DNA of 64,000 nt from Bacteroidetes bacterium HLUCCA01 (lineage in GTDB: Bacteria > Bacteroidota > Rhodothermia > Balneolales > HLUCCA01): contig LIHN01000018.1 of the NCBI GenBank assembly GCA_001314545.1, positions 186,001 through 250,000 on the forward strand. Reading direction: 5' to 3'. Position 1 is the first letter of the stretch, and the number at the start of each line of letters is the position of its first letter. Of the stretch, positions 1 to 64,000 are shown piece by piece. The notes under the pieces are model-generated. The model was not told the DNA's origin, did not search any database, and worked only from the letters and a program-made list of their open reading frames with translations. The position numbers and the translations under genes are program-made.

Positions 1-424
1 CGAGGGCGGACTGAACATGCGGATGATTTTTGAGGATTACCGTTCCCGCGTGATACCGCGACTGCTGGATACCGGTACTATAATCAGTCTTTTTGTAGAC
101 CCCAATCCCGACGACATACAACGTTGCAGGGAGCTGGGCGTCCAGGCCATCGAGCTGCATACCGGAATGTATGCCAACGCCCGGAAAGCTTCGGTGGTGG
201 AACATGAGCTTGAACGTCTGCGCGAAGCCGCTGAACTGGCGCACAGCCTTGGACTCATCGTGAATGCGGGCCACGGGCTTAACTTTACCAATACCACACC
301 CTTCATCCGGGCGGTACCGCATCTGGCCGACATCAGTATCGGTCACGCGCTGGTGACCCATGCCGTGTTTCACGGACTGGCAACTTCGGTGCGCACCATG
401 GCCGATATCATCAGCAAAGGTTAA
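1..424 (+). CDS. pdxJ: Pyridoxine 5'-phosphate synthase, C-terminal part
   Basis: This is the C-terminal part of PdxJ, the cytosolic TIM-barrel enzyme that condenses 1-deoxy-xylulose phosphate with 3-amino-2-oxopropyl phosphate to pyridoxine 5'-phosphate. The gene is cut by the left window edge. The frame is open from base 2 and begins with EGGLN, the end of the PdxJ active-site stretch TTEGGL. Further PdxJ-like segments are SLFVDPNPDDI, IELHTGMYAN, VNAGHGLN (glycine-rich phosphate-binding loop) and SIGHALVTHAVFHGL. The stop at 422-424 lies 12 bases before era, so the two are probably cotranscribed. The family assignment is secure. The missing part is about the first 100 residues. Confidence 0.93.
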   Translation, partial: EGGLNMRMIFEDYRSRVIPRLLDTGTIISLFVDPNPDDIQRCRELGVQAIELHTGMYANARKASVVEHELERLREAAELAHSLGLIVNAGHGLNFTNTTPFIRAVPHLADISIGHALVTHAVFHGLATSVRTMADIISKG

Positions 425-436
425 CGGGTAAGGCTC

Positions 437-1363
437 ATGGATTTCATTGAACCCCCAAACGACGAGCTCAACGATTCGCCTGAGTTTTCGCCCGGGCACC
501 GGGCGGGTTTCGTAGCGATTATTGGTCGACCCAACGCGGGAAAGTCCACCCTTTTGAACGCCATCCTGGAGTTCAAGCTGGCCATCGCCACGCACAAGGC
601 ACAGACTACCCGCCATCAGATACTGGGTATCCTCAGCGAAGCGGCCCACCAGATGGTCTTTCTGGATACACCGGGAATCATCGAACCCGAATACAAGCTT
701 CAGGAAGCCATGATGCAGGCGGTGGCGCGGTCGACCAAGGACGCTGATGTGCTGTTGCATCTGGTAGATGCTACCCGTCCGGCGGATGAAGAACGGGTCT
801 GGAAATACATGCATGCTTCAGGAAAACCTGCTGTGCTGGTGATCAATAAAGTGGATGCGGCGGGCGATGAGGTCGTTGATGCGATTAAGGCGGCATGCAC
901 CGCAGCATTTGCCTACCGTGAAATTGCAGCGATTTCTGCTGCCCGTGGTACCGGACTTGATGAGCTCAAAATGGCTCTGGGCCGACAATTACCGCTAAGT
1001 CCGCCGCTGTACCCGCCCGATCAGCTCAGCGAACACCCGGTCCGGTTCTTTGTATCGGAGCTCATACGGGAGCAAATATTCCTGCAGTACGCCCAGGAGA
1101 TACCTTACTCATGCACGGTCACCATTTCTTCATTCAAAGAGGAAGAAAAAATGGATCACATCCACGCCGAAATTATCGTGAACCGGGACTCACAGAAGGG
1201 AATTCTGATTGGTAAAGGCGGGATGAAACTAAAAAAATTGGGCACAAAGGCCCGCGAGCAAATCGAGCAGCTGACCGGCAGGAAGGCCAATCTTCAGCTA
1301 TTCGTAAAAGTCAGGGAAAAGTGGCGCGATAAAGACAGCTACCTGCGCGGATACGGGTACTGA
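437..1363 (+). CDS. era: GTPase Era
   Basis: Era is a cytosolic, membrane-associated GTPase that binds the 3' end of 16S rRNA and helps 30S subunit assembly. The 308-residue protein has the P-loop GRPNAGKST near residue 30, G3 DTPG near 80, G4 NKVD near 140 and a C-terminal KH domain with GKGGMKLKKLGTKAREQIE. Length and domain order are those of the family (about 300 residues), with a slightly long N-terminus of about 20 residues before the G domain. It follows pdxJ by 12 bases and probably shares its transcript. Nothing in the sequence is unusual. No obvious terminator of its own is seen before the leader region that starts near 1529. Confidence 0.97.
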   Translation: MDFIEPPNDELNDSPEFSPGHRAGFVAIIGRPNAGKSTLLNAILEFKLAIATHKAQTTRHQILGILSEAAHQMVFLDTPGIIEPEYKLQEAMMQAVARSTKDADVLLHLVDATRPADEERVWKYMHASGKPAVLVINKVDAAGDEVVDAIKAACTAAFAYREIAAISAARGTGLDELKMALGRQLPLSPPLYPPDQLSEHPVRFFVSELIREQIFLQYAQEIPYSCTVTISSFKEEEKMDHIHAEIIVNRDSQKGILIGKGGMKLKKLGTKAREQIEQLTGRKANLQLFVKVREKWRDKDSYLRGYGY

Positions 1364-1528
1364 CGGCAGGCCGGCGCTTTACGTGAAATTGCGAATGACG
1401 GGCTGCCAGCGCGGGTACGCACAGTATTCCTGCTTGCCACGGGACGGATTGTACGTGGGGCATATTCCGGGAATTCAGCCAGCGATTCGCCACAATTTTC
1501 ATCGAATCTGGATTGGCATAAAAAAATT

Positions 1529-1560
1529 TTGTGCATGGTTTGAAAAAGTCCTTATACTTG
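1529..1560 (+). promoter_or_regulatory. Putative promoter of the methionine leader
   Basis: TATACTTG at 1553-1560 matches 7 of 8 positions of the Bacteroidota -7 box TAnnTTTG, and contains TATACT as a -10-like hexamer. TTG at 1529-1531 lies 21 bases upstream, where the -33 element is expected. Transcription would then start close to 1565-1567, almost on the ATG of the leader peptide at 1566. This is motif reading only; no start site has been mapped. Confidence 0.5.
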
Positions 1561-1565
1561 TAACC

Positions 1566-1625
1566 ATGTCAAAACAACAAAACACATCCATCGCCAAGCG
1601 AAGCTGTATGATGCTCTGTAGCTAA
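1566..1625 (+). CDS. Met/Cys leader peptide of an attenuator (19 aa)
   Basis: A short open frame encodes MSKQQNTSIAKRSCMMLCS and stops at TAA 1623-1625. Two adjacent Met codons (1608-1613) are flanked by Cys codons at 1605-1607 and 1617-1619. It lies just before an RNA segment that can pair in two exclusive ways (1627-1687), and upstream of a SAM-I riboswitch and methionine genes. This is the layout of a ribosome-stalling attenuation peptide: the control codons match the product of the operon. No Shine-Dalgarno site is visible and the predicted transcript start is almost at the ATG, so it may be translated leaderless. The codons after the ATG are A-rich. Seen: the frame, codons and pairing. 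Inferred: its regulatory role. The frame is open further upstream to 1383, but that part precedes the promoter and resembles nothing. Confidence 0.6.
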   Translation: MSKQQNTSIAKRSCMMLCS

Positions 1626-1626
1626 C

Positions 1627-1687
1627 AGGGCTTTTGAAGTTTATGACATAATCAAAAAAGCCCTCCATTTCCTGCAGGGCTTTTTTT
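1627..1687 (+). promoter_or_regulatory. Transcription attenuator (antiterminator/terminator)
   Basis: There are three complementary segments. Segment 1 is AGGGCTTTT at 1627-1635, segment 2 is AAAAAAGCCCT at 1654-1664, and segment 3 is AGGGCTTTTTTT at 1676-1687. Segments 2 and 3 form an 11-bp hairpin ending in a T run (intrinsic terminator). Segments 1 and 2 form a 9-bp antiterminator that excludes it. The leader stop codon is two bases before segment 1. A ribosome reaching the stop would cover segment 1 and allow termination, while a ribosome stalled on the Met codons would leave segment 1 free and prevent termination. A simple terminator of era is the alternative, but it would not explain segment 1. 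Confidence 0.65.
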
Positions 1688-1713
1688 GTACCATGTTCTT
1701 TTGTTACTGGAAA

Positions 1714-1842
1714 GCTCTTATCAAGAAAGGCGGAGGGATCAGGCCCTGTGATGCCTTAGCAACCGCCCCGGTTTAACCGCCGGGGGTCAGGTGCTAAATC
1801 CTGCCCGGCTGGTGCATGCACTGGCTTGGGGAAGATGAGAGA
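1714..1842 (+). promoter_or_regulatory. SAM-I (S-box) riboswitch aptamer
   Basis: The S-box core is clear: CTTATCAAGA at 1717-1726, then GGCGGAGGGA, GGCCCTGTGATGCC, AGCAACCGCC and later GGTGCTAAATCCTGC. P1 pairs 1715-1722 (CTCTTATC) with 1834-1841 (GATGAGAG), all eight positions with one G-U. The aptamer binds S-adenosylmethionine; a downstream terminator at 1868-1908 is the expression platform. Downstream genes metY, metX and the methionine-precursor enzymes fit the usual SAM-I regulon. Binding should stabilise P1 and so allow the terminator to form. Confidence 0.96.
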
Positions 1843-1867
1843 AGCTGGATTTTATCTGTTAAAGTAA

Positions 1868-1908
1868 AAGCCTCTTCTGTCATCGTAAAAACGGAAGAGG
1901 CTTTTTTT
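1868..1908 (+). terminator. Riboswitch expression-platform terminator
   Basis: AAGCCTCTTCTGT at 1868-1880 pairs with ACGGAAGAGGCTT at 1891-1903 (13 bp with one G-U) around a 10-base loop, followed by a run of T. The 5' arm can instead pair with the 3' strand of aptamer P1: GATGAGAGAAG at 1834-1844 with CTTCTGTCATC at 1874-1884, ten of eleven positions. Without SAM the antiterminator can therefore form, and with SAM P1 is held and the terminator folds. This is the standard OFF logic of SAM-I switches. Confidence 0.93.
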
Positions 1909-1974
1909 ATTCAAGCAATTGTCAACCAAAAACAACCGATGAAATCGACGTTCAATACCTGGTACGAGGAAAAG

Positions 1975-2418
1975 ATGTACGCCACCGACGAGCTGGCCGC
2001 GGAAACGAATCGTATCGAACAGCTTTTACCAACCATCAAAACCATCGCTGTAGTGGGAATTTCCAAAAACCCGCAAAAAGACAGCCACTTTGTTGGACGG
2101 TACCTGCAAAAACACGGTATCCGTATCGTGCCGGTCAATCCCGGTGCAGACCAGATTCTGGGTGAGCCTGCCTACCCGGATCTTAAAAGCATTCCGTTTC
2201 CTGTTGATGTAGTTGACATCTTCCGCCGTCCTGAAGACATCCCTGCAACCGTTGAGCAGGCCCTGGAAATCGGGGCTCCCGTAATATGGCTGCAACTTGG
2301 AACCGGGACGCACGACGAGCTGAAGGAGCAAGTTGAACAAAACGGTACCACACTGATTCAAAACCGATGTATAAAGGTTGACCATCAGTTCCTGGTACGC
2401 GACAAACAGAAAAAATAA
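1975..2418 (+). CDS. CoA-binding domain protein (YccU-like)
   Basis: This is a single-domain Rossmann protein of the CoA_binding_2/YccU family, 147 residues. The core IKTIAVVGISKNPQKDSHFV contains the nucleotide-binding VGIS loop. It continues with HGIRIVPVNPGAD, VDVVDIFRRPEDIPATVEQA and WLQLGT, and ends with NRCIKVDH. The start at 1975 is chosen because GAGGA lies four bases upstream and gives the usual family length; an in-frame ATG at 1939 has no such site. It is the first gene after the SAM-I terminator, so it is under methionine/SAM control ahead of metY. The family is thought to bind CoA but has no established reaction, so the role in methionine metabolism is only inferred from position. 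Confidence 0.85.
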   Translation: MYATDELAAETNRIEQLLPTIKTIAVVGISKNPQKDSHFVGRYLQKHGIRIVPVNPGADQILGEPAYPDLKSIPFPVDVVDIFRRPEDIPATVEQALEIGAPVIWLQLGTGTHDELKEQVEQNGTTLIQNRCIKVDHQFLVRDKQKK

Positions 2419-2526
2419 CCCCCGGGGCGGGCATGCCTGTCAAATGATTAAGCATGTCCCTCTGGAGTTAACCTTAGGGATGCGGCATCAAAGCCATCCG
2501 CATTTACAGAACAAAAAATCCAATAA

Positions 2527-3849
<1,323 letters not shown>

Positions 3850-3864
3850 TTTCAATAATCTCCA

Positions 3865-3896
3865 CAGGCTGCTGTTCCGGACAGTTCAGCAGCCTG
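3865..3896 (+). terminator. Inverted repeat after metY, weak terminator
   Basis: CAGGCTGCTG at 3865-3874 and CAGCAGCCTG at 3887-3896 form a perfect 10-bp stem with a 12-base loop. Only a short T4 follows, ten bases later, so intrinsic termination is doubtful. It may instead stabilise the 3' end of the metY message or reduce expression of the next gene. Confidence 0.35.
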
Positions 3897-3977
3897 ATGG
3901 AACTCCCTTTTACTGATTGCTTTAACATCCAGCATAGCGGTCGGTAGAAAATCATACAAAACAATCGGAGAAGAAAA

Positions 3978-4547
3978 ATGGGCAGTTTTTCAACTATCAA
4001 AAAAGAACAAAACGCAGTAATCGCTTCTGCTGTACAGCAGGTAGTCAAGCAGATATCAACGGATCATGAAGCCGCTAAGGCGCAATTCACCGCAACCTCT
4101 TCCTTGCACGAAGGATTGCTGGCCGACATCCAGATCCGACAATTCGACCTGGTTTCTGATGAACCGAAATCCCTAGGCGGCACCGATTTGGGTCCGAATC
4201 CGGTAGAGTTGGTTCTCGGGGCATTTGCGGCCTGCCAGGAAATTGTGATTGCAGCCTACGCTGCAGTATTAGGCATTGAAGTGCAGCGGGTTAATGTGAA
4301 AGCAACGGGCGATATTGACTTACGTGGTTTTTTCAACGTCTGCGATAAGATTCGTCCCGGCTTTACAAAGGTGACCTACGAAACGGAAATCATCACCCGC
4401 GAAACCGATGAGGCAAAACTGGCTCAATTGCGTTTCTTTGCACAGAACAGATGCCCTGTTCTGGATATTCTGCAGGAGCCTGTTCCAACTGAAGGTACCG
4501 TTACCTTTAAAGAAAAGGTAGCTATTCCGGAATATCAGGCCGGATAA
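3978..4547 (+). CDS. OsmC family protein
   Basis: An OsmC/Ohr-fold protein of 189 residues. It has the typical central helix segment NPVELVLGAFAACQEIVIAA with the first reactive Cys, and RCPVLDIL with the second. SLGGTDLGPNPVEL is the usual approach to the helix. OsmC proteins are dimeric, thiol-dependent enzymes that reduce organic hydroperoxides; many members have unknown substrates. An extra N-terminal stretch of about 30 residues (FSTIKKEQNAVIASAVQQV) precedes the fold. The start at 3978 follows GGAGAAGAAAAA. It sits between metY and metX, with a possible terminator after it. Its place in the methionine locus suggests a sulfur- or thiol-related task, but that is inference. Confidence 0.9.
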   Translation: MGSFSTIKKEQNAVIASAVQQVVKQISTDHEAAKAQFTATSSLHEGLLADIQIRQFDLVSDEPKSLGGTDLGPNPVELVLGAFAACQEIVIAAYAAVLGIEVQRVNVKATGDIDLRGFFNVCDKIRPGFTKVTYETEIITRETDEAKLAQLRFFAQNRCPVLDILQEPVPTEGTVTFKEKVAIPEYQAG

Positions 4548-4565
4548 ACAAAGCCTCGAAAATAA

Positions 4566-4602
4566 AAAACCCCCGGAATGGGCAGAGACCGGGGGTTGAT
4601 AT
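4566..4602. terminator. Probable bidirectional terminator between OsmC gene and metX
   Basis: CCCCCGG at 4570-4576 pairs with CCGGGGG at 4589-4595, with A-T extension on both ends. An A run precedes it and a TTGATAT tail follows. The plus-strand tail is poor, while the minus-strand tail (TTTTTTATT) is good. It may separate metX-thrA from the SAM-controlled genes. Confidence 0.6.
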
Positions 4603-4723
4603 ACATCGTACTACTGGCGGGTCCGGACAGACCAAAACAGCTTCTGATGCATGACTAAAGTTAATCAGAATCTGCATAACCCTAAACAGCGAAAACTGTG
4701 CGGGGGGAGACCAACATCAACCG

Positions 4724-5776
4724 ATGACTGGAACAACAACGCTATATACACTACCTGAACCGTTCGTAACCGAATCGGGTGAGACGATTACACCGGTACA
4801 GGTAACCTACAAAACCTGGGGAAAACTAAATCAGGACGGCAGCAATGCGGTACTGGTATGTCATGCACTCACCGGGAATGCCGAAGCCGACGAATGGTTT
4901 CCCAGCCTTTTCGGGGATGATGGCATGCTGAATCCGGATGAGCAGTTCATCGTGTGCTCGAATGTACTTGGTGGCTGCTACGGCACCACCGGACCGTGGA
5001 GCGTGAATGCATCCACCGGAAAGCGCTGGCGGGCTGACTTTCCGAAAATCACCATCCGTGATATGGTCCGGGTACAGCAGCTGCTGCTCAGTCACCTGGG
5101 TGTGACCTCCATCGAGCTGGCCCTGGGCGGATCCATGGGAGGCATGCAGGTGCTCGAATGGCTGTGCATGGATGATCGCATTCAGAAAGCAGTCCTCATT
5201 GCCATGGGCAAGGCGCACTCGCCCTGGACTATCGGTTTCAGTGAGGCTCAGCGCCGGGCCATCCGGGCCGACCGTAACTGGAACGGGGGGTTTTATGCAC
5301 CCGATGCTCCGCCGGCTGAAGGGCTTGCTGCAGCACGGATGATGGGGATGATGATGTACAGAAGCGCACCGGCGTTTCAGCGCAGATTTGGCAGAAATTT
5401 ACAGGACGGACATGCCGATTTGCTGCAGGTCAATTCCTATCTGAACTACCAGGGAGACAAGCTTGTTAAGCGGTTCGATGCCAATACCTACATCACGCTT
5501 ACCGAGGCCATGGATACCCACGATGTATCCCGGGGCAGAGGCAGCTATGAACAGGTACTCGGCTCCATTACAGTTCCCGTATTGGTGATGGCAATTTCTT
5601 CGGATGTTCTATATGTGCCCGCTGAGCAGCGTGAGCTCGCCGGTTTACTAGGAAACGCCCGCTATGCCGAGCTGGAATCGGATGAGGGCCACGATGCATT
5701 TCTCATTGAATTCCCAAAAATGGCCGAAATATACCGGACATTTAACCAAAATATTATTTCTACAGACTCCCGCTAA
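4724..5776 (+). CDS. metX: Homoserine O-acetyltransferase
   Basis: MetX is an alpha/beta-hydrolase-fold enzyme that transfers acetyl from acetyl-CoA to homoserine, giving the substrate of MetY. The 350-residue protein has YKTWGKLN and VLVCHALTGNA near residues 30-50 and NVLGGCYGTTGP near 85. The nucleophile elbow GGSMGGMQVLEW lies near 138, and the acid and base of the triad are in SSDVLYVPAEQ and DEGHDAF near 290-325. The overlap of one base with thrA (TAATG) implies translational coupling, so homoserine synthesis and its acetylation are made together. A purine-rich GGGGGGAG lies 15 bases before the ATG, rather far for a ribosome site. A homoserine succinyltransferase of the same fold is the only alternative. 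Confidence 0.94.
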   Translation: MTGTTTLYTLPEPFVTESGETITPVQVTYKTWGKLNQDGSNAVLVCHALTGNAEADEWFPSLFGDDGMLNPDEQFIVCSNVLGGCYGTTGPWSVNASTGKRWRADFPKITIRDMVRVQQLLLSHLGVTSIELALGGSMGGMQVLEWLCMDDRIQKAVLIAMGKAHSPWTIGFSEAQRRAIRADRNWNGGFYAPDAPPAEGLAAARMMGMMMYRSAPAFQRRFGRNLQDGHADLLQVNSYLNYQGDKLVKRFDANTYITLTEAMDTHDVSRGRGSYEQVLGSITVPVLVMAISSDVLYVPAEQRELAGLLGNARYAELESDEGHDAFLIEFPKMAEIYRTFNQNIISTDSR

Positions 5777-8220
5777 TGCTTCATATTCTCAAATTCGGAG
5801 GCAGTTCCGTTGCCTATCCGGAACGTATCATCAATTCCGTGGACATTGTTCGTCGCCGGCTCAAGGAGGTTTCTGTTGCGGTGGTGGTCTCCGCGCTGGG
5901 TGGGGTAACCGATGAACTGATTGCCATCAAGGAGCTCGCCCGGTCGGGTGATGAAGCCTGGCAAGCCCGTTTTGACAGCCTTATATTGCGCCACCACCAG
6001 ACGGCCTCCAAGGTCGCCTCCGGAGCACGCTCGCAGCGGCTTCTGGGTGAACTTAACGTATTGCTGGACGAGCTGAAAGCTACCTGTGAAACCATCTTTC
6101 AGGAAAAAAAACTGTCTGCCCGAACCAACGATTACGTCCTTTCCTTTGGAGAGCGTATGTCATGCCGGATTTTTGCCACGGCCCTTGCCCATGGCGGAAT
6201 AGACGCACAGGCGTATGAGTCTCATCATTTTGTTCGGACCAATAACCGATTCGGCGATGCCGATGTGGACTACACGACCACCCGTGAACTGGTACAACAG
6301 ACACTGGCCCCGTTCAGCGGAACGGTTCCGGTCATCACCGGGTTTCTGGGCTCCACATCGGATGGCGCCATCACCACACTGGGTCGCTCCGGATCGGATT
6401 TCACCGCCGGACTAATGGGACAGGCCCTGGACGCCGACCTTGTGGAAATCTGGACCGATGTCAACGGTGTACTCACTGCCGATCCGAATATTGCCGCAAC
6501 AGCCGTAACCATTCCGAGGCTGCACTACGCTGAAATCGCCGAAATGGCCCATTTCGGCACCAAAGTACTGCATCCGCGCACCGTACTGCCTCTGGAGGAA
6601 GCAGCGATTCCCATCGGTATATACAATTCGTTCGAACCCGATCACCCGGGTACCCTCATTACCCATGAATACTCCCGGACCAACGGCACGCTCAAATCCG
6701 TCTCCCTGAAAAAAGATGTGGTACTCATCGGTTTAAAAAGCAAGGGGCTGGACCGCATCCACAATCTGCTGACCCGGGCTATGGCTTCGTTGCTGGAAGC
6801 CGGGGTAACCGTGCTGTTCAACAGCGCAGCGTCTGCTGAGTTTGGTATCACCTTTGCACTGGACCGGCACGAATCTGACCAGGCCCTAAGCGTGCTGGAT
6901 GAAACGTTTTCAGCGGAATACAAGTCCGGTTTGATTGATGAGCCGCACATTCTGGACGAGGTCAATATGGTCACGGTAATTGGCGACCGTCTGGTCAACG
7001 ATCTGGGACTGAGCGGGGCGGTACTCTCGGTACTGGGTGAAAATCAGATTGCCCCTCTGGCCACCGCCAAAGGTTTGGGAAACCGGCATTTCAGCATGAT
7101 ACTTCCCCAATCGCAATCGTATACTGCGGTACGGTTACTCAACGATCATTTCTGTGTGCATGCACAGCGGGTGCGACTTTTTGTAGCGGGAGTCACGGGT
7201 ATCATCGGTTCGGAACTGCTCACCCAGCTCACCGAAGCAATCGGCGATGAGTATGACCTATCCGTGATCGGTGTATGCGACAAACGCAGCATGTACTGGG
7301 ATGCCGGCGGACTGAATCCGCTTTCAGTGAAGCAAAAGCTGCCGGACAACGCAGATCCGACCAACTGGGGCCTGATTGTCAACCGTCTGATCACCGATTA
7401 CCCTTACCGAACCATATTTGTGGATTGCACCGGCGCCCGGGAAGTTTCCGGGTTCTACACCAAACTGCTCAAAGCCGGCATCCACATTGCCACACTCAGC
7501 AAACGGGCCAACACGGCATCGCAGGCCTACTATGATGAGCTCATGGCCTACACCGAAGGCAAAAAAACGCACTATCTGTTTGAAACTACTGCCGGGGCCG
7601 GATTACCGGTATTTCAGACGCTCAAAGACTTACAGCGTTCCGGCGATCAGATTCAGAAAGTAACCGGTGTGCTATCCGGAACCCTGACCTTTCTGTTTGA
7701 TGCCCTGTTAGACGGCGAGCCCTTCGGAAAAACCATCCGCCTGGCCCGTGAAATGGGCTACGCCGAACCGGACCCCCGCGACGACCTGTCCGGCAAAGAT
7801 GCGGCCTGGAAACTGCTGGGTATTGCCCGGTCCATCGGCATGCGAATTGAACTGGAAGACATGGTGGTGGAAGATTTGGTTCCTGAAGGACTGCGCGAGG
7901 TTTCCCTGGACGATTTTTTTAATCGCGCTGCCGATGCCGATGCCTATTGGCGGCAACTGGTACGCGAGCGATGTGAGCCCGGTCACGTGCTGCGTTATGT
8001 CGGGACCCTGGAAAACGGTACCATTCGCCTGGAAGTCAAATCGGTTCCCCGGATCTCACCCATGGGTGCGTTGGGTGGAATTGACAACCAGATTTCGGTG
8101 TACACCAAACGGTATAACCGCTCACCGCTCACCGTGCAGGGGCAGGGGGCAGGTCGAGAGGTAACGGCGGCCGGATTGCTGGCTGATATCCAGAAAATTG
8201 CCATCCGGATTGTGCGGTAG
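5776..8220 (+). CDS. thrA: Bifunctional aspartokinase / homoserine dehydrogenase
   Basis: A fused enzyme of 814 residues, the usual length of ThrA/MetL. The N-terminal aspartokinase starts with KFGGSSVA near residue 6 and contains SFGERMS and TTLGRSGSDFTAG. ACT-type regulatory sequence follows near 310-460. The homoserine dehydrogenase begins at the NAD(P) loop FVAGVTGIIGSEL near 465 and has LSGTLTFLFDALL and AREMGYAEPDPRDDLSGKDA. It phosphorylates aspartate and later reduces aspartate semialdehyde to homoserine, the branch point to methionine and threonine. It overlaps metX by one base. The ACT domains suggest feedback control by threonine or methionine, which the sequence alone cannot decide. 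Confidence 0.95.
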   Translation: MLHILKFGGSSVAYPERIINSVDIVRRRLKEVSVAVVVSALGGVTDELIAIKELARSGDEAWQARFDSLILRHHQTASKVASGARSQRLLGELNVLLDELKATCETIFQEKKLSARTNDYVLSFGERMSCRIFATALAHGGIDAQAYESHHFVRTNNRFGDADVDYTTTRELVQQTLAPFSGTVPVITGFLGSTSDGAITTLGRSGSDFTAGLMGQALDADLVEIWTDVNGVLTADPNIAATAVTIPRLHYAEIAEMAHFGTKVLHPRTVLPLEEAAIPIGIYNSFEPDHPGTLITHEYSRTNGTLKSVSLKKDVVLIGLKSKGLDRIHNLLTRAMASLLEAGVTVLFNSAASAEFGITFALDRHESDQALSVLDETFSAEYKSGLIDEPHILDEVNMVTVIGDRLVNDLGLSGAVLSVLGENQIAPLATAKGLGNRHFSMILPQSQSYTAVRLLNDHFCVHAQRVRLFVAGVTGIIGSELLTQLTEAIGDEYDLSVIGVCDKRSMYWDAGGLNPLSVKQKLPDNADPTNWGLIVNRLITDYPYRTIFVDCTGAREVSGFYTKLLKAGIHIATLSKRANTASQAYYDELMAYTEGKKTHYLFETTAGAGLPVFQTLKDLQRSGDQIQKVTGVLSGTLTFLFDALLDGEPFGKTIRLAREMGYAEPDPRDDLSGKDAAWKLLGIARSIGMRIELEDMVVEDLVPEGLREVSLDDFFNRAADADAYWRQLVRERCEPGHVLRYVGTLENGTIRLEVKSVPRISPMGALGGIDNQISVYTKRYNRSPLTVQGQGAGREVTAAGLLADIQKIAIRIVR

Positions 8221-8283
8221 AACGATGGTGATATGCTCGGTCAGGTGGCCACTCCATCTACTGGAGAGGCGCCTGTGGGGTAA

Positions 8284-8739
8284 AACTGCTTTCTCCGCTC
8301 TATCCATGAGGCCATTCCCAGAATTCATGCCTATGCAATCAAAGTGGCATCCAGGCACGGGCAGGCCCAGCCTGAACTTGCTGATGTACTGCAAACCTTT
8401 GAGCACTTGTCTAAGGAACTTACAGACCACGCCGATGATGAAGAATCCAGAGTATTTCCGGCCATCCAAAAACTCATGTCCGGCGAAGCAGTGCATACAA
8501 CAGACCTGCAGCCTATGGTACTGGAACTTGAGGTAGAACATGCTTAGGCCGGGGCGGCCATGCAAAAAATACGTAAGCTTACGTGTAATTTCACCCCTCC
8601 TGAGTGGGCCTGCAATACCTACCGAATTTTGTTCAAAGAACTGGAAGCCTTCGAAATAGATCTTCACCAGCACGTCCACCTGGAAAATAACATCCTCTTT
8701 GACAAAACCCGCAGGGCCTGGCGGGGTTTATACGCCTGA
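8284..8739 (+). pseudogene. Broken iron-sulfur cluster repair (RIC/ScdA/YtfE) gene
   Basis: One frame gives two hemerythrin-like halves of a YtfE/ScdA-type di-iron protein. The first has FLRSIHEAIPRIHAYAIKVA, ELADVLQTFEHL, ELTDHADDEESRVFPAIQKL and LELEVEHA. The second has AGAAMQKIRKLTCNFTPPEW, ACNTYRILFKELEAF and DLHQHVHLENNILF. They are separated only by TAG at 8545-8547, where family members have a codon such as GAG (EHxEAG), so one base change explains it. The N-terminal ScdA_N domain with its Cys pair is missing; a stop at 8281-8283 and then the end of thrA precede the fragment. These proteins repair Fe-S centres after nitric oxide or peroxide damage. The neighbouring Rrf2 gene fits that theme. 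Family from recognisable motifs; inactivity is inferred from the stop and missing end. Confidence 0.78.
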
Positions 8740-8864
8740 ACATTAACTTTCTGAAATAATTCGATCTCATCAGCGACAAAAGACTCGTAATTCCTATATT
8801 CAAGAAACAGGGTACATATCCTGAAACGCTGTGTACTCCATTATTTTACCGAGCTAATGCTACC

Positions 8865-9299
8865 ATGATTTTATCAAAAGCGTGTACCTATGGCCTGCTC
8901 GCGGCCTTCTATGTTGCCAAGGAAAATGAACATGAATATGTTTCAATACGGGAAATGAGCAATGATCTGAATATTTCCTTTCATTTTCTCACCAAAATCC
9001 TGCAAAAGCTCACCTCCTACGGTCTTATGCACAGCCATAAAGGTCCGAAAGGAGGCGTTTCGCTCACCAGAGAACCCCGGCTTATTTCACTCAAGGAAAT
9101 CATCCTCGCCATAGACGGGGATGCCGTTTTCACCCATTGTATTCTCGGGTTGCCCGGATGCGGCCACCAAAAACCCTGTCCCATCCATCACGAATGGGCT
9201 CCGGTACGTGACAATTTTCTGAAAATGGTGGCCAATACCACGCTGGCCGACTCCTCTGAGGGTATCCGTGACCTTCACTATCGTATCAAAATGGAGTGA
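8865..9299 (+). CDS. Rrf2 family transcriptional regulator
   Basis: A 144-residue winged-helix protein of the Rrf2 family (IscR, NsrR, RsrR relatives). It starts MILSKACTYGLLAAFYVA and has the recognition region DLNISFHFLTKILQKL. HKGPKGGVSL is the typical wing. Three cysteines, in HCILGLPGCGHQKPCPIH near residues 97-111, are the usual Fe-S ligands. Such regulators sense iron-sulfur status or nitric oxide and repress stress genes. Here it lies between a broken RIC gene and a frameshifted membrane protein gene, so it may have lost its local targets. No clear palindromic operator was found upstream. The exact signal cannot be assigned. Confidence 0.9.
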   Translation: MILSKACTYGLLAAFYVAKENEHEYVSIREMSNDLNISFHFLTKILQKLTSYGLMHSHKGPKGGVSLTREPRLISLKEIILAIDGDAVFTHCILGLPGCGHQKPCPIHHEWAPVRDNFLKMVANTTLADSSEGIRDLHYRIKME

Positions 9300-9337
9300 G
9301 GCCTGATAAGGATGGAGCAATAACCACCCGGCATGCT

Positions 9338-9558
9338 ATGACAACCGAACTGGTCTGGAACCGGTACCTGCTGCCATCTCTTGGCTATCTGGCCGTAACC
9401 CTTGTAGCCGGTCTGCTTTTCTGCTAATCTATTTCGGAATTTTGGTCATCCTCCTGCAAATCCATCCCTTTTCCATGCAGGGATCCCTGCTGCTAAGCGG
9501 ACTCATCCTGTTCATAGGAACTTCCTCCCTTTCGGTCGGGTTTCTGCGAGGCCGTTAA
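9338..9558 (+). pseudogene. Frameshifted small membrane protein
   Basis: A frame from ATG 9338 encodes MTTELVWNRYLLPSLGYLAV followed by TLVAGLLFC and stops at 9425-9427. The adjacent frame from 9424 continues LIYFGILVILLQIHPF, then LLLSGLILFIGTSSLSVGFL, and stops at 9556-9558. Joined near 9421-9424 by a one-base change, they would give a protein of about 73 residues with two or three hydrophobic segments. The family is not recognised. It follows the Rrf2 gene by 38 bases and may belong to the same former operon. It could also be chance hydrophobic sequence, but the match of both frames at the break favours a real, now broken gene. Confidence 0.45.
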
Positions 9559-9667
9559 AGACCGGTCCTGACCACGGCTCGCTACCCTGCCGTGTCAACA
9601 GCACCACCTTCTCCCACCGGCATTTTCTGCGCCGGTTGCGTTCCCGCACGCACTATAAAAAATAGAC

Positions 9668-9697
9668 TTGACAATGACAGTTTATCTGCACTACTTT
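9668..9697 (+). promoter_or_regulatory. Promoter of the dcw cluster
   Basis: TTGACA at 9668-9673 is a perfect -35 hexamer, and TACTTT at 9692-9697 is a -10-like hexamer with an 18-base spacer. It lies about 90 bases upstream of mraZ and ends exactly where the MraZ boxes begin, so MraZ bound there would cover the transcription start. Confidence 0.65.
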
Positions 9698-9722
9698 GTG
9701 GGGTAAAGTGGGTCAAAGTGGT
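9698..9722 (+). promoter_or_regulatory. MraZ operator: three GTGGG/T boxes
   Basis: GTGGG at 9698-9702, GTGGG at 9708-9712 and GTGGT at 9718-9722 are direct repeats with 10-base spacing and 5-base spacers (GTAAA, TCAAA). This is the MraZ binding pattern known from E. coli and Mycoplasma, placed just before mraZ. It implies autoregulation of the whole division and wall operon by MraZ. Confidence 0.9.
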
Positions 9723-9784
9723 ACAACTACCCAAAACCCCGCCAAATTAGCAATAATCAACGATTTACATCAGTCACCAACGTC

Positions 9785-10240
9785 GTGCCAAGCTTCAAAG
9801 GGACATACGAGCATTCGATCGACAGTAAAGGTCGCGTCAGCCTCCCTGCCAAGGTACGTCGTTATCTCAATCCGGCATACCCGGACAACTTCACCATACT
9901 ACGCGGACTGCAGCGGTGTTTGTACCTGTACCCGGAAGACCGATGGATGCGTGTTGAAGAGAAACTGGCAAAAATCAGCAATCTGCGCGTCGATAGTGCA
10001 AACGTCATTCGGAACTTTCTTCGCAATGCCGATGACATCACCCTCGACAACCAAAACCGGCTGGCATTGCCTTCGGCACTGACCGATTGGGCCGGCATCA
10101 GCCAGAAAGTCATCATTATTGGAGTGGGAGACCGCCTGGAGCTCTGGAGTCCTGAAGAGCTTGACACGGTTGACGCTTCCATGAGCGAAGACGAATATGC
10201 GAAGCTCTTTGAACAAATTATGGGAGATGTTTCCCTGTAA
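9785..10240 (+). CDS. mraZ: Transcriptional regulator MraZ
   Basis: MraZ is an AbrB-like DNA-binding protein that forms ring oligomers and represses its own operon. The 151-residue protein starts at GTG 9785 with PSFKGTYEHSIDSKGRVSLP, the first SpoVT/AbrB motif. The second copy is DITLDNQNRLALPSAL near residue 90. Length is typical. It is the first gene of the dcw cluster, its operator lies at 9698-9722, and it overlaps rsmH by one base (TAATG). The start is fixed by homology because the MP(S)FKG N-terminus is conserved. Confidence 0.96.
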   Translation: MPSFKGTYEHSIDSKGRVSLPAKVRRYLNPAYPDNFTILRGLQRCLYLYPEDRWMRVEEKLAKISNLRVDSANVIRNFLRNADDITLDNQNRLALPSALTDWAGISQKVIIIGVGDRLELWSPEELDTVDASMSEDEYAKLFEQIMGDVSL

Positions 10241-11163
10241 TGCAACATATAGCATACCACGACCCGGTTCTGTGTGAAGAAACCCTGAACGTTCTGATCA
10301 CAGACCCGAATGGAATCTATGTTGACGGCACGCTGGGTGGCGGCGGTCACGCATCGGCATTACTGACCCATCTCTCCAAATCAGCGAAGGTTTTTGGAAT
10401 AGACCAGGATGATGACGCGCTGCGTGCGGCATCGAAGCGTATCAACGACAACAGGTTCAGTACTGTGAAAGGGAATTTCGGATATATGGATGTACTTTTG
10501 CCGTCCTCACTACAAGGACGTGTGAACGGTATTCTCCTGGATATCGGCGTTTCAAGTCACCAGATTGATCAGGGAACCCGGGGCTTCAGCTTCCGCGAGG
10601 ACGGTCCGCTGGACATGCGCATGGACCCACGAAATCCGCTCTCTGCAGCCATCGTGGTGAATAATTACGATCCTGCAGAACTCACCCGCATCCTGTTCAC
10701 CTACGGCGAGGAGCGTTTCAGCAGGAAGATTACCGAAACCATCGTTGCCCGCCGGCCTGTTGAAACCACCGCAGAACTTCGTCAGGCAGTGGAATCCGTC
10801 ATCCGAGGTCCGCACGTCAATAAATCCCTCGCCCGCGTGTTTCAGGCTATCCGGATTGAGGTAAATCAGGAGCTGGAGATGCTTACGATGGCCCTGCACA
10901 AGAGTGTAAAGCTGCTGGCCGAGGGTGGGCGTATTGCCGTGATGTCATACCATTCTCTGGAAGACCGGCTGGTTAAACACTTTTTCCGTGCCGGCAACGC
11001 CGATGGTGTGGTAGAAAAAGATTTTTACGGGAATGACATCCGACCACTCAATCCGGTCAAACCGGCGCTCATAACCCCTTCCGAGCAGGAAATTGCACGA
11101 AACCCCAGGGCACGCAGTGCCCGGCTCCGGGTTGCTGAAAAACCCGCGGAGGTCAGCGCATGA
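10240..11163 (+). CDS. rsmH: 16S rRNA (cytosine-1402 N4)-methyltransferase
   Basis: RsmH (MraW) methylates N4 of C1402 in the decoding centre of 16S rRNA using SAM. The 307-residue protein has the start HDPVLCEETL, the SAM loop YVDGTLGGGGHASALL near residue 27, LLDIGVSSHQID near 96, GFSFREDGPLDMRMD near 110 and the C-terminal SYHSLEDRLVKHFF. It overlaps mraZ by one base and ftsL by four (ATGA), so translation is coupled. Length and motifs are typical. Confidence 0.97.
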   Translation: MQHIAYHDPVLCEETLNVLITDPNGIYVDGTLGGGGHASALLTHLSKSAKVFGIDQDDDALRAASKRINDNRFSTVKGNFGYMDVLLPSSLQGRVNGILLDIGVSSHQIDQGTRGFSFREDGPLDMRMDPRNPLSAAIVVNNYDPAELTRILFTYGEERFSRKITETIVARRPVETTAELRQAVESVIRGPHVNKSLARVFQAIRIEVNQELEMLTMALHKSVKLLAEGGRIAVMSYHSLEDRLVKHFFRAGNADGVVEKDFYGNDIRPLNPVKPALITPSEQEIARNPRARSARLRVAEKPAEVSA

Positions 11164-11540
11164 GCACCACGGAAATGGGTCGACCTATGCAGCGGGATTT
11201 CGGATTCAAGAAACCGGAAGACCGGCAGTTCGGCAATCAGAAATCAACCGGGAAAGCAGCAGAACCATCCGGGAAGATGCTCTCACCCGTTAAAATGCTC
11301 GTAGTCACGTTGCTGATTGGTGTTTTCGGGTACCTGTACATCGCCCACATTTTTTACACACAGGAGCTGCTTCGGGAAGTCAATCAGCTCAGAACCACCT
11401 ATGAAAACGCCCGGGTTGATCATACCGATACCCGATTGACCTACGAACGGATGACGGGTCCGGCGGATGTCTACCGCAACGCCAAGACCCTGGGCCTGAC
11501 TGACGGAGGTCCGGCCGACCGCATTATAAACCGAAATTAA
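11160..11540 (+). CDS. ftsL: Cell division protein FtsL-like
   Basis: A bitopic protein of 126 residues with a cytoplasmic N-terminus of about 45 polar residues. One transmembrane helix follows (MLVVTLLIGVFGYLYIAHIF), then a periplasmic coiled-coil stretch (LLREVNQLRTTYENARVDHT) and a short tail. Position between rsmH and the FtsI gene is the invariant place of FtsL, which with FtsB/FtsQ links the division ring to FtsWI. Sequence conservation in this family is poor, so the call rests on topology and location. The start overlaps the end of rsmH (ATGA). Confidence 0.85.
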   Translation: MSTTEMGRPMQRDFGFKKPEDRQFGNQKSTGKAAEPSGKMLSPVKMLVVTLLIGVFGYLYIAHIFYTQELLREVNQLRTTYENARVDHTDTRLTYERMTGPADVYRNAKTLGLTDGGPADRIINRN

Positions 11541-11591
11541 CCACCTGAATCTGTACTAACCGGCAGCCCTGCTGCCCTCTGATACCACAAA

Positions 11592-13748
11592 ATGACCGAT
11601 CCGGCCAAACATACCAAAGCTCGCATCCTGATTATATTGGGCATGGTGCTGCTGCTGCCACTGGCTATTGGTATGCAGATGATCCGCATCCAGCTGTTCG
11701 AGGGTAATGCCCTGCGTGCATTGTGGAATGCCCAGGCCCTGGATGTTATACCGGTTCCGGCACAACGTGGGCAGATTCTGGATGCGCGGGGTCGGATTAT
11801 GGTGTCAAACACCGTGACCTATTCCCTTGCCATTGATCCGCTGGTGCCAAACACCCAGCCCTCCCACATTGCTGAAATTCTGGACACCCTTTCTGCCTAT
11901 ACCGGCCGGCCCGCTGCTACGTATCGCTCACGGATCCAACAGGCTCCCCGCGGATCACGCTACATCATGCTGGAACGCAGCATTTCCCGCCCCGCCTACC
12001 TTGCCATTAAAAGCCTGCGATACCGCAATACCATTCTGGAGGAAGACTACCGCAGACGCTACAATTACGAGTCGCTGGCTTCCCACGTTCTGGGTTATGT
12101 AAACCACGAGGCTCGCGGTCAAATGGGACTGGAGTCGGAATACGAGCGTCTGCTGCGCGGTACCGATGGCGAGCAGCAGGTACAGCGCGACCGGATGGGC
12201 CGGATTCGGTCAATGGTCGGTGCTCCGCGCAGGCAGCCCGTAAACGGCTACACCCTGAAAACCACCATCGATGCCCATATTCAGGCTATTGCCGAAGAGG
12301 AGCTTCGTGAAGGGGTCATCCGCACACGTTCAGCCTATGGCTCGGTAGTTATTGTGGATCCACGCAGTGGTGCCGTACGAGCCATGGCCAATTACCCCAC
12401 ATTCAATCCCAATGATTTACGCGCTGATGAATCCGCAAACCGTCGGAATTTCGCGATTTCAGATATGATTGAGCCCGGATCAACCTTCAAACTGGTAACC
12501 GCAGTAGCCGCCGTTGAGCAGCAAAAAGTCACCCTCGACGAAATCTTTGAAACACCGGAAAACGGCGTTCGGATTATTCACGGTCAGGCCATGCGCGACC
12601 ACAATCCGTTGGGAACACTCTCTTTTGAGAATGCTATCAAAAAATCTTCCAACATTGCCACCGCTGAAGTGGCCATGCGTATTCCGAGGGAAACCTTCTT
12701 TCAGTACGCCCGGAATATGGGTTTTGGCACCCCCACCGGCATTGATCTGAGTTTCGAGGAAGCAGGCCGGATGCAACGACCTTATCAATGGTCGGCCGTA
12801 ACGCTGCCCTGGATGTCGATCGGTTACGAAGTGCAGGTCACCCCATTGCAGATGGTGATGGCATATGCTGCATTTGCCAATAACGGACGGCTTATGCGAC
12901 CCTACATCGTAGATGAAATCCTGGATGCTTCGGGGAATGTAGTTGAAAAACAAGACCCTGTGACCATCCGCACAGCCATACAACCGGAAACCATCGCAAC
13001 ACTTATGCCGGCTTTTGAGGGTGTGGTAACCGAAGACGGGACCGCACAGTTTGCCAGTATTGAGGGCATCACCATTGGCGGGAAGACAGGAACAGCACAA
13101 AAATTTATTGACGGACGTTATCAGACACGGTACCGGGCCTCTTTCATTGGTTTTTATCCTACAGATGAACCCCGTTATGTGGTTATGGTCCTGTTGGATG
13201 AGCCCCGTACCAGTATCTTTGGCGGATTTGTGAGCGGACCCATTTTCCGGCAGATTACCTCGCGAATCATGGGGCTGGATGAGCATCTGCAGCGGGAAAT
13301 TGTGGAAGAAATTGAATCCGCACCACTGGCGCACGTCCCGCAGTTACGGGGAATGTCGGCCGAGGGGGCGATGCAGACCCTGAACGAGCTTGGTTTGCGC
13401 TATACCACGGTTGGTGAGGGTCGCATTGTTACAGAGCAATCGCCCGTGGCCGGTCCTTCGGCCCAAACCAGCCTGCGGGTAACGCTGACCCTTGGAGAAG
13501 CACCCGTCCTGGCCGATGAAAATACGGTTCGAAATGAGGTGCCCGAGCTTCGGGGCATGAGCATGCGCCAGGCCGTCCTCGCCCTGACCAACGCCGGTTA
13601 CACCGTTCAGCAAATAGGATCAGGCACCGTTTACGCTCAGTTTCCGGCAGCGGGAGCCGTGTACGGGCATGGTCGTGAAGTCACCGTTCGGGGAAGGGCA
13701 CGGTCCATGACCACACTGGCCACAGCACAATCGGGAGGGCAGCCATGA
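11592..13748 (+). CDS. ftsI: Division transpeptidase FtsI (PBP3) with PASTA domains
   Basis: A class B penicillin-binding protein of 718 residues that cross-links septal peptidoglycan. A transmembrane anchor lies at about residues 11-30, then the dimerisation domain with PAQRGQILDARGRI. The transpeptidase domain has the three active motifs STFK (near 296), SSN (near 351) and KTG (near 497). Two C-terminal PASTA repeats cover about 580-640 and 645-705, with VPQLRGMSAEGAMQTLNELG and VPELRGMSMRQAVLALTNAG. PASTA-bearing FtsI proteins resemble SpoVD/PBP2x of Gram-positives but also occur in the Bacteroidota group. It lies 51 bases after ftsL and overlaps murE by four bases. Confidence 0.95.
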   Translation: MTDPAKHTKARILIILGMVLLLPLAIGMQMIRIQLFEGNALRALWNAQALDVIPVPAQRGQILDARGRIMVSNTVTYSLAIDPLVPNTQPSHIAEILDTLSAYTGRPAATYRSRIQQAPRGSRYIMLERSISRPAYLAIKSLRYRNTILEEDYRRRYNYESLASHVLGYVNHEARGQMGLESEYERLLRGTDGEQQVQRDRMGRIRSMVGAPRRQPVNGYTLKTTIDAHIQAIAEEELREGVIRTRSAYGSVVIVDPRSGAVRAMANYPTFNPNDLRADESANRRNFAISDMIEPGSTFKLVTAVAAVEQQKVTLDEIFETPENGVRIIHGQAMRDHNPLGTLSFENAIKKSSNIATAEVAMRIPRETFFQYARNMGFGTPTGIDLSFEEAGRMQRPYQWSAVTLPWMSIGYEVQVTPLQMVMAYAAFANNGRLMRPYIVDEILDASGNVVEKQDPVTIRTAIQPETIATLMPAFEGVVTEDGTAQFASIEGITIGGKTGTAQKFIDGRYQTRYRASFIGFYPTDEPRYVVMVLLDEPRTSIFGGFVSGPIFRQITSRIMGLDEHLQREIVEEIESAPLAHVPQLRGMSAEGAMQTLNELGLRYTTVGEGRIVTEQSPVAGPSAQTSLRVTLTLGEAPVLADENTVRNEVPELRGMSMRQAVLALTNAGYTVQQIGSGTVYAQFPAAGAVYGHGREVTVRGRARSMTTLATAQSGGQP

Positions 13749-15232
13749 TTACCCTCGAACAAATCATTGAGCTAGTCAAACCCGGTCTGATTTCGGGCAC
13801 GCATTGCCAGCCCACCGGAAAAGTTACTGACGACTCCCGGAGTATTGTACCGGGTGATGTGTTCGTTGCCGTTCGCGGCAATGCCTTCGACGGACATAAA
13901 TTCATCCCCCGTGCCATTGAGATGGGTGCCTCGGTTATCATCAGTGAAGAACTGGTTGAAAATGACGATGTCTGCGTTTTGGTTGTGTCCGACTCGCGTT
14001 TGGTTATGGGTCCGCTGGCGCTGGCTATGGCCGGAAATCCTCAGGAAAAACTACGTCTGATCGGCGTTACAGGAACCAACGGAAAAACCACGGTTGCTAC
14101 TCTGATTTACCAGGCACTCACGGCCATGGGCATAAGCAGCGGGCTGATCGGCACAGTTCAGAAGATTTTTAATCAGACCGAATACAAGAGTATGCTCACA
14201 ACGCCCGGCGCCGTTGAACTGGCCGATGATCTGCGTCGCGCTGTGGAAGCCGGGTGCACCCATCTGGTCATGGAAGTTAGCTCACACGCCCTGGACCAGC
14301 GTCGCACGGAAGGCCTGCACTTTGATGCCGCCGTATTTACCAATCTTTCGCACGATCACCTCGACTATCACAAAACCTTTGATGCCTACCAAAAAGCAAA
14401 GAAACGTCTGTTTGACTCCCTGCCGGCACAGGCTACCGCCATTGTCAACGTAGACGACCTGTCGGGCAGGAGTATGGTAACCGATTGTCAGGCAACGGTC
14501 TGGGAACTCACCCTGAAAGACGATGACTATCGTATTGCCCAGCTTGATGCACGGGGCATCCTGGTTGATATGGACGGATTGTACCTGCAAAGCCCGCTGA
14601 CTGGTAAGTTCAACGCCTATAATGTGGCCCAGGCCTTCCTTGCCTGCGTGGCATTGGGTTGCAGTCCTGCCAATACAGCCTCCGCGCTGGCCGGGTGTTA
14701 CGGCGCTGCAGGGAGGCTTGAAAATGTAACACTCAAGCTTGATATCCCCCTGCAAAACGACCAGCCTGCTGTTTTTGTGGACTATGCACATACCCCGGAT
14801 GCCCTGGAAAATGTGCTTCAGACCCTGCAGGAAATCCGTTCGAAAAACCAGACCATTCACACCCTGTTTGGATGCGGCGGAAACCGGGATCGGGATAAAC
14901 GCCCGAAAATGGCGAAAATCGCAGCCCGGTACAGCGATGTGATTACAGTCACTTCAGACAATCCACGCTTTGAAGATCCGGATGCTATCATTGACGAGGT
15001 GTGCACCGGTTTCGGTGAGCACGATCATTACCAGCGAATTACCGACCGTGAAAAAGCCATCCGGCACGTAATTGCCTCGGCAGGAGCAGACCACATCATC
15101 CTGATTGCCGGCAAAGGGCATGAAGATTACCAGGAAATAGGCGGGAAACGACACCCCATGGACGACCGCGCCCTGGCGGGGAAAGCACTGCAACAGCGGA
15201 AATCACCAAAACCAATCGCCGGGGAAAACTGA
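13745..15232 (+). CDS. murE: UDP-MurNAc-L-Ala-D-Glu:meso-diaminopimelate ligase
   Basis: MurE adds the third residue of the wall peptide in the cytosol, using ATP. The 495-residue protein has the Mur-ligase P-loop VTGTNGKTTVATLI near residue 107, MEVSSHALDQRRTEGL near 177 and VDYAHTPDALENVL near 340. The signature TSDNPRFEDP near 400 marks DNPR, the motif of meso-diaminopimelate-adding enzymes. It overlaps ftsI by four bases and mraY by one. murF, the usual next gene, is absent, and the protein has normal single-enzyme length, so it is not a MurE-MurF fusion. Confidence 0.96.
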   Translation: MITLEQIIELVKPGLISGTHCQPTGKVTDDSRSIVPGDVFVAVRGNAFDGHKFIPRAIEMGASVIISEELVENDDVCVLVVSDSRLVMGPLALAMAGNPQEKLRLIGVTGTNGKTTVATLIYQALTAMGISSGLIGTVQKIFNQTEYKSMLTTPGAVELADDLRRAVEAGCTHLVMEVSSHALDQRRTEGLHFDAAVFTNLSHDHLDYHKTFDAYQKAKKRLFDSLPAQATAIVNVDDLSGRSMVTDCQATVWELTLKDDDYRIAQLDARGILVDMDGLYLQSPLTGKFNAYNVAQAFLACVALGCSPANTASALAGCYGAAGRLENVTLKLDIPLQNDQPAVFVDYAHTPDALENVLQTLQEIRSKNQTIHTLFGCGGNRDRDKRPKMAKIAARYSDVITVTSDNPRFEDPDAIIDEVCTGFGEHDHYQRITDREKAIRHVIASAGADHIILIAGKGHEDYQEIGGKRHPMDDRALAGKALQQRKSPKPIAGEN

Positions 15233-16368
15233 TGCTGTACTGGCTGCTTGATTACATACAAACCCAATTTAATCCACCCGGTTTCGGTGTATTCGGCTAT
15301 ATCACGGTCCGAAGCGCCCTGGCCGCCGTCACGGCCCTGATCATATCCCTGATATTTGGCCGGAAAATCATCCATTGGCTGCAGCGAATGCAGCTGGGTG
15401 AAACGGTACGTACCGACATAGGTCTGGACAACCATCTCAGCAAAGCCGGTACGCCCAGCATGGGCGGGATTATTATCATCCTGGCAACCGTATTCCCGAC
15501 CATCCTGTGGATGCGGCCTGATAACCCGTATTTCCTGCCCATTTTGTTTGTAGTTCTGGCCCTGGGCGGAGTCGGTTTTATGGATGACTACATCAAAATC
15601 ATTAAAAAAGACAAGGCCGGACTGATGGGTCGGTTCAAGATAGCCGGACAGGTAGCCGTTGGTCTGGTTGTGGCCTCATTCCTGTACTTCCACCCCGACT
15701 TTGAAAGCTATAACACCATATCGACGGTTCCCTTTCTGAAAAATGTGAACGTAGATTATGCATTTCTGGGCGAGTCACTGGGATGGGTTGTGTTCTTCCC
15801 CCTGGTCATATTCGTCATAACCGGTGTGAGTAACGCCGTGAACCTGACCGACGGTCTGGATGGTCTTGCTGCCGGAACATCGGCCATTGCTGCCATGGCT
15901 CTGGCCATTCTGGCCTACGTTTCCGGAAGGGTTGACTTCTCCGGGTTCCTGGATATCCTCTACCTGCCCGGAACCGGCGAACTCACCATTTTTTGTTCTG
16001 CCCTGGTTGGGGCCTGTTTCGGATTTTTGTGGTACAACACCCACCCTGCCGAGGTATTCATGGGTGACACCGGGTCGCTGGCTTTAGGCGGTGCTATTGC
16101 AGCTGTTGCCTTAATGGTGCATAAAGAACTCCTGCTGCCCATCCTGTGTGGAGTCTTCGTGGTAGAGACCCTTTCGGTGATATTTCAGACCGGATATTTC
16201 AAATATACCCGCAAGCGCACCGGAACCGGTCAACGACTTTTTCTGATGGCACCTCTGCACCACCACTTTGAGAAAAAAGGCTGGGCAGAGCCCAAAATCG
16301 TAGTTCGATTCTGGATCATCGCCATTCTGCTGGCCATATTCACCATTGTAACCCTGAAACTGCGCTGA
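15232..16368 (+). CDS. mraY: Phospho-MurNAc-pentapeptide translocase
   Basis: MraY is the polytopic inner-membrane enzyme that transfers phospho-MurNAc-pentapeptide to undecaprenyl phosphate, giving lipid I. The 378-residue protein has many hydrophobic helices. Motifs are KAGTPSMGGI near residue 67, GFMDDYIKI near 115 (catalytic aspartates), NLTDGLDGLA near 205, EVFMGDTGSLALGG near 275 and PLHHHFEKKGW near 340. It is coupled to murE and murD by one-base overlaps (TGATG). All active-site motifs are intact. Confidence 0.97.
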   Translation: MLYWLLDYIQTQFNPPGFGVFGYITVRSALAAVTALIISLIFGRKIIHWLQRMQLGETVRTDIGLDNHLSKAGTPSMGGIIIILATVFPTILWMRPDNPYFLPILFVVLALGGVGFMDDYIKIIKKDKAGLMGRFKIAGQVAVGLVVASFLYFHPDFESYNTISTVPFLKNVNVDYAFLGESLGWVVFFPLVIFVITGVSNAVNLTDGLDGLAAGTSAIAAMALAILAYVSGRVDFSGFLDILYLPGTGELTIFCSALVGACFGFLWYNTHPAEVFMGDTGSLALGGAIAAVALMVHKELLLPILCGVFVVETLSVIFQTGYFKYTRKRTGTGQRLFLMAPLHHHFEKKGWAEPKIVVRFWIIAILLAIFTIVTLKLR

Positions 16369-17729
16369 TGCTTCAGAAAAACCAACATATTGTGGTAATC
16401 GGCGCAGCGCGCAGCGGAGTGGCAGCAGCCAGGCTGCTGAACCGCAACGGCTACAGGATATTGCTGAGCGATTCGGGAGATATAAACCCGTCTTTTCGCC
16501 AGCTCCTGGAACAGGATCAGATCGAGTTTGAGCAACACGGTCACAGCGAGCGTGCCTGGAACGCTGACTGCATGGTAGTAAGTCCGGGTGTGCCGGATAC
16601 CGCACCCATCGTCAGCAACTTCCTAACCAAGGGCAAGCCGGTCTTCTCGGAAGTAGAAGCAGCCAGCTGGTTCTGCGCCGCTCCCATGGCTGCCGTAACC
16701 GGAAGCAACGGAAAAACAACGGTCGTGACCTGGCTGGATCATCTGTGGAAAACGGCGGATAAACCGCATCAGACCGGAGGAAACATCGGTAAAGCTTTCA
16801 GTGATGTGGCCGGACTATGTACGACCGATCATTGGGCCCTGCTGGAAGTCAGCAGTTTTCAGCTGGATCATATCCATCGATTTCAGCCCGGAATCAGCTG
16901 TATTCTGAACATCACGCCGGACCATCTCGACCGCTACGAGTACGCTTTTGAGAACTATGTGAGCTCAAAAATGCGGATTCTGGAAAATCAGACGTCTGAC
17001 GATTTATTTGTCTACTGGCAGGATGATGTCCATGTTACCGCACGGTTAAACACGATGGTAAATGGTCCCCGAAGATGGAGTTTTTCCGCGAGCGGACCTG
17101 TAAATCAGGGGCTTTTTGTTGACAACGGAGTACTTACCTGGTCGTTTGATGACCGGAAAGAGCCGCTGATGCCGGCTTCGGATATCCGCCTGAACGGACA
17201 GCATAACCTGCTGAATGCCATGGCCGTAGCTCTGATTGGTCGTGCCGCCGGCATCCCCGATGAGGCCATCCGGTCGGCACTGGGCAGTTTCACCGGTGTG
17301 GAACACCGCCTGGAACGGGTTGGTCAAATCAACGGCGCCGTCTACATCAATGACAGCAAAGCAACCAACGTAGAATCGGTAAGGTATGCCTTAACGGCGG
17401 TTGAAAATCCGGTAATCCTCATCATGGGTGGACTGGACAAGGGCAACGATTACAGCCAGTTAAGCGATGTTGTGAAGCAAAAAGTACGTGCACTCATCGC
17501 CATCGGAAAGGCAACCCCCCTGCTACGCGATCAGTTTGCCGGCATTGTACCGGAATTCTTCGCTGAAAACAGCTTGCAGGACGCCGTACACCGGGCTCAT
17601 AGCCTGGCTGAAGCCGGGACAACCGTACTGCTGAGTCCGGCCTGTGCCTCCTTCGATATGTTTGAAAATTACGAACATCGCGGCCGGGTTTTCAAAGCTG
17701 CCGTCAACGCGCTGCAGGAGGCTTCATGA
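16368..17729 (+). CDS. murD: UDP-MurNAc-L-alanine:D-glutamate ligase
   Basis: MurD adds D-glutamate to UDP-MurNAc-L-Ala in the cytosol. The 453-residue protein has an N-terminal Rossmann segment (IVVIGAARSGVAAARLL), VVSPGVP near residue 66, the P-loop VTGSNGKTTVVTWL near 108 and LLEVSSFQLDHI near 160. Further on are GVEHRLERV and NDSKATNVES near 325, then LLSPACASFDMFENYEHRG at the C-terminus. These are standard MurD motifs. It overlaps mraY by one base and ftsW by four, so it is inside the coupled dcw transcript. Confidence 0.96.
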   Translation: MLQKNQHIVVIGAARSGVAAARLLNRNGYRILLSDSGDINPSFRQLLEQDQIEFEQHGHSERAWNADCMVVSPGVPDTAPIVSNFLTKGKPVFSEVEAASWFCAAPMAAVTGSNGKTTVVTWLDHLWKTADKPHQTGGNIGKAFSDVAGLCTTDHWALLEVSSFQLDHIHRFQPGISCILNITPDHLDRYEYAFENYVSSKMRILENQTSDDLFVYWQDDVHVTARLNTMVNGPRRWSFSASGPVNQGLFVDNGVLTWSFDDRKEPLMPASDIRLNGQHNLLNAMAVALIGRAAGIPDEAIRSALGSFTGVEHRLERVGQINGAVYINDSKATNVESVRYALTAVENPVILIMGGLDKGNDYSQLSDVVKQKVRALIAIGKATPLLRDQFAGIVPEFFAENSLQDAVHRAHSLAEAGTTVLLSPACASFDMFENYEHRGRVFKAAVNALQEAS

Positions 17730-18922
17730 TATTTTCACCATCGCACAAGCACGCCAACTCGTTCATCGTAGATGAGAGCAACGATGAAGTTGCTGGCCGG
17801 TCCAGTATCAGCGACCGCTGGATACTGGTCAGTGTCATCGCATTGGCCATCTTCGGTCTGCTGGCCGTGTTCTCATCGACTGCCTACTTCGCTGAGTTGA
17901 AAAACACCACGGCACAGGCCATGCTCATATCGCACCTGTTCAAGGTTTTCATCGCATTGGCCGTTCTGATATTTTTCTCGAAGGTAGACTACGGACTGGT
18001 GCTGCGTTTTGCACAACCCATGCTGCTGCTCAGCTGGGGACTGCTCATAGTGGTCACCCTGTACGGTAATGAAGTCTGGGGGGCACGACGCTTTCTGAAT
18101 GTAGCCGGATTCTCCTTTCAACCTTCGTCGCTGGCCACGGTTTCCCTGCTGGCTCACCTTATTTACATGATTGAGCGGAAGCTGGAAAGCAAAACCCTGC
18201 GCTCATTCAGCAAAAGCTTCGTACCCATGATGGTATATGTGGTCATTTCAGGCGCTCTGATTGGGATTGAAGATTTCTCCAGCGCAGCCATGGTGATGGC
18301 ACTGAGTCTGACAGTGATGTTTATGGGTGGGGTAAGCAAACTGCAAATCGGTGCCTTGGTACTCATAGGGTTGATCGGGGGTACAGCCCTGGTAACCTCC
18401 ACCGATGCCCGGAAAGCACGGGTGAACACCTACCTGGATCAGATTGTCAATATCAGCAGTGACCGGCTTGAAAGCGGTGCCGGATATCAGTCGCAACAGG
18501 CCTACATCGCCATAGCACGCGGACAACTTACTGGTGTAGGGATGGGGAAAAGTGCGCAGCGCGATTTCCTGCCGGCCCCCTACAATGATTTCATCTATGC
18601 CATCATTGCCGAGGAATACGGCCTGATCGGGGCCAGTCTGATCCTGATTTTATATACCCTGATTCTGCTCAGGGGAGTTGTGTATGTAGCCCGGAATGCC
18701 ACGGGCACATCGGCTGCACTGCTGGCAACCATATTTACGCTCACCTTCGTGATGTACGGCTACGTGAATGCAGCCGTAGCAACCGGTCTTTTCCCGGTTA
18801 CCGGACTGCCCATGCCCTTTGTGAGCTACGGAGGAACGAGCATGCTCTTTTCGGGCATGATGATGGGTGTGGTGCTGAATATTTCCAAAAATAAACCCCG
18901 AAGAACCCGGGTCTACTTCTAA
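17726..18922 (+). CDS. ftsW: SEDS glycosyltransferase FtsW
   Basis: FtsW is the polytopic SEDS peptidoglycan polymerase of the septum, partner of FtsI. The 398-residue protein has about ten transmembrane helices after a polar N-terminus of some 30 residues. Typical segments are GLLAVFSSTAYFAE, GNEVWGARRFLNVAGFSFQPS, VGMGKSAQRDFLPAPYNDFI, IIAEEYGLIGASLI and GLPMPFVSYGGTSML. It ends with a short basic tail. It overlaps murD by four bases and is directly followed by murG. RodA is the paralogue, but location in the dcw operon supports FtsW. Confidence 0.95.
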   Translation: MIFSPSHKHANSFIVDESNDEVAGRSSISDRWILVSVIALAIFGLLAVFSSTAYFAELKNTTAQAMLISHLFKVFIALAVLIFFSKVDYGLVLRFAQPMLLLSWGLLIVVTLYGNEVWGARRFLNVAGFSFQPSSLATVSLLAHLIYMIERKLESKTLRSFSKSFVPMMVYVVISGALIGIEDFSSAAMVMALSLTVMFMGGVSKLQIGALVLIGLIGGTALVTSTDARKARVNTYLDQIVNISSDRLESGAGYQSQQAYIAIARGQLTGVGMGKSAQRDFLPAPYNDFIYAIIAEEYGLIGASLILILYTLILLRGVVYVARNATGTSAALLATIFTLTFVMYGYVNAAVATGLFPVTGLPMPFVSYGGTSMLFSGMMMGVVLNISKNKPRRTRVYF

Positions 18923-20074
18923 ATGAATCCGCAAAATCAGACATATCGCGTTGTGATGGCAGCCGGCGGCACGGGCGGACATATCTATCCGGCTATAGCC
19001 ATCGCCCATGGAATACGGGAACTTGTTCCCGGCGCGGATGTTCGGTTTGCCGGAACGCGTACGCACATGGAGTGGACAGCGGTACCTGAAGCCGGTTATC
19101 CTATTGATTCGATCTGGATCAGCGGTTTCCAACGCAGACTGACCCCGGAAAACCTGCTCTTCCCGGTTAAACTGATCACCAGTCTGTTTCAAAGCTGGAA
19201 CATCCTGCGCCGGGTTCGTCCGCATGCGGTAGTCTGCTGTGGCGGCTACGTTGCCGGTCCAGTTGGTTATGTAGCAGCAAAAATGGGCATTCCCCTGATA
19301 CTGCAAGAGCAAAACAGTTACCCCGGTGTGACCAATCGCCTGCTGGGGAAACATGCAACCCTCGTATTCACCGCATTCAACGATGCCAACCTGTACTTCC
19401 CCAAAGACCGGGTCCGCCTGGAGGGCAACCCCATCCGAACCGATCTGCTGGAGGGCAACCGTCAGCGGGCCGCTGAAAATATGGAACTCGACCCGCATCG
19501 CAAGACCCTTACCATCATGGGTGGAAGCGGCGGAGCCAAGGCAATCAACGATGCCGTTCGGGGCTGCCTGGATGAACTCCACCACAAGCACGAGCTGCAG
19601 ATTATCTGGCAATGTGGAAAACGCTACTACGAGGCTATCCGTGCGGGACTGAATGAAAATGAATATCCCAACCTGCGACTGCGGGCATTCCTGGATGATA
19701 TGCCCGGAATCTACGCACTCAGCGATTTGGTTGTTTGCAGGGCCGGAGCCAGTACCATCTCGGAACTCATGGCCACAGCTACCCCTTCCCTGTTGATCCC
19801 ATCGCCCAATGTAGCGGGCGATCACCAGCGAAAGAATGCCATCGCCGTGGTGAGTAAGGGAGCAGCTGACATGCTCACTGACGACAAACTTGACGAGAAG
19901 CTCGCCGCGCGGATTCATCATCTGATGGGCAGCGAACTGAACCTGGCCGAAATGCAGACCAACGCCCGGAAACTGGGCAAACCCGAAGCGCAATTGCGCA
20001 TCGCGCAAGCAATCCTGCGCCGGTCACACCCCCACCCCGAAACCCTGAATCTACCCGACCCCGACCATGAGTAA
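18923..20074 (+). CDS. murG: UDP-GlcNAc:lipid I N-acetylglucosaminyltransferase
   Basis: MurG is a GT28 enzyme at the inner face of the membrane that converts lipid I to lipid II. The 383-residue protein starts with AAGGTGGHIYPAIAIA near residue 12. It has GGYVAGPVGYVA near 105, LQEQNSYPGVTNRLLGKHA near 125, IMGGSGGAKAIND near 195 and CRAGASTISELMA near 272. It begins immediately after the ftsW stop and overlaps murC by eight bases. All hallmark glycine loops are present. Confidence 0.97.
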   Translation: MNPQNQTYRVVMAAGGTGGHIYPAIAIAHGIRELVPGADVRFAGTRTHMEWTAVPEAGYPIDSIWISGFQRRLTPENLLFPVKLITSLFQSWNILRRVRPHAVVCCGGYVAGPVGYVAAKMGIPLILQEQNSYPGVTNRLLGKHATLVFTAFNDANLYFPKDRVRLEGNPIRTDLLEGNRQRAAENMELDPHRKTLTIMGGSGGAKAINDAVRGCLDELHHKHELQIIWQCGKRYYEAIRAGLNENEYPNLRLRAFLDDMPGIYALSDLVVCRAGASTISELMATATPSLLIPSPNVAGDHQRKNAIAVVSKGAADMLTDDKLDEKLAARIHHLMGSELNLAEMQTNARKLGKPEAQLRIAQAILRRSHPHPETLNLPDPDHE

Positions 20075-21476
20075 GACCGTACAGACACAACCCGTTTTCG
20101 GAGCTACCCGACACATTCACATGGTTGGTATCGGGGGTATTGGTATGAGTGGTATCGCCGAGATATTGCTGCTTCGGGGATTCAAGATCAGCGGATCGGA
20201 TGGAAGCAGGAGTGAAAATACCGAGCGACTTGAAAAACTGGGCGCTGTGATTTATCAGGGGCATCAACCCGAACATATAGAAGGGGCCGATGTGGTGGTG
20301 TATACCAGCGCGGTCAAAGCCGAGGACAACGTAGAGACCCGTGCGGCCATGGAACGCAAGGTTCCGGTCATAAAACGCTCCGAGATGCTGGCCGAACTCA
20401 TGCGCATGAAATTCGGCATCGGGATTGCCGGCACGCATGGAAAAACCACAACGACAACCATGACCGGACTGGTGGTGCAGTCCGGTGCCTTCGATCCTAC
20501 CATCATCGTGGGCGGACGGGTACACAGTTTCGACAAAACCAACGCCGTGGTAGGCAAAGGGGATATTTTCATTGTTGAGGCCGATGAATACGATCGCACC
20601 TTCCTGAAGCTGACCCCATCGATGGTGGTCATTACCAATATTGACGCCGAGCACCTGGATATTTACGCCGACGAGGAAGACATAAAAGACGCCTTCGTTC
20701 AGTTCGCCAACAGTGTGCCATTCTACGGGGTAGTGGTAATCTGCCTGGATAATCCCAACGTAAGGAGCATTATTCCCAGGATTAAACGACGGATGCTCAC
20801 CTACGGCCTGACCCCGCAGGCACGTTTGCGGGCAGAACGCATACAATCCACAGCCCTGCAAACGAGTTTTGAAGTCCGCCTCGACGGGCAGACCCTGGGT
20901 ACCATTGAACTGGCAGCGCCCGGTGAGCACAACGTCAAAAATGCCCTGGCCTCGGTGGGTATCGGGCTGGAACTGGGCATGAAATTCGAAGACATCCGGG
21001 AAGGACTTAAACGCTATAGCGGTGTTTTCAGGCGGTTTCAGATTAAATCGGAGCACCATGGAATCACCGTAGTAGACGACTATGCCCACCATCCCACCGA
21101 AGTCAAAGCAACCTTGCAGGCCGCACGGTCAGGCTGGCCGGAAAAGCGGTTGGTTGCTGTATTTCAGCCTCATTTGTACTCACGCACCCAGCAGCTTCAC
21201 GAGGAATTCGGCATGTCCTTTTTTGATGCCGATGTGCTGGTTGTAACCGATGTCTATCCCTCACGGGAAGCCCCTGTTGAAGGTGTCAGCGGTCAGATGA
21301 TATCCGATGCTGCCGCGGCTTTCGGTCACAAGCATGTGGTCTACGTGCCCGACAAAAAAGACATTCCGGCCCGGCTTCAGGAACTCAGTCGCCAGGGCGA
21401 TATGGTTATCACGATGGGCGCGGGTGACATTTACAAGTACGGCGAACAGTTCAGTAAACTAACCGGTAACCACTGA
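20067..21476 (+). CDS. murC: UDP-MurNAc:L-alanine ligase
   Basis: MurC adds the first amino acid, L-alanine, to UDP-MurNAc. The 469-residue protein has the start HIHMVGIGGIGMSGIAEILL near residue 17, GSDGSRSENTERLE, the P-loop GIAGTHGKTTTTTM near 118 and VEADEYDRTFLKL near 172. VVDDYAHHPTEVKATL lies near 335 and the C-terminal MGAGDIY near 450. Overlap with murG by eight bases and with ftsQ by one keeps it in the coupled block. MurC and MurD flank murG, as in many dcw clusters. Confidence 0.96.
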   Translation: MSKTVQTQPVFGATRHIHMVGIGGIGMSGIAEILLLRGFKISGSDGSRSENTERLEKLGAVIYQGHQPEHIEGADVVVYTSAVKAEDNVETRAAMERKVPVIKRSEMLAELMRMKFGIGIAGTHGKTTTTTMTGLVVQSGAFDPTIIVGGRVHSFDKTNAVVGKGDIFIVEADEYDRTFLKLTPSMVVITNIDAEHLDIYADEEDIKDAFVQFANSVPFYGVVVICLDNPNVRSIIPRIKRRMLTYGLTPQARLRAERIQSTALQTSFEVRLDGQTLGTIELAAPGEHNVKNALASVGIGLELGMKFEDIREGLKRYSGVFRRFQIKSEHHGITVVDDYAHHPTEVKATLQAARSGWPEKRLVAVFQPHLYSRTQQLHEEFGMSFFDADVLVVTDVYPSREAPVEGVSGQMISDAAAAFGHKHVVYVPDKKDIPARLQELSRQGDMVITMGAGDIYKYGEQFSKLTGNH

Positions 21477-22309
21477 TGTACTGGTCAGACAAACATAGTA
21501 ACCCCACCCCCTCCATGGGCCGGCGAATCAATCCGGAACCGGCCGGGAAGAAGGATAACCGGGCATCAGACAAACCGGATCGCCCCGCTTTTTCCCTGAG
21601 TCCGGCGTTGAAAATAACTGCCCTGCTGATTGTGCTGATTGGGACCGCCGTTTTCTTCTCGAATTCGTACCAATCGGGCAAAACAATCAACAATGTGACG
21701 ATTACCGGAAACTTCTTCACCGAACCGGATGAAGTTATTCAGGCCGCATCCCTGCCGATGGGTCTATCACCTGACAGTGTTTCCTTCCTGGAAGCAATCC
21801 GGCAGGTAGAAACCCTGGCCTACGTACAACACGCATCCATGCGGGTTCAGTCGGGGGGAACGGTTGTGGTGCATGTTCGGGAACGCAGACCGCTGGGTAT
21901 GTTCATCAGCGGCAACCGACGGGCCTACGTTGACAGTGACGGCGTCATCATGCCGGTTCGACCGGGAAGAGCCGTGGACGTACCCCTGGTGTACGGTATC
22001 GGGTGGATCGCCGGACAAGACACCCTGCAGTCGGCCTCGTTTCTGAAAGTACGTGACTTTTTACAGGCCGCCCAAAATGAACCGCTGGCATTGGCTACAC
22101 TTTCAGAAATTGTATGGACACAGGAGGAAGGTATTGTGGCATTGAGTCATGAAAACGGCATCCGACTGGTGTTTGGCAATGACCGATTCGGCGAGGCACT
22201 GGCTAACTGGGATCTGTTCTACCGAAGTGTAGTCTCAGCCCGTGGTCCGGAATCATTCAATCAGGTTGACCTGCGTTATCGCGGTCAGATTGTAACGAGG
22301 GAGTCCTGA
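21476..22309 (+). CDS. ftsQ: Cell division protein FtsQ
   Basis: A bitopic division protein of 277 residues. A polar, basic cytoplasmic tail of about 40 residues is followed by one transmembrane helix (LKITALLIVLIGTAVFF). A periplasmic POTRA domain comes next (INNVTITGNFFTEPDEVIQA), then the FtsQ beta domain (VHVRERRPLGMFISG and AYVDSDGVIMP). FtsQ connects FtsL/B and FtsWI to the ring. The order murC-ftsQ-ftsA-ftsZ is canonical. The stop overlaps an ATG (TGATG) that opens a 35-codon frame of no recognised kind. Confidence 0.93.
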   Translation: MYWSDKHSNPTPSMGRRINPEPAGKKDNRASDKPDRPAFSLSPALKITALLIVLIGTAVFFSNSYQSGKTINNVTITGNFFTEPDEVIQAASLPMGLSPDSVSFLEAIRQVETLAYVQHASMRVQSGGTVVVHVRERRPLGMFISGNRRAYVDSDGVIMPVRPGRAVDVPLVYGIGWIAGQDTLQSASFLKVRDFLQAAQNEPLALATLSEIVWTQEEGIVALSHENGIRLVFGNDRFGEALANWDLFYRSVVSARGPESFNQVDLRYRGQIVTRES

Positions 22310-22397
22310 TGAAAATTAATACAGCAATCTACAGGCCTGCAGGTTCAGTCAACCCGGCCGGAATTTCAGCAACAACATCATCAAAAAGCAAACAAAC

Positions 22398-23645
22398 ATG
22401 GAAGAGCGAATCATAGTTGGACTTGACATCGGCACCACCAAGGTGTGCGCCGTAGTAGCCTCCATCACCGGAAACAATCAGGTGAATATCCTCGGTGTTG
22501 GCAAAGCACCCAGTGACGGCCTGAACCGCGGGGTCGTGGTAAACATCGACAAAACCGTCCAGGCAATCCGTGCCGCAGTTGAACAGGCGCAGTTGGCCTC
22601 CGGCATTGAGGTAACGGCTGTAAATGTGGGCATCGCCGGCGACCACATCCGAAGTCTGCGCAGCAAGGGGGTGGTTACCATCACCAACCGCGACAACGAA
22701 ATTACCTACAAGGATGTGGAGCGCCTGCTGGCCGATTGCAAAAACATCGCCCTTCCCTCTGACTATGAGATTATCCATGTAATTCCCCAGGAGTTTATTG
22801 TTGACGGTCAGGATGGGATAAGTGATCCCGTGGGTATGAGCGGCATGCGCATGGAGGCGGAAGTCCACATCATCACAGGGCTGGTATCTGCCGTAAAAAA
22901 CATGTACCGCTGCGTGGAACGAGCCGGTTTTCAGGTTGCTGACCTGATGCTCGAGCCGCTGGCATCCTCCTACTCGGTGCTCGAGGAAGAAGAGCGCGAG
23001 GCCGGTGTGGTACTCGTTGATATCGGGGGTGGTACAACCGATGTAGCTATTATGCAAGACAGCACCATTCGCCATACGGCCGTTGTAGCCATTGCCGGTC
23101 AGAAGGTTACTGATGATATCCGCATCGGACTGTCGGTGCTGGAGGATCAGGCCGAGAAGCTGAAGCGTGATCACGGACTATGCTACGCAGACATGATTCA
23201 GGAAGACGAAATCATCACGATCCCCGGAATTGCTGGTCGACCGCCCAAAGAGATTAAGAAGAGTGTACTGGCAAAGATTATTCAGGCGAGGGTGGAAGAA
23301 ATCCTGGAGATTGTTGCCATCGAAATCAAGCGAAGCGGCTATGCGTCTCAGCTGAGCGCGGGTGCTGTAATTACCGGCGGGGGATCCCTGCTGGAGGGTA
23401 TGTGTCCGCTGGCCAGTGAAATACTGGGTATGGATGCCAAAATCGGGCTCCCGCGCGGACTCAGCGGAGGCCTGGTGAACGAGGTTAAAAGTCCGATTTA
23501 CGCTACCGGTGTGGGCCTGGTGCTCCACGCCCTGCACACCAAGTCGCCCCAGGCCGGTTTGAACACCCCCGGCAAGGTTACCGATAAAGACGACCTCGTC
23601 AGCAAAATTTCTAACCGTATGAAAACCTGGTTCAAAGAATTTTAA
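22398..23645 (+). CDS. ftsA: Cell division protein FtsA
   Basis: FtsA is an actin-fold ATPase that anchors FtsZ to the inner membrane. The 415-residue protein starts EERIIVGLDIGTTKVCAVVA (phosphate 1). It contains the 1C subdomain region GVGKAPSDGLNRGVVVNID near residue 35, LVDIGGGTTDVAIM near 200 (phosphate 2) and VITGGGSLLEGM near 325. The C-terminus KISNRMKTWFKEF is an amphipathic membrane-targeting helix. It lies 88 bases after ftsQ and 39 bases before ftsZ. Motifs and length are typical. Confidence 0.97.
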   Translation: MEERIIVGLDIGTTKVCAVVASITGNNQVNILGVGKAPSDGLNRGVVVNIDKTVQAIRAAVEQAQLASGIEVTAVNVGIAGDHIRSLRSKGVVTITNRDNEITYKDVERLLADCKNIALPSDYEIIHVIPQEFIVDGQDGISDPVGMSGMRMEAEVHIITGLVSAVKNMYRCVERAGFQVADLMLEPLASSYSVLEEEEREAGVVLVDIGGGTTDVAIMQDSTIRHTAVVAIAGQKVTDDIRIGLSVLEDQAEKLKRDHGLCYADMIQEDEIITIPGIAGRPPKEIKKSVLAKIIQARVEEILEIVAIEIKRSGYASQLSAGAVITGGGSLLEGMCPLASEILGMDAKIGLPRGLSGGLVNEVKSPIYATGVGLVLHALHTKSPQAGLNTPGKVTDKDDLVSKISNRMKTWFKEF

Positions 23646-23684
23646 ATCATCATCAAAAAAAGCAATCACAGATAGGAGAAAACC

Positions 23685-25085
23685 ATGAGTACTACTTTAG
23701 GAACTCGTTTCAGTTACGACGAATCAACCCATGATAATGCCCGGATTAAAGTCATTGGCGTGGGTGGAGGCGGTGGCAATGCCATCACCAATATGATCAA
23801 AAAAGGTCTGAACAACGTTGAGTACATCGCCCTGAATACCGACGCTCAGGCCCTGAAAAACAATCCATCGGACCTGTGCATTCAGGTCGGTAAATCCCTG
23901 ACCAGCGGTCTGGGCGCCGGAGCCCGTCCTGAAATCGGTCGGGAAGCCGTGGAAGAAAACCGTCACGATATTGAGGAGTCCATTGAGGGCGCCGATATGG
24001 TCTTTATTACAGCGGGTATGGGTGGCGGAACCGGTACCGGTGGTGCACCCGTTGTGGCTGGCATCGCCAAACGAAAGGGCATTCTAACCGTTGGCATTGT
24101 CACTACCCCGTTTGTATGCGAGGGTCGGCCCCGGATGCGGTTTGCCTCCGACGGAATCAATGAACTCAAGAAAAACTGTGACACGGTCATTGTGATACCC
24201 AACGAACGACTGCTGGATATCTGCGATGCCAACACCACCATGATGGAAGCCTTCGAAACGGCCAATGAGGTCCTGTACAATGCAACCCGCGGGATATCCG
24301 ACCTCATTCTGCTGCCGGGTCTGATTAACCTGGATTTTGCCGATGTGCGCACAACCATGCAGGACGGTGGTGCGGCCATTATGGGTTCCGCTACCGCTTC
24401 AGGGCCTGACCGCGCCGAAATAGCCGCCCGCGAAGCCATCAACTCGCCGTTGCTGGATGGTATCTCCATCCGTGGAGCGCGGAACGTTCTGGTGAACATC
24501 TCCTCGAACGAAGGACTTGGAATGCGCGAGGTTACCACGGCTACCAGCATTATTCAGCAGGAAGCCGGTGATGATGCCGAAATCATCATGGGTACGGTTA
24601 TGGATGATAAGATGGGTGATGAACTGCGCATGACAGTCATCGCAACCGGCTTTGAAATTGCTGAAAATCAATCCAAAATCAAGATATCAGCAAACAGTGA
24701 CAGCAAGCCGGCAGCGGCCCGCAACAATGAGGCAGCTAAGCAAAACACGAGTACCGATAATCTGACCGGCCGGACTTCCGTGCCACGCCATAGTGATCTT
24801 GCGGGCCGTTTCACCGGGAATCACCCATCCTTGCCTAACCAGGGCGACTACTGGAGGGGGGAGAAAAACTTAAAAACTATGGATACTCCGGCCGCTGAAC
24901 GCCGGGGCGTAAACATACACAACCTCTCCGAAGACAAGCCTGAACAACCGGATACCGCGGATGCCACTCCCGTTGAATCGCCTCGTCGTTTCGGCACCGG
25001 AACCATCCTGCTGAACAACCGGGAAGAGCGAATCAACAAAAGTGATTCCGAGCAACCGGCCTTCCTTCGCAGAGCTATGGATTAA
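23685..25085 (+). CDS. ftsZ: Cell division protein FtsZ
   Basis: FtsZ is the tubulin-like GTPase of the division ring. The 466-residue protein has [14 protein letters not shown] near residue 25, the tubulin signature [15 protein letters not shown] near 108, [15 protein letters not shown] near 195 and the T7-like [11 protein letters not shown] near 214. A long linker of about 130 residues rich in Asn, Pro and Glu follows the core. The extreme C-terminus PAFLRRAMD is the conserved tail that binds FtsA. AGGAGAAAACC precedes the ATG at 23685. It is the last gene of the dcw operon; terminators follow at 25094-25134 and 25227-25266. Confidence 0.98.
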
Positions 25086-25093
25086 TTGAGGGT

Positions 25094-25134
25094 AAGGCTC
25101 AGCGCAACCAGTAACACGGCTGTGCTGAGCTTTT
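25094..25134 (+). terminator. Terminator after ftsZ
   Basis: GCTCAGC at 25097-25103 pairs with GCTGAGC at 25124-25130, extended by A-T pairs, and is followed by TTTT. It lies nine bases after the ftsZ stop. The T run is short, so it may be leaky, and a second terminator follows. Confidence 0.65.
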
Positions 25135-25226
25135 CCGGAAGATGATTTTATGACGATCGGGATGGCGCAATACGGGACAGTTGCGCGCATCCTGGAATAC
25201 CTATGTCCTATTTTAGATTGCTAACA

Positions 25227-25268
25227 GGGGGGGTCTTCCTGACGGGAGGCTCCCCTTCTTTTTTATCT
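25227..25268 (+). terminator. Second terminator of the dcw operon
   Basis: GGGG plus GTCTTCC (about 25228-25239) pairs with GGGAGGC plus TCCCC (25244-25255) around a TGAC loop, followed by TTCTTTTTTAT. It sits at the convergent end with the minus-strand DUF58 gene and its tail overlaps that gene's stop. Confidence 0.8.
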
Positions 25269-26180
25269 GGCAACCCGTTTGCGTTTATTCAGATACGCCA
25301 ACAGTCCCAGATCAAATGCTCCCTCAGTGTCAATTTCCTCGTAATCGATATTGGCCTCACGACAGGCATACTTAAACCGGTTGGCATAGGAATTCATCTT
25401 GTCTCGATAATCCTGCCGGATCTGCGATGGCATCACATCCATTTCCGCACCGGTCTCCAGATCCTCAAAAATATATCGGCCGTCCGGAAAGTCCAGGTCC
25501 CGTTCACTGCGTTTTTCCAGAATGTGAAATAAAACGACCTCGTGATGTTTATGACGAAGGTGCTTAAGAGCCGATAAGAGTGCGTCATGCTCACCAACAT
25601 TTTCAAACAGATCGGTCATGACCATCACCAGACTCCGACGATGCAGTCGTTCTGAGATTTCATGAAGTACCTGAACCGATGAGGTCTGCCTTTTTTCCGC
25701 TGCTTTGCCGGACTGCTCCAAAATACCCTCAAGCTGCGCATAAATATGGCGAAGATGACTGTAGGATGAGCGTGCCGGAATGAAGGTATTCAGTCCCTGA
25801 TCAAAGGTGATCAGTCCGCAGGCGTCCCGCTGCCGCTGCATGAGATACAGCAATGCCGCGCCAAAATGAACCGCGTAATGCAGCTTGGTATGCTCGGCGA
25901 AATACTTGTAGTGCATTGACGTACTGGTATCCAGAACCAGATGACAGCGCAGGTTGGTCTCCTCCTCGTACTGCTTGACATAATACCGCTCTGACTTACC
26001 GTACACCTTCCAGTCGATATGACGGAATTCATCGCCAGGGTTGTACGAGCGGTGTTCGGCAAACTCCACGCTGAATCCGTAGAATGGCGATTTATGCATA
26101 CCGGCTATGAAACCCTCCACAATTTGACGGGCTTTTAGTTCGAGTGGTCCGAGTCGGGAAATAAGTTCGGGTGAGAGCAT
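25263..26180 (-). CDS. DUF58 domain protein
   Basis: A cytosolic protein of 305 residues of the DUF58 family, which has a vWA-like fold and usually pairs with a MoxR ATPase. Diagnostic sequences are GFSVEFAEHRSYNPGDEFRHIDWKVYGKSERYYVKQYEEE in short segments around residues 35-75 (RSYNPGDEFRHIDW and YVKQYEEE) and the metal-site-like LVLDTSTSMHYK near 83. No MoxR gene or BatA/BatB gene is seen in the window, which is unusual because they normally neighbour it. The exact role (membrane or wall stress, aerotolerance) is unknown. ATG at 26178-26180. Confidence 0.88.
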   Translation of the reverse strand: MLSPELISRLGPLELKARQIVEGFIAGMHKSPFYGFSVEFAEHRSYNPGDEFRHIDWKVYGKSERYYVKQYEEETNLRCHLVLDTSTSMHYKYFAEHTKLHYAVHFGAALLYLMQRQRDACGLITFDQGLNTFIPARSSYSHLRHIYAQLEGILEQSGKAAEKRQTSSVQVLHEISERLHRRSLVMVMTDLFENVGEHDALLSALKHLRHKHHEVVLFHILEKRSERDLDFPDGRYIFEDLETGAEMDVMPSQIRQDYRDKMNSYANRFKYACREANIDYEEIDTEGAFDLGLLAYLNKRKRVAR

Positions 26181-26309
26181 AATAAGAGCGTGTGATTACC
26201 GGGATATGCGGTTTAAGAAATCTTCATCAGGAAATACCTCCTGGGTGAAATAGTTGTTTCGCGGAGGTGCTTCGAGGCGGGCAGCAGAAAGTCTTACGGT
26301 GTCCGGACG

Positions 26310-27203
26310 CTATTGCAGACGGTCATACTCTGAGAGCCGGCTGGGATCCAGATTACTGAGCAGCAAATATGCATCCAGTCTTCTGCTGGCCTCATCGTCC
26401 AGGAAAATGGAGGTCAGTTCACGACTTTTCGCCCCGAAAAAAACCTCGAAGGCATAGTCGTCTGTGGTAATTCGCCGGGCCTCCTGAATCATTTCGAGGG
26501 AAGCAAAGATATTTTGCCGGGCCTGATCCGGGTTTAGGGTGAATATATCCAGACCGCGACGATGATACTGATAAATGGCTTTGCGGAGCCCTTCCTGCGC
26601 CGGGTCTGTCAGACCCGTTATCAAATAATGCCGGTTACGACGTGTGCCCGTACCGGTAGTCCATCCCAGCGCCCCCACCCCTGCAGCAATTTCAAGAATA
26701 TTCTGGGCTTGTCGGTAAAAAGGGGTTCCGCCCAGTTCACTGAACGTGTCAAAATCCATCCCCAGCACAATGAAGACGTAAAAATCAAGAAAGGATGCCA
26801 GGTCATTATACTGGAAGGGATCGTGGGTAATGGTCTGGCCCCGGTTGAAGGTAAACCGCCATTGGGAATCATTGATAATCAACAATGAGGTTTGCTGCAT
26901 GGTATTGTAAATAGGCCTTTCTGCGGTAATCACTACGTTCGCCTCAAAACTGCCGTTTGATTCAGAAACCAGTGCAATTTGCATGTTCATGCGGATTCGC
27001 TCATGCTCCTCAAAGGTAAACTCAGTCCAGTTATAGTCGTTGATATACTCCTCAACCAGCGGAGCAAGCTGATCGAGGTAATCCAGAGACGCATTCTGAA
27101 CCTGGGAGGAATTCACCGTAACCCGTGCCCGGATTTCCTGTGCGAGCGCCGACTGAAAGGCACCTAAATACAATAATAACAACAATAATCGCACAGATTT
27201 CAC
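26310..27203 (-). CDS. DUF4835 protein, PorD-like (type IX secretion)
   Basis: A secreted protein with a signal peptide (KSVRLLLLLLYLGAFQSALA, cleavage before QE) and the DUF4835 features NSSQVQNASLDYLDQL near the N-terminus. NWTEFTFEEHERIRMNMQI, DFYVFIVLGMDFDTFSELGG and ITTDDYAFEVFFGAKSRELT follow. DUF4835 corresponds to PorD, a Bacteroidota protein linked to type IX secretion and gliding. The start is taken at GTG 27203, which gives a compact signal peptide; the frame also opens at TTG 27236. No other secretion gene lies next to it except the barrel genes on the opposite strand. Family confident; start and role less so. Confidence 0.82.
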   Translation of the reverse strand: MKSVRLLLLLLYLGAFQSALAQEIRARVTVNSSQVQNASLDYLDQLAPLVEEYINDYNWTEFTFEEHERIRMNMQIALVSESNGSFEANVVITAERPIYNTMQQTSLLIINDSQWRFTFNRGQTITHDPFQYNDLASFLDFYVFIVLGMDFDTFSELGGTPFYRQAQNILEIAAGVGALGWTTGTGTRRNRHYLITGLTDPAQEGLRKAIYQYHRRGLDIFTLNPDQARQNIFASLEMIQEARRITTDDYAFEVFFGAKSRELTSIFLDDEASRRLDAYLLLSNLDPSRLSEYDRLQ

Positions 27204-27369
27204 AATGAAAGTTATTTTTTTTATGAAAGATTTCAAGGGTTTAACGCTCTATATATAAAAGCGCGTATGTACGCGTCAAATTACTGAATTGTGCTGCCTT
27301 TCGGAACTCCGCCGGAAAACAGGTCACCATCGGGGGATGAGCCAACCTGAAACCGCATTTTTTCCGAGC

Positions 27370-28260
27370 ATGAAATCGCTGATTTTAAATACGCACCACT
27401 TATTTACTGAGCCTTTACTTTATTACAGAGCTGTTACGGCAGTACTACCCGTACTGTCACGAATTTTTCTGCTCATCTTAACCCCGATGGTGGTCTGGGG
27501 ACAGGCTCGCAACGGATTTGAGCATCATGCTTACTCCGGTGCAACAGCCTCACTTCCGGCTGCCGCCTTTGTCCTGAGTGCCAATCCTGCCGCAATATCA
27601 GGTCATCGTATCCATGTATACGGTCATGAATATTTCGGCATGGATGCACTCCGGGACGGAGGCATTTCCTACCAGATAGAATCAGGTAACGAGGGGCTAT
27701 TTCATGGTTTTGCCGCAGAAGTTCATCAGTTTGGCTTTGATTTATATCAGGAAGTAACCCTGCGCGCCGGGGCAACGCTTTCAACCGGCAATGCACGTAT
27801 CGGGATTGCCCCTTCTATGATGCAAACACGTATTCCACAGTACGGCTCGGCACTGGCTGTACAGAGCGACATAGGCTTTCAGTACCAGGTGACGGAGTCC
27901 GTTCTGCTGGGCGGTGTAATGCGAAATGTACCTTTAGCCAAATCCGGCGACTTCGCCGTATCGTCGGCCAGTTCCCTGCACGCCGGAATTTCCTACCAGC
28001 CGGAACAGCACCTGATGATCCTTACTGAAATCATTCAGACAACCGGTTACCAACCCGATGTTCATGTAGGCTTTCACTACGACGTACACACCGGACTATC
28101 GCATCTGGACATACTCCTTGCCTTAGGCTATGCAACAAATCACGCTCAGTGGTCGGCCGGGGTACAAACCATATTGTTCGGATTGGTTACAGGCATTTCC
28201 GTACGTAATCATCCGGTACTCGGTCGATCACAGGGCATTGGTATCGGATACGCATGGTGA
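27370..28260 (+). CDS. Outer-membrane beta-barrel protein, PorV/PorQ-like
   Basis: A protein of about 296 residues with an N-terminal hydrophobic signal (IFLLILTPMVVWGQA). It then has alternating beta-strand sequence: ASLPAAAFVLSANPAAISG, HRIHVYGHEYFG, GISYQIESG, IGFQYQVTESVLLGGVM and FHYDVHTGLSHLDILLALGYA. The ANPAAISG segment recalls the NPA turn of the PorV/PorQ/FadL-like family. It ends in an aromatic residue (GYAW), typical for barrels assembled by BAM. It is divergent from the PorD-like gene and immediately upstream of the next barrel gene. The specific family is tentative. The ATG at 27370 is chosen because it puts the signal near the start; the frame is open from 27289. Confidence 0.6.
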   Translation: MKSLILNTHHLFTEPLLYYRAVTAVLPVLSRIFLLILTPMVVWGQARNGFEHHAYSGATASLPAAAFVLSANPAAISGHRIHVYGHEYFGMDALRDGGISYQIESGNEGLFHGFAAEVHQFGFDLYQEVTLRAGATLSTGNARIGIAPSMMQTRIPQYGSALAVQSDIGFQYQVTESVLLGGVMRNVPLAKSGDFAVSSASSLHAGISYQPEQHLMILTEIIQTTGYQPDVHVGFHYDVHTGLSHLDILLALGYATNHAQWSAGVQTILFGLVTGISVRNHPVLGRSQGIGIGYAW

Positions 28261-28271
28261 AAAGGATAGCC

Positions 28272-30428
28272 ATGAAACATATACGCAGCATACTCTTCAA
28301 GCCGGTTTTTGAGCACCGATTGCAACAGGTCATGCGTAAGTGCATCCTGGGTGTTGTGCTGATTCCAGCGGGCAGTGTTCTATGTGCCGCTACTGCGCCA
28401 GATCTTGCCTCCGCCGGCAAACCTACGCCCGCCCGGAACATGGATTCAGAATGGGTATCGATGGTAATTGACCGCCTGGACATCGACGTCGACGAGCAGG
28501 AATCTGCGGAACTTATAGACCACCTGGCTGATCTTACCCTGACGCCGTTGTGTTTCCTGCAGACCAACGAGGCCGATCTGGTCGGTTTGGGGTTTCTGCA
28601 CGATGAAGAAATAGCAGCCTTGAATGAGCTGAAAACCCGATCACTTCAAGATGTTTCGATACTATCAGAGCCACTGGATGTGAATCTGAGTGAAGAAATA
28701 TTTCAGCTGCTTGCCCATTTCATCCAATTCAACGCAACGTGTGCAACCTCAACTGCCGCGCATACCAACCATAATCACGTCCGGCATCGGCTCAGCCAAA
28801 TCCACGCGGTAACAGATCAACGAATGCAAACCGTCCTTCCCGTTGCTGCAGGATATCTGAACGGCGACTACCGGGGTGCGCCCTACCGGTTTCAGGACCG
28901 GCTGGTCATTTCTGGCAACGGCATTACAGCGCATCTTGCACGATCCCGTCAAGCAGGAGAACCGCATCGTTTCCCTTTGGAAAGCAGTTTTCACAGTGCA
29001 CACGTCAGTGTGAACGGGTCTGATGGGTGGCGGTTACTGCTGGGCGATTTTATTATGCAAAAGGGCTCCGGTCTCCACCATGCCCGTGGAAGTATGCGAA
29101 CCGGTACCCGTAATATGCAACGACTACCAGGGGCTGATCTTTCCGTCAGACCCTATCGCTCAGGCAGTGCCGGCCGATTCATGCGGGGCGCTGCGATAAG
29201 TCACTCCGGCAGCCAGCATACTGTGACCGTATTTTATTCCGGCAGGAAGCTCAGCGCTGCTCCCGACAGTATCCGTGGAGTCCATGGCTACAGAATGCCC
29301 GGCTGGTCCATGGTCAGAAGGACGGATACTGAGGCGGAAAGGTTTGGGAACATTGGCTTCAGAAGCGTCGGTATGGCCGGCGCCGTTCACAATAACCTGT
29401 CAGCCATGGTGGTATCCGTAGCCGGTTCTGCAAGCTATCACAGTTTTTCAGAACACATTCTGCCAAGACGGATTGGGGCTGAATACGTTGGTTTTCAGGG
29501 GCAGAAATTACTTCAGACGAGTATATCGGGCGGGATTCAGCGCCGGGGACTTATGGTTGTAACGGAGTGGGCTTCGTCGGGTCTGAAGGATTGGGCTGGT
29601 ACTACCGGGGTTCGGTGGAGCAGCAGATCAGTAGATTTAGGGTTATGGTCGAGGCAGTATGATAAAGGTTTCACGACGCTTTTCGGCAGTGGCCCGGGGG
29701 CGTACAGCGGTACTGATAATGAGCGGGGTGTGGGTTCATGGCTGGTTTTGAGACCTCGAAGGGGGGTGAGGGTGCGTGTGTATGCCGATCGGTACCGGTC
29801 GGTGGGAGCGCGGCCGGACACGGATGTGGCGGTTTGGGGTTGGGAGCGGGGTGCGGCGGTGGAAATGCGGGCTTTGCGAGGGCTCGAATTGCGAGCCGAA
29901 CTGGTTCAGCGGGGGGCGCAGCGAGGAACACGCATAGCTGATGAATATGGCCGGGAACGTCGTGTTCGAATCCCACAGCAACGCAACACAGCCCGTTTAG
30001 TACTCAGATCACAACCGGGCTACGGACTCTTATGGCAGGTCCGAACCGAATGGCAGCGAGTCAGCGGACTACTTTCAGGTGGTCAGACCGGAACATCCGC
30101 CGGTTCGGGCTTAACACAAATACTGCGGTATCGTGGTAACCGAACAGAATTGATTATCCAGCACACCGTATTCAATACCGATAGCCACGACAGCCGAATT
30201 TATGCTTACGAATATGACTTGCTTAATACAATCCGGATTCCGGCATGGTCGGGCAAGGGTCAACGGTACAGTGTAGTATTTCAGATTCAACCTGCACATT
30301 GGCTCAGGATTCGGGCTAAGGCTGGTCGAACCCTGTATAATGACCGTTTTGCAGTAGGCAGCGGTCGGGATCAGACACACGGACCTGCCCGGCTGGATTT
30401 GGGCCTGCAGCTGCTTACTCAATTTTAA
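28272..30428 (+). CDS. Helix-hairpin-helix outer-membrane barrel protein
   Basis: A 718-residue protein with a signal-like segment (CILGVVLIPAGSVLCAATA) near residues 24-42. An N-terminal pair of helix-hairpin-helix-type motifs lies at about 70-150: LIDHLADLTLTPLCFL, ADLVGLGFLHDEEIAALNEL, DVNLSEEIFQLLAHFI. The rest is long beta-strand sequence ending in aromatic F (LDLGLQLLTQF). This architecture matches the uncharacterised Bacteroidota outer-membrane family with HHH repeats before a barrel. AAAGGA lies five bases before ATG 28272; an upstream GTG at 28254 overlaps the previous gene. The section encoded at about 29530-29940 is unusually G-rich on the coding strand and rich in Arg, Val and Gly. 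Function is not established. Confidence 0.7.
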   Translation: MKHIRSILFKPVFEHRLQQVMRKCILGVVLIPAGSVLCAATAPDLASAGKPTPARNMDSEWVSMVIDRLDIDVDEQESAELIDHLADLTLTPLCFLQTNEADLVGLGFLHDEEIAALNELKTRSLQDVSILSEPLDVNLSEEIFQLLAHFIQFNATCATSTAAHTNHNHVRHRLSQIHAVTDQRMQTVLPVAAGYLNGDYRGAPYRFQDRLVISGNGITAHLARSRQAGEPHRFPLESSFHSAHVSVNGSDGWRLLLGDFIMQKGSGLHHARGSMRTGTRNMQRLPGADLSVRPYRSGSAGRFMRGAAISHSGSQHTVTVFYSGRKLSAAPDSIRGVHGYRMPGWSMVRRTDTEAERFGNIGFRSVGMAGAVHNNLSAMVVSVAGSASYHSFSEHILPRRIGAEYVGFQGQKLLQTSISGGIQRRGLMVVTEWASSGLKDWAGTTGVRWSSRSVDLGLWSRQYDKGFTTLFGSGPGAYSGTDNERGVGSWLVLRPRRGVRVRVYADRYRSVGARPDTDVAVWGWERGAAVEMRALRGLELRAELVQRGAQRGTRIADEYGRERRVRIPQQRNTARLVLRSQPGYGLLWQVRTEWQRVSGLLSGGQTGTSAGSGLTQILRYRGNRTELIIQHTVFNTDSHDSRIYAYEYDLLNTIRIPAWSGKGQRYSVVFQIQPAHWLRIRAKAGRTLYNDRFAVGSGRDQTHGPARLDLGLQLLTQF

Positions 30429-30462
30429 ACTGTTGGACGGCACAAAATGAAATCATGCCAAA

Positions 30463-31851
30463 TCAATTGGTAGTGAGTTCGAACCAAAAGGAGGTACCTG
30501 TTCCCGGTTTACTCTCCACGTGAATAGCGGCTCCATGAGCATCCAATATACTTTTGACAACAGACAATCCTAGTCCCGTCCCGCCTTTATCGCGCGAACG
30601 CGCTTTATCAGTACGATAAAACCGATCGAAAAGCCGGGGCATGTGTTCTTCAGAAATACCAATCCCGGTATCATAGACTGCTATGCGTACTTTTTTTCCC
30701 TGCTGTTCATAGCGAAGACCAATTTCTCCGGAAGCCGTGTACTTAATAGCGTTGGAAATCAAATTATCCAAAACCTGTTCAATCTTTCCCGCATCGGCCA
30801 GTACACGACAAGAGGTTTGCTGGATTCTGATTTGCAAATTTTTAGCCTGGGCTTCTTCTTCGTATAAAGCCGCCAGTCGCGTTGTAATTCGCTGCAGATC
30901 AAACCACTGCGACTGTATGAAATTCTGGTCGGAGTCGTACCGCTGCAGGGTCAGCAAATCTTTGAAAAGCGCACCGATACGCTCGGCCTGAGTTCGGGCA
31001 TTCTGAATGTATTTTTGCTGTTTTTCAGGGTCAAGCCCACCCACCTGAAGCAACTCCATGGAAGCATTGATTGTATGAAGTGGATTTCGGATTTCATGGG
31101 TTATATCCGCAAAAAACTGCGATTGTTTCTCATAAATAATGGCAAGTCGTTCATTATCCTTGCGAAGCTGATCAGCCATATGATTGATGGATCTGGCAAG
31201 TTCGGCGTACTCCTCACTCTGATCATCCAGATTAATATGCTCGGTATGACCATCTGCAATACGCTGCGCACCGTCCTTGAGTCGTAAAATAGGCCGCGAC
31301 ATATACCGCGCAAAAACGGTACTGACCAACAGAATAATGGCGATAGAAATAAACATCCCACTATAAATAATCCACCGTATGGTGGTAATCGGCTCGTAAA
31401 TAGTCTCCTTTAGTTGGGCAACCCGCAGAAAACCCAGCTCCAGGTCCGGACTCATAAGTGAATGAAAAACATACAATCCCTCGTTCGACCTCTCATTGAT
31501 CAAGGCCGCATCACCCATGTAAACCTGCATCTGAAGCGAATCGGTAAGCAGGGCATCCCGGTCATCCAGCAGCGCTCCGCCTTCCCCGTAAACCACAACA
31601 CCATCCCCGTCATATACCGTAATCTCATAACCGGACACTTCTTCAAGGGTATTCAGCCGGGTCATAAACTGTCCGTCCCGGGGAAATTCCTGAATCGTAA
31701 GTGCCAGCCATCGAGCCTGCTCCTGAATGGTCTGCTGCCCTTCCTGTAAAAGGTAATTTCGGATAAACATGATGGCATAACTACTCACGGCGGTCACACC
31801 AAAAATGAGCAGGCTGATAAACGTAAGCGATAGTTTCGTTCGGATTTTCAT
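30463..31851 (-). CDS. Sensor histidine kinase
   Basis: A membrane histidine kinase of 462 residues. TM1 is at about 8-30, a periplasmic sensor domain runs to about 160, and TM2 is at 161-182. HAMP follows to about 235. The HisKA phosphate acceptor is H252 in ADITHEIRNPLHT. The ATPase domain has NLISNAIKYTASG, DTGIGISEEHMPRLF, and GGTGLGLSVVKSIL. All catalytic boxes are intact. The response regulator gene lies upstream on the same strand (32031-32753), 179 bases away, so the pair is one unit. The signal sensed is unknown. It converges with the barrel gene at 30428. Confidence 0.93.
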   Translation of the reverse strand: MKIRTKLSLTFISLLIFGVTAVSSYAIMFIRNYLLQEGQQTIQEQARWLALTIQEFPRDGQFMTRLNTLEEVSGYEITVYDGDGVVVYGEGGALLDDRDALLTDSLQMQVYMGDAALINERSNEGLYVFHSLMSPDLELGFLRVAQLKETIYEPITTIRWIIYSGMFISIAIILLVSTVFARYMSRPILRLKDGAQRIADGHTEHINLDDQSEEYAELARSINHMADQLRKDNERLAIIYEKQSQFFADITHEIRNPLHTINASMELLQVGGLDPEKQQKYIQNARTQAERIGALFKDLLTLQRYDSDQNFIQSQWFDLQRITTRLAALYEEEAQAKNLQIRIQQTSCRVLADAGKIEQVLDNLISNAIKYTASGEIGLRYEQQGKKVRIAVYDTGIGISEEHMPRLFDRFYRTDKARSRDKGGTGLGLSVVKSILDAHGAAIHVESKPGTGTSFWFELTTN

Positions 31852-32030
31852 CAGGTTCGGATACGTGAAAGGTTAACAAATTGAACCACAGCAGATAACC
31901 GCTGGCGCCCGGGGCGAGACCCGTTGATACAGGGAGAGCCGGCACCGGCAGGCAGGAACCGTGACATCATATTTAGCAGAAAGCGGCGGAGTATAGCCAA
32001 AATCCAACCCGATACCATACCGTTTAAATG

Positions 32031-32753
32031 CTATTGCAGCTCACGGTCAATACCGTACCCCTGCCCGCGGTATGTGCGGATAATCCGGCCGGCTTCACCC
32101 AGTTTCAAACGGATATTTTTTACATGCACATCAACGGTACGATCGAACACGAAGGACTCATCATCACTGATGAAATCCAAAATCTCCTGGCGGGTAAACA
32201 CCTTTTTGGGATTTCGCATAAGCAGTTCGAGCAAACTGAATTCCCGGGCAGTGAGCTCAACAGACGCACGACCATTATACACGGTATACGCTGAGCGGTT
32301 TAGTTCAACACCATCGATTTTAATCAGGCTCTGTTCGGCAACAGGCCGGGACTCAACAGTCGATGTTGATCGGCGGCGCAGTAATGAGCGAATATGAGCC
32401 AGAATGAGATTTAAACTGGCAGGCTTTCCGATATAATCATCCGCACCAAGACTCAATCCGGCAATTTCGTCCTGCTCTTCATCTTTGGCAGTCAGAAAAA
32501 TCACCGGAATCTCACGCAATCCGGGATGTCTACGGATGGTACTGCACAGTTCCCGTCCGTCAGCACCCGGTACCATAATATCCAGCACGGCCAAATCCAA
32601 CTGTAAATCCGGATTATCCAAAAAACGCAATGCTTCAGCACCATCCAGAAAACACACCACATTGAAACCATTCATTTCCAAAAAAGTGGTGAGCATTTCG
32701 GCAGAATCCGCCTCGTCTTCAACCAGTAAAATTCGATGGGCAGCCTTGCTCAT
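32031..32753 (-). CDS. OmpR-family response regulator
   Basis: A two-domain regulator of about 240 residues. The receiver has the acidic pair VEDE, the phospho-acceptor D in LAVLDIMVPGADGRE near residue 58, and the conserved lysine in ADDYIGKPASLN. The winged-helix C-terminal domain has VELTAREFSLLELLMRNPKK and FDRTVDVHVKNIRLKLG, with RGQGYGID at the wing. It is transcribed ahead of the kinase gene at 30463-31851. The start is placed at ATG 32753; a GTG two codons upstream is possible. Confidence 0.93.
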   Translation of the reverse strand: MSKAAHRILLVEDEADSAEMLTTFLEMNGFNVVCFLDGAEALRFLDNPDLQLDLAVLDIMVPGADGRELCSTIRRHPGLREIPVIFLTAKDEEQDEIAGLSLGADDYIGKPASLNLILAHIRSLLRRRSTSTVESRPVAEQSLIKIDGVELNRSAYTVYNGRASVELTAREFSLLELLMRNPKKVFTRQEILDFISDDESFVFDRTVDVHVKNIRLKLGEAGRIIRTYRGQGYGIDRELQ

Positions 32754-32873
32754 GATCACAACGTGTTAAGAATATATATTTCAGGGCAAAGATAGCATTT
32801 AAGCAGGTAAACGATGTAAAAATCCGATACATTCCCACATTCCAACCCCCTCTGACCGAAATCACTGCTGACC

Positions 32874-33683
32874 ATGACCTACTATCTGAACAAAACCGTC
32901 TGGGTTACCGGCGCATCATCGGGCATCGGGGAAGCCCTGATACCCGACCTGCTGGCAGCCGGAGCCAATGTAATTTTGTCGGCCCGCCGTGACACAGAAC
33001 TGCAACGGGTTTTCACAGCAAATGGAGGCGATGCAACCCGTATGATGATACTTCCGATGGATGTGGCCCGGCACCACGAACTCTCAGAAAAAACAAAACG
33101 GGCACTGGCGTGGAAAGGGAACATCGACATCCTGATCAATAATGCCGGCGTATCACAACGTGCCTTTGCGCACGACACCACCCTGGAAATTGAAAAAAAG
33201 CTCTTTGACATCAATTATTTTGGTACCGTAGAGCTCACCCGGACCCTGCTTCCCCACATGATGCAACGCCAGCAGGGTCATATTGTGGTCATCAGCAGTG
33301 TACTGGGAAAAATGAGTGTCCCCCTACGTTCCACCTACTGCTCAAGCAAACACGCCCTGCATGGATATTTCGACGCCCTCAGAGCCGAGCTGAAACAAAA
33401 AAATATCACAGTCACCCTGGTTTGTCCGGGTTATATCAAGACCGAAGTTTCCGTGAACGCTTTCAAGGCAGACGGCAGCAAACACGCCACTCTCGATTCT
33501 TCCCAGGCCAAAGGGATGCCGGCCGATGTTTTCTCCGGCAAAATGCTGCGTAAGGTTGCAGCCCGCCGGCAGGAATTCAATATCGGCGGACCCGAAATCT
33601 ATGCAATCTATATCAAACGACTCCTGCCCGCCCTCATTGCCGCCATCATACCAAGGCTGTCACCCATAATCCGCAAATTCTAA
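32874..33683 (+). CDS. Short-chain dehydrogenase/reductase
   Basis: An NAD(P)-dependent SDR of 269 residues, related to the DHRS7-type group. The cofactor loop is VTGASSGIGEAL near residue 12, then ILINNAGVSQRAFA near 88, catalytic Ser in VVISSVLGKMS near 140 and YCSSKHALHGYFDALRAEL near 155 with the YxxxK pair. PGYIKTEVSVNAF near 188 follows. A hydrophobic C-terminal segment (LLPALIAAIIPRLSPII) may attach it to the membrane. The substrate cannot be told. It lies alone between the divergent regulator gene and ilvD. Confidence 0.9.
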   Translation: MTYYLNKTVWVTGASSGIGEALIPDLLAAGANVILSARRDTELQRVFTANGGDATRMMILPMDVARHHELSEKTKRALAWKGNIDILINNAGVSQRAFAHDTTLEIEKKLFDINYFGTVELTRTLLPHMMQRQQGHIVVISSVLGKMSVPLRSTYCSSKHALHGYFDALRAELKQKNITVTLVCPGYIKTEVSVNAFKADGSKHATLDSSQAKGMPADVFSGKMLRKVAARRQEFNIGGPEIYAIYIKRLLPALIAAIIPRLSPIIRKF

Positions 33684-33807
33684 CACCCCGGGGCAAAGGG
33701 GAAAAATTGACCGGATTTCATCACATTCACATGGATAATTTCTGGCGAAACTCTCATATTGCCCTACCCCATGGAATTGTCATCTCAAAAGTTAGGGAAA
33801 TATTGTT

Positions 33808-35481
33808 ATGTCAAAAGATCATCTTCGCCGCCATTCATCCGTAGTTGTAGACGGAGTCGACCGGGCTCCCAGCAGAGCCATGCTTCGCGCTGTGGGCTTC
33901 TCCGACCCCGATTTCAAAAAACCACAGGTAGGCATCGCCTCCACCTGGAGTATGGTAACCCCATGCAATATGCATATCAATATCCTGGCCGATGAAGCAT
34001 CGCGGTCCGTCAATGCGGCCGGAGGCAAAGGGGTCGTGTTCAACACCATCGCCGTATCGGACGGTATCTCCATGGGAACACCCGGTATGCGATATTCACT
34101 GGTTTCCCGTGAAGTCATTTGTGATTCCATTGAAGCCGTAACCCAGGGGCAGGGTTTTGACGGACTTATAACCATCGGCGGGTGCGACAAAAACATGCCC
34201 GGTTGCGTAATGGCCATGGTTCGTGTAAACCGGCCGTCGGTCTTCATCTACGGGGGAACCATTCAACCCGGAGCCCACCGCCGCGATATTGTCTCCGTTT
34301 TTGAAGCAGTCGGAGCACATGCCAAAGGCGATATCGATGACGAGCAGCTCCATGAGGTGGAGTCCACCGCCATTCCGGGTCCCGGATCCTGCGGGGGGAT
34401 GTATACCGCCAATACCATGGCATCTGCTATCGAAGCCATGGGGCTCAGCCTTCCCAACAGCTCGGCACAGGAGGCCGTATCTGACAATAAAAAAGACGAC
34501 TGCGACCGGGCAGGCCGGGCCGTTCTGAATCTGATTGAAAAGAATATCCGCCCATCGGATATCCTGACAAAAAAATCGCTCGAGAATGCCATTACCGTTG
34601 TCATTGCCCTGGGCGGATCAACCAACGCCGTGCTTCATCTTCTGGCGATTGCCCATACGGCCGGCATCAACCTTACCTTACATGACTTCACACGAATTGG
34701 CGAACGAACTCCGGTTCTGGCCGATTTGAAACCCAGCGGGAAGTACCTGATGTCTGAACTCATCGAAATCGGCGGAATACAGCCGCTGATGAAAACCCTG
34801 CTTGACAAAGGCTTACTCCATGGCGACTGCCTCACGGTAACCGGCAAGACCATGGCTGAAAACCTGCAGGATGTGCAACCTTACCCGGAAAATCAGGACA
34901 TCGTTCGCGGCTTCGATAATCCGGTAAAGAAAAACTCCCATTTGGTCATCCTGCACGGAAATCTGGCCCCAGGTGGTGCCGTAGCCAAAATCAGTGGCAA
35001 GGAAGGAGTGGAATTTACCGGAAAAGCCCGTGTATTCGACTCCGAGGAAGTCGCCTTGAAATCAATCCTGGACGGGGGGGTTCAAAAAGGCGATGTACTG
35101 GTAATCCGTTGTGAAGGACCGGTAGGAGGACCCGGAATGCGGGAAATGCTGTCCCCCACCTCCGCCATCATGGGCAAAGGATTAGGCAAAGACGTGGCAC
35201 TGATAACCGATGGGCGTTTTTCGGGTGGATCACATGGTTTCGTGGTAGGACATGTAACACCCGAGGCCGCCGTCGGCGGACCCATAGCCCTGGTTCGCGA
35301 TGGAGACACCATCACTATTGACGCTGAAAACCGGAAAATCAATGTGGATGTCAGTCCGGAAGAGCTGGAGCAACGCAAAGCCGCCTGGACCCCGCCCGAA
35401 CCACCCGGCCGCGGATTGCTGGCTAAGTACGCCCGTCAGGTACAATCAGCCTCGGAAGGCGCCGTAACCGATAAATTCTGA
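33808..35481 (+). CDS. ilvD: Dihydroxy-acid dehydratase
   Basis: IlvD is a cytosolic Fe-S dehydratase that makes the 2-keto acids of valine and isoleucine from their dihydroxy precursors. The 557-residue protein has [13 protein letters not shown] with a ligand Cys, [20 protein letters not shown] near residue 122, [21 protein letters not shown] near 190 in two parts, and [17 protein letters not shown] near 270. [21 protein letters not shown] lies in the C-terminal domain. AGGGA lies nine bases before ATG 33808. No other ilv or leu gene is in the window, so it is a lone pathway gene here. A 37-codon frame rich in Ile, Val and Leu codons overlaps its start (33731-33844). Confidence 0.96.
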
Positions 35482-35524
35482 TTCCCAACGGCTTCCCTTC
35501 CGGTTGTCTGCGCGTAGCCCCTGC

Positions 35525-36682
35525 TTACAGTTGCTCTACAATCAAAATGTTGGAAACAGCCCGCTGTCCGGTAGCGTCAGATGGGCTGTTTACAATTTCT
35601 TCGCCCACCACCATGGTCGTAGAACCGCCTCCATCCAGATTTACTGCATCCCAGGCGCCTAATTCAAGCAGGAAAGCGGCCATCTCCGGAAAATTCATCC
35701 CCACGCTGCCGGCCTGCCGGCCGTCAACAGTCCCCAGCCATATCGTTCCACGGTCCTGACTAACCGCAACAAAGGTACGCGGATGACGGTTTTGAAGAAA
35801 TGCCTCCCCGATTCCCTCGGTTTCGGTATTCTCCGCCGTTGCATCGGACCCTTCGCGCAGAATGCGTCCGCCGCCGCCGATAACCTGTGTGATCCCGGTG
35901 TAGGCCCCTTCATTGATACCCAGCGAGACCGTAATTTCGGTGCCTGTCTGCAGAGCCGCATACCCCTCAAAATCCGGGTGTTCCGGACCTACGCTGATCA
36001 CAAAAGGATGACCGGATCCGGCATAACCATCGTGGCGGTTAGCAACACGCATGGATACCTGGTTACCGGCCAGCCAGTTAACCGACCCAATTGGCTCCAC
36101 TATCAGCTCCACCCCGGAACTGTCGCTGCGGGAAGTGTCCAATCCGTAGTAACCGTTGTAAAACATGGCCTGATCAGTCGCACGATGTCGGTTGACACCG
36201 GTAAGCGATAAACGGGTTGTTTCATCTATCGTCACCGATCCGCTGAAACGAACCGGATCGAAGTGAACCCCTCCCTCCTGGTCGATCAGCACATGAGAGC
36301 GCCGGCTGGAAACACCGTAAACCCACTGTCCGTCGGTGACCTGGGAGCCGATGGGAAGTGTAGACTGAAAACTGTAGAAATCGGCATTGATTCCGGCCAG
36401 AACATCACGCCCCTGATCACGGGCATCGGCCATTTGCAACGAGGTTTGCAGCAGTCCGCCTGACCGCCAGGCAACCAGGTTGACATCGGCACGCGTGCGG
36501 TCAATTTCGATAATATCCAGCGTGAAGGGCCCCTCCAGCTCATAGGAGAGGTAACGAACTCCGCGGACCAGCTCATCATCACTGAGACGATCGGTTGCCC
36601 CGAAAGTGACGATGGCAGCAGCAGACAGCGACGTCAACAGCAATACCGCAAAAACCTGAGAAACAATGCGTTTAAAGGACAT
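35525..36682 (-). CDS. Secreted phosphodiester glycosidase family protein
   Basis: A protein of about 385 residues with a signal peptide (MSFKRIVSQVFAVLLLTSLS). It carries an NAGPA/phosphodiester glycosidase domain: VLAGINADFYSF, VTDGQWVYGVSSRRSHVLI, IGGGGRILREG, FLQNRHPRTFVAVSQDRGTI and GAWDAVNLDGGGSTTMVV. The family includes the enzyme that uncovers mannose-6-phosphate in animals and bacterial exopolysaccharide-linked proteins. Bacterial substrates are mostly unknown. The start is the ATG at 36682, directly before the signal; the frame opens ten codons earlier. It is convergent with ilvD. Confidence 0.88.
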   Translation of the reverse strand: MSFKRIVSQVFAVLLLTSLSAAAIVTFGATDRLSDDELVRGVRYLSYELEGPFTLDIIEIDRTRADVNLVAWRSGGLLQTSLQMADARDQGRDVLAGINADFYSFQSTLPIGSQVTDGQWVYGVSSRRSHVLIDQEGGVHFDPVRFSGSVTIDETTRLSLTGVNRHRATDQAMFYNGYYGLDTSRSDSSGVELIVEPIGSVNWLAGNQVSMRVANRHDGYAGSGHPFVISVGPEHPDFEGYAALQTGTEITVSLGINEGAYTGITQVIGGGGRILREGSDATAENTETEGIGEAFLQNRHPRTFVAVSQDRGTIWLGTVDGRQAGSVGMNFPEMAAFLLELGAWDAVNLDGGGSTTMVVGEEIVNSPSDATGQRAVSNILIVEQL

Positions 36683-36814
36683 GATAAAAACCTGAAAATC
36701 GTTAACATTCAATCGGAACTGACCAAAAAGTAGCCGGATGCATGCAGGAAAACAAATGCAGGCTGGACTTAATTTTGTGTATCTTGAACCAAAACTCCCA
36801 AGAAAATCACCTAT

Positions 36815-38002
36815 ATGCCTAAAAAAACAGTACTTGTGGCCTTCGGAGGCGTTTCACCAGAACACGAAGTAGCTGTACTAACGGCCATGCAGGCCATCCA
36901 GGCTCTGCCCACCGACTTTCAAACAATCCCCCTGTACATTGCCAAGTCGGGTAAATGGTTCACCGGAGAGGTTTTACTGGACCTCGAACAGTACAAAGAC
37001 CTGCCGGCTCTGGAAAGGAAAACCGTACCCTGTACCCTCGCCCGTAACGATGCAGGCCAGGCGGTACTGATGGAAACCCGAAGCGCTTTCTGGTCGAAGC
37101 CCCGAACCCACCCTGTACACATCGTATTACCCGCCTTTCATGGGGCAGATGGAGAAAATGGAGCTTTTCAGGGTATTTGTGAGTTATTTGGTCTTCCCTA
37201 CGCCGGTTCAGGCGTGATGGGATCAGCGCTGGGTATGAACAAATACGCTGCCAAGCAGATTTGCCGCGCCAACGGATTCCCGGTGGTTCCGGATGTAGCA
37301 TTTTTTGAACCGGAATGGTCGGAACGACGTGATGAAATTCTGGACCGGTGCTCTGAGTTGAGTTTCCCGCTCTATGTCAAGCCGGTAAGCCTCGGCAGCA
37401 GTATCGGGGTAGCACGGGTCACCGACCGTCAGTCACTGATACTGGCCGTAGAAACCGCATTCCGCTACGATCATCATATCATTGTTGAAAAAGCTATACA
37501 CCCCTTGCGCGAAATCAATTGCTCTGTGCTGGGATCCCCGGATCAATGCAAAGCCAGTGTGCTGGAACAACCCGTTGGCAGCGATGCGTTTCTGAGTTTT
37601 CAGGATAAGTATCAGCGCGGCGATGCAGCCAAAGGTATGGCTTCGGCAGACCGCCTCATTCCCGCCCCCATCGACGAGGAGAAAACCGGACAGATCCGGG
37701 CATTGGCATGTAAAATATTTACTGCCCTGGAATGTTCCGGGGTCGCCCGACTCGATTTTCTGCTGAATGATGCCAGCGGCGAGGTATTCTTCAACGAAAT
37801 TAATACCATCCCCGGCTCATTCTCTTTCTACCTGTGGGATAAATCCGACATGAATTTCACTGAGCTGCTAGGTGAAATCCTGCACATTGCAGAAGAGCGT
37901 CACCGGCGTCAGACCGGTCGGGTACGCAGCTATGAAACCAATCTGCTCAGTGAGAAAGCAGCCCGGGGAATCAAAGGACTTAAAGGAACAAAAGCAAGAT
38001 GA
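36815..38002 (+). CDS. ddl: D-alanine:D-alanine ligase
   Basis: Ddl joins two D-alanines for the end of the wall peptide, an ATP-grasp enzyme of the cytosol. The 395-residue protein has the start VLVAFGGVSPEHEVAVLTA and PAFHGADGENGAFQG near residue 107. GLPYAGSGVMGSALGMNKY is near 127, YVKPVSLGSSIGVARV near 187, and the Mg-binding end VFFNEINTIPGSFSFYLWDK near 325-345. It is longer than many Ddl proteins (about 310-370). It sits outside the dcw operon, where many relatives keep it. A VanA-like D-Ala:D-Lac activity cannot be ruled out by reading, but nothing suggests it. Confidence 0.92.
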   Translation: MPKKTVLVAFGGVSPEHEVAVLTAMQAIQALPTDFQTIPLYIAKSGKWFTGEVLLDLEQYKDLPALERKTVPCTLARNDAGQAVLMETRSAFWSKPRTHPVHIVLPAFHGADGENGAFQGICELFGLPYAGSGVMGSALGMNKYAAKQICRANGFPVVPDVAFFEPEWSERRDEILDRCSELSFPLYVKPVSLGSSIGVARVTDRQSLILAVETAFRYDHHIIVEKAIHPLREINCSVLGSPDQCKASVLEQPVGSDAFLSFQDKYQRGDAAKGMASADRLIPAPIDEEKTGQIRALACKIFTALECSGVARLDFLLNDASGEVFFNEINTIPGSFSFYLWDKSDMNFTELLGEILHIAEERHRRQTGRVRSYETNLLSEKAARGIKGLKGTKAR

Positions 38003-38136
38003 GCTGCCATACTACCGGCCCACATGGCCTCGCATTTCTCTGAGACAGGCACAAATCGCGGTCATCACATACAAAACGAACGACAATCCGCGTTTGTGCA
38101 TTCATAATGATACATTATTCCACTTATCCGAATTTC

Positions 38137-39648
38137 ATGACGATAGCCAATCGCTTCCTCTCCGTCTTTTTCGCTGCCGCATTGCTTACAGCCTGCTCCG
38201 GTTCGACCGAAATTACCGTAGTAAATCAACCGGTAATCCGCCCGCAAACTGCTCCGGACAGGCCTGAAACCGGTCCCACCTCTGAGCAGACACTCCTGCG
38301 TATCGGTGAAACCGAGATGATTTATGGTCTGGATCCGTTGCTGGCACAGACCAATGCCGGGAAACGACTCAGCGGCCTGATTTATCAGGGGTTGACGGGT
38401 CTGAATGCCGACGGCGAAGTAATTCCTCAGCTGGCCCAAAGCTGGGAGGTCAGCGATGATTCACTGGTCTATACGTTCCGTTTGCATCCGGAAGCAAGTT
38501 TTCATGATTCACCCCGATTTATAGACGGCAGAGGTCGATCCGTGCTGGCTTCCGATGTGAAAGCCAGCTTTGACAGAATGGCGTATCCGACGAATCCCGA
38601 TATGGCTGCATCGCTGTTTGCACCCATTATTCAGGGGATGGAAGTTTTCAATAATGAACAGAGGCAGCTGCATATCGCCTCGCAGCGTTCCCTGAGCGGA
38701 ATTCAGGGTATTGTTGCAATTGATGAGCAGACCGTCCGCTTCTACCTCACCGAACCCCAGCCACAATTTACCTACATGCTCGCTTCCCCGCTCGCCGGCA
38801 TTGTTCCGCGCGAACTGGAAAGCACCCTGGCTCAACACCCTGTTGGAAGCGGACCTTATCGGTTTCAGCGCAGACAATCAGACACACTGTACGTGCTCAG
38901 TTACCACGAATCGTATTGGAAGGACGAAACAGAAACCTGGCCCGGCAGGGTTGAAATCAGACGATACGACAGCGAAACAGCGATTTTGAATGCATTGCGC
39001 CGTCATGATGCCGACATTGCACCCAACCTTTCTCCTCTGGCCAGGATGACTGCTCTGGGTCGTGATGGTCAGCTCAAATCGGATATCCTGCCGGAATTTA
39101 AGATGATAGCCACCCAGGGCCGGGATTACCTTTCAATTTATGCCAACCCGGCAAACCGCCTCGGGCTTAACGCAGACCAGACCGGCGCCGTTTTAAACAT
39201 GCTCCCGGCTGATACACTTGCAGACCGTTTCAGTCATCTGGGACTTCGCGAAGTGAGTCGTTCACTGCCGGCACCATCGGCCGACTTTTCCCGGCTCCGC
39301 CTTGAATATGCAGGCCAGACCGGGCCGGTTCCCACCATAATCTTCTTTTTGAATAATTACGAAAGTTTCCTGGCACGAAATATTCACCAGCTAGCTCAAG
39401 ATCAGCTTCCTGTGGCCATGGTCCGCAGCGGAGTAATCAGCCCTGAAATCACATGGTCAACCCAATACACATCCAACTACGAGAACCTCCCGGTAGAAAG
39501 CGCCCTGCTGCCCGATGAAATTCTGCGCATCGCCCCCACCCGTATCGCTGTGGTTCACAATAAGATTCAGGATCTGCACTTCAACACCAGTCCGTGGTGG
39601 TTGAATCTGGAAGGCGTTACGCTGAACACCACAACCCCGGTCCCATGA
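38137..39648 (+). CDS. Solute-binding lipoprotein (family 5, peptide/nickel type)
   Basis: An extracytoplasmic binding protein of the SBP_bac_5 family. The start at 38137 gives a signal with lipobox LLTAC (FFAAALLTACSG), so the Cys near residue 20 would be lipidated. The mature part has GLDPLLAQTNAGKRLSGLIYQGLTGL in adjoining segments, IPQLAQSWEVSDDSLVYTFRL, ASDVKASFDRM and HPVGSGPYRFQRR. These are standard for dipeptide/oligopeptide transporters. No permease or ATPase gene is adjacent, so it may be an orphan receptor or work with a distant transporter. It overlaps nadK by four bases (ATGA), which couples two functionally unrelated genes. Confidence 0.88.
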   Translation: MTIANRFLSVFFAAALLTACSGSTEITVVNQPVIRPQTAPDRPETGPTSEQTLLRIGETEMIYGLDPLLAQTNAGKRLSGLIYQGLTGLNADGEVIPQLAQSWEVSDDSLVYTFRLHPEASFHDSPRFIDGRGRSVLASDVKASFDRMAYPTNPDMAASLFAPIIQGMEVFNNEQRQLHIASQRSLSGIQGIVAIDEQTVRFYLTEPQPQFTYMLASPLAGIVPRELESTLAQHPVGSGPYRFQRRQSDTLYVLSYHESYWKDETETWPGRVEIRRYDSETAILNALRRHDADIAPNLSPLARMTALGRDGQLKSDILPEFKMIATQGRDYLSIYANPANRLGLNADQTGAVLNMLPADTLADRFSHLGLREVSRSLPAPSADFSRLRLEYAGQTGPVPTIIFFLNNYESFLARNIHQLAQDQLPVAMVRSGVISPEITWSTQYTSNYENLPVESALLPDEILRIAPTRIAVVHNKIQDLHFNTSPWWLNLEGVTLNTTTPVP

Positions 39649-40535
39649 AATTCGCAGTTATCGCTCTGACATCACGCTACCCGGTAGCCGAAACACTGAC
39701 CAGAGTGATTGACTGGTTCAGAGCTAACCCCGGGGCCAGCCTCATCGGTACGGAATCCATCAAACAGCATCTGAATCCTGAACAGCACCGCTTTATGGAA
39801 TTTGCCGGCAGCGAGGAGCAGGCCGTAAGGCAATGTGATACCGTCATATCAATCGGGGGCGACGGCACCCTGCTTCGAACGGCTCGACTGGTTATGCAGG
39901 AACAAAAGCCCATTCTTGGCATTAACAGCGGCCGGCTCGGCTTTCTGGCCAATATCCCCCAAAAGCAGCTTGAAGAAGCTCTGGATTTCACCTCACGCAA
40001 CGCGTTTACTACAGACAAACGCTACATGCTTCAGGCTGTGGATGCCGTTGGCAACAAGCACTATGCACTGAACGAATTTTTATTCGCCAAAGGGCACACC
40101 GGATCCATGATTACCCTTACCGCCAGTTATGACGGATCGTTTATCAACAAATACTGGGCCGATGGAATCATCATAGCCGGTCCAACCGGATCCACGGCGT
40201 ACAACATGTCGTGCGGGGGACCAATTATAACCCCCGGTACCAACGTTATGATTCTGAATCCTATCAATCCTCACACCCTGACAACCCGGCCCCTGGTACT
40301 GGATGCTTCCAGGGATCTGACCATCACCATAACGCCGCAGAATCAGGACGTTACGTTTTCAAAAGACGGGGAAATTTGCGATATTTCAAGTGCTGAATCG
40401 GAGGTAAAAATCCGGCGGTCTGACTTTAGCATCGACCTTATAACACTGCCGGGGCAGTCCTACTTTGACACCCTTCGAAACAAGCTGATGTGGGGTATGG
40501 ATATCCGTGACACCTTCACAAATTCGTATTATTAG
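39645..40535 (+). CDS. nadK: NAD kinase
   Basis: NadK phosphorylates NAD to NADP. The protein of 296 residues from ATG 39645 has VISIGGDGTLLRTARL near residue 65, ILGINSGRLGFLANI near 90, NEFLFAKGHTGSMI near 145 and ADGIIIAGPTGSTAYNMS near 170. These are the GGDGT and NE/D motifs of the family. The chosen start begins MKFAVIAL and overlaps the end of the preceding gene (ATGA); the frame is open 17 codons further up but inside that gene. Length agrees with bacterial NadK. Confidence 0.95.
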   Translation: MKFAVIALTSRYPVAETLTRVIDWFRANPGASLIGTESIKQHLNPEQHRFMEFAGSEEQAVRQCDTVISIGGDGTLLRTARLVMQEQKPILGINSGRLGFLANIPQKQLEEALDFTSRNAFTTDKRYMLQAVDAVGNKHYALNEFLFAKGHTGSMITLTASYDGSFINKYWADGIIIAGPTGSTAYNMSCGGPIITPGTNVMILNPINPHTLTTRPLVLDASRDLTITITPQNQDVTFSKDGEICDISSAESEVKIRRSDFSIDLITLPGQSYFDTLRNKLMWGMDIRDTFTNSYY

Positions 40536-40559
40536 AAACTTAAACAAAGCACAACTATT

Positions 40560-41516
40560 ATGAAGATAACTGTAGTAGGAGCCGGTGGGAATGTGGGCTC
40601 CGCAGCCGCACTTACGGTCGCACAACGAGATTTTGCCAACGAAGTAGTTCTTGTAGATATTGAGCGTAAAGAGGGAGAAAAAACCTTCTATCCATCCAAA
40701 GGCCGGGCGCTCGACCAGTGGCAGACATCATCCATACATGGATTTGATACGCGTGTTAAGGGTACGGTTAACTTTGAAGACACAGCCGATTCAGACATCT
40801 GTATAATCACAGCCGGTGTTCCCCGTAAACCGGGTATGAGTCGGGATGATCTGCTTAGTATCAACGCTAACATCGTAAAAACAGTAACCCAGAGCCTGGT
40901 TAAATATTCACCGGACACCATCATCATTGTTGTTTCCAATCCATTGGATGTGATGACCTATGTAGCATGGAAGGCTTCGGGTTTACCGGCTGAAAAAGTA
41001 ATGGGTATGGCCGGTATTCTGGATACCGCCCGATATCGCGCATTCCTGGCCGACGAACTGGACGTATCACCAAAAGATATTCAGGCTCTTATTCTCGGCG
41101 GTCACGGTGACACCATGGTCCCGCTGCCCCGCTACACTACAGTCACCGGCATCCCGGTAACCCAGTTGATTGAAAAAGATAAGCTGGATGCAATCATTGA
41201 ACGTACCAAGGTTGGCGGTGGTGAACTCGTAGGCCTTATGGGAACCTCAGCCTGGTTCGCACCCGGTGCCGCTGCCGCTCAGATGGCAGAAGCCATTGCC
41301 CTGGATCAAAACCGTATTTTCCCTTGTGCAGCCTGGCTTACAGGCCAGTACGGCATAAACGACCTGTACGTAGGCGTTCCGGTCAAACTCGGTAAAGGCG
41401 GCATCAAAGAAATCATTGAAATTGAGCTCAATGCCGATGAACAGTCCATGCTTGACAGTTCGTGTAGTGCAGTACGCACCGTATTTGAAGACCTCGAACG
41501 TATTCAAAACGGGTAA
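40560..41516 (+). CDS. mdh: Malate dehydrogenase
   Basis: An LDH-like malate dehydrogenase of 318 residues, a TCA-cycle enzyme that interconverts malate and oxaloacetate with NAD. Motifs are the cofactor loop VVGAGGNVGSAAALTVAQ, TAGVPRKPGMSRDDLL near residue 83 with the arginines that select malate, and VVSNPLDVMTYVAWKASG near 122. MAGILDTARYRAFLA and ALILGGHGDTMVPLPRYTTV (catalytic His near 180) follow. It follows nadK by 24 bases and is closed by a strong terminator at 41543-41584. Confidence 0.96.
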   Translation: MKITVVGAGGNVGSAAALTVAQRDFANEVVLVDIERKEGEKTFYPSKGRALDQWQTSSIHGFDTRVKGTVNFEDTADSDICIITAGVPRKPGMSRDDLLSINANIVKTVTQSLVKYSPDTIIIVVSNPLDVMTYVAWKASGLPAEKVMGMAGILDTARYRAFLADELDVSPKDIQALILGGHGDTMVPLPRYTTVTGIPVTQLIEKDKLDAIIERTKVGGGELVGLMGTSAWFAPGAAAAQMAEAIALDQNRIFPCAAWLTGQYGINDLYVGVPVKLGKGGIKEIIEIELNADEQSMLDSSCSAVRTVFEDLERIQNG

Positions 41517-41542
41517 CATGTTCAGGCAAACGCTATAAATTC

Positions 41543-41584
41543 AAGTCTGTATCGGGTAGTATCCGGTACAGACTTTTTTATTTT
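41543..41584 (+). terminator. Terminator after mdh
   Basis: AAGTCTGTA (41544-41552) pairs with TACAGACTT (41567-41575), with an inner extension, followed by TTTTTATTTT. It ends the nadK-mdh unit and lies 22 bases before the cyclase gene. Confidence 0.85.
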
Positions 41585-41606
41585 AAACACCCAAAGCCTG
41601 CAATAC

Positions 41607-42752
41607 ATGGCTGGAGAAATTATTCTTGCGGTTGACGATTTACCTCAGAATCTGATGACGATCAAGCTGGGGCTGCGCAAATTCGACTACACCTTCCACT
41701 CAGCCAGCAATGGCGATGAAGCGCTCGAACTACTGCAAACCCTCCGTCCGGACGTCATCCTCATGGACATTCAGATGCCACACCGCGACGGTTTCAGTAC
41801 CGTGCAGGAGCTCAAAAAAATGCCGGAAATGCAGGATGTACCTGTGATTTTCCTGTCGGCCATGCGCGATGTTGAAAATATCGTACGCTGTTTCGACTCC
41901 GGTGGTGTTGATTACATCAGTAAGCCCTTCCGCCAGCAGGAACTCATCGCACGCATCGAGACACACCTGAAAATCAAGCGACTCAAAGAACAGGTTGACC
42001 GCGAACGTGACCGCATGAAAGCCATTCTCGGCAATATCCTGCCGGGAAGCTACATCAACGAACTGACCGATGGTAAAAGACCGGGATCACAGCTGTTTGA
42101 GAATGTGGTAGTCATGTTCACCGATTTCAAAAATTTCACCGGCCTCAGCGAAAAACTGGGTCCCGAAGCCAGTATTGAGCATCTAAACCGCCTGTTCTTC
42201 GCGTTTGATGAAATCATTGATTACTTCGGACTGGAGCGCATCAAAACACTGGGAGATGGTTATTTTGCCGTTTCAGGTATTAACACCCATACCGGAGACG
42301 CCGCGCTAAAATCGGTGTGCGCCATGCTGAAAATGCAGGAATTCGCCATTTTTTACGATGAAAAAACACCCGATGAAGAGTGGAAGCTACGCATCGGTGC
42401 CCATATTGGTCCTGTCATTGCCGGCATCGTCGGATTCCAGAAAATTGCTTTTGATGTATGGGGCAGTACCGTAAACGTTGCCGCCCGGCTGCAGTCCGTG
42501 GCCGATACCAAAGGTATTGTTATCAGCGATGCCCTTCTGAGTGAAGTATATGATTTTGTTCAGGTTGAACACTCCCAGATAGTGAATCTGCACCACGTAG
42601 GGGAAACCAAAGTTCATTTTGTTTCCGGACTTTCTGAAACGTGCCCCGAAAACATCAGCGACAACTTCAACAAACTGGATATACATCAGCTATACGAAAA
42701 GTATGATCTTGACAGTGATATGATTTCCAGACTTTTTTCGGAAAACAGATAA
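41607..42752 (+). CDS. Response regulator with adenylate/guanylate cyclase domain
   Basis: A cytosolic 381-residue protein. The receiver domain (about 1-125) has AVDDLPQN, the phospho-acceptor D in VILMDIQMPHRDGF near residue 54, and the lysine in VDYISKPFRQQEL. A coiled linker (HLKIKRLKEQVDRERDRMKA) leads to a class III cyclase domain. There, metal aspartates lie in VVMFTDFKNFTGLSEKLG and IKTLGDGYFAVSGI, and FDVWGSTVNVAARLQS gives the base-selecting Asp and the transition-state Asn and Arg. Lys before TLGDG and Asp in DVWG favour ATP over GTP. It should make cAMP in response to an unknown kinase; none is adjacent. Confidence 0.92.
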   Translation: MAGEIILAVDDLPQNLMTIKLGLRKFDYTFHSASNGDEALELLQTLRPDVILMDIQMPHRDGFSTVQELKKMPEMQDVPVIFLSAMRDVENIVRCFDSGGVDYISKPFRQQELIARIETHLKIKRLKEQVDRERDRMKAILGNILPGSYINELTDGKRPGSQLFENVVVMFTDFKNFTGLSEKLGPEASIEHLNRLFFAFDEIIDYFGLERIKTLGDGYFAVSGINTHTGDAALKSVCAMLKMQEFAIFYDEKTPDEEWKLRIGAHIGPVIAGIVGFQKIAFDVWGSTVNVAARLQSVADTKGIVISDALLSEVYDFVQVEHSQIVNLHHVGETKVHFVSGLSETCPENISDNFNKLDIHQLYEKYDLDSDMISRLFSENR

Positions 42753-42905
42753 AACACCAGCGCCGGCAATAAAATATTTACTCCATATTTTATCAACTAT
42801 CACCTGTACTTTTCATCGTAAATAAGATTCAAGGTTAATAGTAACATAACAAAGAAGTAATACTTAGATTACACCACTTTGGTTACTTGTGTATACTAAC
42901 TAAAC

Positions 42906-43775
42906 ATGTATACCATGCCAAAACGAAACCTTGAGGTTGTAGTCTTGTCTGATATCCATTTGGGGACATACGGATGCCAGGCCGCCGAGCTCAACACCTA
43001 TCTGAAATCCATTAACCCGTCTATACTGGTACTCAACGGCGATATTATAGACGGATGGCAATTTCGAAAATATTATTTCCCGGACGACCATCTCAAAGTA
43101 ATCCGCAGAATCATGAAAATGATGATGCAGGGAACACAAGTATACTACCTGACTGGTAATCACGATGAGATGCTCCGAAGATTCACCGACATTACGGCAG
43201 GTAATTTTCACCTCCTCAACAAACTCCGGCTCGACCTCGACGGGAAAAAGGTATGGATTTTCCATGGTGATGTCTTCGACCTCACCATGCGGTATTCCAA
43301 ATTTGTAGCCAAACTGGGAGGCTTAGGGTACAACCTACTCATCTATCTCAACAGCCTTGTCAACACCCTGTCACAAAAAATGGGCAAAGGCAAAATTTCC
43401 CTGTCCAAGCGAATCAAAGACAGTGTCAAAAACGCAGTACAGTTTATCAGTGATTTCGAGATGACCGCCACCGACCTGGCCTTTGAGCACGGTTATGACG
43501 TTGTTATCTGTGGACATATACACCGACCTGCCATCGATACACGTTTTAAGAACGGAGCGAGTGTTACCTATATGAACTCCGGCGACTGGATCGAAAACCT
43601 GACAGCCCTTGAATACAGCAATGGAGAATGGTCGCTGTTCCGTTATGATGACTACATTAAAACCATCGCCGGTGTAGAAGCAACCGATATGCACGAAGAC
43701 ACAGATGACGACACTGACGCAATACCAGGCTCTTACGAGCGGTTTATGCAGGAATTTTTGGTAGCAGCAACCTGA
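42906..43775 (+). CDS. LpxH-like metallophosphoesterase
   Basis: A calcineurin-type metallophosphatase of 289 residues. Metal motifs are SDIHLG (near 16), LNGDIIDGWQF (near 45), LTGNHDEMLRRF (near 83), FHGDVFD (near 118) and VICGHIHRPAID (near 200). The sequence resembles UDP-2,3-diacylglucosamine diphosphatase-like proteins (LpxH relatives), which act in lipid A synthesis on the inner membrane. Hydrophobic segment LGYNLLIYLNSLVNTL could bind the membrane surface. It precedes a glycosyltransferase gene by 8 bases, so the two are one operon. Lipid A role is plausible but not proven: many relatives have unknown substrates. ATG at 42906; a second ATG three codons later is possible. Confidence 0.85.
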   Translation: MYTMPKRNLEVVVLSDIHLGTYGCQAAELNTYLKSINPSILVLNGDIIDGWQFRKYYFPDDHLKVIRRIMKMMMQGTQVYYLTGNHDEMLRRFTDITAGNFHLLNKLRLDLDGKKVWIFHGDVFDLTMRYSKFVAKLGGLGYNLLIYLNSLVNTLSQKMGKGKISLSKRIKDSVKNAVQFISDFEMTATDLAFEHGYDVVICGHIHRPAIDTRFKNGASVTYMNSGDWIENLTALEYSNGEWSLFRYDDYIKTIAGVEATDMHEDTDDDTDAIPGSYERFMQEFLVAAT

Positions 43776-43783
43776 AACAGACT

Positions 43784-44824
43784 ATGAAAATTCTTTACGC
43801 AATACAGGGCACCGGTAACGGCCACCTTTCCAGAGCCCGTGAATTCATCCCGGCCCTGGCTGCACGTACCAGTATGGACGTACTCATCAGCGGTACCAAT
43901 GCCGATGTAAAACTCAATCACCCTGTACGCTACCGATTTAACGGCCTCAGCTACAGTTTCGGGAAAAATGGGGGTATTGATTACCTATCGAGCTGGAAGA
44001 ACCTGCTGTTCAGACAATTTGCGGGCGATGTAACCGCACTGCCGGTTCATAACTACGATCTTGTAATCAGTGATTACGAACCCGTATCCGCCTGGGCCTC
44101 GAAACGTTCCGGAATACCGTGTGTTGGTCTGAGCCACCAAAGTGCCTTTCTTTCTTCAAAAACACCGCGCGCAGCCGGAGGTAGCCGGTTTACAGAACTA
44201 CTATTCAAGTATTACGCCCCCTGCAGTATACCTGTAGGTTTTCATTACAAAAATTACGATTCATTCATTCACACCCCCGTAATCCGCACAGAAGTTCGTC
44301 AACTGAAACCATCCATCGGCAAACACATCACCGTTTACCTGCCAGCATGGTCGGAGGAAAAGCTGATTCCGGTCTTCCAGCGGTTTCCGTCATTTCAGTG
44401 GCATATATTCTCCAAGCACACCAAAACCAACAGAGCGTTTCAAAACGTAGTTGTTCGCCCTGTTAGTAATGAATCTTATCTCAGCAGTCTGGAAACCGCC
44501 TGGGGTGTAATCACCGGAGGCGGCTTTGAAGCCCCGGCTGAAGCCTTGTATCTGGGGAAAAAACTTATGGTAGTGCCTATGCACGACCAGTATGAGCAAC
44601 AATGTAATGCCGAGGCGTTAAAGTCGTTTGACATTCATGTTGTACCACGTATCGGCAATGGCTTTTACCATGATATTCAGCATTTTCTTGATACCAATAA
44701 CCGCCTTGAAATCAGGTTTCCCCATCATACAGAGTCCGTCATAGAACAGGTGCTTGCCTCAGGGGATGTAAAGGCAACAACCCCTGAGAACAAACATATT
44801 GAGCCGATACGACTGGCTATCTGA
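43784..44824 (+). CDS. GT28-like glycosyltransferase
   Basis: A 346-residue GT-B-fold protein. It starts MKILYAIQGTGNGHLSRARE, the nucleotide-sugar family loop. Later segments are VISDYEPVSAWASKRSGIPC, GLSHQSAFLSSK, and the donor-binding end ITGGGFEAPAEALYLGKKLM and MHDQYEQQCNAE. This is the pattern of the MurG/MGDG-synthase-like group and of the conserved family named after MJ1255/VC2487. The acceptor is unknown. Tight linkage to an LpxH-like phosphatase suggests a glycolipid or lipid A modification. It is convergent with hflC, only 12 bases away, with no clear terminator. Confidence 0.8.
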   Translation: MKILYAIQGTGNGHLSRAREFIPALAARTSMDVLISGTNADVKLNHPVRYRFNGLSYSFGKNGGIDYLSSWKNLLFRQFAGDVTALPVHNYDLVISDYEPVSAWASKRSGIPCVGLSHQSAFLSSKTPRAAGGSRFTELLFKYYAPCSIPVGFHYKNYDSFIHTPVIRTEVRQLKPSIGKHITVYLPAWSEEKLIPVFQRFPSFQWHIFSKHTKTNRAFQNVVVRPVSNESYLSSLETAWGVITGGGFEAPAEALYLGKKLMVVPMHDQYEQQCNAEALKSFDIHVVPRIGNGFYHDIQHFLDTNNRLEIRFPHHTESVIEQVLASGDVKATTPENKHIEPIRLAI

Positions 44825-44836
44825 ATCCGCCGATCA

Positions 44837-45778
44837 CTACTGTGGACTGGCAAGATAACGGAACAGTTCACTGTCGGTAGAAAGCACAATGGTAGAACTT
44901 GAATCCAGTGACGCCTCCAGCGTTTCCAAACTTTTCAGAAAGGCATACAATTCGCGTGCCTGCCGCGACCGGTTATACGCGTTCGCATAAATACTGGTCG
45001 CTTCGGCATCAGCACGGCCCCTGATTTCTTCGGATTCTCTGAAAGCCTGTGACTGAATAGAGGCCAGCTCAAGATCCTTCTGGCCCTCTATCCGCCTTGC
45101 TTCACCCTGTCCTTCCGACCGGAATAAATCGGCAATCTGATTTCGCTCAGAAATCATACGTTCGTTGATACTGCGGCGGACCTCATCAACATAATTAATA
45201 CGCTTGAACCTGAAATCAAGAATTCGGATTCCAAGATCCGATGTACGCTCATTGGCGCGCTCCAAAATCAATCGTTCAATGGCGTCTCTGCCGATGGCAA
45301 TGTCATCAAGTTGATCCAGGTCTTCCAGAAACTCTTCGGTTTGTTCCGGTGTCCGGTTAGAGGTTCGGATCAGTTCAATGAGGTCATTCTCGGCAACCGC
45401 ATTTCGGGTCTCCCCGTCAACAATATCCGATATTCGTGATTGGGCCCCTCGTTCATCACGCAGACGGATAAAAAACTGCAGCGGATCAGTGATTTCCCAA
45501 CGAGCGTAACTGTCTACAAAAATAAACTTTTTGTCGCGCGTCGGAACCTGGTTGGCATCGCCATCCCATTCCAGAAACCGCTTGTCAAAAAAGCTCACGC
45601 GCTGAATAAAAGGTAGTTTCACATTCAGTCCCGGCTCAACCCGCGGTTCACCCACGGGGCGGCCGAATTGCGTGACAACCGCCTGCTGGGTTTCATCTAC
45701 AACAAAAATCGAATCCATTGCAGCAACACCTGCCGCAACTGCAATAATACCAAAAACGAGGCTTGCTACTTTTTTCAT
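44837..45778 (-). CDS. hflC: Membrane protease regulator HflC
   Basis: A band-7/SPFH protein of 313 residues with one N-terminal transmembrane helix (VFGIIAVAAGVAAMDSIFVV). Its SPFH domain includes QAVVTQFGRPVGEP and INYVDEVRRSINERMISERN. The coiled region RSEGQGEARRIEGQKDLELA and EIRGRADAEATSIYANAYN are typical of HflC. HflC forms a cage with HflK around the FtsH protease. It overlaps hflK by one base. The C-terminus SSTIVLSTDSELFRYL is the usual end. Confidence 0.95.
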   Translation of the reverse strand: MKKVASLVFGIIAVAAGVAAMDSIFVVDETQQAVVTQFGRPVGEPRVEPGLNVKLPFIQRVSFFDKRFLEWDGDANQVPTRDKKFIFVDSYARWEITDPLQFFIRLRDERGAQSRISDIVDGETRNAVAENDLIELIRTSNRTPEQTEEFLEDLDQLDDIAIGRDAIERLILERANERTSDLGIRILDFRFKRINYVDEVRRSINERMISERNQIADLFRSEGQGEARRIEGQKDLELASIQSQAFRESEEIRGRADAEATSIYANAYNRSRQARELYAFLKSLETLEASLDSSSTIVLSTDSELFRYLASPQ

Positions 45779-46758
45779 TAGTTGGATCCTCCGTTAACCT
45801 GATTTCGGGATTGTAACTGAAGCAACGGGAGCACGTTGTTTCCCTGTTCGTCAACGATAACCTTGTTGCCGATATTCGGCATAATCCGCGCCATCGTTTC
45901 AAGATAAATACGCGTTTTAGTCACCTCGGGAGCCTTCAGATACTCCTCGTAAAGTGCCTCAAAACGGCTGGCCTCACCCATAGCACGGTTCACACGGTTC
46001 AGCGCATAGGCCTCCGCCTGCTGTATGGTTTGCTGAGCCTCACCGCGGGCACGTGGAATCACGCGGTTAAATTCAGCCTGTCCCTGGTTGATAAGGGTCT
46101 CCCGCTGCTGCTGTGCTTCATTGACCGCATTGAATGACGGTTTGACCTGCTCAGGTGGATTCACATCCTGCAGCACAATCTGATCAATTTTAATACCATT
46201 CTGATACTCATTGCATAAATCCTGAAGAAGTCCTTCAGCAACGGTAGCTACTTCCATCCTGCCTACGGTAAGAACTTCATTTACCGTTCGGTCGCCTACC
46301 GCTTTGCGGATGACTGACTCGCTCATATCCCGCAGGGTGTTATCGGCATTGCGAACCCTGAACAGGTACAGATACGGATCTACGATACGATACTGGACAA
46401 CCCACTCAACATCAGCGAGATTCAGGTCGCCTGTGAGCATAAGTGACTCCTGAGCATAACCGGCTTTGACGTAGGTTGAACGAACCCCCGATTCCTGCGT
46501 ACGAAATCCAAATTCTTGCTTTAGCTGTCGTTCAACGGGTACTTTTTGAACGGATTCTATTCCGAAGGGAGCTTTGAAGTTCAGACCGGACGTGACCGTG
46601 CGGTCAAATTCACCAAAGCGGGTCACAACGCCGACCTCTTCAGGACCAACTGTATATACTGCAGTAAATACTGCAGCAAGGGCAACAATACCGAGGATAA
46701 TCGCCCTCGCGTACGTTTTCAACATAGCAATTTCAGGGGGTAATTTTATTTCAGACAT
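45778..46758 (-). CDS. hflK: Membrane protease regulator HflK
   Basis: The partner of HflC, 326 residues, with an N-terminal transmembrane helix (AIILGIVALAAVFTAVYTV). The SPFH segments are VGPEEVGVVTRFGEFDR, SLMLTGDLNLADVEWVVQYR and ESVIRKAVGDRTVNEVLTVG. The coiled part FNRVIPRARGEAQQTIQQAE is typical of HflK. The C-terminus is short (LPLLQLQSR) compared with E. coli HflK, which has longer tails. It follows the SpoIIE-type phosphatase gene by 27 bases on the same strand, suggesting a three-gene unit. Confidence 0.94.
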   Translation of the reverse strand: MSEIKLPPEIAMLKTYARAIILGIVALAAVFTAVYTVGPEEVGVVTRFGEFDRTVTSGLNFKAPFGIESVQKVPVERQLKQEFGFRTQESGVRSTYVKAGYAQESLMLTGDLNLADVEWVVQYRIVDPYLYLFRVRNADNTLRDMSESVIRKAVGDRTVNEVLTVGRMEVATVAEGLLQDLCNEYQNGIKIDQIVLQDVNPPEQVKPSFNAVNEAQQQRETLINQGQAEFNRVIPRARGEAQQTIQQAEAYALNRVNRAMGEASRFEALYEEYLKAPEVTKTRIYLETMARIMPNIGNKVIVDEQGNNVLPLLQLQSRNQVNGGSN

Positions 46759-46785
46759 AGTTTTTTTGATTTCGGGTTAGGTTTT

Positions 46786-49302
46786 TCAAACTTTCATCAC
46801 CAGAAGCGTCATATCATCGGCAAGTTCATAGTCACTGAAATCCAGCACTTCCTGCTTGAAATATTCACAAATTGCTTCGGCCGACATGGACTGGGTGTTC
46901 ATCGAATTCAGTACCCGGATTACACGGTCGAATTCATAAAGTTGGCCTGTTTTTGAACGCGCTTCCGGCAAGCCATCCGAATACAACAAGAGTGTATCAC
47001 CGCTCTGGAGCTGCAGATGGGTAGTTTTATAGGGTACTTCACTTCGTATTCCAAGGGGCAATCGCGGATTTTCAGAGGATATAAAGCGGGTTTGGTTTCC
47101 ACGTTTGAGCACCGGCTGGCAGTGACCGGCATTCACAAAGTGCAGTATTTGGGTTTGAATTTCGTAGCGGGCCAGCAAACAGGTTATGAAAGACTGTGCA
47201 TCGGTACGACTATGAAGGATAGGGTTAATTCCTGTTAATACCTCAGCTGGATCTTTCCCTGTTTCCCTGGCATTTGAAAGGAGAAGTCCACTGGTGAAAA
47301 TTGCTGTGAGTGCTGCTTTCATGGCTTTCCCGGAGACATCCACTACCGTAAGCATGAGTTCTGCCGGCCGGCCATGCTGATCTTTGATGAGAATATGGTC
47401 ATAGAAGTCACCGCCTACTTCAAAGGACGGAATAAAGAAGCCCTTCACGTCAACGTGCTCAAGATCTGGTGAGGATTTGGGCATCATGGCAAATTGCGAC
47501 TCTTTGGCTATCTGAAACTCCCGCTCAATTCGGAGCTGCGATTTTAATTTTTGCTCGTATTCCGGCACATAGCCCGCAGCAAGCAAATCTTCGCGACCAA
47601 AATGATGCAAGACAACACCACAGGCAAATGGCAGCAGCAACAGTCCGGTGAGTATCCAGCCCTGAGTCATAATAATAGGATCTTCAGACCCCATAAATGC
47701 CCCCGTCCGTGTCACAAGAAAAACAATCCACAACCCAATTGAGGTAGTAAGTATTCCGTAATACCGATAGGCAAGTACGAGGGGAACCGAAAGCAGAAAA
47801 AATGCAAACCAACCACTCAAAATTCCACCCGAAACCGATACAAAGGAGATCCCAAATCCCAATAAAACAGCGGTAACCGAAGAACCGGCAACGGTTAAAA
47901 CAATGGTATTTCGAATGTAAACCCGCATTATACTCAATACAGCACCAAAAAAAGCGTATCCAACCATGGGCACATATGCCAGACTGTTAACCAGGTTGGT
48001 CAATACCGGAAATAAACTGCCTACACTCGAAAAGCCCGTACCGTCATCGTAGATACTGTATACCGAACCGCTTGCATAAAGACCCAATGACCACATTCCC
48101 AGAGCCAGACCGGCATAGGCATACGCAGCCAGGATTGCTTTGCCAATTTTCCGCTGGAAAAAATTCATCTCCCAAAGCGCATCCATATGCGGAACCTGTT
48201 CGTGATTTTGCCGTCGGGCGTAGGCATCCCAAATAAGATAAGCCAGTCCTGCAAAGATGCCAGATACTACGGCTCCAGCCATATAAAACAACATATCCAG
48301 TCCTGCTATTCCGGGTGTCAGCAGTGGATAATACGTGTAATGCATGGTCAGATAGCGGTAAACCAAAAGAAGCACTGTCACAGATCCTGCAATAATCAAT
48401 GACCGCCCCCAAATTACCTGACCCCGGAAAATTAAACGTACTGCTACAACCACAAGCAATACAGTTAGTATCAGCATGGATACAAAGAGAACGATAATCC
48501 TTGACAGTGACAAATCAGACTCAACAGGCACGTCCAGATCCAGCACCGTATACGATGAAAATACCCTGGTAACACGAATAGCCGGACTGAGTACCTCATG
48601 GTCAGAATCATCGGCGCTGACTATATCAGGATGATAAGTAATATGAACCCGTTCAGGCAATCTGCTTACCGAACCCCTTCGAACGTATGTGACCGTATAC
48701 TCTGAATTCTCTCTGGGTACCATAGATACCGGTCTTTCTAAGACCACTACCATCTGTGAATCCGGCAGTAACTCAAATTGATCCGGGTTGAATCCGGAGG
48801 CTTGCAGCACTTTATCCAACGCTGCATTTAAACTGTCAGCGGTAAATAATGCAGCTGCGTTTTCAGGATGGGCCCTGAAAGAACGGACCCTCATCTGCCG
48901 GTCGAAGCTCACACTGGCAAGGCCATATTCGTCGAACAAGCTCTGATCACCTGAAATGGTCTGGACAGACTCATACGGTTGCAGATACATGACAGACCAC
49001 CCACTCAACGGTACCCCTGATCGGTTCAGCGCGAGTGGATTTCTATTGGTTCCTTTGCCCAGTGAATCAATAAGATCTTCATACAGGTAGGTTCGTTGCT
49101 GACGACGGACCAACGGTGTATAAGACGGATAGGAATCCAGGCCAAAATCCTGCATAACCCGTTCAGCACGTTCTATAGCGACAAACCGGCTGGTTTCAAC
49201 GGCACCGCCCGAATGAAGTTCTGTTACCGGTCGTAACGCCAGATAAACCAGAAACCCAAGCACCCCAATGTAAACAATGATATAAACGGTTCGGAAAGAC
49301 AA
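46786..49302 (-). CDS. Membrane-bound SpoIIE-type PP2C phosphatase
   Basis: A large 838-residue protein. An N-terminal membrane helix precedes a periplasmic-type domain of about 250 residues. About ten transmembrane helices follow (roughly 265-590). The C-terminal PP2C/SpoIIE phosphatase has SFEVGGDFYDHI near 640, TVVDVSGKAMKAALTAI near 665, FVNAGHCQPVL near 735, LLLYSDGLPEARS near 785 and ADDMTLLVM at the end. Metal-binding aspartates are intact. Such phosphatases act on anti-sigma antagonists (STAS proteins) and control stress responses; no such partner is in the window. The start is TTG 49302; no better start is near. It heads the hflKC operon. Confidence 0.88.
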   Translation of the reverse strand: MSFRTVYIIVYIGVLGFLVYLALRPVTELHSGGAVETSRFVAIERAERVMQDFGLDSYPSYTPLVRRQQRTYLYEDLIDSLGKGTNRNPLALNRSGVPLSGWSVMYLQPYESVQTISGDQSLFDEYGLASVSFDRQMRVRSFRAHPENAAALFTADSLNAALDKVLQASGFNPDQFELLPDSQMVVVLERPVSMVPRENSEYTVTYVRRGSVSRLPERVHITYHPDIVSADDSDHEVLSPAIRVTRVFSSYTVLDLDVPVESDLSLSRIIVLFVSMLILTVLLVVVAVRLIFRGQVIWGRSLIIAGSVTVLLLVYRYLTMHYTYYPLLTPGIAGLDMLFYMAGAVVSGIFAGLAYLIWDAYARRQNHEQVPHMDALWEMNFFQRKIGKAILAAYAYAGLALGMWSLGLYASGSVYSIYDDGTGFSSVGSLFPVLTNLVNSLAYVPMVGYAFFGAVLSIMRVYIRNTIVLTVAGSSVTAVLLGFGISFVSVSGGILSGWFAFFLLSVPLVLAYRYYGILTTSIGLWIVFLVTRTGAFMGSEDPIIMTQGWILTGLLLLPFACGVVLHHFGREDLLAAGYVPEYEQKLKSQLRIEREFQIAKESQFAMMPKSSPDLEHVDVKGFFIPSFEVGGDFYDHILIKDQHGRPAELMLTVVDVSGKAMKAALTAIFTSGLLLSNARETGKDPAEVLTGINPILHSRTDAQSFITCLLARYEIQTQILHFVNAGHCQPVLKRGNQTRFISSENPRLPLGIRSEVPYKTTHLQLQSGDTLLLYSDGLPEARSKTGQLYEFDRVIRVLNSMNTQSMSAEAICEYFKQEVLDFSDYELADDMTLLVMKV

Positions 49303-49480
49303 ACTGGAAGTTTAAGATAAGTTAGTAAACACGTACAGGAAGTTAATGAGCAAACAGTGTTGAACAAAGCAAACTTTTTAAGGTACGCACAGGGTCTGAT
49401 TCAGTTGCGCTGGTTCATTATCTGAGATTACCGACAAGTACCTGTATATTACACAGGAAACAAATCTGAACAGAACAAAT

Positions 49481-50759
49481 ATGAGCAGGCAAACATTATT
49501 TTTTCTTCTTCTCTCCGGTTTGATTTTAGTCAATCTGCCGGTTTTCGCTCAACAGCTGACCCCGGCCGACACGCTCCGTCTTCTGGCACATCCACAGCGT
49601 GCAGCACATACCTTTGTTCACTGCCAGATGTAGGGACACGAGCGCCCCGGAGCTTTCCGCTACTACCATGCTGGTTAAACCGGATTTAACCGAACAGGAA
49701 CGTATCAACCTTGCCCGACAACTTCTGCGTGTGCTGGATTCTCGCGGACTGCTCATAGAATTCGAAAACATTCCCGCAAATCCGGCTTATGAAGACAGTC
49801 TTTCAGGCTTGCATCAATATATATTGCTCCCCTCCCTTCCGGAAATATATCTGGAAAAGCAGGGAAACTTATGGCTTTTTTCTCAAGCCAGTGTGGAAGC
49901 CATTCCAGACATTTACCGCAGCACATTCTCCATTTTTGTAGACCTGGTTCTGGATAATCTGCCTGATTACATGCACCATAGCTGGTTTGGTCTGGCCATG
50001 TGGCAGTACCTGGCTTTGTTTTTTTGGCTGCTGGCCGGCCTTGCCTTACGGAAAATAGTGGAGTTCGTCCTGGAGAACTATGTGCACCGCCTCACGCGTC
50101 AGACCAATACCCAATGGGATGACTACCTGGTTGAATCAGTCAAGAAGCCTGTCAGCTTCATTATCATGCTGATATTCTTCAAAATAACTGCAACCAACCT
50201 AATGCTGTCAGTTAATGTAAATTATTACATGAACTGGTTCATTGACATCGCCCTGAGTTTCTCTTTTGTTTGGCTGTTTTATGGTTTGGTTAATGTAATT
50301 ACCGGTTTTCTGGGTGACGTGACTTCACGATCAAAAAGTAAACTGGACGAGCAACTGGTCCCGCTGCTGGGGAAAACCTTAAGGGCTTTTGTAGTTATAG
50401 TTGGTGTCCTGTTTATCATCCAGAACAGCGGATACAACGTGGCCTCCGTTCTGGCAGGACTTGGAATAGGCGGTCTTGCAGTAGCTCTCGCTGCCCGTGA
50501 TACCCTTGCCAATTTCTTCGGATCTGTTACCATTTTCCTGGATATTCTGCGTGTAGCAAAAGATGTAGGTGTAGAGTTCGCTTATCCTACTCAGACACTG
50601 CATATTGACAGCTTTCATGCAGATAACCCCCGAAGTGCCGGCGAAAAGCGATCGGAAGAGGAACTGGTCAGTTCAGTGTGGGAATACGGTCCTCAGGGTT
50701 CAGCCAAACCCAAAGGTGGTGCCAGACTGTTCCGGGGCGGCAAGGAAATCGACTTCTAA
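49481..50759 (+). pseudogene. Mechanosensitive channel (MscS family), triply damaged
   Basis: ATG 49481 gives a signal peptide (FFLLLSGLILVNLPVFAQQ) and continues LLAHPQRAAHTFVHCQM until TAG at 49631-49633. A frame change near the C run 49645-49648 then leads to a long open frame, APELSATTMLVKPDLTEQER onward, to 50759. That part has MscS-type helices ending in TM3 (VLAGLGIGGLAVALAARDTL, ANFFGSVTIFLD). The next residues are ILRVAKDVGVEFAYPTQTLH, which in MscS proteins is the very end of the cytosolic domain. The beta domain with DRPFxIGDW and most of the alpha/beta domain, about 150-170 residues, are therefore missing in frame at about 50535-50545. Family assignment is by recognised motifs; loss of function is inferred. 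Confidence 0.82.
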
Positions 50760-50874
50760 GTAATAGCCGGTATTGCCGGGAATAATCGTTTGTACGACAA
50801 CTTTTTAACACCCGGCCTGGTCAGGCAACCCGGTTATCATGACCAGAGACTAAATTGCAGCGGCCCGCATAGTC

Positions 50875-50913
50875 AAAAAAAAGGCCGCATTCCGGAACGG
50901 TATGCGGCCTTTC
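50875..50913 (-). terminator. Terminator after the bacilliredoxin gene
   Basis: GGCCGCAT and ATGCGGCC (50883-50890 and 50902-50909) form the stem. On the minus strand a run of eight T follows, giving a strong terminator for the gene at 50931-51359. On the plus strand only TTT follows. Confidence 0.85.
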
Positions 50914-50930
50914 AAGCATAACGGGACTTC

Positions 50931-51359
50931 TTAGCAGAAGGCGTTGAAAATCATCATCAAATCATTGGCAACTTCCTGAGCCGATCTGCCTTCCACGCGG
51001 TGCCGCGGAATCATCGCCTTAATCTCGCCATCTTTGAAAAAAGCAAAGGAGGGCGAGGAGGGTGGAAACTCAGAAAAATATCCACGGGCACGTTCGGTGG
51101 CCTCCCGATCCTGACCGGCAAATACCGTATACATATGATCCGGCTGCTTTTCATTTTCAAGGGCAATTTTCACCCCGGGACGTGCATTACCTGCCGCACA
51201 TCCGCAAACTGAATTAATCACAAGCAACATCGTGCCTTCTTTCTTCTCGCCCAAAACGGCATCAACATCTTCTGGTGTGCGCAATTCCTTTACGCCGAGA
51301 TCGGTCAACTCGGTGCGCATCCAACTGGTATCCGGACCGATTCCAAAACCAAATTGCAT
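50931..51359 (-). CDS. Bacilliredoxin, BrxA/BrxB family
   Basis: A 142-residue thioredoxin-fold protein of the YphP/YqiW (BrxA/BrxB) family. The active motif is VINSVCGCAAGNARPGV with CGC near residues 52-54. SPSFAFFKDGEIKAMIPRHRVEGR is typical for the C-terminal half, here in two parts (SPSFAFFKDGEI, MIPRHRVEGR). It ends in Cys (NAFC). Bacilliredoxins remove bacillithiol from oxidised protein thiols in the cytosol. Presence implies a bacillithiol-type redox system, which Balneolota and relatives are known to carry. ATG 51357-51359. It has its own strong terminator at 50875-50913. Confidence 0.93.
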   Translation of the reverse strand: MQFGFGIGPDTSWMRTELTDLGVKELRTPEDVDAVLGEKKEGTMLLVINSVCGCAAGNARPGVKIALENEKQPDHMYTVFAGQDREATERARGYFSEFPPSSPSFAFFKDGEIKAMIPRHRVEGRSAQEVANDLMMIFNAFC

Positions 51360-51464
51360 AGTATTCCTGGTGTTTCTTGGATAATTACGATATGTCGGAA
51401 ATATAGGAATTTTGCGTGTATTTTAGCACAAAATCCATCGTCAAATGCGTAGAAAAACGATCAT

Positions 51465-52289
51465 ATGAAAAATTCCAGCCTTCTGACACTCGTACTACTT
51501 TCGCTGGGTCTTCTGAGCGTTGGGTGCACCTCCGCCAGGGTGCTCAGCAGTAATTATACCTCAACGGAACTGACCATTGACGGAGACATTTCGGATTGGC
51601 CCAGAGACCGGATGCAATTGGAAAATAACGCCGAGTTCGATGCTTACTTTGCAAACGATGGGATGTTTTTATACATGTATCTGGTTGTCAAAAGCCAGCA
51701 GCTTTACAACGATCTGAATGAATATGGACTCCGGCTTTACGTTGATCGTCAATCCAAACCGAAACGGATGTTTGGATTAATCTACCCTATTGGAGTACTG
51801 AACTATATCAGTCCCGTACCCGGTGCCAGACAGGAGTATATTGAGAATCCCGGGTGGGCCGGCTTCCCGGAAAATCGTCAGCTGCTGGAGCGTTATCAGG
51901 ATGAACGTTTTACCAGGGCCATGCTTATACAACGCAGTAACCGCAGCGACCAGGAGCGCCCGGCTGACGTTCTTACAGAAGTTTTACAGGCCCAGGGTAT
52001 TCAGATATCCCACGATCCTGATGCCCGTTTGTTAAATCTGGAAGTTAAAATCCCCCTGCAGCCAACCCGCAGCCATCCTTTTGCCATAGAAACAGAACCA
52101 GGGGAAACGATTTTTGTAGGGATTGAAGTAAAACCACCCGGCGCAGACGAAATTTTACAGGAAGCAGGGTCAGTACTTGCAGAAGGACAAGGTGGCAGCA
52201 TGAGACAACAGCAGGAGTTGGCACAGCGAATGCAACTACGGGGAGAATTTTCCCGGTGGATACAGGTGTCGCTTGCTGAAGCGCCCTGA
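51465..52289 (+). CDS. Lipoprotein with CBM9/DOMON-like domain
   Basis: A predicted lipoprotein of 274 residues: signal MKNSSLLTLVLLSLGLLSVG with lipobox SVGC near residue 21. The mature protein opens with ELTIDGDISDWPRDRM, the usual entry of carbohydrate-binding module 9-like/DOMON-type sandwich domains. FDAYFANDGMFLYMYLVV and LRLYVDRQSK strands follow. The C-terminus is helical and polar (QQELAQRMQLRGEFSRW). No catalytic residues are visible. Ligand and role are unknown. It is divergent from the bacilliredoxin gene and convergent with the superoxide dismutase gene. Confidence 0.65.
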   Translation: MKNSSLLTLVLLSLGLLSVGCTSARVLSSNYTSTELTIDGDISDWPRDRMQLENNAEFDAYFANDGMFLYMYLVVKSQQLYNDLNEYGLRLYVDRQSKPKRMFGLIYPIGVLNYISPVPGARQEYIENPGWAGFPENRQLLERYQDERFTRAMLIQRSNRSDQERPADVLTEVLQAQGIQISHDPDARLLNLEVKIPLQPTRSHPFAIETEPGETIFVGIEVKPPGADEILQEAGSVLAEGQGGSMRQQQELAQRMQLRGEFSRWIQVSLAEAP

Positions 52290-52453
52290 TACAGCCTGCG
52301 TTCCAGCCGCCCATGGTAGGTTCTGACCAATACGGGTACTTGCTTATGCAGCTAGACGGGTGAAACCTGCGACAACCTTGCTACCAGGCCCGCTTCAAAC
52401 AAACATCGGTAAACAGGCATTACCGGAAACCATTGCCCGTGCCTGTCAATCAT

Positions 52454-52491
52454 AAAAAAGGCCCTGTCGTTCTTCACGACAGAGCCTTTAA
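52454..52491 (-). terminator. Terminator after the superoxide dismutase gene
   Basis: GGCCCTGTCGT and ACGACAGAGCC (52460-52470, 52477-52487) form a stem with one mismatch. On the minus strand six T follow. It lies 26 bases downstream of the sod stop; the plus strand has only TTTAA. Confidence 0.8.
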
Positions 52492-52516
52492 TCCTGTTGA
52501 CTGATCAAAACCGGTC

Positions 52517-53122
52517 TTATTTGGCGGCTTTGAAGTATTCAGATACCTTCGACCAGTCCACCACATTCCAGAAAGCAGAAATATAGTCGGGTCGACGGTT
52601 TTGATAGTTCAGATAGTAGGCATGTTCCCAGACATCAAGACCCAGAATTGGGGTTTTTCCATCCATGACGGGGCTATCCTGATTCGGGGTTGACGTCACC
52701 TCAAGTTTACCATCGGCAACAACCAGCCAGGCCCAGCCTGAACCGAAACGTGTTGCTGCTGCATTGGCAAATTTTTCTTTGAACGCATCAAAGCTGCCAA
52801 AGGCTTCATCGATAGCTGCCGCAAGTTCACCCGAAGGTGTACCGCCTCCGTTTGGGGACAGGATTGTCCAGAATAAGGTGTGATTGGCATGTCCGCCCCC
52901 ATTATTGATGACAGCCTGCTTTTTGTCGGCCGGAACTTTGTCAATGGCAGCCAGGACATCCTCGATGGCGTGATCCGCCATTTCATGGCCGGCCAGGGCA
53001 TCATTTACTTTCTGAATGTAGGCGTTATGGTGTTTGGTGTGGTGTATTTCCATTGTACGTGCATCAAAGTGTGGTTCAAGTGCATCGTATGCATATGGAA
53101 GTTCAGGTAATGTGTAAGCCAT
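52517..53122 (-). CDS. Superoxide dismutase, Fe/Mn type
   Basis: A 201-residue Fe/Mn superoxide dismutase that converts superoxide to peroxide in the cytosol. Metal ligands are His in [12 protein letters not shown] (His27 type), His in [18 protein letters not shown] near residue 78, and Asp and His in [20 protein letters not shown] near 163-167. [13 protein letters not shown] is typical. The GGG stretch after NGGG and Gln/His pattern fit either metal, so Mn or Fe is not decided. ATG at 53120-53122. Terminator at 52454-52491. Confidence 0.95.
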
Positions 53123-53519
53123 AATAGATCTTTTCGTGTTCGTGTTTTTGCGATTAAAGTTGTTTTGCAGTTAACCTTCTGTAAGACAAACGAATATACA
53201 AAACTAAGCGTTCCGCCGTAATTGGGGTAACCCGGAGCCGTACGCGATGTATGCCTGTCAACCTGCCAAATACCAGCTCTACCCGGATCGCAGACTGCAG
53301 TGAGGGCGATTACAGGATTCCTGTTGCTGCCAGGTCACGCTTTCGTCCGGCTGTCAACCAATAATTACGCAGAAATGCTCCGTTAAATCTGCTATATTTT
53401 ATCAGATAAAAATAAAGTTCTGCCACACAAAGGGATGTGCTGCGGTACAGATGGACGGCCGTTCATGCCCTCAGCCGTTGAACGCGCAGGACAACACAGA
53501 TCACCCACTCAACCAATTT
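53123..53519. other. Gene-free divergent promoter region
   Basis: The 397 bases between sod (minus) and the transhydrogenase gene (plus) hold no gene that can be supported. TATATTTT at 53393-53400 matches 7 of 8 positions of the Bacteroidota -7 box and could be a promoter for the plus-strand gene, although no good TTG element lies at the expected distance. No repeat or RNA motif was recognised. Confidence 0.4.
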
Positions 53520-54962
53520 ATGAAATTCGATTACGATCTGATTATTCTGGGCAGCGGTCCTGCCGGTTTCTCAGCCGCAATGCAGGGAAGCAAATTCGAC
53601 AAAAAAGTACTCATGGTGGAGGCCAACGAACATCATCTTGGCGGGTCATGGATTAACGCCGGAACCGTTCCCAGCAAGGCCCTCAGAGAGGCCGCCATGA
53701 ACATCCACAAGTTTACCCGGCAATTCGGTGATGTGAATCACAAAAAAGCCCACGAGCAATTTCAGATGGGGGAACTGCTTGCGTTGAAAAACCGTGTTGT
53801 CAGTCATGAAAACAGCGAAATAAAACGCAATCTCGTTAAAAATGAGATCACAACCCTCAGAGGGTATGGTCGCATCCTGGATCCGCATACCATAGAAGTT
53901 ATTGACCCGATTGAGTCCAAGCGCACCTACACCGCAGAAAATATTCTCATTTCTACCGGCAGCACAGCAAGTCACCCGGACAATTTCATTATTGATCACC
54001 GTACCGTGCTGGATATTACCACCGTACTGGATATGGAGCATATCCCACGCCGGCTGGTGGTAGTTGGATCCGGAGTTCAGGCAATCGAATATGCCACGAT
54101 TTTCGCCTCCATGGGTACCAAAGTCACAATGCTGAATCCGGCCTCTGACTACCTTACCTTTCTGGATCACGAAATCCGGGCTGTACTCGATGACAGCTTT
54201 TCCAGGTTCCGGATCAACGTCTTCAATAATGCAAAAATCACCAAGGTAGGCAAGAATGACCTGAGAAATTGCACCGAGGTTCACTTCACCACCAAAGGCG
54301 AGGAAAAACGCGTTATTGAAACCGAACAAGTACTCTATTTCGGCGGCCGAACTCCCAATACATCGAAAATCGGGCTCGAAAACCTGAAAATTCAGACTGA
54401 TGCCAAAGGGCATATTCCCGTTGATGAAGAGTATCGTACCAAAGTCAAAAGCGTCTATGCCGCCGGCGATGTCGTGGGCTACCCCGAACTGGCTTCCGCA
54501 TCTTTCTCACAAGGTCGACTCGCCGTCTGTCATATGTTTGACATCCCTGCCGCTGAAATGGGACAAACCATGCCATTCAGTATTTACTCCATTCCGGAAA
54601 TGTCAAGTGTAGGCCTCACAGAAAACGAGGCCACCGCCGAAGGCTACGATGTTACTGTTGGGAGAGCCTATTACGGTAACCTGACCAAAGCTACGATCAG
54701 TAACAGCACCCAGGGTATTCTCAAACTTGTCTTTGAAACCGGTACGTTTCGTCTGCTGGGAGTCCATATTATTGGCGACCAGGCCTGCGAAATCGTCCAT
54801 ATCGGTCAGGCTGTGATTGCCCTGAAAGGTGATGTGCGCTATTTCATCAGCCACATGATGAATTATCCCACCTATGCCGAGGCCTACCGGATTGCCGCCT
54901 TTAATGGTGTAAACCGTGTCTACAAGGCCGGTGTTAAGTACCGCAGTATTCTGGAGCGTTAA
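53520..54962 (+). CDS. sthA: Soluble pyridine nucleotide transhydrogenase-type flavoprotein
   Basis: A FAD-dependent class I disulfide-reductase fold protein of 480 residues. It starts FDYDLIILGSGPAGFSAAMQ. The segment SWINAGTVPSKALREAAMNI replaces the redox CxxxxC by non-cysteine residues, which is the mark of SthA and not of lipoamide dehydrogenase or glutathione reductase. The second nucleotide loop is LVVVGSGVQAIEYATIFASMG near residue 180, and VYAAGDVVGYPELASASFSQG marks the FAD site. It equilibrates NADH and NADPH pools. ATG 53520 is chosen by homology; the frame extends 23 codons further upstream but that part has no similarity. It stands apart from its neighbours. Confidence 0.88.
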   Translation: MKFDYDLIILGSGPAGFSAAMQGSKFDKKVLMVEANEHHLGGSWINAGTVPSKALREAAMNIHKFTRQFGDVNHKKAHEQFQMGELLALKNRVVSHENSEIKRNLVKNEITTLRGYGRILDPHTIEVIDPIESKRTYTAENILISTGSTASHPDNFIIDHRTVLDITTVLDMEHIPRRLVVVGSGVQAIEYATIFASMGTKVTMLNPASDYLTFLDHEIRAVLDDSFSRFRINVFNNAKITKVGKNDLRNCTEVHFTTKGEEKRVIETEQVLYFGGRTPNTSKIGLENLKIQTDAKGHIPVDEEYRTKVKSVYAAGDVVGYPELASASFSQGRLAVCHMFDIPAAEMGQTMPFSIYSIPEMSSVGLTENEATAEGYDVTVGRAYYGNLTKATISNSTQGILKLVFETGTFRLLGVHIIGDQACEIVHIGQAVIALKGDVRYFISHMMNYPTYAEAYRIAAFNGVNRVYKAGVKYRSILER

Positions 54963-55107
54963 CCCGTCGTTTCAGGTCCTCACCGCACGGTTATCCCGTA
55001 CAGTACGCAGTGGCGTATACCTATGCACACTGTGACCTGACGGATAATCCGTTCGTGGTAACTGCGGTCAGCGTTGTTGCCAACACGACCAAAGAACCTG
55101 CAAAGCC

Positions 55108-56895
55108 TTATTTTTTGAGCAGGTTGATTCCGGGTTTAAGCTGAATATGCAGCTCATCCAGCTGTCGTGGGTCTACTACGTCAGGACTGTTATCCATCGT
55201 GCTTTGCGCCCGCTGGTTTTTGGGAAATGCGATGACGTCACGAAGGCTTCGCGATCCGGTCAGCAGCATAACGATGCGGTCCAGTCCGAAGGCAATCCCC
55301 CCGTGCGGAGGAGCTCCGAAACGGAATGCATCCAGCAGAAAACCAAATTTTTCACGAGCTTCCTCCTCTCCGATGCCCAACAGCTCGAACATACGTTCCT
55401 GGAGCTTACGGTCGTGTATACGGATGGACCCCCCCCCAATTTCATTACCGTTCATAACCATGTCATACGCACGGGAACGTACCTTACCCGGTTCGGTGTC
55501 CATCAGGGCGATATCCTGTGGCAACGGCGATGTAAAAGGGTGATGCATGGCTACATAGCGACCTTCCTCGGCATCGTACTCGAGCAACGGAAACTCAGTT
55601 ACCCAAAGCAGTGCGTGTTTGGAAGTATCAATTAAATCGTACTCCTGGCCCATGATCAGGCGCATCTGCCCCAGCTGAGCATAGACATCGGGAGCGGAGC
55701 CCGCCAGAACGAGTATGAGATCGCCTTTGGCAGCACCTGCACGTTCGGTCATGGCTACGGTGGTTTCCTGACTGACAAATTTACCTACACTGGAGTAAAC
55801 CTCGTCTTCATTGTTTTTGATGTAAATCAGTCCGCTGGCACCGGCTTCATCAATGGCACGTTTGGTCAGCCTGTCCATCACACCCCGACCCAAATGACCA
55901 TGACCCGGCACCTTGAATCCAATCACGGCACCGCCGTCAGCAACGGTCTTGGCAAAAACACGGAACTCGGATTTTGCAACGATGTCTGAAAAATCAACAA
56001 ATTCCAGGCCGAAACGCAGGTCAGGTTTGTCGGATCCGTACGTTTTCATGGCATGATCGTACGTCATGCGTGGAATGGGGGTCTGTAAATCATAACCGTG
56101 TACTTCTGCAAGTATGGATTTCATCATACCTTCAGCCATCTGGTATATGCTTTCCTCGTCCACAAAAGACATCTCAACGTCTATCTGGGTAAACTCGGGC
56201 TGGCGGTCGGCCCGGAGGTCTTCATCCCGGAAACACTTTACAATCTGAAAGTAGCGGTCCATGCCGGATACCATGAGCAGCTGCTTGTAGGTCTGCGGAC
56301 TTTGAGGTAAGGCATAAAAAGAACCGGGATTCACCCTGCTGGGCACCAGATAATCGCGGGCACCTTCCGGAGTTGATCGCATCAGAACCGGTGTTTCAAT
56401 TTCGGCGAACTGGTGTTCATCGAAATAGCGGCGTACCACCTGGGCTACTTTAGAGCGTACCAGCAGATTTCGCTGCATCTGCGGTCTTCGCAGGTCCAGG
56501 TACCGGTATTTCAGCCGTACATCTTCATTTGTTTTGATATCATCTTCAATTTCGAACGGCGGTGTATCCGCACCGCTGTAAATCTGCAGCGACTCAACCC
56601 GCACTTCTATCTCACCAGTGGCCATTTTCGGATTAATATTAACCTCATCACGGTCACGAACCACACCCTGAATCCCAATAACATGCTCGCTGCGGAGGGA
56701 ATCGGCAAGCTGATGTGATTCCGGATTGTCCTGAGGTGAAAAAACGACCTGAGTTTTACCGTAACGATCGCGCAAATCAATAAAAATTACCCCGCCGAGG
56801 TCGCGCCGGGTATCAACCCAACCGTTTAATATGACCTGTTGGCCGGATTCAGCCGAAGAAAGTTCGCCGCAAGTGTGAGTTCGTTTGAGCAACAT
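55108..56895 (-). CDS. aspS: Aspartyl-tRNA synthetase
   Basis: A class II synthetase of 595 residues that charges tRNA with aspartate. The N-terminal OB fold has VILNGWVDTRRDLGG and VIFIDLRDRYGKTQVVF. Motif 2 region FRDEDLRADRQPEFTQIDVE is near 215. The bacterial GAD insertion lies between about 290 and 420 (ADGGAVIGFKVPGHG). Motif 3 GIAFGLDRIVMLL is near 530, followed by DVIAFPKNQRAQSTMDNSPD. The ATG at 56895 is chosen; a TTG five codons upstream is possible. Whether it also charges tRNA-Asn cannot be told from the sequence. No terminator was found beyond its stop. Confidence 0.97.
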   Translation of the reverse strand: MLLKRTHTCGELSSAESGQQVILNGWVDTRRDLGGVIFIDLRDRYGKTQVVFSPQDNPESHQLADSLRSEHVIGIQGVVRDRDEVNINPKMATGEIEVRVESLQIYSGADTPPFEIEDDIKTNEDVRLKYRYLDLRRPQMQRNLLVRSKVAQVVRRYFDEHQFAEIETPVLMRSTPEGARDYLVPSRVNPGSFYALPQSPQTYKQLLMVSGMDRYFQIVKCFRDEDLRADRQPEFTQIDVEMSFVDEESIYQMAEGMMKSILAEVHGYDLQTPIPRMTYDHAMKTYGSDKPDLRFGLEFVDFSDIVAKSEFRVFAKTVADGGAVIGFKVPGHGHLGRGVMDRLTKRAIDEAGASGLIYIKNNEDEVYSSVGKFVSQETTVAMTERAGAAKGDLILVLAGSAPDVYAQLGQMRLIMGQEYDLIDTSKHALLWVTEFPLLEYDAEEGRYVAMHHPFTSPLPQDIALMDTEPGKVRSRAYDMVMNGNEIGGGSIRIHDRKLQERMFELLGIGEEEAREKFGFLLDAFRFGAPPHGGIAFGLDRIVMLLTGSRSLRDVIAFPKNQRAQSTMDNSPDVVDPRQLDELHIQLKPGINLLKK

Positions 56896-57191
56896 GGAGT
56901 AAATATTCAATTGGTACTGCAGTCATCCCCCCGGCCCGGATGCATTAACAACGATCCTGCCGGTTTTAGCCGCGCCGTATTTGCATCGGCGGATGTAATC
57001 TGCAAATGATGGATATCCCTGAACAAAAGAACATCGAAAATACACAATCTTTTCACCAATCTCCGCAAAAGAAATCGTTCTACAGACACGATTATTCCGG
57101 GATTGACTCCGTCGCAGGTCCGTTCAGTTGTGCAAAGAATACAGTATATTAGCCCAATCCAAAGGCAACCCTCCTGTGAATAAAATCGGTC

Positions 57192-58280
57192 ATGAAAAAA
57201 ACGGATTACCTTTCCGACGTGATGCATCAGGGCGACCTGTTCCGCCAGTTTATGAGCAAATCGCCGGTTAATCTGGCCATGCTGGATACCGGTATGAACT
57301 ATCTGCTCGCCAGTGAACGATGGATTCAGGAAATGGCCTCAGGCGAGGGAAACCTGGTTGGCCGTAATCACTATGATGTGATTAAAAATCAACCGGCCCA
57401 CTGGCGTGAGGCTTACGAGCGGGCACTGACCGGTCACAGTGAAAAATTTGAACAGGATATTTTTATCCGCCCCGACGGCAAGCTGGACTGGATACGATGG
57501 GAAGTTTCCCCCTGGTACAATCCTTCCAACACCATCGGAGGGGTAATCATTTTCGTGGAAATGATTACCCAGCGCAAAAAAGTTGACGAAATCAGCAACA
57601 GGCTTATAGAGCAGCGCTCACGCATGGCGGCCAAGGTTGAAACCATTGAGGAGGAGCGTCGCAATATAGCCCGGGAACTGCATGACGGACTCGGGCAGCT
57701 GCTCACTGCTGCCCATTTGAACCTGGATCTGGGCGAACAGAATGTTCATAAAAATCCAGACAAGGCCCGGGAAGACATCCGGCGTGCCAAAGAACTCATC
57801 ACTACCACCATCCGTGAAGTCCGGAATATCTCTCAAAATCTTCGTCCCGCTGTATTGGATGATTTCGGACTGGTTCCGGCGATTCGCAATCTGTGTGATG
57901 AGTTCTACCGGACCGGTACGCTGGACGTGCAGTTTTCTGAGTACGAGATGCAGGACCATTACAGTCCGGCCATAGAGATTGTCGTCTTCCGGGTATGTCA
58001 GGAAGCGTTGAATAATATTGTCAGGCACGCGGGTGCCAGCGAGGCCAGCATCGATTTGTACAACCGCGAGTCGCACATACTCATCGTAATTCAGGATAAC
58101 GGTCAGGGGTTTGAGCCGGCCCGTATTTCACAGTCGGGCACCGGCAGCGGACTGATAAACATCAAGGAGCGGGTAGAACTGCTGGGAGGCAACATTCAGA
58201 TTGAATCTCAGCTTAATGAGGGTACTGAAATAATCATAGAAATCCCGCTGAAAAGCGTTCAGGATCAACCCATAGTATAG
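57192..58280 (+). CDS. PAS-containing NarX/DesK-type histidine kinase
   Basis: A cytosolic histidine kinase of 362 residues without membrane helices. A PAS domain covers about 15-130 (LVGRNHYDVIKNQPAHWREA, DIFIRPDGKLDWIRWEVSPW), ending at the linker MITQRKKVDEIS. The HisKA_3 domain has EEERRNIARELHDGLGQLLT with the phospho-acceptor H164. The ATPase domain has CQEALNNIVRHAGAS (N box), VIQDNGQGFEPARIS and GSGLINIKERVELLGG. The response regulator gene starts 6 bases after its stop. The signal is unknown; PAS suggests redox or small ligand sensing. Confidence 0.93.
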   Translation: MKKTDYLSDVMHQGDLFRQFMSKSPVNLAMLDTGMNYLLASERWIQEMASGEGNLVGRNHYDVIKNQPAHWREAYERALTGHSEKFEQDIFIRPDGKLDWIRWEVSPWYNPSNTIGGVIIFVEMITQRKKVDEISNRLIEQRSRMAAKVETIEEERRNIARELHDGLGQLLTAAHLNLDLGEQNVHKNPDKAREDIRRAKELITTTIREVRNISQNLRPAVLDDFGLVPAIRNLCDEFYRTGTLDVQFSEYEMQDHYSPAIEIVVFRVCQEALNNIVRHAGASEASIDLYNRESHILIVIQDNGQGFEPARISQSGTGSGLINIKERVELLGGNIQIESQLNEGTEIIIEIPLKSVQDQPIV

Positions 58281-58286
58281 ATAGAT

Positions 58287-58946
58287 ATGAGCAAAATAAG
58301 GGTTCTGGTAGCAGACGATCATGATATTGTTCGATTTGGTATCTGTTCGGCGCTGAAGACATCCGCAGATGTTGAAGTCATTGGTGAGGCCTCTACCGGG
58401 AAGCAGGCCGCCGCCATGTATGAGTCGCTCAAGCCCGATGTGGTACTGCTGGATATTTCCATGCCTGATATGAACGGTATTGAAGCCACACGTGCTATCA
58501 TTAAAGAGCACCCGGGTGCGCAGATTCTCATCTTGACCATGCATTTGAACGAGGAATACCTCAACCAGGTCATCAATGCAGGCGCACTGGGTTATTTGCT
58601 GAAAAATGCCGACATCGAGGAGATGCTCAGCGGCGTTCGTATGGTAGCTGACGGCAAACAGGTTTTCAGCAACGAAATTGCCCGGCTCATGACCGAAAAA
58701 TACATCCGGTCGGCACAGGGCTCAAACGATCATAAACCGGTAAATTCGCCCCGGCTCACCCGTCGAGAGAAAGAAATCCTGCAAAAGATTGCTGAAGGCA
58801 AAACCAGTCAGGAAATTGCTGAAATCCTGTTCATATCTCCCCGGACTGTCGATACGCATCGTGCTAACCTGATTCAGAAACTCGGCGTAAAAAACTCAGC
58901 CGGACTTGTTCGCTATGCTATTGAAAAAAATCTACTTAGCGACTGA
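58287..58946 (+). CDS. NarL/FixJ-type response regulator
   Basis: A 219-residue regulator. The receiver has VADDHDIVRFG, the phospho-acceptor D56 in VVLLDISMPDMNGIEA and the lysine in GALGYLLKNADIEEML. The C-terminal LuxR-type HTH has LTRREKEILQKIAEGKTSQE and IAEILFISPRTVDTHRANLI. It is the partner of the kinase at 57192-58280. Two inverted repeats and a terminator lie downstream (58982-59132). Confidence 0.95.
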   Translation: MSKIRVLVADDHDIVRFGICSALKTSADVEVIGEASTGKQAAAMYESLKPDVVLLDISMPDMNGIEATRAIIKEHPGAQILILTMHLNEEYLNQVINAGALGYLLKNADIEEMLSGVRMVADGKQVFSNEIARLMTEKYIRSAQGSNDHKPVNSPRLTRREKEILQKIAEGKTSQEIAEILFISPRTVDTHRANLIQKLGVKNSAGLVRYAIEKNLLSD

Positions 58947-58981
58947 AATATCCGCCCTGCCCCCTCTTTTTAGCTTCGTTA

Positions 58982-59001
58982 TCTACGTATAATTACGTAG
59001 A
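58982..59001. repeat. Perfect palindrome, 8-4-8
   Basis: TCTACGTA TAAT TACGTAGA is a perfect inverted repeat with 8-bp arms and a 4-base centre. It lies 36 bases after the response regulator stop. No T run follows, so it is not a terminator by itself. It could be a protein binding site or part of a structured 3' end. Confidence 0.6.
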
Positions 59002-59028
59002 AAGATTACGAAAATACCCCGATTGTTC

Positions 59029-59081
59029 CAGACGGCTGCATCCCGTAATATTGTCGCAGCAAATGGGGTAATAGCCGTCTG
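59029..59081 (+). ncRNA. Possible structured 3' RNA element
   Basis: CAGACGGCT at 59029-59037 pairs with AGCCGTCTG at 59073-59081. Inside, ATCCC (59040-59044) can pair with GGGGT (59065-59069). With the terminator at 59094-59132 this makes a compact structured stretch that could be a small RNA or a 3' untranslated element of the regulator mRNA. It matches no family I can name, so the call is tentative. Confidence 0.3.
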
Positions 59082-59093
59082 TAGATGATAAAC

Positions 59094-59132
59094 AGGCACG
59101 CCTTCTCTGAAAGGAAGGGGTGCCTTTTTTTA
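59094..59132 (+). terminator. Terminator of the NarL-type pair
   Basis: GGCACGCCTTC (59095-59105) pairs with GAAGGGGTGCC (59114-59124), with one mismatch, and is followed by seven T. It is a strong intrinsic terminator 148 bases after the regulator stop. The following 250 bases (59133-59382) hold no gene or motif that can be supported. Confidence 0.9.
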
Positions 59133-59382
59133 TGCCCCGGGATTTCCTCCACCGGAAAGATGGCCGGCAGCGGTTTTTCTATCATCATACCCGTCCATAC
59201 GCACTCCTCCCAAACTCCCGCAGAGCCGCATAAGAACCATGGGCCGAAGAGCCAGGCCCGGAAGGTATCGCCCCACAGGTGTACCAGCACACGATGCTAT
59301 CAGTCCGCAGTTTCACCAAATCGCAACGGCGTCAAACACGATGGAGTCAGAATGGGTGGTACCAACCTACGGGTTGTGCCAA

Positions 59383-59414
59383 CAAAAAAGGCCTGTCAGT
59401 GAAGCTGACAAGCC
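59383..59414 (-). terminator. Terminator after tRNA-Met
   Basis: On the minus strand GGCTTGTCAG and CTGACAGGCC form a 10-bp stem with one G-U and a five-base loop, followed by seven T. It begins four bases beyond the 3' end of the tRNA gene. Confidence 0.9.
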
Positions 59415-59417
59415 TTG

Positions 59418-59491
59418 TAGCGTGGGGCGGGATCGAACCGCCGACCTCCGGGTTATGAATCCGACGCTCTAACCACCTGAGCTACCACGCC
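59418..59491 (-). tRNA. tRNA-Met (anticodon CAU)
   Basis: A 74-base cloverleaf on the minus strand. The acceptor arm is GGCGTGG with CCACGCT (first pair G-U) and the D arm GCTC/GAGC. The anticodon loop is TTCATAA with CAT, and the T arm is GGCGG TTCGATC CCGCC. The discriminator is A and CCA is not encoded (CAAGG follows). The G1-U72 pair and A73 fit elongator Met better than initiator, which lacks a 1-72 pair but has GGG/CCC in the anticodon stem; this stem does not. tRNA-Ile2 (lysidine) with the same anticodon cannot be fully excluded. The anticodon stem has an A-C pair next to the loop. Confidence 0.93.
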
Positions 59492-59684
59492 GTTTTTTGC
59501 AAGACTCCAAATATACGCACATTGCCCTATGAAATAAATGGTATTTATCATTTTTTTCGGGTCCGCTCAGCAGTTCCCTTCAAAAAGTTGTATTTTGGCG
59601 AACCTGCAAGGGAGCGATGTCACCGGCACAATCCTCCAACTCCACGCTGCCCTGCACAACAACGATCTGGATGAACAAACCGAT

Positions 59685-61157
59685 ATGGCAAAAAACATTA
59701 CATCGCAGGAAAAAGATTATTCACAATGGTATCTGGACATCATACGTGAGGCAAAGCTCGCCCAGCACTCTCCGGTACGCGGGTGCATGGTCATCCGGCC
59801 AAACGGATATGCCCTGTGGGAAAACATGAAGGCCGAGCTGGATCGCATGTTCAAGGAAACCGGTCATGAAAACGCCTATTTCCCGTTGTTTATCCCCAAA
59901 TCGTTTCTTTCGAAGGAAGCCCAGCATGTTGAAGGTTTCGCCAAAGAATGTGCCGTGATCACCCACTCGCGTCTGATCAATTCAGACAACGGCGTTGACG
60001 TAGATCCCGACTCGCGGCTGGAAGAAGAACTCATCGTGCGTCCAACCTCTGAAACCATCATCTGGGACACCTACCGCGACTGGATACAATCCTACCGCGA
60101 CTTACCCATCCTGGTGAATCAATGGGCCAATGTAGTACGATGGGAAATGCGGACCCGGCTTTTCCTGCGCACCATGGAGTTTCTATGGCAGGAAGGACAC
60201 ACCGCGCATGCCACCCGCCAGGAAGCGGAAGAAGAAACCCGCCGAATGCTGGAGGTATACAAAACCTTCGCTCAGGATTTTATGGCCATGCCGGTAATAA
60301 CCGGTGTCAAAACCGAAAGTGAGCGATTTGCCGGTGCCGAAGACACCTATTGTATTGAAGCACTGATGCAGGACGGGAAGGCGCTGCAGGCAGGAACATC
60401 CCACTTTCTGGGGCAGAATTTCGCCAAAGCCTTCAACGTTACGTTTCAGGACAGTGACGGGCAACTCAAGCACGTCTGGGCTACCAGCTGGGGCGTATCT
60501 ACACGGCTGATCGGCGGATTGATCATGACCCACTCTGACGACCATGGCCTGGTACTTCCGCCAAGACTTGCGCCTACCCAGGTGGTCATTGTACCCATCT
60601 GGAAAAATGAGGATGAACGCAGCACAGTACTCAGCTACATAGCACCAATCCGTGCAGCGTTGCTTGCGCAGGGCGTACGCGTGAAACTGGATGACCGGGA
60701 CAACCTGAAACCGGGCTGGAAATTCACACAGTATGAGATAGAGGGGGTTCCGCTACGTATTGCTGTTGGTCCCCGTGACGCACAAAGCGGCAATGCAGAA
60801 CTGGCGCGAAGAGATACACGGGAAAAATCCATCGTCCCCAGTGCCGGACTTGCTCAGCAGATTCCCGGTCTGCTTGAAGAAATCCAGTCATCCCTTTTCA
60901 ACAAAGCCCTCGAACGCACGCAGCAAGGTACCCACGTGGCCGCCACCTACCAGGAGTTCAGGCAAATTCTGGATGAAAAAGGCGGATTTGTATACGCTCA
61001 CTGGGACGGCACGGCGGAAACCGAAGCACAAATTAAAGAAGAAACCAAGGCAACCGTGCGATGTATTCCCTTTGACAATCCCCATGACACCCCGGGTGAA
61101 TGCATGGTTACCGGGAAACCATCCCCCCGAATGGTCTTGTTTGCACGTGCTTATTGA
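59685..61157 (+). CDS. proS: Prolyl-tRNA synthetase, archaeal/eukaryotic type
   Basis: A class II synthetase of 490 residues of the short (type 3) ProRS without the bacterial editing insertion. It opens [20 protein letters not shown] and contains [51 protein letters not shown] (motif 2 region), [20 protein letters not shown] and [15 protein letters not shown] follow. The class-specific [21 protein letters not shown] precedes the anticodon-binding domain, read here in two parts ([25 protein letters not shown]). It ends in a Y (LFARAY), typical for this type. The start at 59685 is the family start; the frame is open 49 codons upstream without similarity. Confidence 0.95.
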
Positions 61158-61249
61158 TGGATTAACGTACGCGACGATATCTCACCCGGCGTCCTGACCG
61201 GATACCACCGGTACCGTAGCTTAGCTGATAAACCTTAAACCTGTGTCTC

Positions 61250-61924
61250 ATGCCATCAACGCCTCAGCGTCAGCGTCTGGCCCGCGTGATAACGAACACC
61301 CTGAATCCGCTGGTGCTGCCCGTGGTATTGTTCAGTTACGCAGCGTCACGCCTCGAGGCCGACGGCCGGACAATATTCCTGGTTATTGCTACCGGAATCA
61401 TCTTCTACTCCATTATTCCCCTGCTGATACTACTGTCAATGCGTCGCAACCGGCGAATTGACACCATGGAAGTTGAACGAAGAGAGCTTCGGCTGCGCCC
61501 CTTTATTTACGGCATCCTCTCCATGCTCACCGGTGCTACCCTGTTTACCCTGTTGGGTTTCAAAAACGGAGAGGCCTACCAGGCCCTGGGCATGATTCCC
61601 ATCGTCAATGCCATGCTTGCTGCATTTATCACACTGCGTTGGAAGATCAGTGTTCACGCCATCAGCGTGACGACAGCAGCCGTTACGATGTGGTACCTTT
61701 CCGGACCACTGGTTTTGTCGTGGCCACCCATAACTCTGATGAGCATACTTTCAGCCTTCTTACTGAGTGCAACCATCGTACTGGTACAGTGGTCGCGCGT
61801 TGTATTGAACTACCACACTCCCGGACAGGTAGCTGCCGGTTGTATATTGGCCGCTGGAATGACCGTATTACAGCTGTATGTATACTTCCCCGAGGTCCCC
61901 TTGCGTTACTTCGTTACACTCTAA
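61250..61924 (+). CDS. PAP2-like membrane protein
   Basis: A polytopic inner-membrane protein of 224 residues with about six helices. The phosphatase signature is degenerate: WKISVHAISVTTA recalls motif 2 (PSGHA) and SRVVLNYHTPGQVAAGCILA recalls motif 3 (SRxxxxxHxxxDvxaG). RRELRLRPFIYGI may stand for motif 1. Relatives are annotated as phosphatase PAP2 family proteins in Bacteroidota. Lipid phosphate or undecaprenyl-pyrophosphate activity is possible but the altered motifs make it unsure. It is followed after 12 bases by the NAD(P)HX repair gene. Confidence 0.7.
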   Translation: MPSTPQRQRLARVITNTLNPLVLPVVLFSYAASRLEADGRTIFLVIATGIIFYSIIPLLILLSMRRNRRIDTMEVERRELRLRPFIYGILSMLTGATLFTLLGFKNGEAYQALGMIPIVNAMLAAFITLRWKISVHAISVTTAAVTMWYLSGPLVLSWPPITLMSILSAFLLSATIVLVQWSRVVLNYHTPGQVAAGCILAAGMTVLQLYVYFPEVPLRYFVTL

Positions 61925-61936
61925 CGGTTTAACCCG

Positions 61937-63601
61937 ATGCTGGCCTCCAGAAAACCCGGAAAAATATCGCTTGCAACGAACCAGTTCATGGATTCAGTTC
62001 CCTCATACCCGCTGATCAGCGTCTTTTCAGGCGATGACTCCCGGGCTATTGACGCAGAAACCATCCACAGAGGCGTTCCCTCCACAGCACTTATGGAAAT
62101 GGCCGGCGCGGCAGCCGCGAGTCGTATAGCAGCCCTGTTTCCATTGCTGCAGGAGGCTTCCATCTACTGCGGAAAAGGGAATAACGGGGGCGATGGATGG
62201 GTGATAGCGCGCCATCTGCACGCCATGGGAGTCCGTGTAGCCGTTTACGCGCCACAAGATTTAAGTGCCTGTTCCGATGACGCCAGGGTCAACGCGGTGG
62301 TATTGCAGAAACTGGCCACCATGCACCCGGATGACATTCAAATTCATGGCTATCCCGTCGCTACGGCAGTATCCGAGGATTCCGATGTAGCTGCCCGGTC
62401 GTCATTGACCGACCCATTCGCAGATGCTTCGCACGACGTATCAATGGCCCCATCAATTATAATTGATGCATTATTGGGCACCGGTATCACCGATGAAGTA
62501 CGCTCACCGTACCGGGAGGTCGTAGCCTGCATCAATGCTGGCGGTCTGCCGGTTGTGGCGGTAGACGTACCTTCGGGAATCGATGCCAATACGGGTGCGA
62601 TTTGCGGCATAGCCGTTCAGGCAAACCACACCATATGTCTGGGCACCCTGAAAACCGGGTGTTTTCTGGGCGATGGTCCCGCACACAGCGGATACGTCCA
62701 TCGGTTGCCGCTTGGTTTCCGTGTGAATGAGCGACGTCAAAATAAGGTATTACTGATTCCGGGAGTGACTGGTACCCTCCCTGCAACCGTTCAGCCTGCA
62801 ATGCACACCGATGAGAGCATTACGGCCCGGATTCTCCAACGTCGACATAAATACGAAACCGGCCTGACCTGGGTGGTCGGCGGAAGTGATGGTCTGCTGG
62901 GTGCAGCTGTGGTTGCCGGAAAAGCTGCCTGGAAAACCGGCTGCGGAGCTGTAATTCTGTACGTACCCGCCGGACTGGTACAGGCTGCAGAAGTCCTGGC
63001 ACCGGAACTGGTTATCCGGGGCACATCACGGGCAGGCACCCTGAACTTCGGACCGGAAGACATCGCCGATTTCAGAAGACAATTTGAAAACAGGCCCGGC
63101 ACCCTGCTACTGGGCCCGGGGATTGGCAGAACATCGGGGACCGCCGAATTTGCCAGATCCCTGCTGAATACCCATAAGCAAACCGCCGTCGTGGATGCCG
63201 ATGCCTTACATGTCTTTGATCCCAATGTACCAGCCCGGCATATCCTCACGCCCCATCCCGGTGAGTGGCAGGTACTGACCGGACAATCAGCAGGCTCTGA
63301 CTGGAACCGGCTGGAGGTATCACGTGCGTATGCAGCCCAATATGGGCACACGGTACTCAGTAAGGGGTACCCATCGCTGATTTGCTCCCCCGGGACCCCT
63401 CCGCTGATTACCGGGTATGATACCCGCAGGTTTACCAGAGCCGGGTTCGGTGATGTACTTGCCGGAAAAATTGCAGGCCTTTATTCCCAAACCAACGATG
63501 TACGCTACAGTTGCGTCGCTGCCCTGATTGATGGTAAATTGGGCTTCGATTCAGCCCGTGCTAATGGAACTATTCATCCGGAACCCGCCGACGTGCTATG
63601 A
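61937..63601 (+). CDS. nnr: Bifunctional NAD(P)HX epimerase / dehydratase
   Basis: A fused repair enzyme of 554 residues (YjeF_N plus carbohydrate-kinase fold). It restores hydrated NADH and NADPH. The epimerase half has PSTALMEMAGAAAA, CGKGNNGGDGWVIARHL near residue 80 and VVAVDVPSGIDANTG near 215. The dehydratase half has GLTWVVGGSDGLLGAAVVAG, LLLGPGIGRTSG, VVDADALHVF, LTPHPGEWQVL, and the C-terminal GFGDVLAGKIAG. In most relatives this last loop reads GTGDVLAG or GSGDVLAG, so the Phe is unusual, although the catalytic Asp is kept. The start at 61937 is the first ATG; M18 would also fit. It overlaps the next gene by four bases. Confidence 0.93.
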   Translation: MLASRKPGKISLATNQFMDSVPSYPLISVFSGDDSRAIDAETIHRGVPSTALMEMAGAAAASRIAALFPLLQEASIYCGKGNNGGDGWVIARHLHAMGVRVAVYAPQDLSACSDDARVNAVVLQKLATMHPDDIQIHGYPVATAVSEDSDVAARSSLTDPFADASHDVSMAPSIIIDALLGTGITDEVRSPYREVVACINAGGLPVVAVDVPSGIDANTGAICGIAVQANHTICLGTLKTGCFLGDGPAHSGYVHRLPLGFRVNERRQNKVLLIPGVTGTLPATVQPAMHTDESITARILQRRHKYETGLTWVVGGSDGLLGAAVVAGKAAWKTGCGAVILYVPAGLVQAAEVLAPELVIRGTSRAGTLNFGPEDIADFRRQFENRPGTLLLGPGIGRTSGTAEFARSLLNTHKQTAVVDADALHVFDPNVPARHILTPHPGEWQVLTGQSAGSDWNRLEVSRAYAAQYGHTVLSKGYPSLICSPGTPPLITGYDTRRFTRAGFGDVLAGKIAGLYSQTNDVRYSCVAALIDGKLGFDSARANGTIHPEPADVL

Positions 63602-64000
63602 CGAAAACCATCTTCCGCAATCCTCTGCTGGTCAGGTCCATTCCCTGGGCTGTGGCTTTATGGACCCTGATTATCCTTTATCTCACCACCGTTCCTTCCG
63701 ACCGGCTGGCTGACGTTTCACTCTTCAAATACGACAAGCTCGGGCATTTCATTATCATAGGAGGCTGGACTTTTCTGGTTGGTCTAATTCAGCTGGTTTA
63801 TCTCTCCCGAATAGAACGCCCTTTGTTCCCCATCGCTTTGGCTGGTTTTTTATTTGGTGCATTTATTGAGTTGCTGCAATATATATTGCCGATTGGTCGA
63901 CAGGCGAGCTGGGCCGATATTACAGCGAATACCCTGGGCTGTCTTCTGGCATATATAGCGCTCGTGATTATCCGGCGTATTCTCCGACAAACATCGGGGT
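63598..64000 (+). CDS. VanZ-like membrane protein, partial
   Basis: A polytopic membrane protein truncated by the right edge of the window. The start ATG 63598 overlaps the preceding stop (ATGA). Helices are WAVALWTLIILYLTTVPSDR, HFIIIGGWTFLVGLIQLVYL and LAGFLFGAFIELLQYI. The segments KYDKLGHFIIIG and GRQASWADITANTLGCLLAY match the VanZ family pattern (DKLxHxxxxxxL and R.sdw.DvlaNtlG). VanZ relatives include a teicoplanin-resistance protein, but most have no known task. At least 134 residues are present. Confidence 0.82.
   Translation, partial: MTKTIFRNPLLVRSIPWAVALWTLIILYLTTVPSDRLADVSLFKYDKLGHFIIIGGWTFLVGLIQLVYLSRIERPLFPIALAGFLFGAFIELLQYILPIGRQASWADITANTLGCLLAYIALVIIRRILRQTSG

Follow-up and report, generated by a model that had tools for sequence, protein, structure and literature searches.

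A probable recent pseudogene of the iron-sulfur repair gene RIC/ytfE beside an intact Rrf2 regulator in a Balneolales bacterium

Analysis of a 64,000-nt stretch of contig LIHN01000018.1 (the window) from Bacteroidetes bacterium HLUCCA01 (Balneolales; genome G000, 3.37 Mb, 98% complete) led to the identification of a gene remnant which is very probably a recent unitary pseudogene of the RIC/YtfE family, lying where the gene was inherited, between thrA and mraZ. RIC/YtfE, a di-iron protein responsive to nitric oxide and nitrite, normally protects iron-sulfur proteins from nitric oxide. A deletion has taken the promoter region together with the coding sequence for the ScdA_N domain (including its cysteine pair) and for the first hemerythrin helix, which bears a ligand histidine, and a TAG codon interrupts the surviving hemerythrin part; the third gene of the cluster has been gutted too, with the Rrf2 regulator retained. 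The remnant presumably yields no functional product. A literature search returned no paper on a ytfE pseudogene in iron-sulfur cluster repair.

Genomes and loci compared

When GTDB genomes were scanned with the Rrf2 protein encoded next to the remnant, 26 loci emerged, the closest being L038 (JAIUMT010000005.1, Balneolales bacterium PBR18_bin42). One genome of the same genus (G001) and two of the same family (G002 and G003) were also examined, and a table of residue columns was composed from the RIC remnant and 22 relatives. RIC matches at E ≤ 0.001 occur in 25 of 40 genomes of the order, G000 included, and matches above the cut-off in 22 of the 40. The features of the locus are collected in Table 1.

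Table 1. Features of the thrA-mraZ region, in positions of the window
Feature	Position	Strand	Evidence or remark
thrA (aspartokinase - homoserine dehydrogenase), upstream flank	5776..8220	+	PF00696, PF00742, PF03447; TAG stop 8218-8220
5' deletion junction	8221..8301	.	81 bp, thrA stop to first base alignable with RIC of L038
RIC pseudogene, first hemerythrin part	8302..8544	+	TIGR03652, PF01814, tblastn, column table
In-frame TAG	8545..8547	+	column variable among relatives
RIC pseudogene, second part	8548..8739	+	TIGR03652 E 1.6e-21; own stop TGA 8737-8739
Weak operator-like sequence upstream of Rrf2	8778..8797	.	9.1 bits (weight matrix)
Rrf2-family regulator, intact	8865..9299	+	144 aa, three conserved Cys; PF02082 E 2.4e-28
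Remnant, start of membrane-protein gene	9338..9421	+	10.7 bits, profile 2-24 of 417
Remnant, end of membrane-protein gene	9421..9558	+	9.5 bits, profile 372-408 of 417; other frame, after internal deletion
mraZ, downstream flank	9785..10240	+	PF02381

Identity of the remnant

Read in one frame, positions 8284-8739 encode a RIC/YtfE hemerythrin domain that the TAG splits into two halves, as an earlier reading of the sequence alone had recognized. When the halves were scanned separately against NCBIfam, each matched TIGR03652 (FeS_repair_RIC) at successive ranges of the profile (first half, E 1.9e-13, positions 81-160; second half, E 1.6e-21, positions 163-215), so the two are collinear and far above chance. 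The stretch 8284-8544 alone matched PF01814 with an E-value of 2.2e-5, and tblastn with an intact relative gave a single alignment spanning the TAG (61% identity over 139 residues, E 8e-57). The search with joined halves that the sequence-only reading had called for placed the product in the hemerythrin HHE family (PF01814, 51.6 bits against a cut-off of 25.3), but the read-through score for TIGR03652, with the TAG inside, was 138.4 bits and thus below the cut-off of 204.7; no single open frame reaches it. The remnant is the only PF01814 match, and hence the only RIC copy, in the whole 3.37 Mb genome, and a PHROGs search with the second half found no match. Within the span first proposed, 8284-8739, alignable homology begins by tblastn only around 8296-8302, which corresponds to residue 87-88 of relatives; the N-terminal ScdA_N domain is indeed missing, as had been noted.

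The remnant thus resembles RIC/YtfE/ScdA proteins (TIGR03652; PDB 5fnn, 9r7j) in its collinear C-terminal hemerythrin domain and five of the six di-iron ligands, and the intact RIC of L038 matches ScdA over 223 residues. It differs from these proteins in lacking the ScdA_N domain with its vicinal cysteine pair (PF04405 lies at residues 5-58 in L038) and the equivalent of ligand His84, in carrying an in-frame TAG and TAA, and in the deletion of the promoter region.

Lesions and metal ligands

Whereas the sequence-only reading held that a single nonsense codon had broken the gene, there is also a 5' deletion, with loss of the His84 equivalent, and an in-frame TAA. The distance from the thrA stop to the first alignable base is 81 bp here and 535 bp in L038 (274 bp of intergenic DNA plus 87 codons), a net deletion of about 454 bp; with these 81 bp in place of the 535 bp of L038, nothing is left of the RIC promoter region, the ScdA_N domain or the first helix. 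The TAA (8278-8280) lies in the RIC frame inside the junction, upstream of the remnant. The junction sequence is single copy in the genome and has no match in L038, elsewhere in the genome or, apart from chance matches of 12 bases, in the rest of the window. A translated RIC relic was sought in 8221-8298; six tests were made, the best of which, with the second frame against G002, gave 14 of 500 shuffles, and we do not claim one.

The metal ligands of YtfE are named in PMC9052748. Where all 22 relatives have a His-His pair, the remnant has Phe-Leu, at the deletion edge; the second histidine of the pair aligns with ScdA/YtfE ligand His84, so that this position is now Leu. After it the ligand order His, Glu, His, His, Glu is retained: the first part of the remnant carries the equivalents of His129 and Glu133 and, ahead of the TAG, of His160, and the second part, with HxHVHLENN, those of His204 and Glu208, which bears out the earlier remark that it keeps metal ligands. 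Relatives had been said to carry Glu at the TAG, but the column holds Gly in 7 of the 22, His in 4, Lys, Ala in 3 each, Ser in 2, Glu in 2 and Gln in 1; the nearest relatives, L038 and G002, have Ala, and none of the 22 has a stop codon.

Gene order in relatives

The thrA and mraZ flanks occur in the same order in L038 and G001. L038 has thrA - RIC - Rrf2 - mraZ with an intact RIC of 227 residues. The genome of G001 contains no RIC match, and its 480-bp thrA-mraZ gap, of which only the last 94 bp are common with G000, is devoid of RIC or Rrf2 remnants. In G002 and G003 the order is RIC - Rrf2 - membrane protein, and in G003 a copper nitrite reductase comes next. Ahead of mraZ, positions 9690-9784 include three TGG repeats with 10-base spacing (TGGGG-N5-TGGGT-N5-TGGTA) which are kept in L038 and G001 and are likely the MraZ operator; a literature search returned no paper on an MraZ operator with TGGGN direct repeats.

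Remnants of the start and end of the membrane-protein gene follow Rrf2 in G000. In the profile test the score of the start remnant was reached by 0 of 493 scored shuffles and that of the end remnant by 0 of 479. Pairwise, the start remnant passed against G002 (1 of 2000 shuffles) but failed against G003 (1810 of 2000), and the end remnant was weak (437 and 47 of 2000); tblastn with the G002 membrane protein detected neither. The intact protein (L036:65-1318, L034:8751-9860) is a multi-helix protein with a HAHSHLA motif, encoded beside RIC-Rrf2 and, in G003, the copper nitrite reductase. It has no Pfam or NCBIfam match and is possibly nitric-oxide-related. A structure model from two sequences reached a mean pLDDT of 52.7 and was set aside.

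Age of the decay

Of the 34 columns in which 95% or more of the 22 relatives agree, the remnant keeps 31, the three lost ones being the His-His pair and one Ile replaced by Val. This retention indicates that the decay is young, in agreement with the earlier suggestion of a real, recent loss, although near-complete survival of conserved residues is also expected of a gene still in use and to that extent counts against a pseudogene. Identity to L038 at the three codon positions is 0.66/0.78/0.30 for the RIC remnant and 0.83/0.95/0.40 for Rrf2. Amino-acid changes in RIC unique to either genome number 10 in this one and 12 in L038 with G002 as outgroup, which amounts to equal rates, and 11 and 5 with G003 (chi2 2.25, not significant). 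Codon-position identities and change counts together indicate that most of the divergence took place under constraint, and the rate with G003 as outgroup leaves room for what may be some older relaxation.

Alternative explanations

A sequencing or assembly error, whereby the organism would have an intact gene and the assembly a miscalled TAG and a collapsed 5' part, would fit the fact that nearly all conserved residues survive. We consider it very unlikely. It would take two or more independent errors in RIC and a third in the gutted neighbour, on a 280-kb contig with unbroken synteny through thrA and mraZ and a junction sequence that is single copy, and in G001 both RIC and Rrf2 have disappeared from this site altogether. 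The single sequencing error that had been offered as a cause cannot account for the deletion, and several lesions (the deletion and the gutted neighbour are not one-base miscalls) rule it out; a miscall at 8545 could not rescue the gene, because the 5' deletion and the in-frame TAA precede the remnant. Horizontal import of a fragment, as opposed to erosion of a resident gene, finds some encouragement in the G+C content (0.43-0.50 here against about 0.55 in thrA), yet L038 holds RIC and Rrf2 in identical gene order, its Rrf2 is 85% identical, and the nearest relatives by sequence belong to the same order, which makes such transfer highly improbable.

Recoding was the other cause suggested earlier: readthrough of the TAG would give a shortened, still working hemerythrin-only protein. 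The TAG lies in a variable column and some related models are shorter, DnrN (157 positions) among them, both of which would be compatible with this. Nevertheless thrA itself ends in TAG, as do 6 of the 45 long ORFs in the window; the first ATG, GTG or TTG in frame after the TAA at 8278 is the GTG at 8344, so that a product started there would lack helix 1 and the His84 equivalent; the deletion has taken the RIC operator along with the promoter region; and 0 of 22 relatives have a stop in this column. Recoding was rejected because of the stop-codon use and the loss of the 5' part, and a working readthrough product appears extremely improbable. ARAGORN found one tRNA-Met only in the 64-kb window. 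A recent unitary pseudogene is thus the preferred reading.

The Rrf2 regulator and its candidate operators

The neighbouring protein belongs to the Rrf2 family (PF02082, 99.4 bits against a cut-off of 30) and is 85% identical to its counterpart in L038 and 66% to that in G002; C92, C99 and C105 are invariant in the alignment of these three sequences. According to PMC1274295, NsrR controls dnrN/ytfE in enterobacteria. With NsrR/Rrf2 regulators (PF02082) the protein shares a score over the Pfam cut-off, the three conserved cysteines and its place adjoining RIC, but against the NCBIfam equivalog model of NsrR it scores 41.4 bits, far from the cut-off of 182, and its candidate operator is AAGAC-N6-GTCTT-like. 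The operator motif of NsrR itself is different. A literature search returned no paper on Rrf2 regulation of nitric oxide or nitrite reductase in Bacteroidota.

A palindrome, AAGA-N8-TCTT, occurs upstream of RIC in relatives, and an operator weight matrix was built from the RIC-upstream sites of 7 of them. Sites of at least 17 bits, outside the training set of the matrix, lie within 300 bp upstream of Rrf2 in 13 of 25 loci, which points to autoregulation of Rrf2 through the candidate operator. In Balneolales and Saprospiraceae (L042-L061), too, related Rrf2 genes were often preceded at a short distance by an AAGAC-N6-GTCTT-like palindrome. L038 has a 10.6-bit operator-like site in the same RIC-Rrf2 gap, and the site before Rrf2 in G000 is no better than others in the window (9.1 bits at 47219, 15.8 bits at 41567). 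The latter, the best match in the window, follows a malate/lactate dehydrogenase gene, resembles a terminator hairpin by eye and was discarded as a false positive.

Elsewhere in G000 the matrix scores 22.8 before nrfH-nrfA (C11:164035-164052; L076:3536; 0 of 200 shuffles), 22.7 upstream of a tetrathionate reductase-family octaheme cytochrome (C3:164787-164804; L077:2788), in a cluster of octaheme cytochrome c, cytochrome b and sulfur-transport genes, and 22.0 at a third site about 700 bp before a TonB receptor. Since genome-wide matches to the operator pattern number 3 against 2 in the reversed control, only their places are informative. Neither nrfHA nor the octaheme cytochrome occurs in G001, G002 or G003. 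The nrfA loci of relatives are mostly without a strong site: 4 of 14 other loci tested with shuffles (L084-L097) have one with P ≤ 0.025, and 2 of 7 further loci, scanned whole and without shuffles, reach 15 bits. The genome also encodes three other Rrf2 proteins. Two nearby Rrf2 genes are found next to what, judged by eye, is a pyruvate:ferredoxin oxidoreductase-like gene (L116, G000:C1:104454-105981). In G002 an exact operator match precedes a second Rrf2 gene along with genes for a cytochrome c and a nitrous-oxide reductase of the Sec type (L079, G002:C144:37344).

The regulator may have persisted because it still serves the candidate operators before nrfHA and the octaheme cytochrome; recurrence of the operator before these genes, both absent in G001, suggests how it could outlive RIC. 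Given the control counts, the weak site of the regulator itself, the few nrfA sites and the other Rrf2 proteins, we only infer this link. More broadly, the RIC-linked Rrf2 might be a nitrogen-oxide regulator of a Bacteroidota lineage with an operator of approximately TTAAGAC-N6-GTCTTAA before RIC, before itself and, depending on the genome, before nrfHA, the octaheme cytochrome or an Rrf2-cytochrome c-nosZ group; in HLUCCA01 it would have outlived RIC and would now run nitrite reduction alone. We put this forward as a tentative proposal that could well prove wrong.

Conclusions

The analysis removes a possible recoding or sequencing-error lead and reveals a small nitric-oxide locus in three stages: intact in L038, eroding in this genome and gone in G001. 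The remnant is an ordinary pseudogene of a known family; the informative element is the regulator beside it. The surviving Rrf2 and its candidate operator provide a testable claim on how the response to nitrite and nitric oxide may be wired in Balneolales.

Follow-up and report, generated by a model that had tools for sequence, protein, structure and literature searches.

A probable young pseudogene of a long MscS/YnaI-like channel in Bacteroidetes bacterium HLUCCA01

An MscS-type channel gene at 49481-50759 of the window, by which we mean the whole 64,000-nucleotide stretch of Bacteroidetes bacterium HLUCCA01 DNA analysed here, is interrupted near its start, has lost an internal part and nonetheless keeps a long open frame. 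This raises the question of whether the locus is a gene in decay or a shortened membrane protein that is still made, two options that a first-pass annotation made from the sequence had set next to each other. As we see it, the MscS copy most probably is a young, ordinary pseudogene, recently inactivated, of a gene for a long channel of the MscS/YnaI-like kind that had an N-terminal region in the periplasm (probability of about 0.93). Support for this option comes from three disabling lesions that are independent of each other, from an orthologue still intact at that site in the same genus and from the lack of any short form in relatives.

Lesions and domain content of the MscS copy

In G001, the only other genome from this genus, an MscS/YnaI-like gene of 560 aa (contig 9 / JAFIEZ010000010.1, loci L003 and L049) is intact, sits at the matching site with the same neighbours and orientation, and is orthologous to the locus. 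Over the main retained part the two are 79-80% identical; unlike the window copy, however, the G001 orthologue has its full 560 codons without stop or shift and both cytosolic domains present. In the window, the 5' frame runs from ATG 49481 for 50 codons into TAG at 49631-49633, with AAG in the relative, and a C-run (49645-49648) that holds a single surplus base then changes the frame. Both lesions had been called from the letters alone and are borne out by the alignment (Table 1). Since the bases between the TAG and the C-run still align in the old frame with L003, stop and insertion are two separate events. The frame from the native start, which a functional member of the MscS family would need uninterrupted, is thus broken twice, by the TAG and by the additional base.

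What remains downstream includes the pore helix / transmembrane 2/3 family PF21088, which scores 34.8 bits against a cut-off of 23.1, while PF00924 went undetected when the remnant was searched for Pfam families. In the intact relative, this beta-domain (PF00924) covers residues 341-406 at 77.7 bits, and the C-terminal PF21082 residues 416-501. With residues 356-489 deleted, stretch 356-406 of the former is gone and the last 12 residues of the latter are left, so that the deletion leaves little of the beta-domain and hardly anything of the C-terminal domain.

Table 1. Features of the MscS copy in the window.
Feature	Position	Strand	Basis
5' part of gene, original frame: signal-peptide-like start and first 50 codons, up to TAG	49481..49630	+	70% identity to residues 10-56 of intact orthologue; 1 TAG inside match
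Nonsense codon TAG (AAG, Lys, in same-genus relative)	49631-49633	+	Alignment with G001 orthologue L003
CCCC run with +1 base shifting the frame	49645-49648	+	Alignment with L003 and sequence
Gene body, +1 frame: periplasmic region, transmembrane helices, pore helix (PF21088), VTIFLD end	49650..50543	+	79% identity to residues 57-355 of intact orthologue; PF21088 E=1.7e-8
TTCCTGGAT at deletion junction	50535..50543	+	Corresponding edges in G001 relative are TTTCTGGAT and TTCATGGAA
Deletion junction, 402 nt (134 codons) missing, in frame	50543..50544	+	Protein alignment with intact orthologue and relatives
3' end of gene, last 71 codons and stop	50544..50759	+	69% identity to residues 487-560 of intact orthologue

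The internal deletion and its edges

As the first-pass annotation had it, VTIFLD is fused in frame to the C-terminal end, ILRVAKDVGVEFAYPTQTLH, at 50543/50544. The missing stretch, whose position was set by protein alignment rather than by global DNA alignment, comprises the 134 codons that, in the intact orthologue, follow FLD (codon 355) and run to the end of FFME (codon 489). Because the edge-to-edge distance is a constant 134 codons in all relatives measured, the loss amounts to 402 nt; so while the claim of a domain loss without a change of frame holds, the size of 150-170 residues given along with it does not.

Alignment with intact homologues, which had been proposed as a check, also places the breakpoints at the imperfect repeat TTTCTGGAT / TTCATGGAA (as seen in G001), with TGGA, 4 bp, as the exact common core. 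Relatives had been thought to carry an FLD-type sequence at both edges. The near edge in G001 does read FLD, but the far edge, whose ancestral state we infer from relatives, is FME (ATGGAA) in the two nearest ones; elsewhere it is mostly FLE or LLE. A simple model gives a random junction a chance of about 1.6% of showing 4 bp or more of match, but repeats that agree at 7 of 9 positions around a 4-bp core are frequent in the gene (435 pairs). Slippage or microhomology joining as the cause of the deletion may hence be plausible, yet with a 4-bp core and that many comparable pairs the case is weaker than originally put. In our reading, three independent mutations, i.e. a point change to TAG, one additional base in the C-run and the 402-nt deletion, broke the gene, and replication slippage or end-joining at short repeats may have removed the deleted segment, whose ends share short microhomology. 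That the deletion stayed in frame is a one-in-three event and calls for no selection.

Could the remnant be real, translated or useful?

If the true genome had an intact gene, the lesions would be assembly or sequencing artefacts, and an additional base in a C-run is indeed a typical error. In a comparison of the 64-kb window with about 76 kb of G001, a count limited to the window, the MscS copy came out as the only clearly broken gene, with about 46 other orthologous pairs open; other flagged cases were short ORFs on the strand opposite real genes, ORFs cut at the window edge and differences in start sites. Three different lesion kinds in one gene, none of them clearly seen in the neighbours, make general sequencing error unlikely, and assemblers do not usually drop 402 nt at an imperfect repeat of 4 to 9 bp, so to our minds an artefact is highly unlikely. 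A second candidate for a broken gene (4532-5773) was rejected: the stop precedes the 350-aa ORF at 4724-5776, which is intact.

It has also been considered that the remnant may be translated from an inner start (e.g. ATG 49668) into a membrane protein useful as a reduced channel or membrane scaffold. Consistent with this, the +1 frame is open from 49599 to its stop at 50757-50759, contains all transmembrane segments and, joined across the in-frame deletion, is open for 386 codons in total, a feature that speaks against a pseudogene. So does the absence of a significant excess of amino-acid change in the kept codons, which would fit a constrained remnant, too. With L050, a second close relative, as the third sequence, unique amino-acid changes number 35 in the window copy versus 27 in the G001 copy (p=0.37), or 27 versus 14 for the gene body alone (p=0.06), and at positions invariant in intact relatives 4/110 are changed, among them a conserved Trp that has become Cys beside the stop, compared to 3/113 and 4/114 in two intact genes. 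Since synonymous sites (dS) are saturated between the two species and recent loss would leave no signal, the test cannot separate the two options: either the gene was damaged late compared with the split of the species, or its remnant is under constraint. Further support for a translated remnant may come from a working miniature MscS in Trypanosoma cruzi (PMC12334622). This TcMscS, the smallest known functional MscS, does without the alpha/beta domain but keeps the beta-domain, which completes the pore (PMC12334622). This minimal functional unit works as a channel with its beta-domain and TM2-TM3, whereas in the window copy most of the beta-domain is missing and the far C-terminal end is still there. 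E. coli YnaI, to which the solved structures nearest to the intact orthologue belong (e.g. PDB 5y4o, 9e62; E about 1e-45 over residues 248-522), has beta- and alpha/beta-domains, nearly all of which the window copy lacks. E. coli MscS already recovers poorly from inactivation when its last 20 residues are removed (PMC4440785). With most of the beta-domain lost and the open frame severed from the signal peptide (and from the first ~60 residues), a working channel is unlikely.

Other observations argue against any translated form. An upstream TAG plus frameshift is not expected under selection, and no good ribosome-binding site was seen before the inner starts, albeit this is weak evidence in this bacterial group. 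Moreover, the short form, whose conservation in relatives would have pointed to a new protein type, occurs in none of 59 relatives and none of 394 sampled phylum genomes; a wider contig scan found no match with the broken protein as query and did find relatives with intact homologues as queries. We consequently regard a useful translated remnant as quite improbable, and a membrane protein made from 49668-50756 without the MscS cytosolic domains and with its own function in this species as very improbable. Programmed +1 frameshifting at the TAG, by which a single product would bypass both upstream lesions, has in its favour that a single slip would lead from the 5' frame into the downstream one, which is shifted by +1. 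Relatives are in one frame without a slip site, though, stop and insertion are separate events as judged from the old-frame alignment up to the C-run, and the product would still come without the deleted domains, which makes this option scarcely credible. Our preferred reading, a recently inactivated pseudogene, carries a caution: 49599-50759 should not be annotated as a new short MscS protein type.

The MscS site among relatives

Orthologues of about 560-600 codons are present in many of the 59 related genomes searched, and L050, too, has an intact MscS gene flanked by the same neighbours. The order SpoIIE-type phosphatase / MscS / BrxB-like is shared with other Balneolaceae records and L050, so MscS is old at this site. 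In two sister genera of the same family (G002, G003), both flanking genes sit next to each other without an intervening MscS, and no recognisable MscS remnant was found in their intergenic gaps; here, the site has already lost the gene cleanly. Intact, decaying and absent states of the MscS site thus all occur in one family. This offers one clear case, in one bacterial family, of the three states at one site, with little reach beyond this genome.

Loss of the window copy is probably tolerated, as four other MscS genes (PF00924) of the source genome all stay open. A search of whole genomes for MscL (PF01741) found none in the source genome or G001 and one each in G002 and G003.

The SpoIIE-type phosphatase gene beside MscS (46786-49302, minus strand; 838 codons) diverges fast, with 57% identity within the genus compared to 70-95% for most neighbours, and has counterparts in L049, L129 and L130 as well. 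On the other side, the BrxB-like 142-aa protein (50931-51359, minus strand), which from our own reading of its sequence we take to be of the YphP/YqiW type, shows 96% identity between members of the genus and keeps its place next to the MscS site throughout Balneolaceae. A lipoprotein-like 274-aa ORF (51465-52289, plus strand) accompanies the BrxB-like gene in several relatives and is fast-evolving, with 57% identity within the genus.
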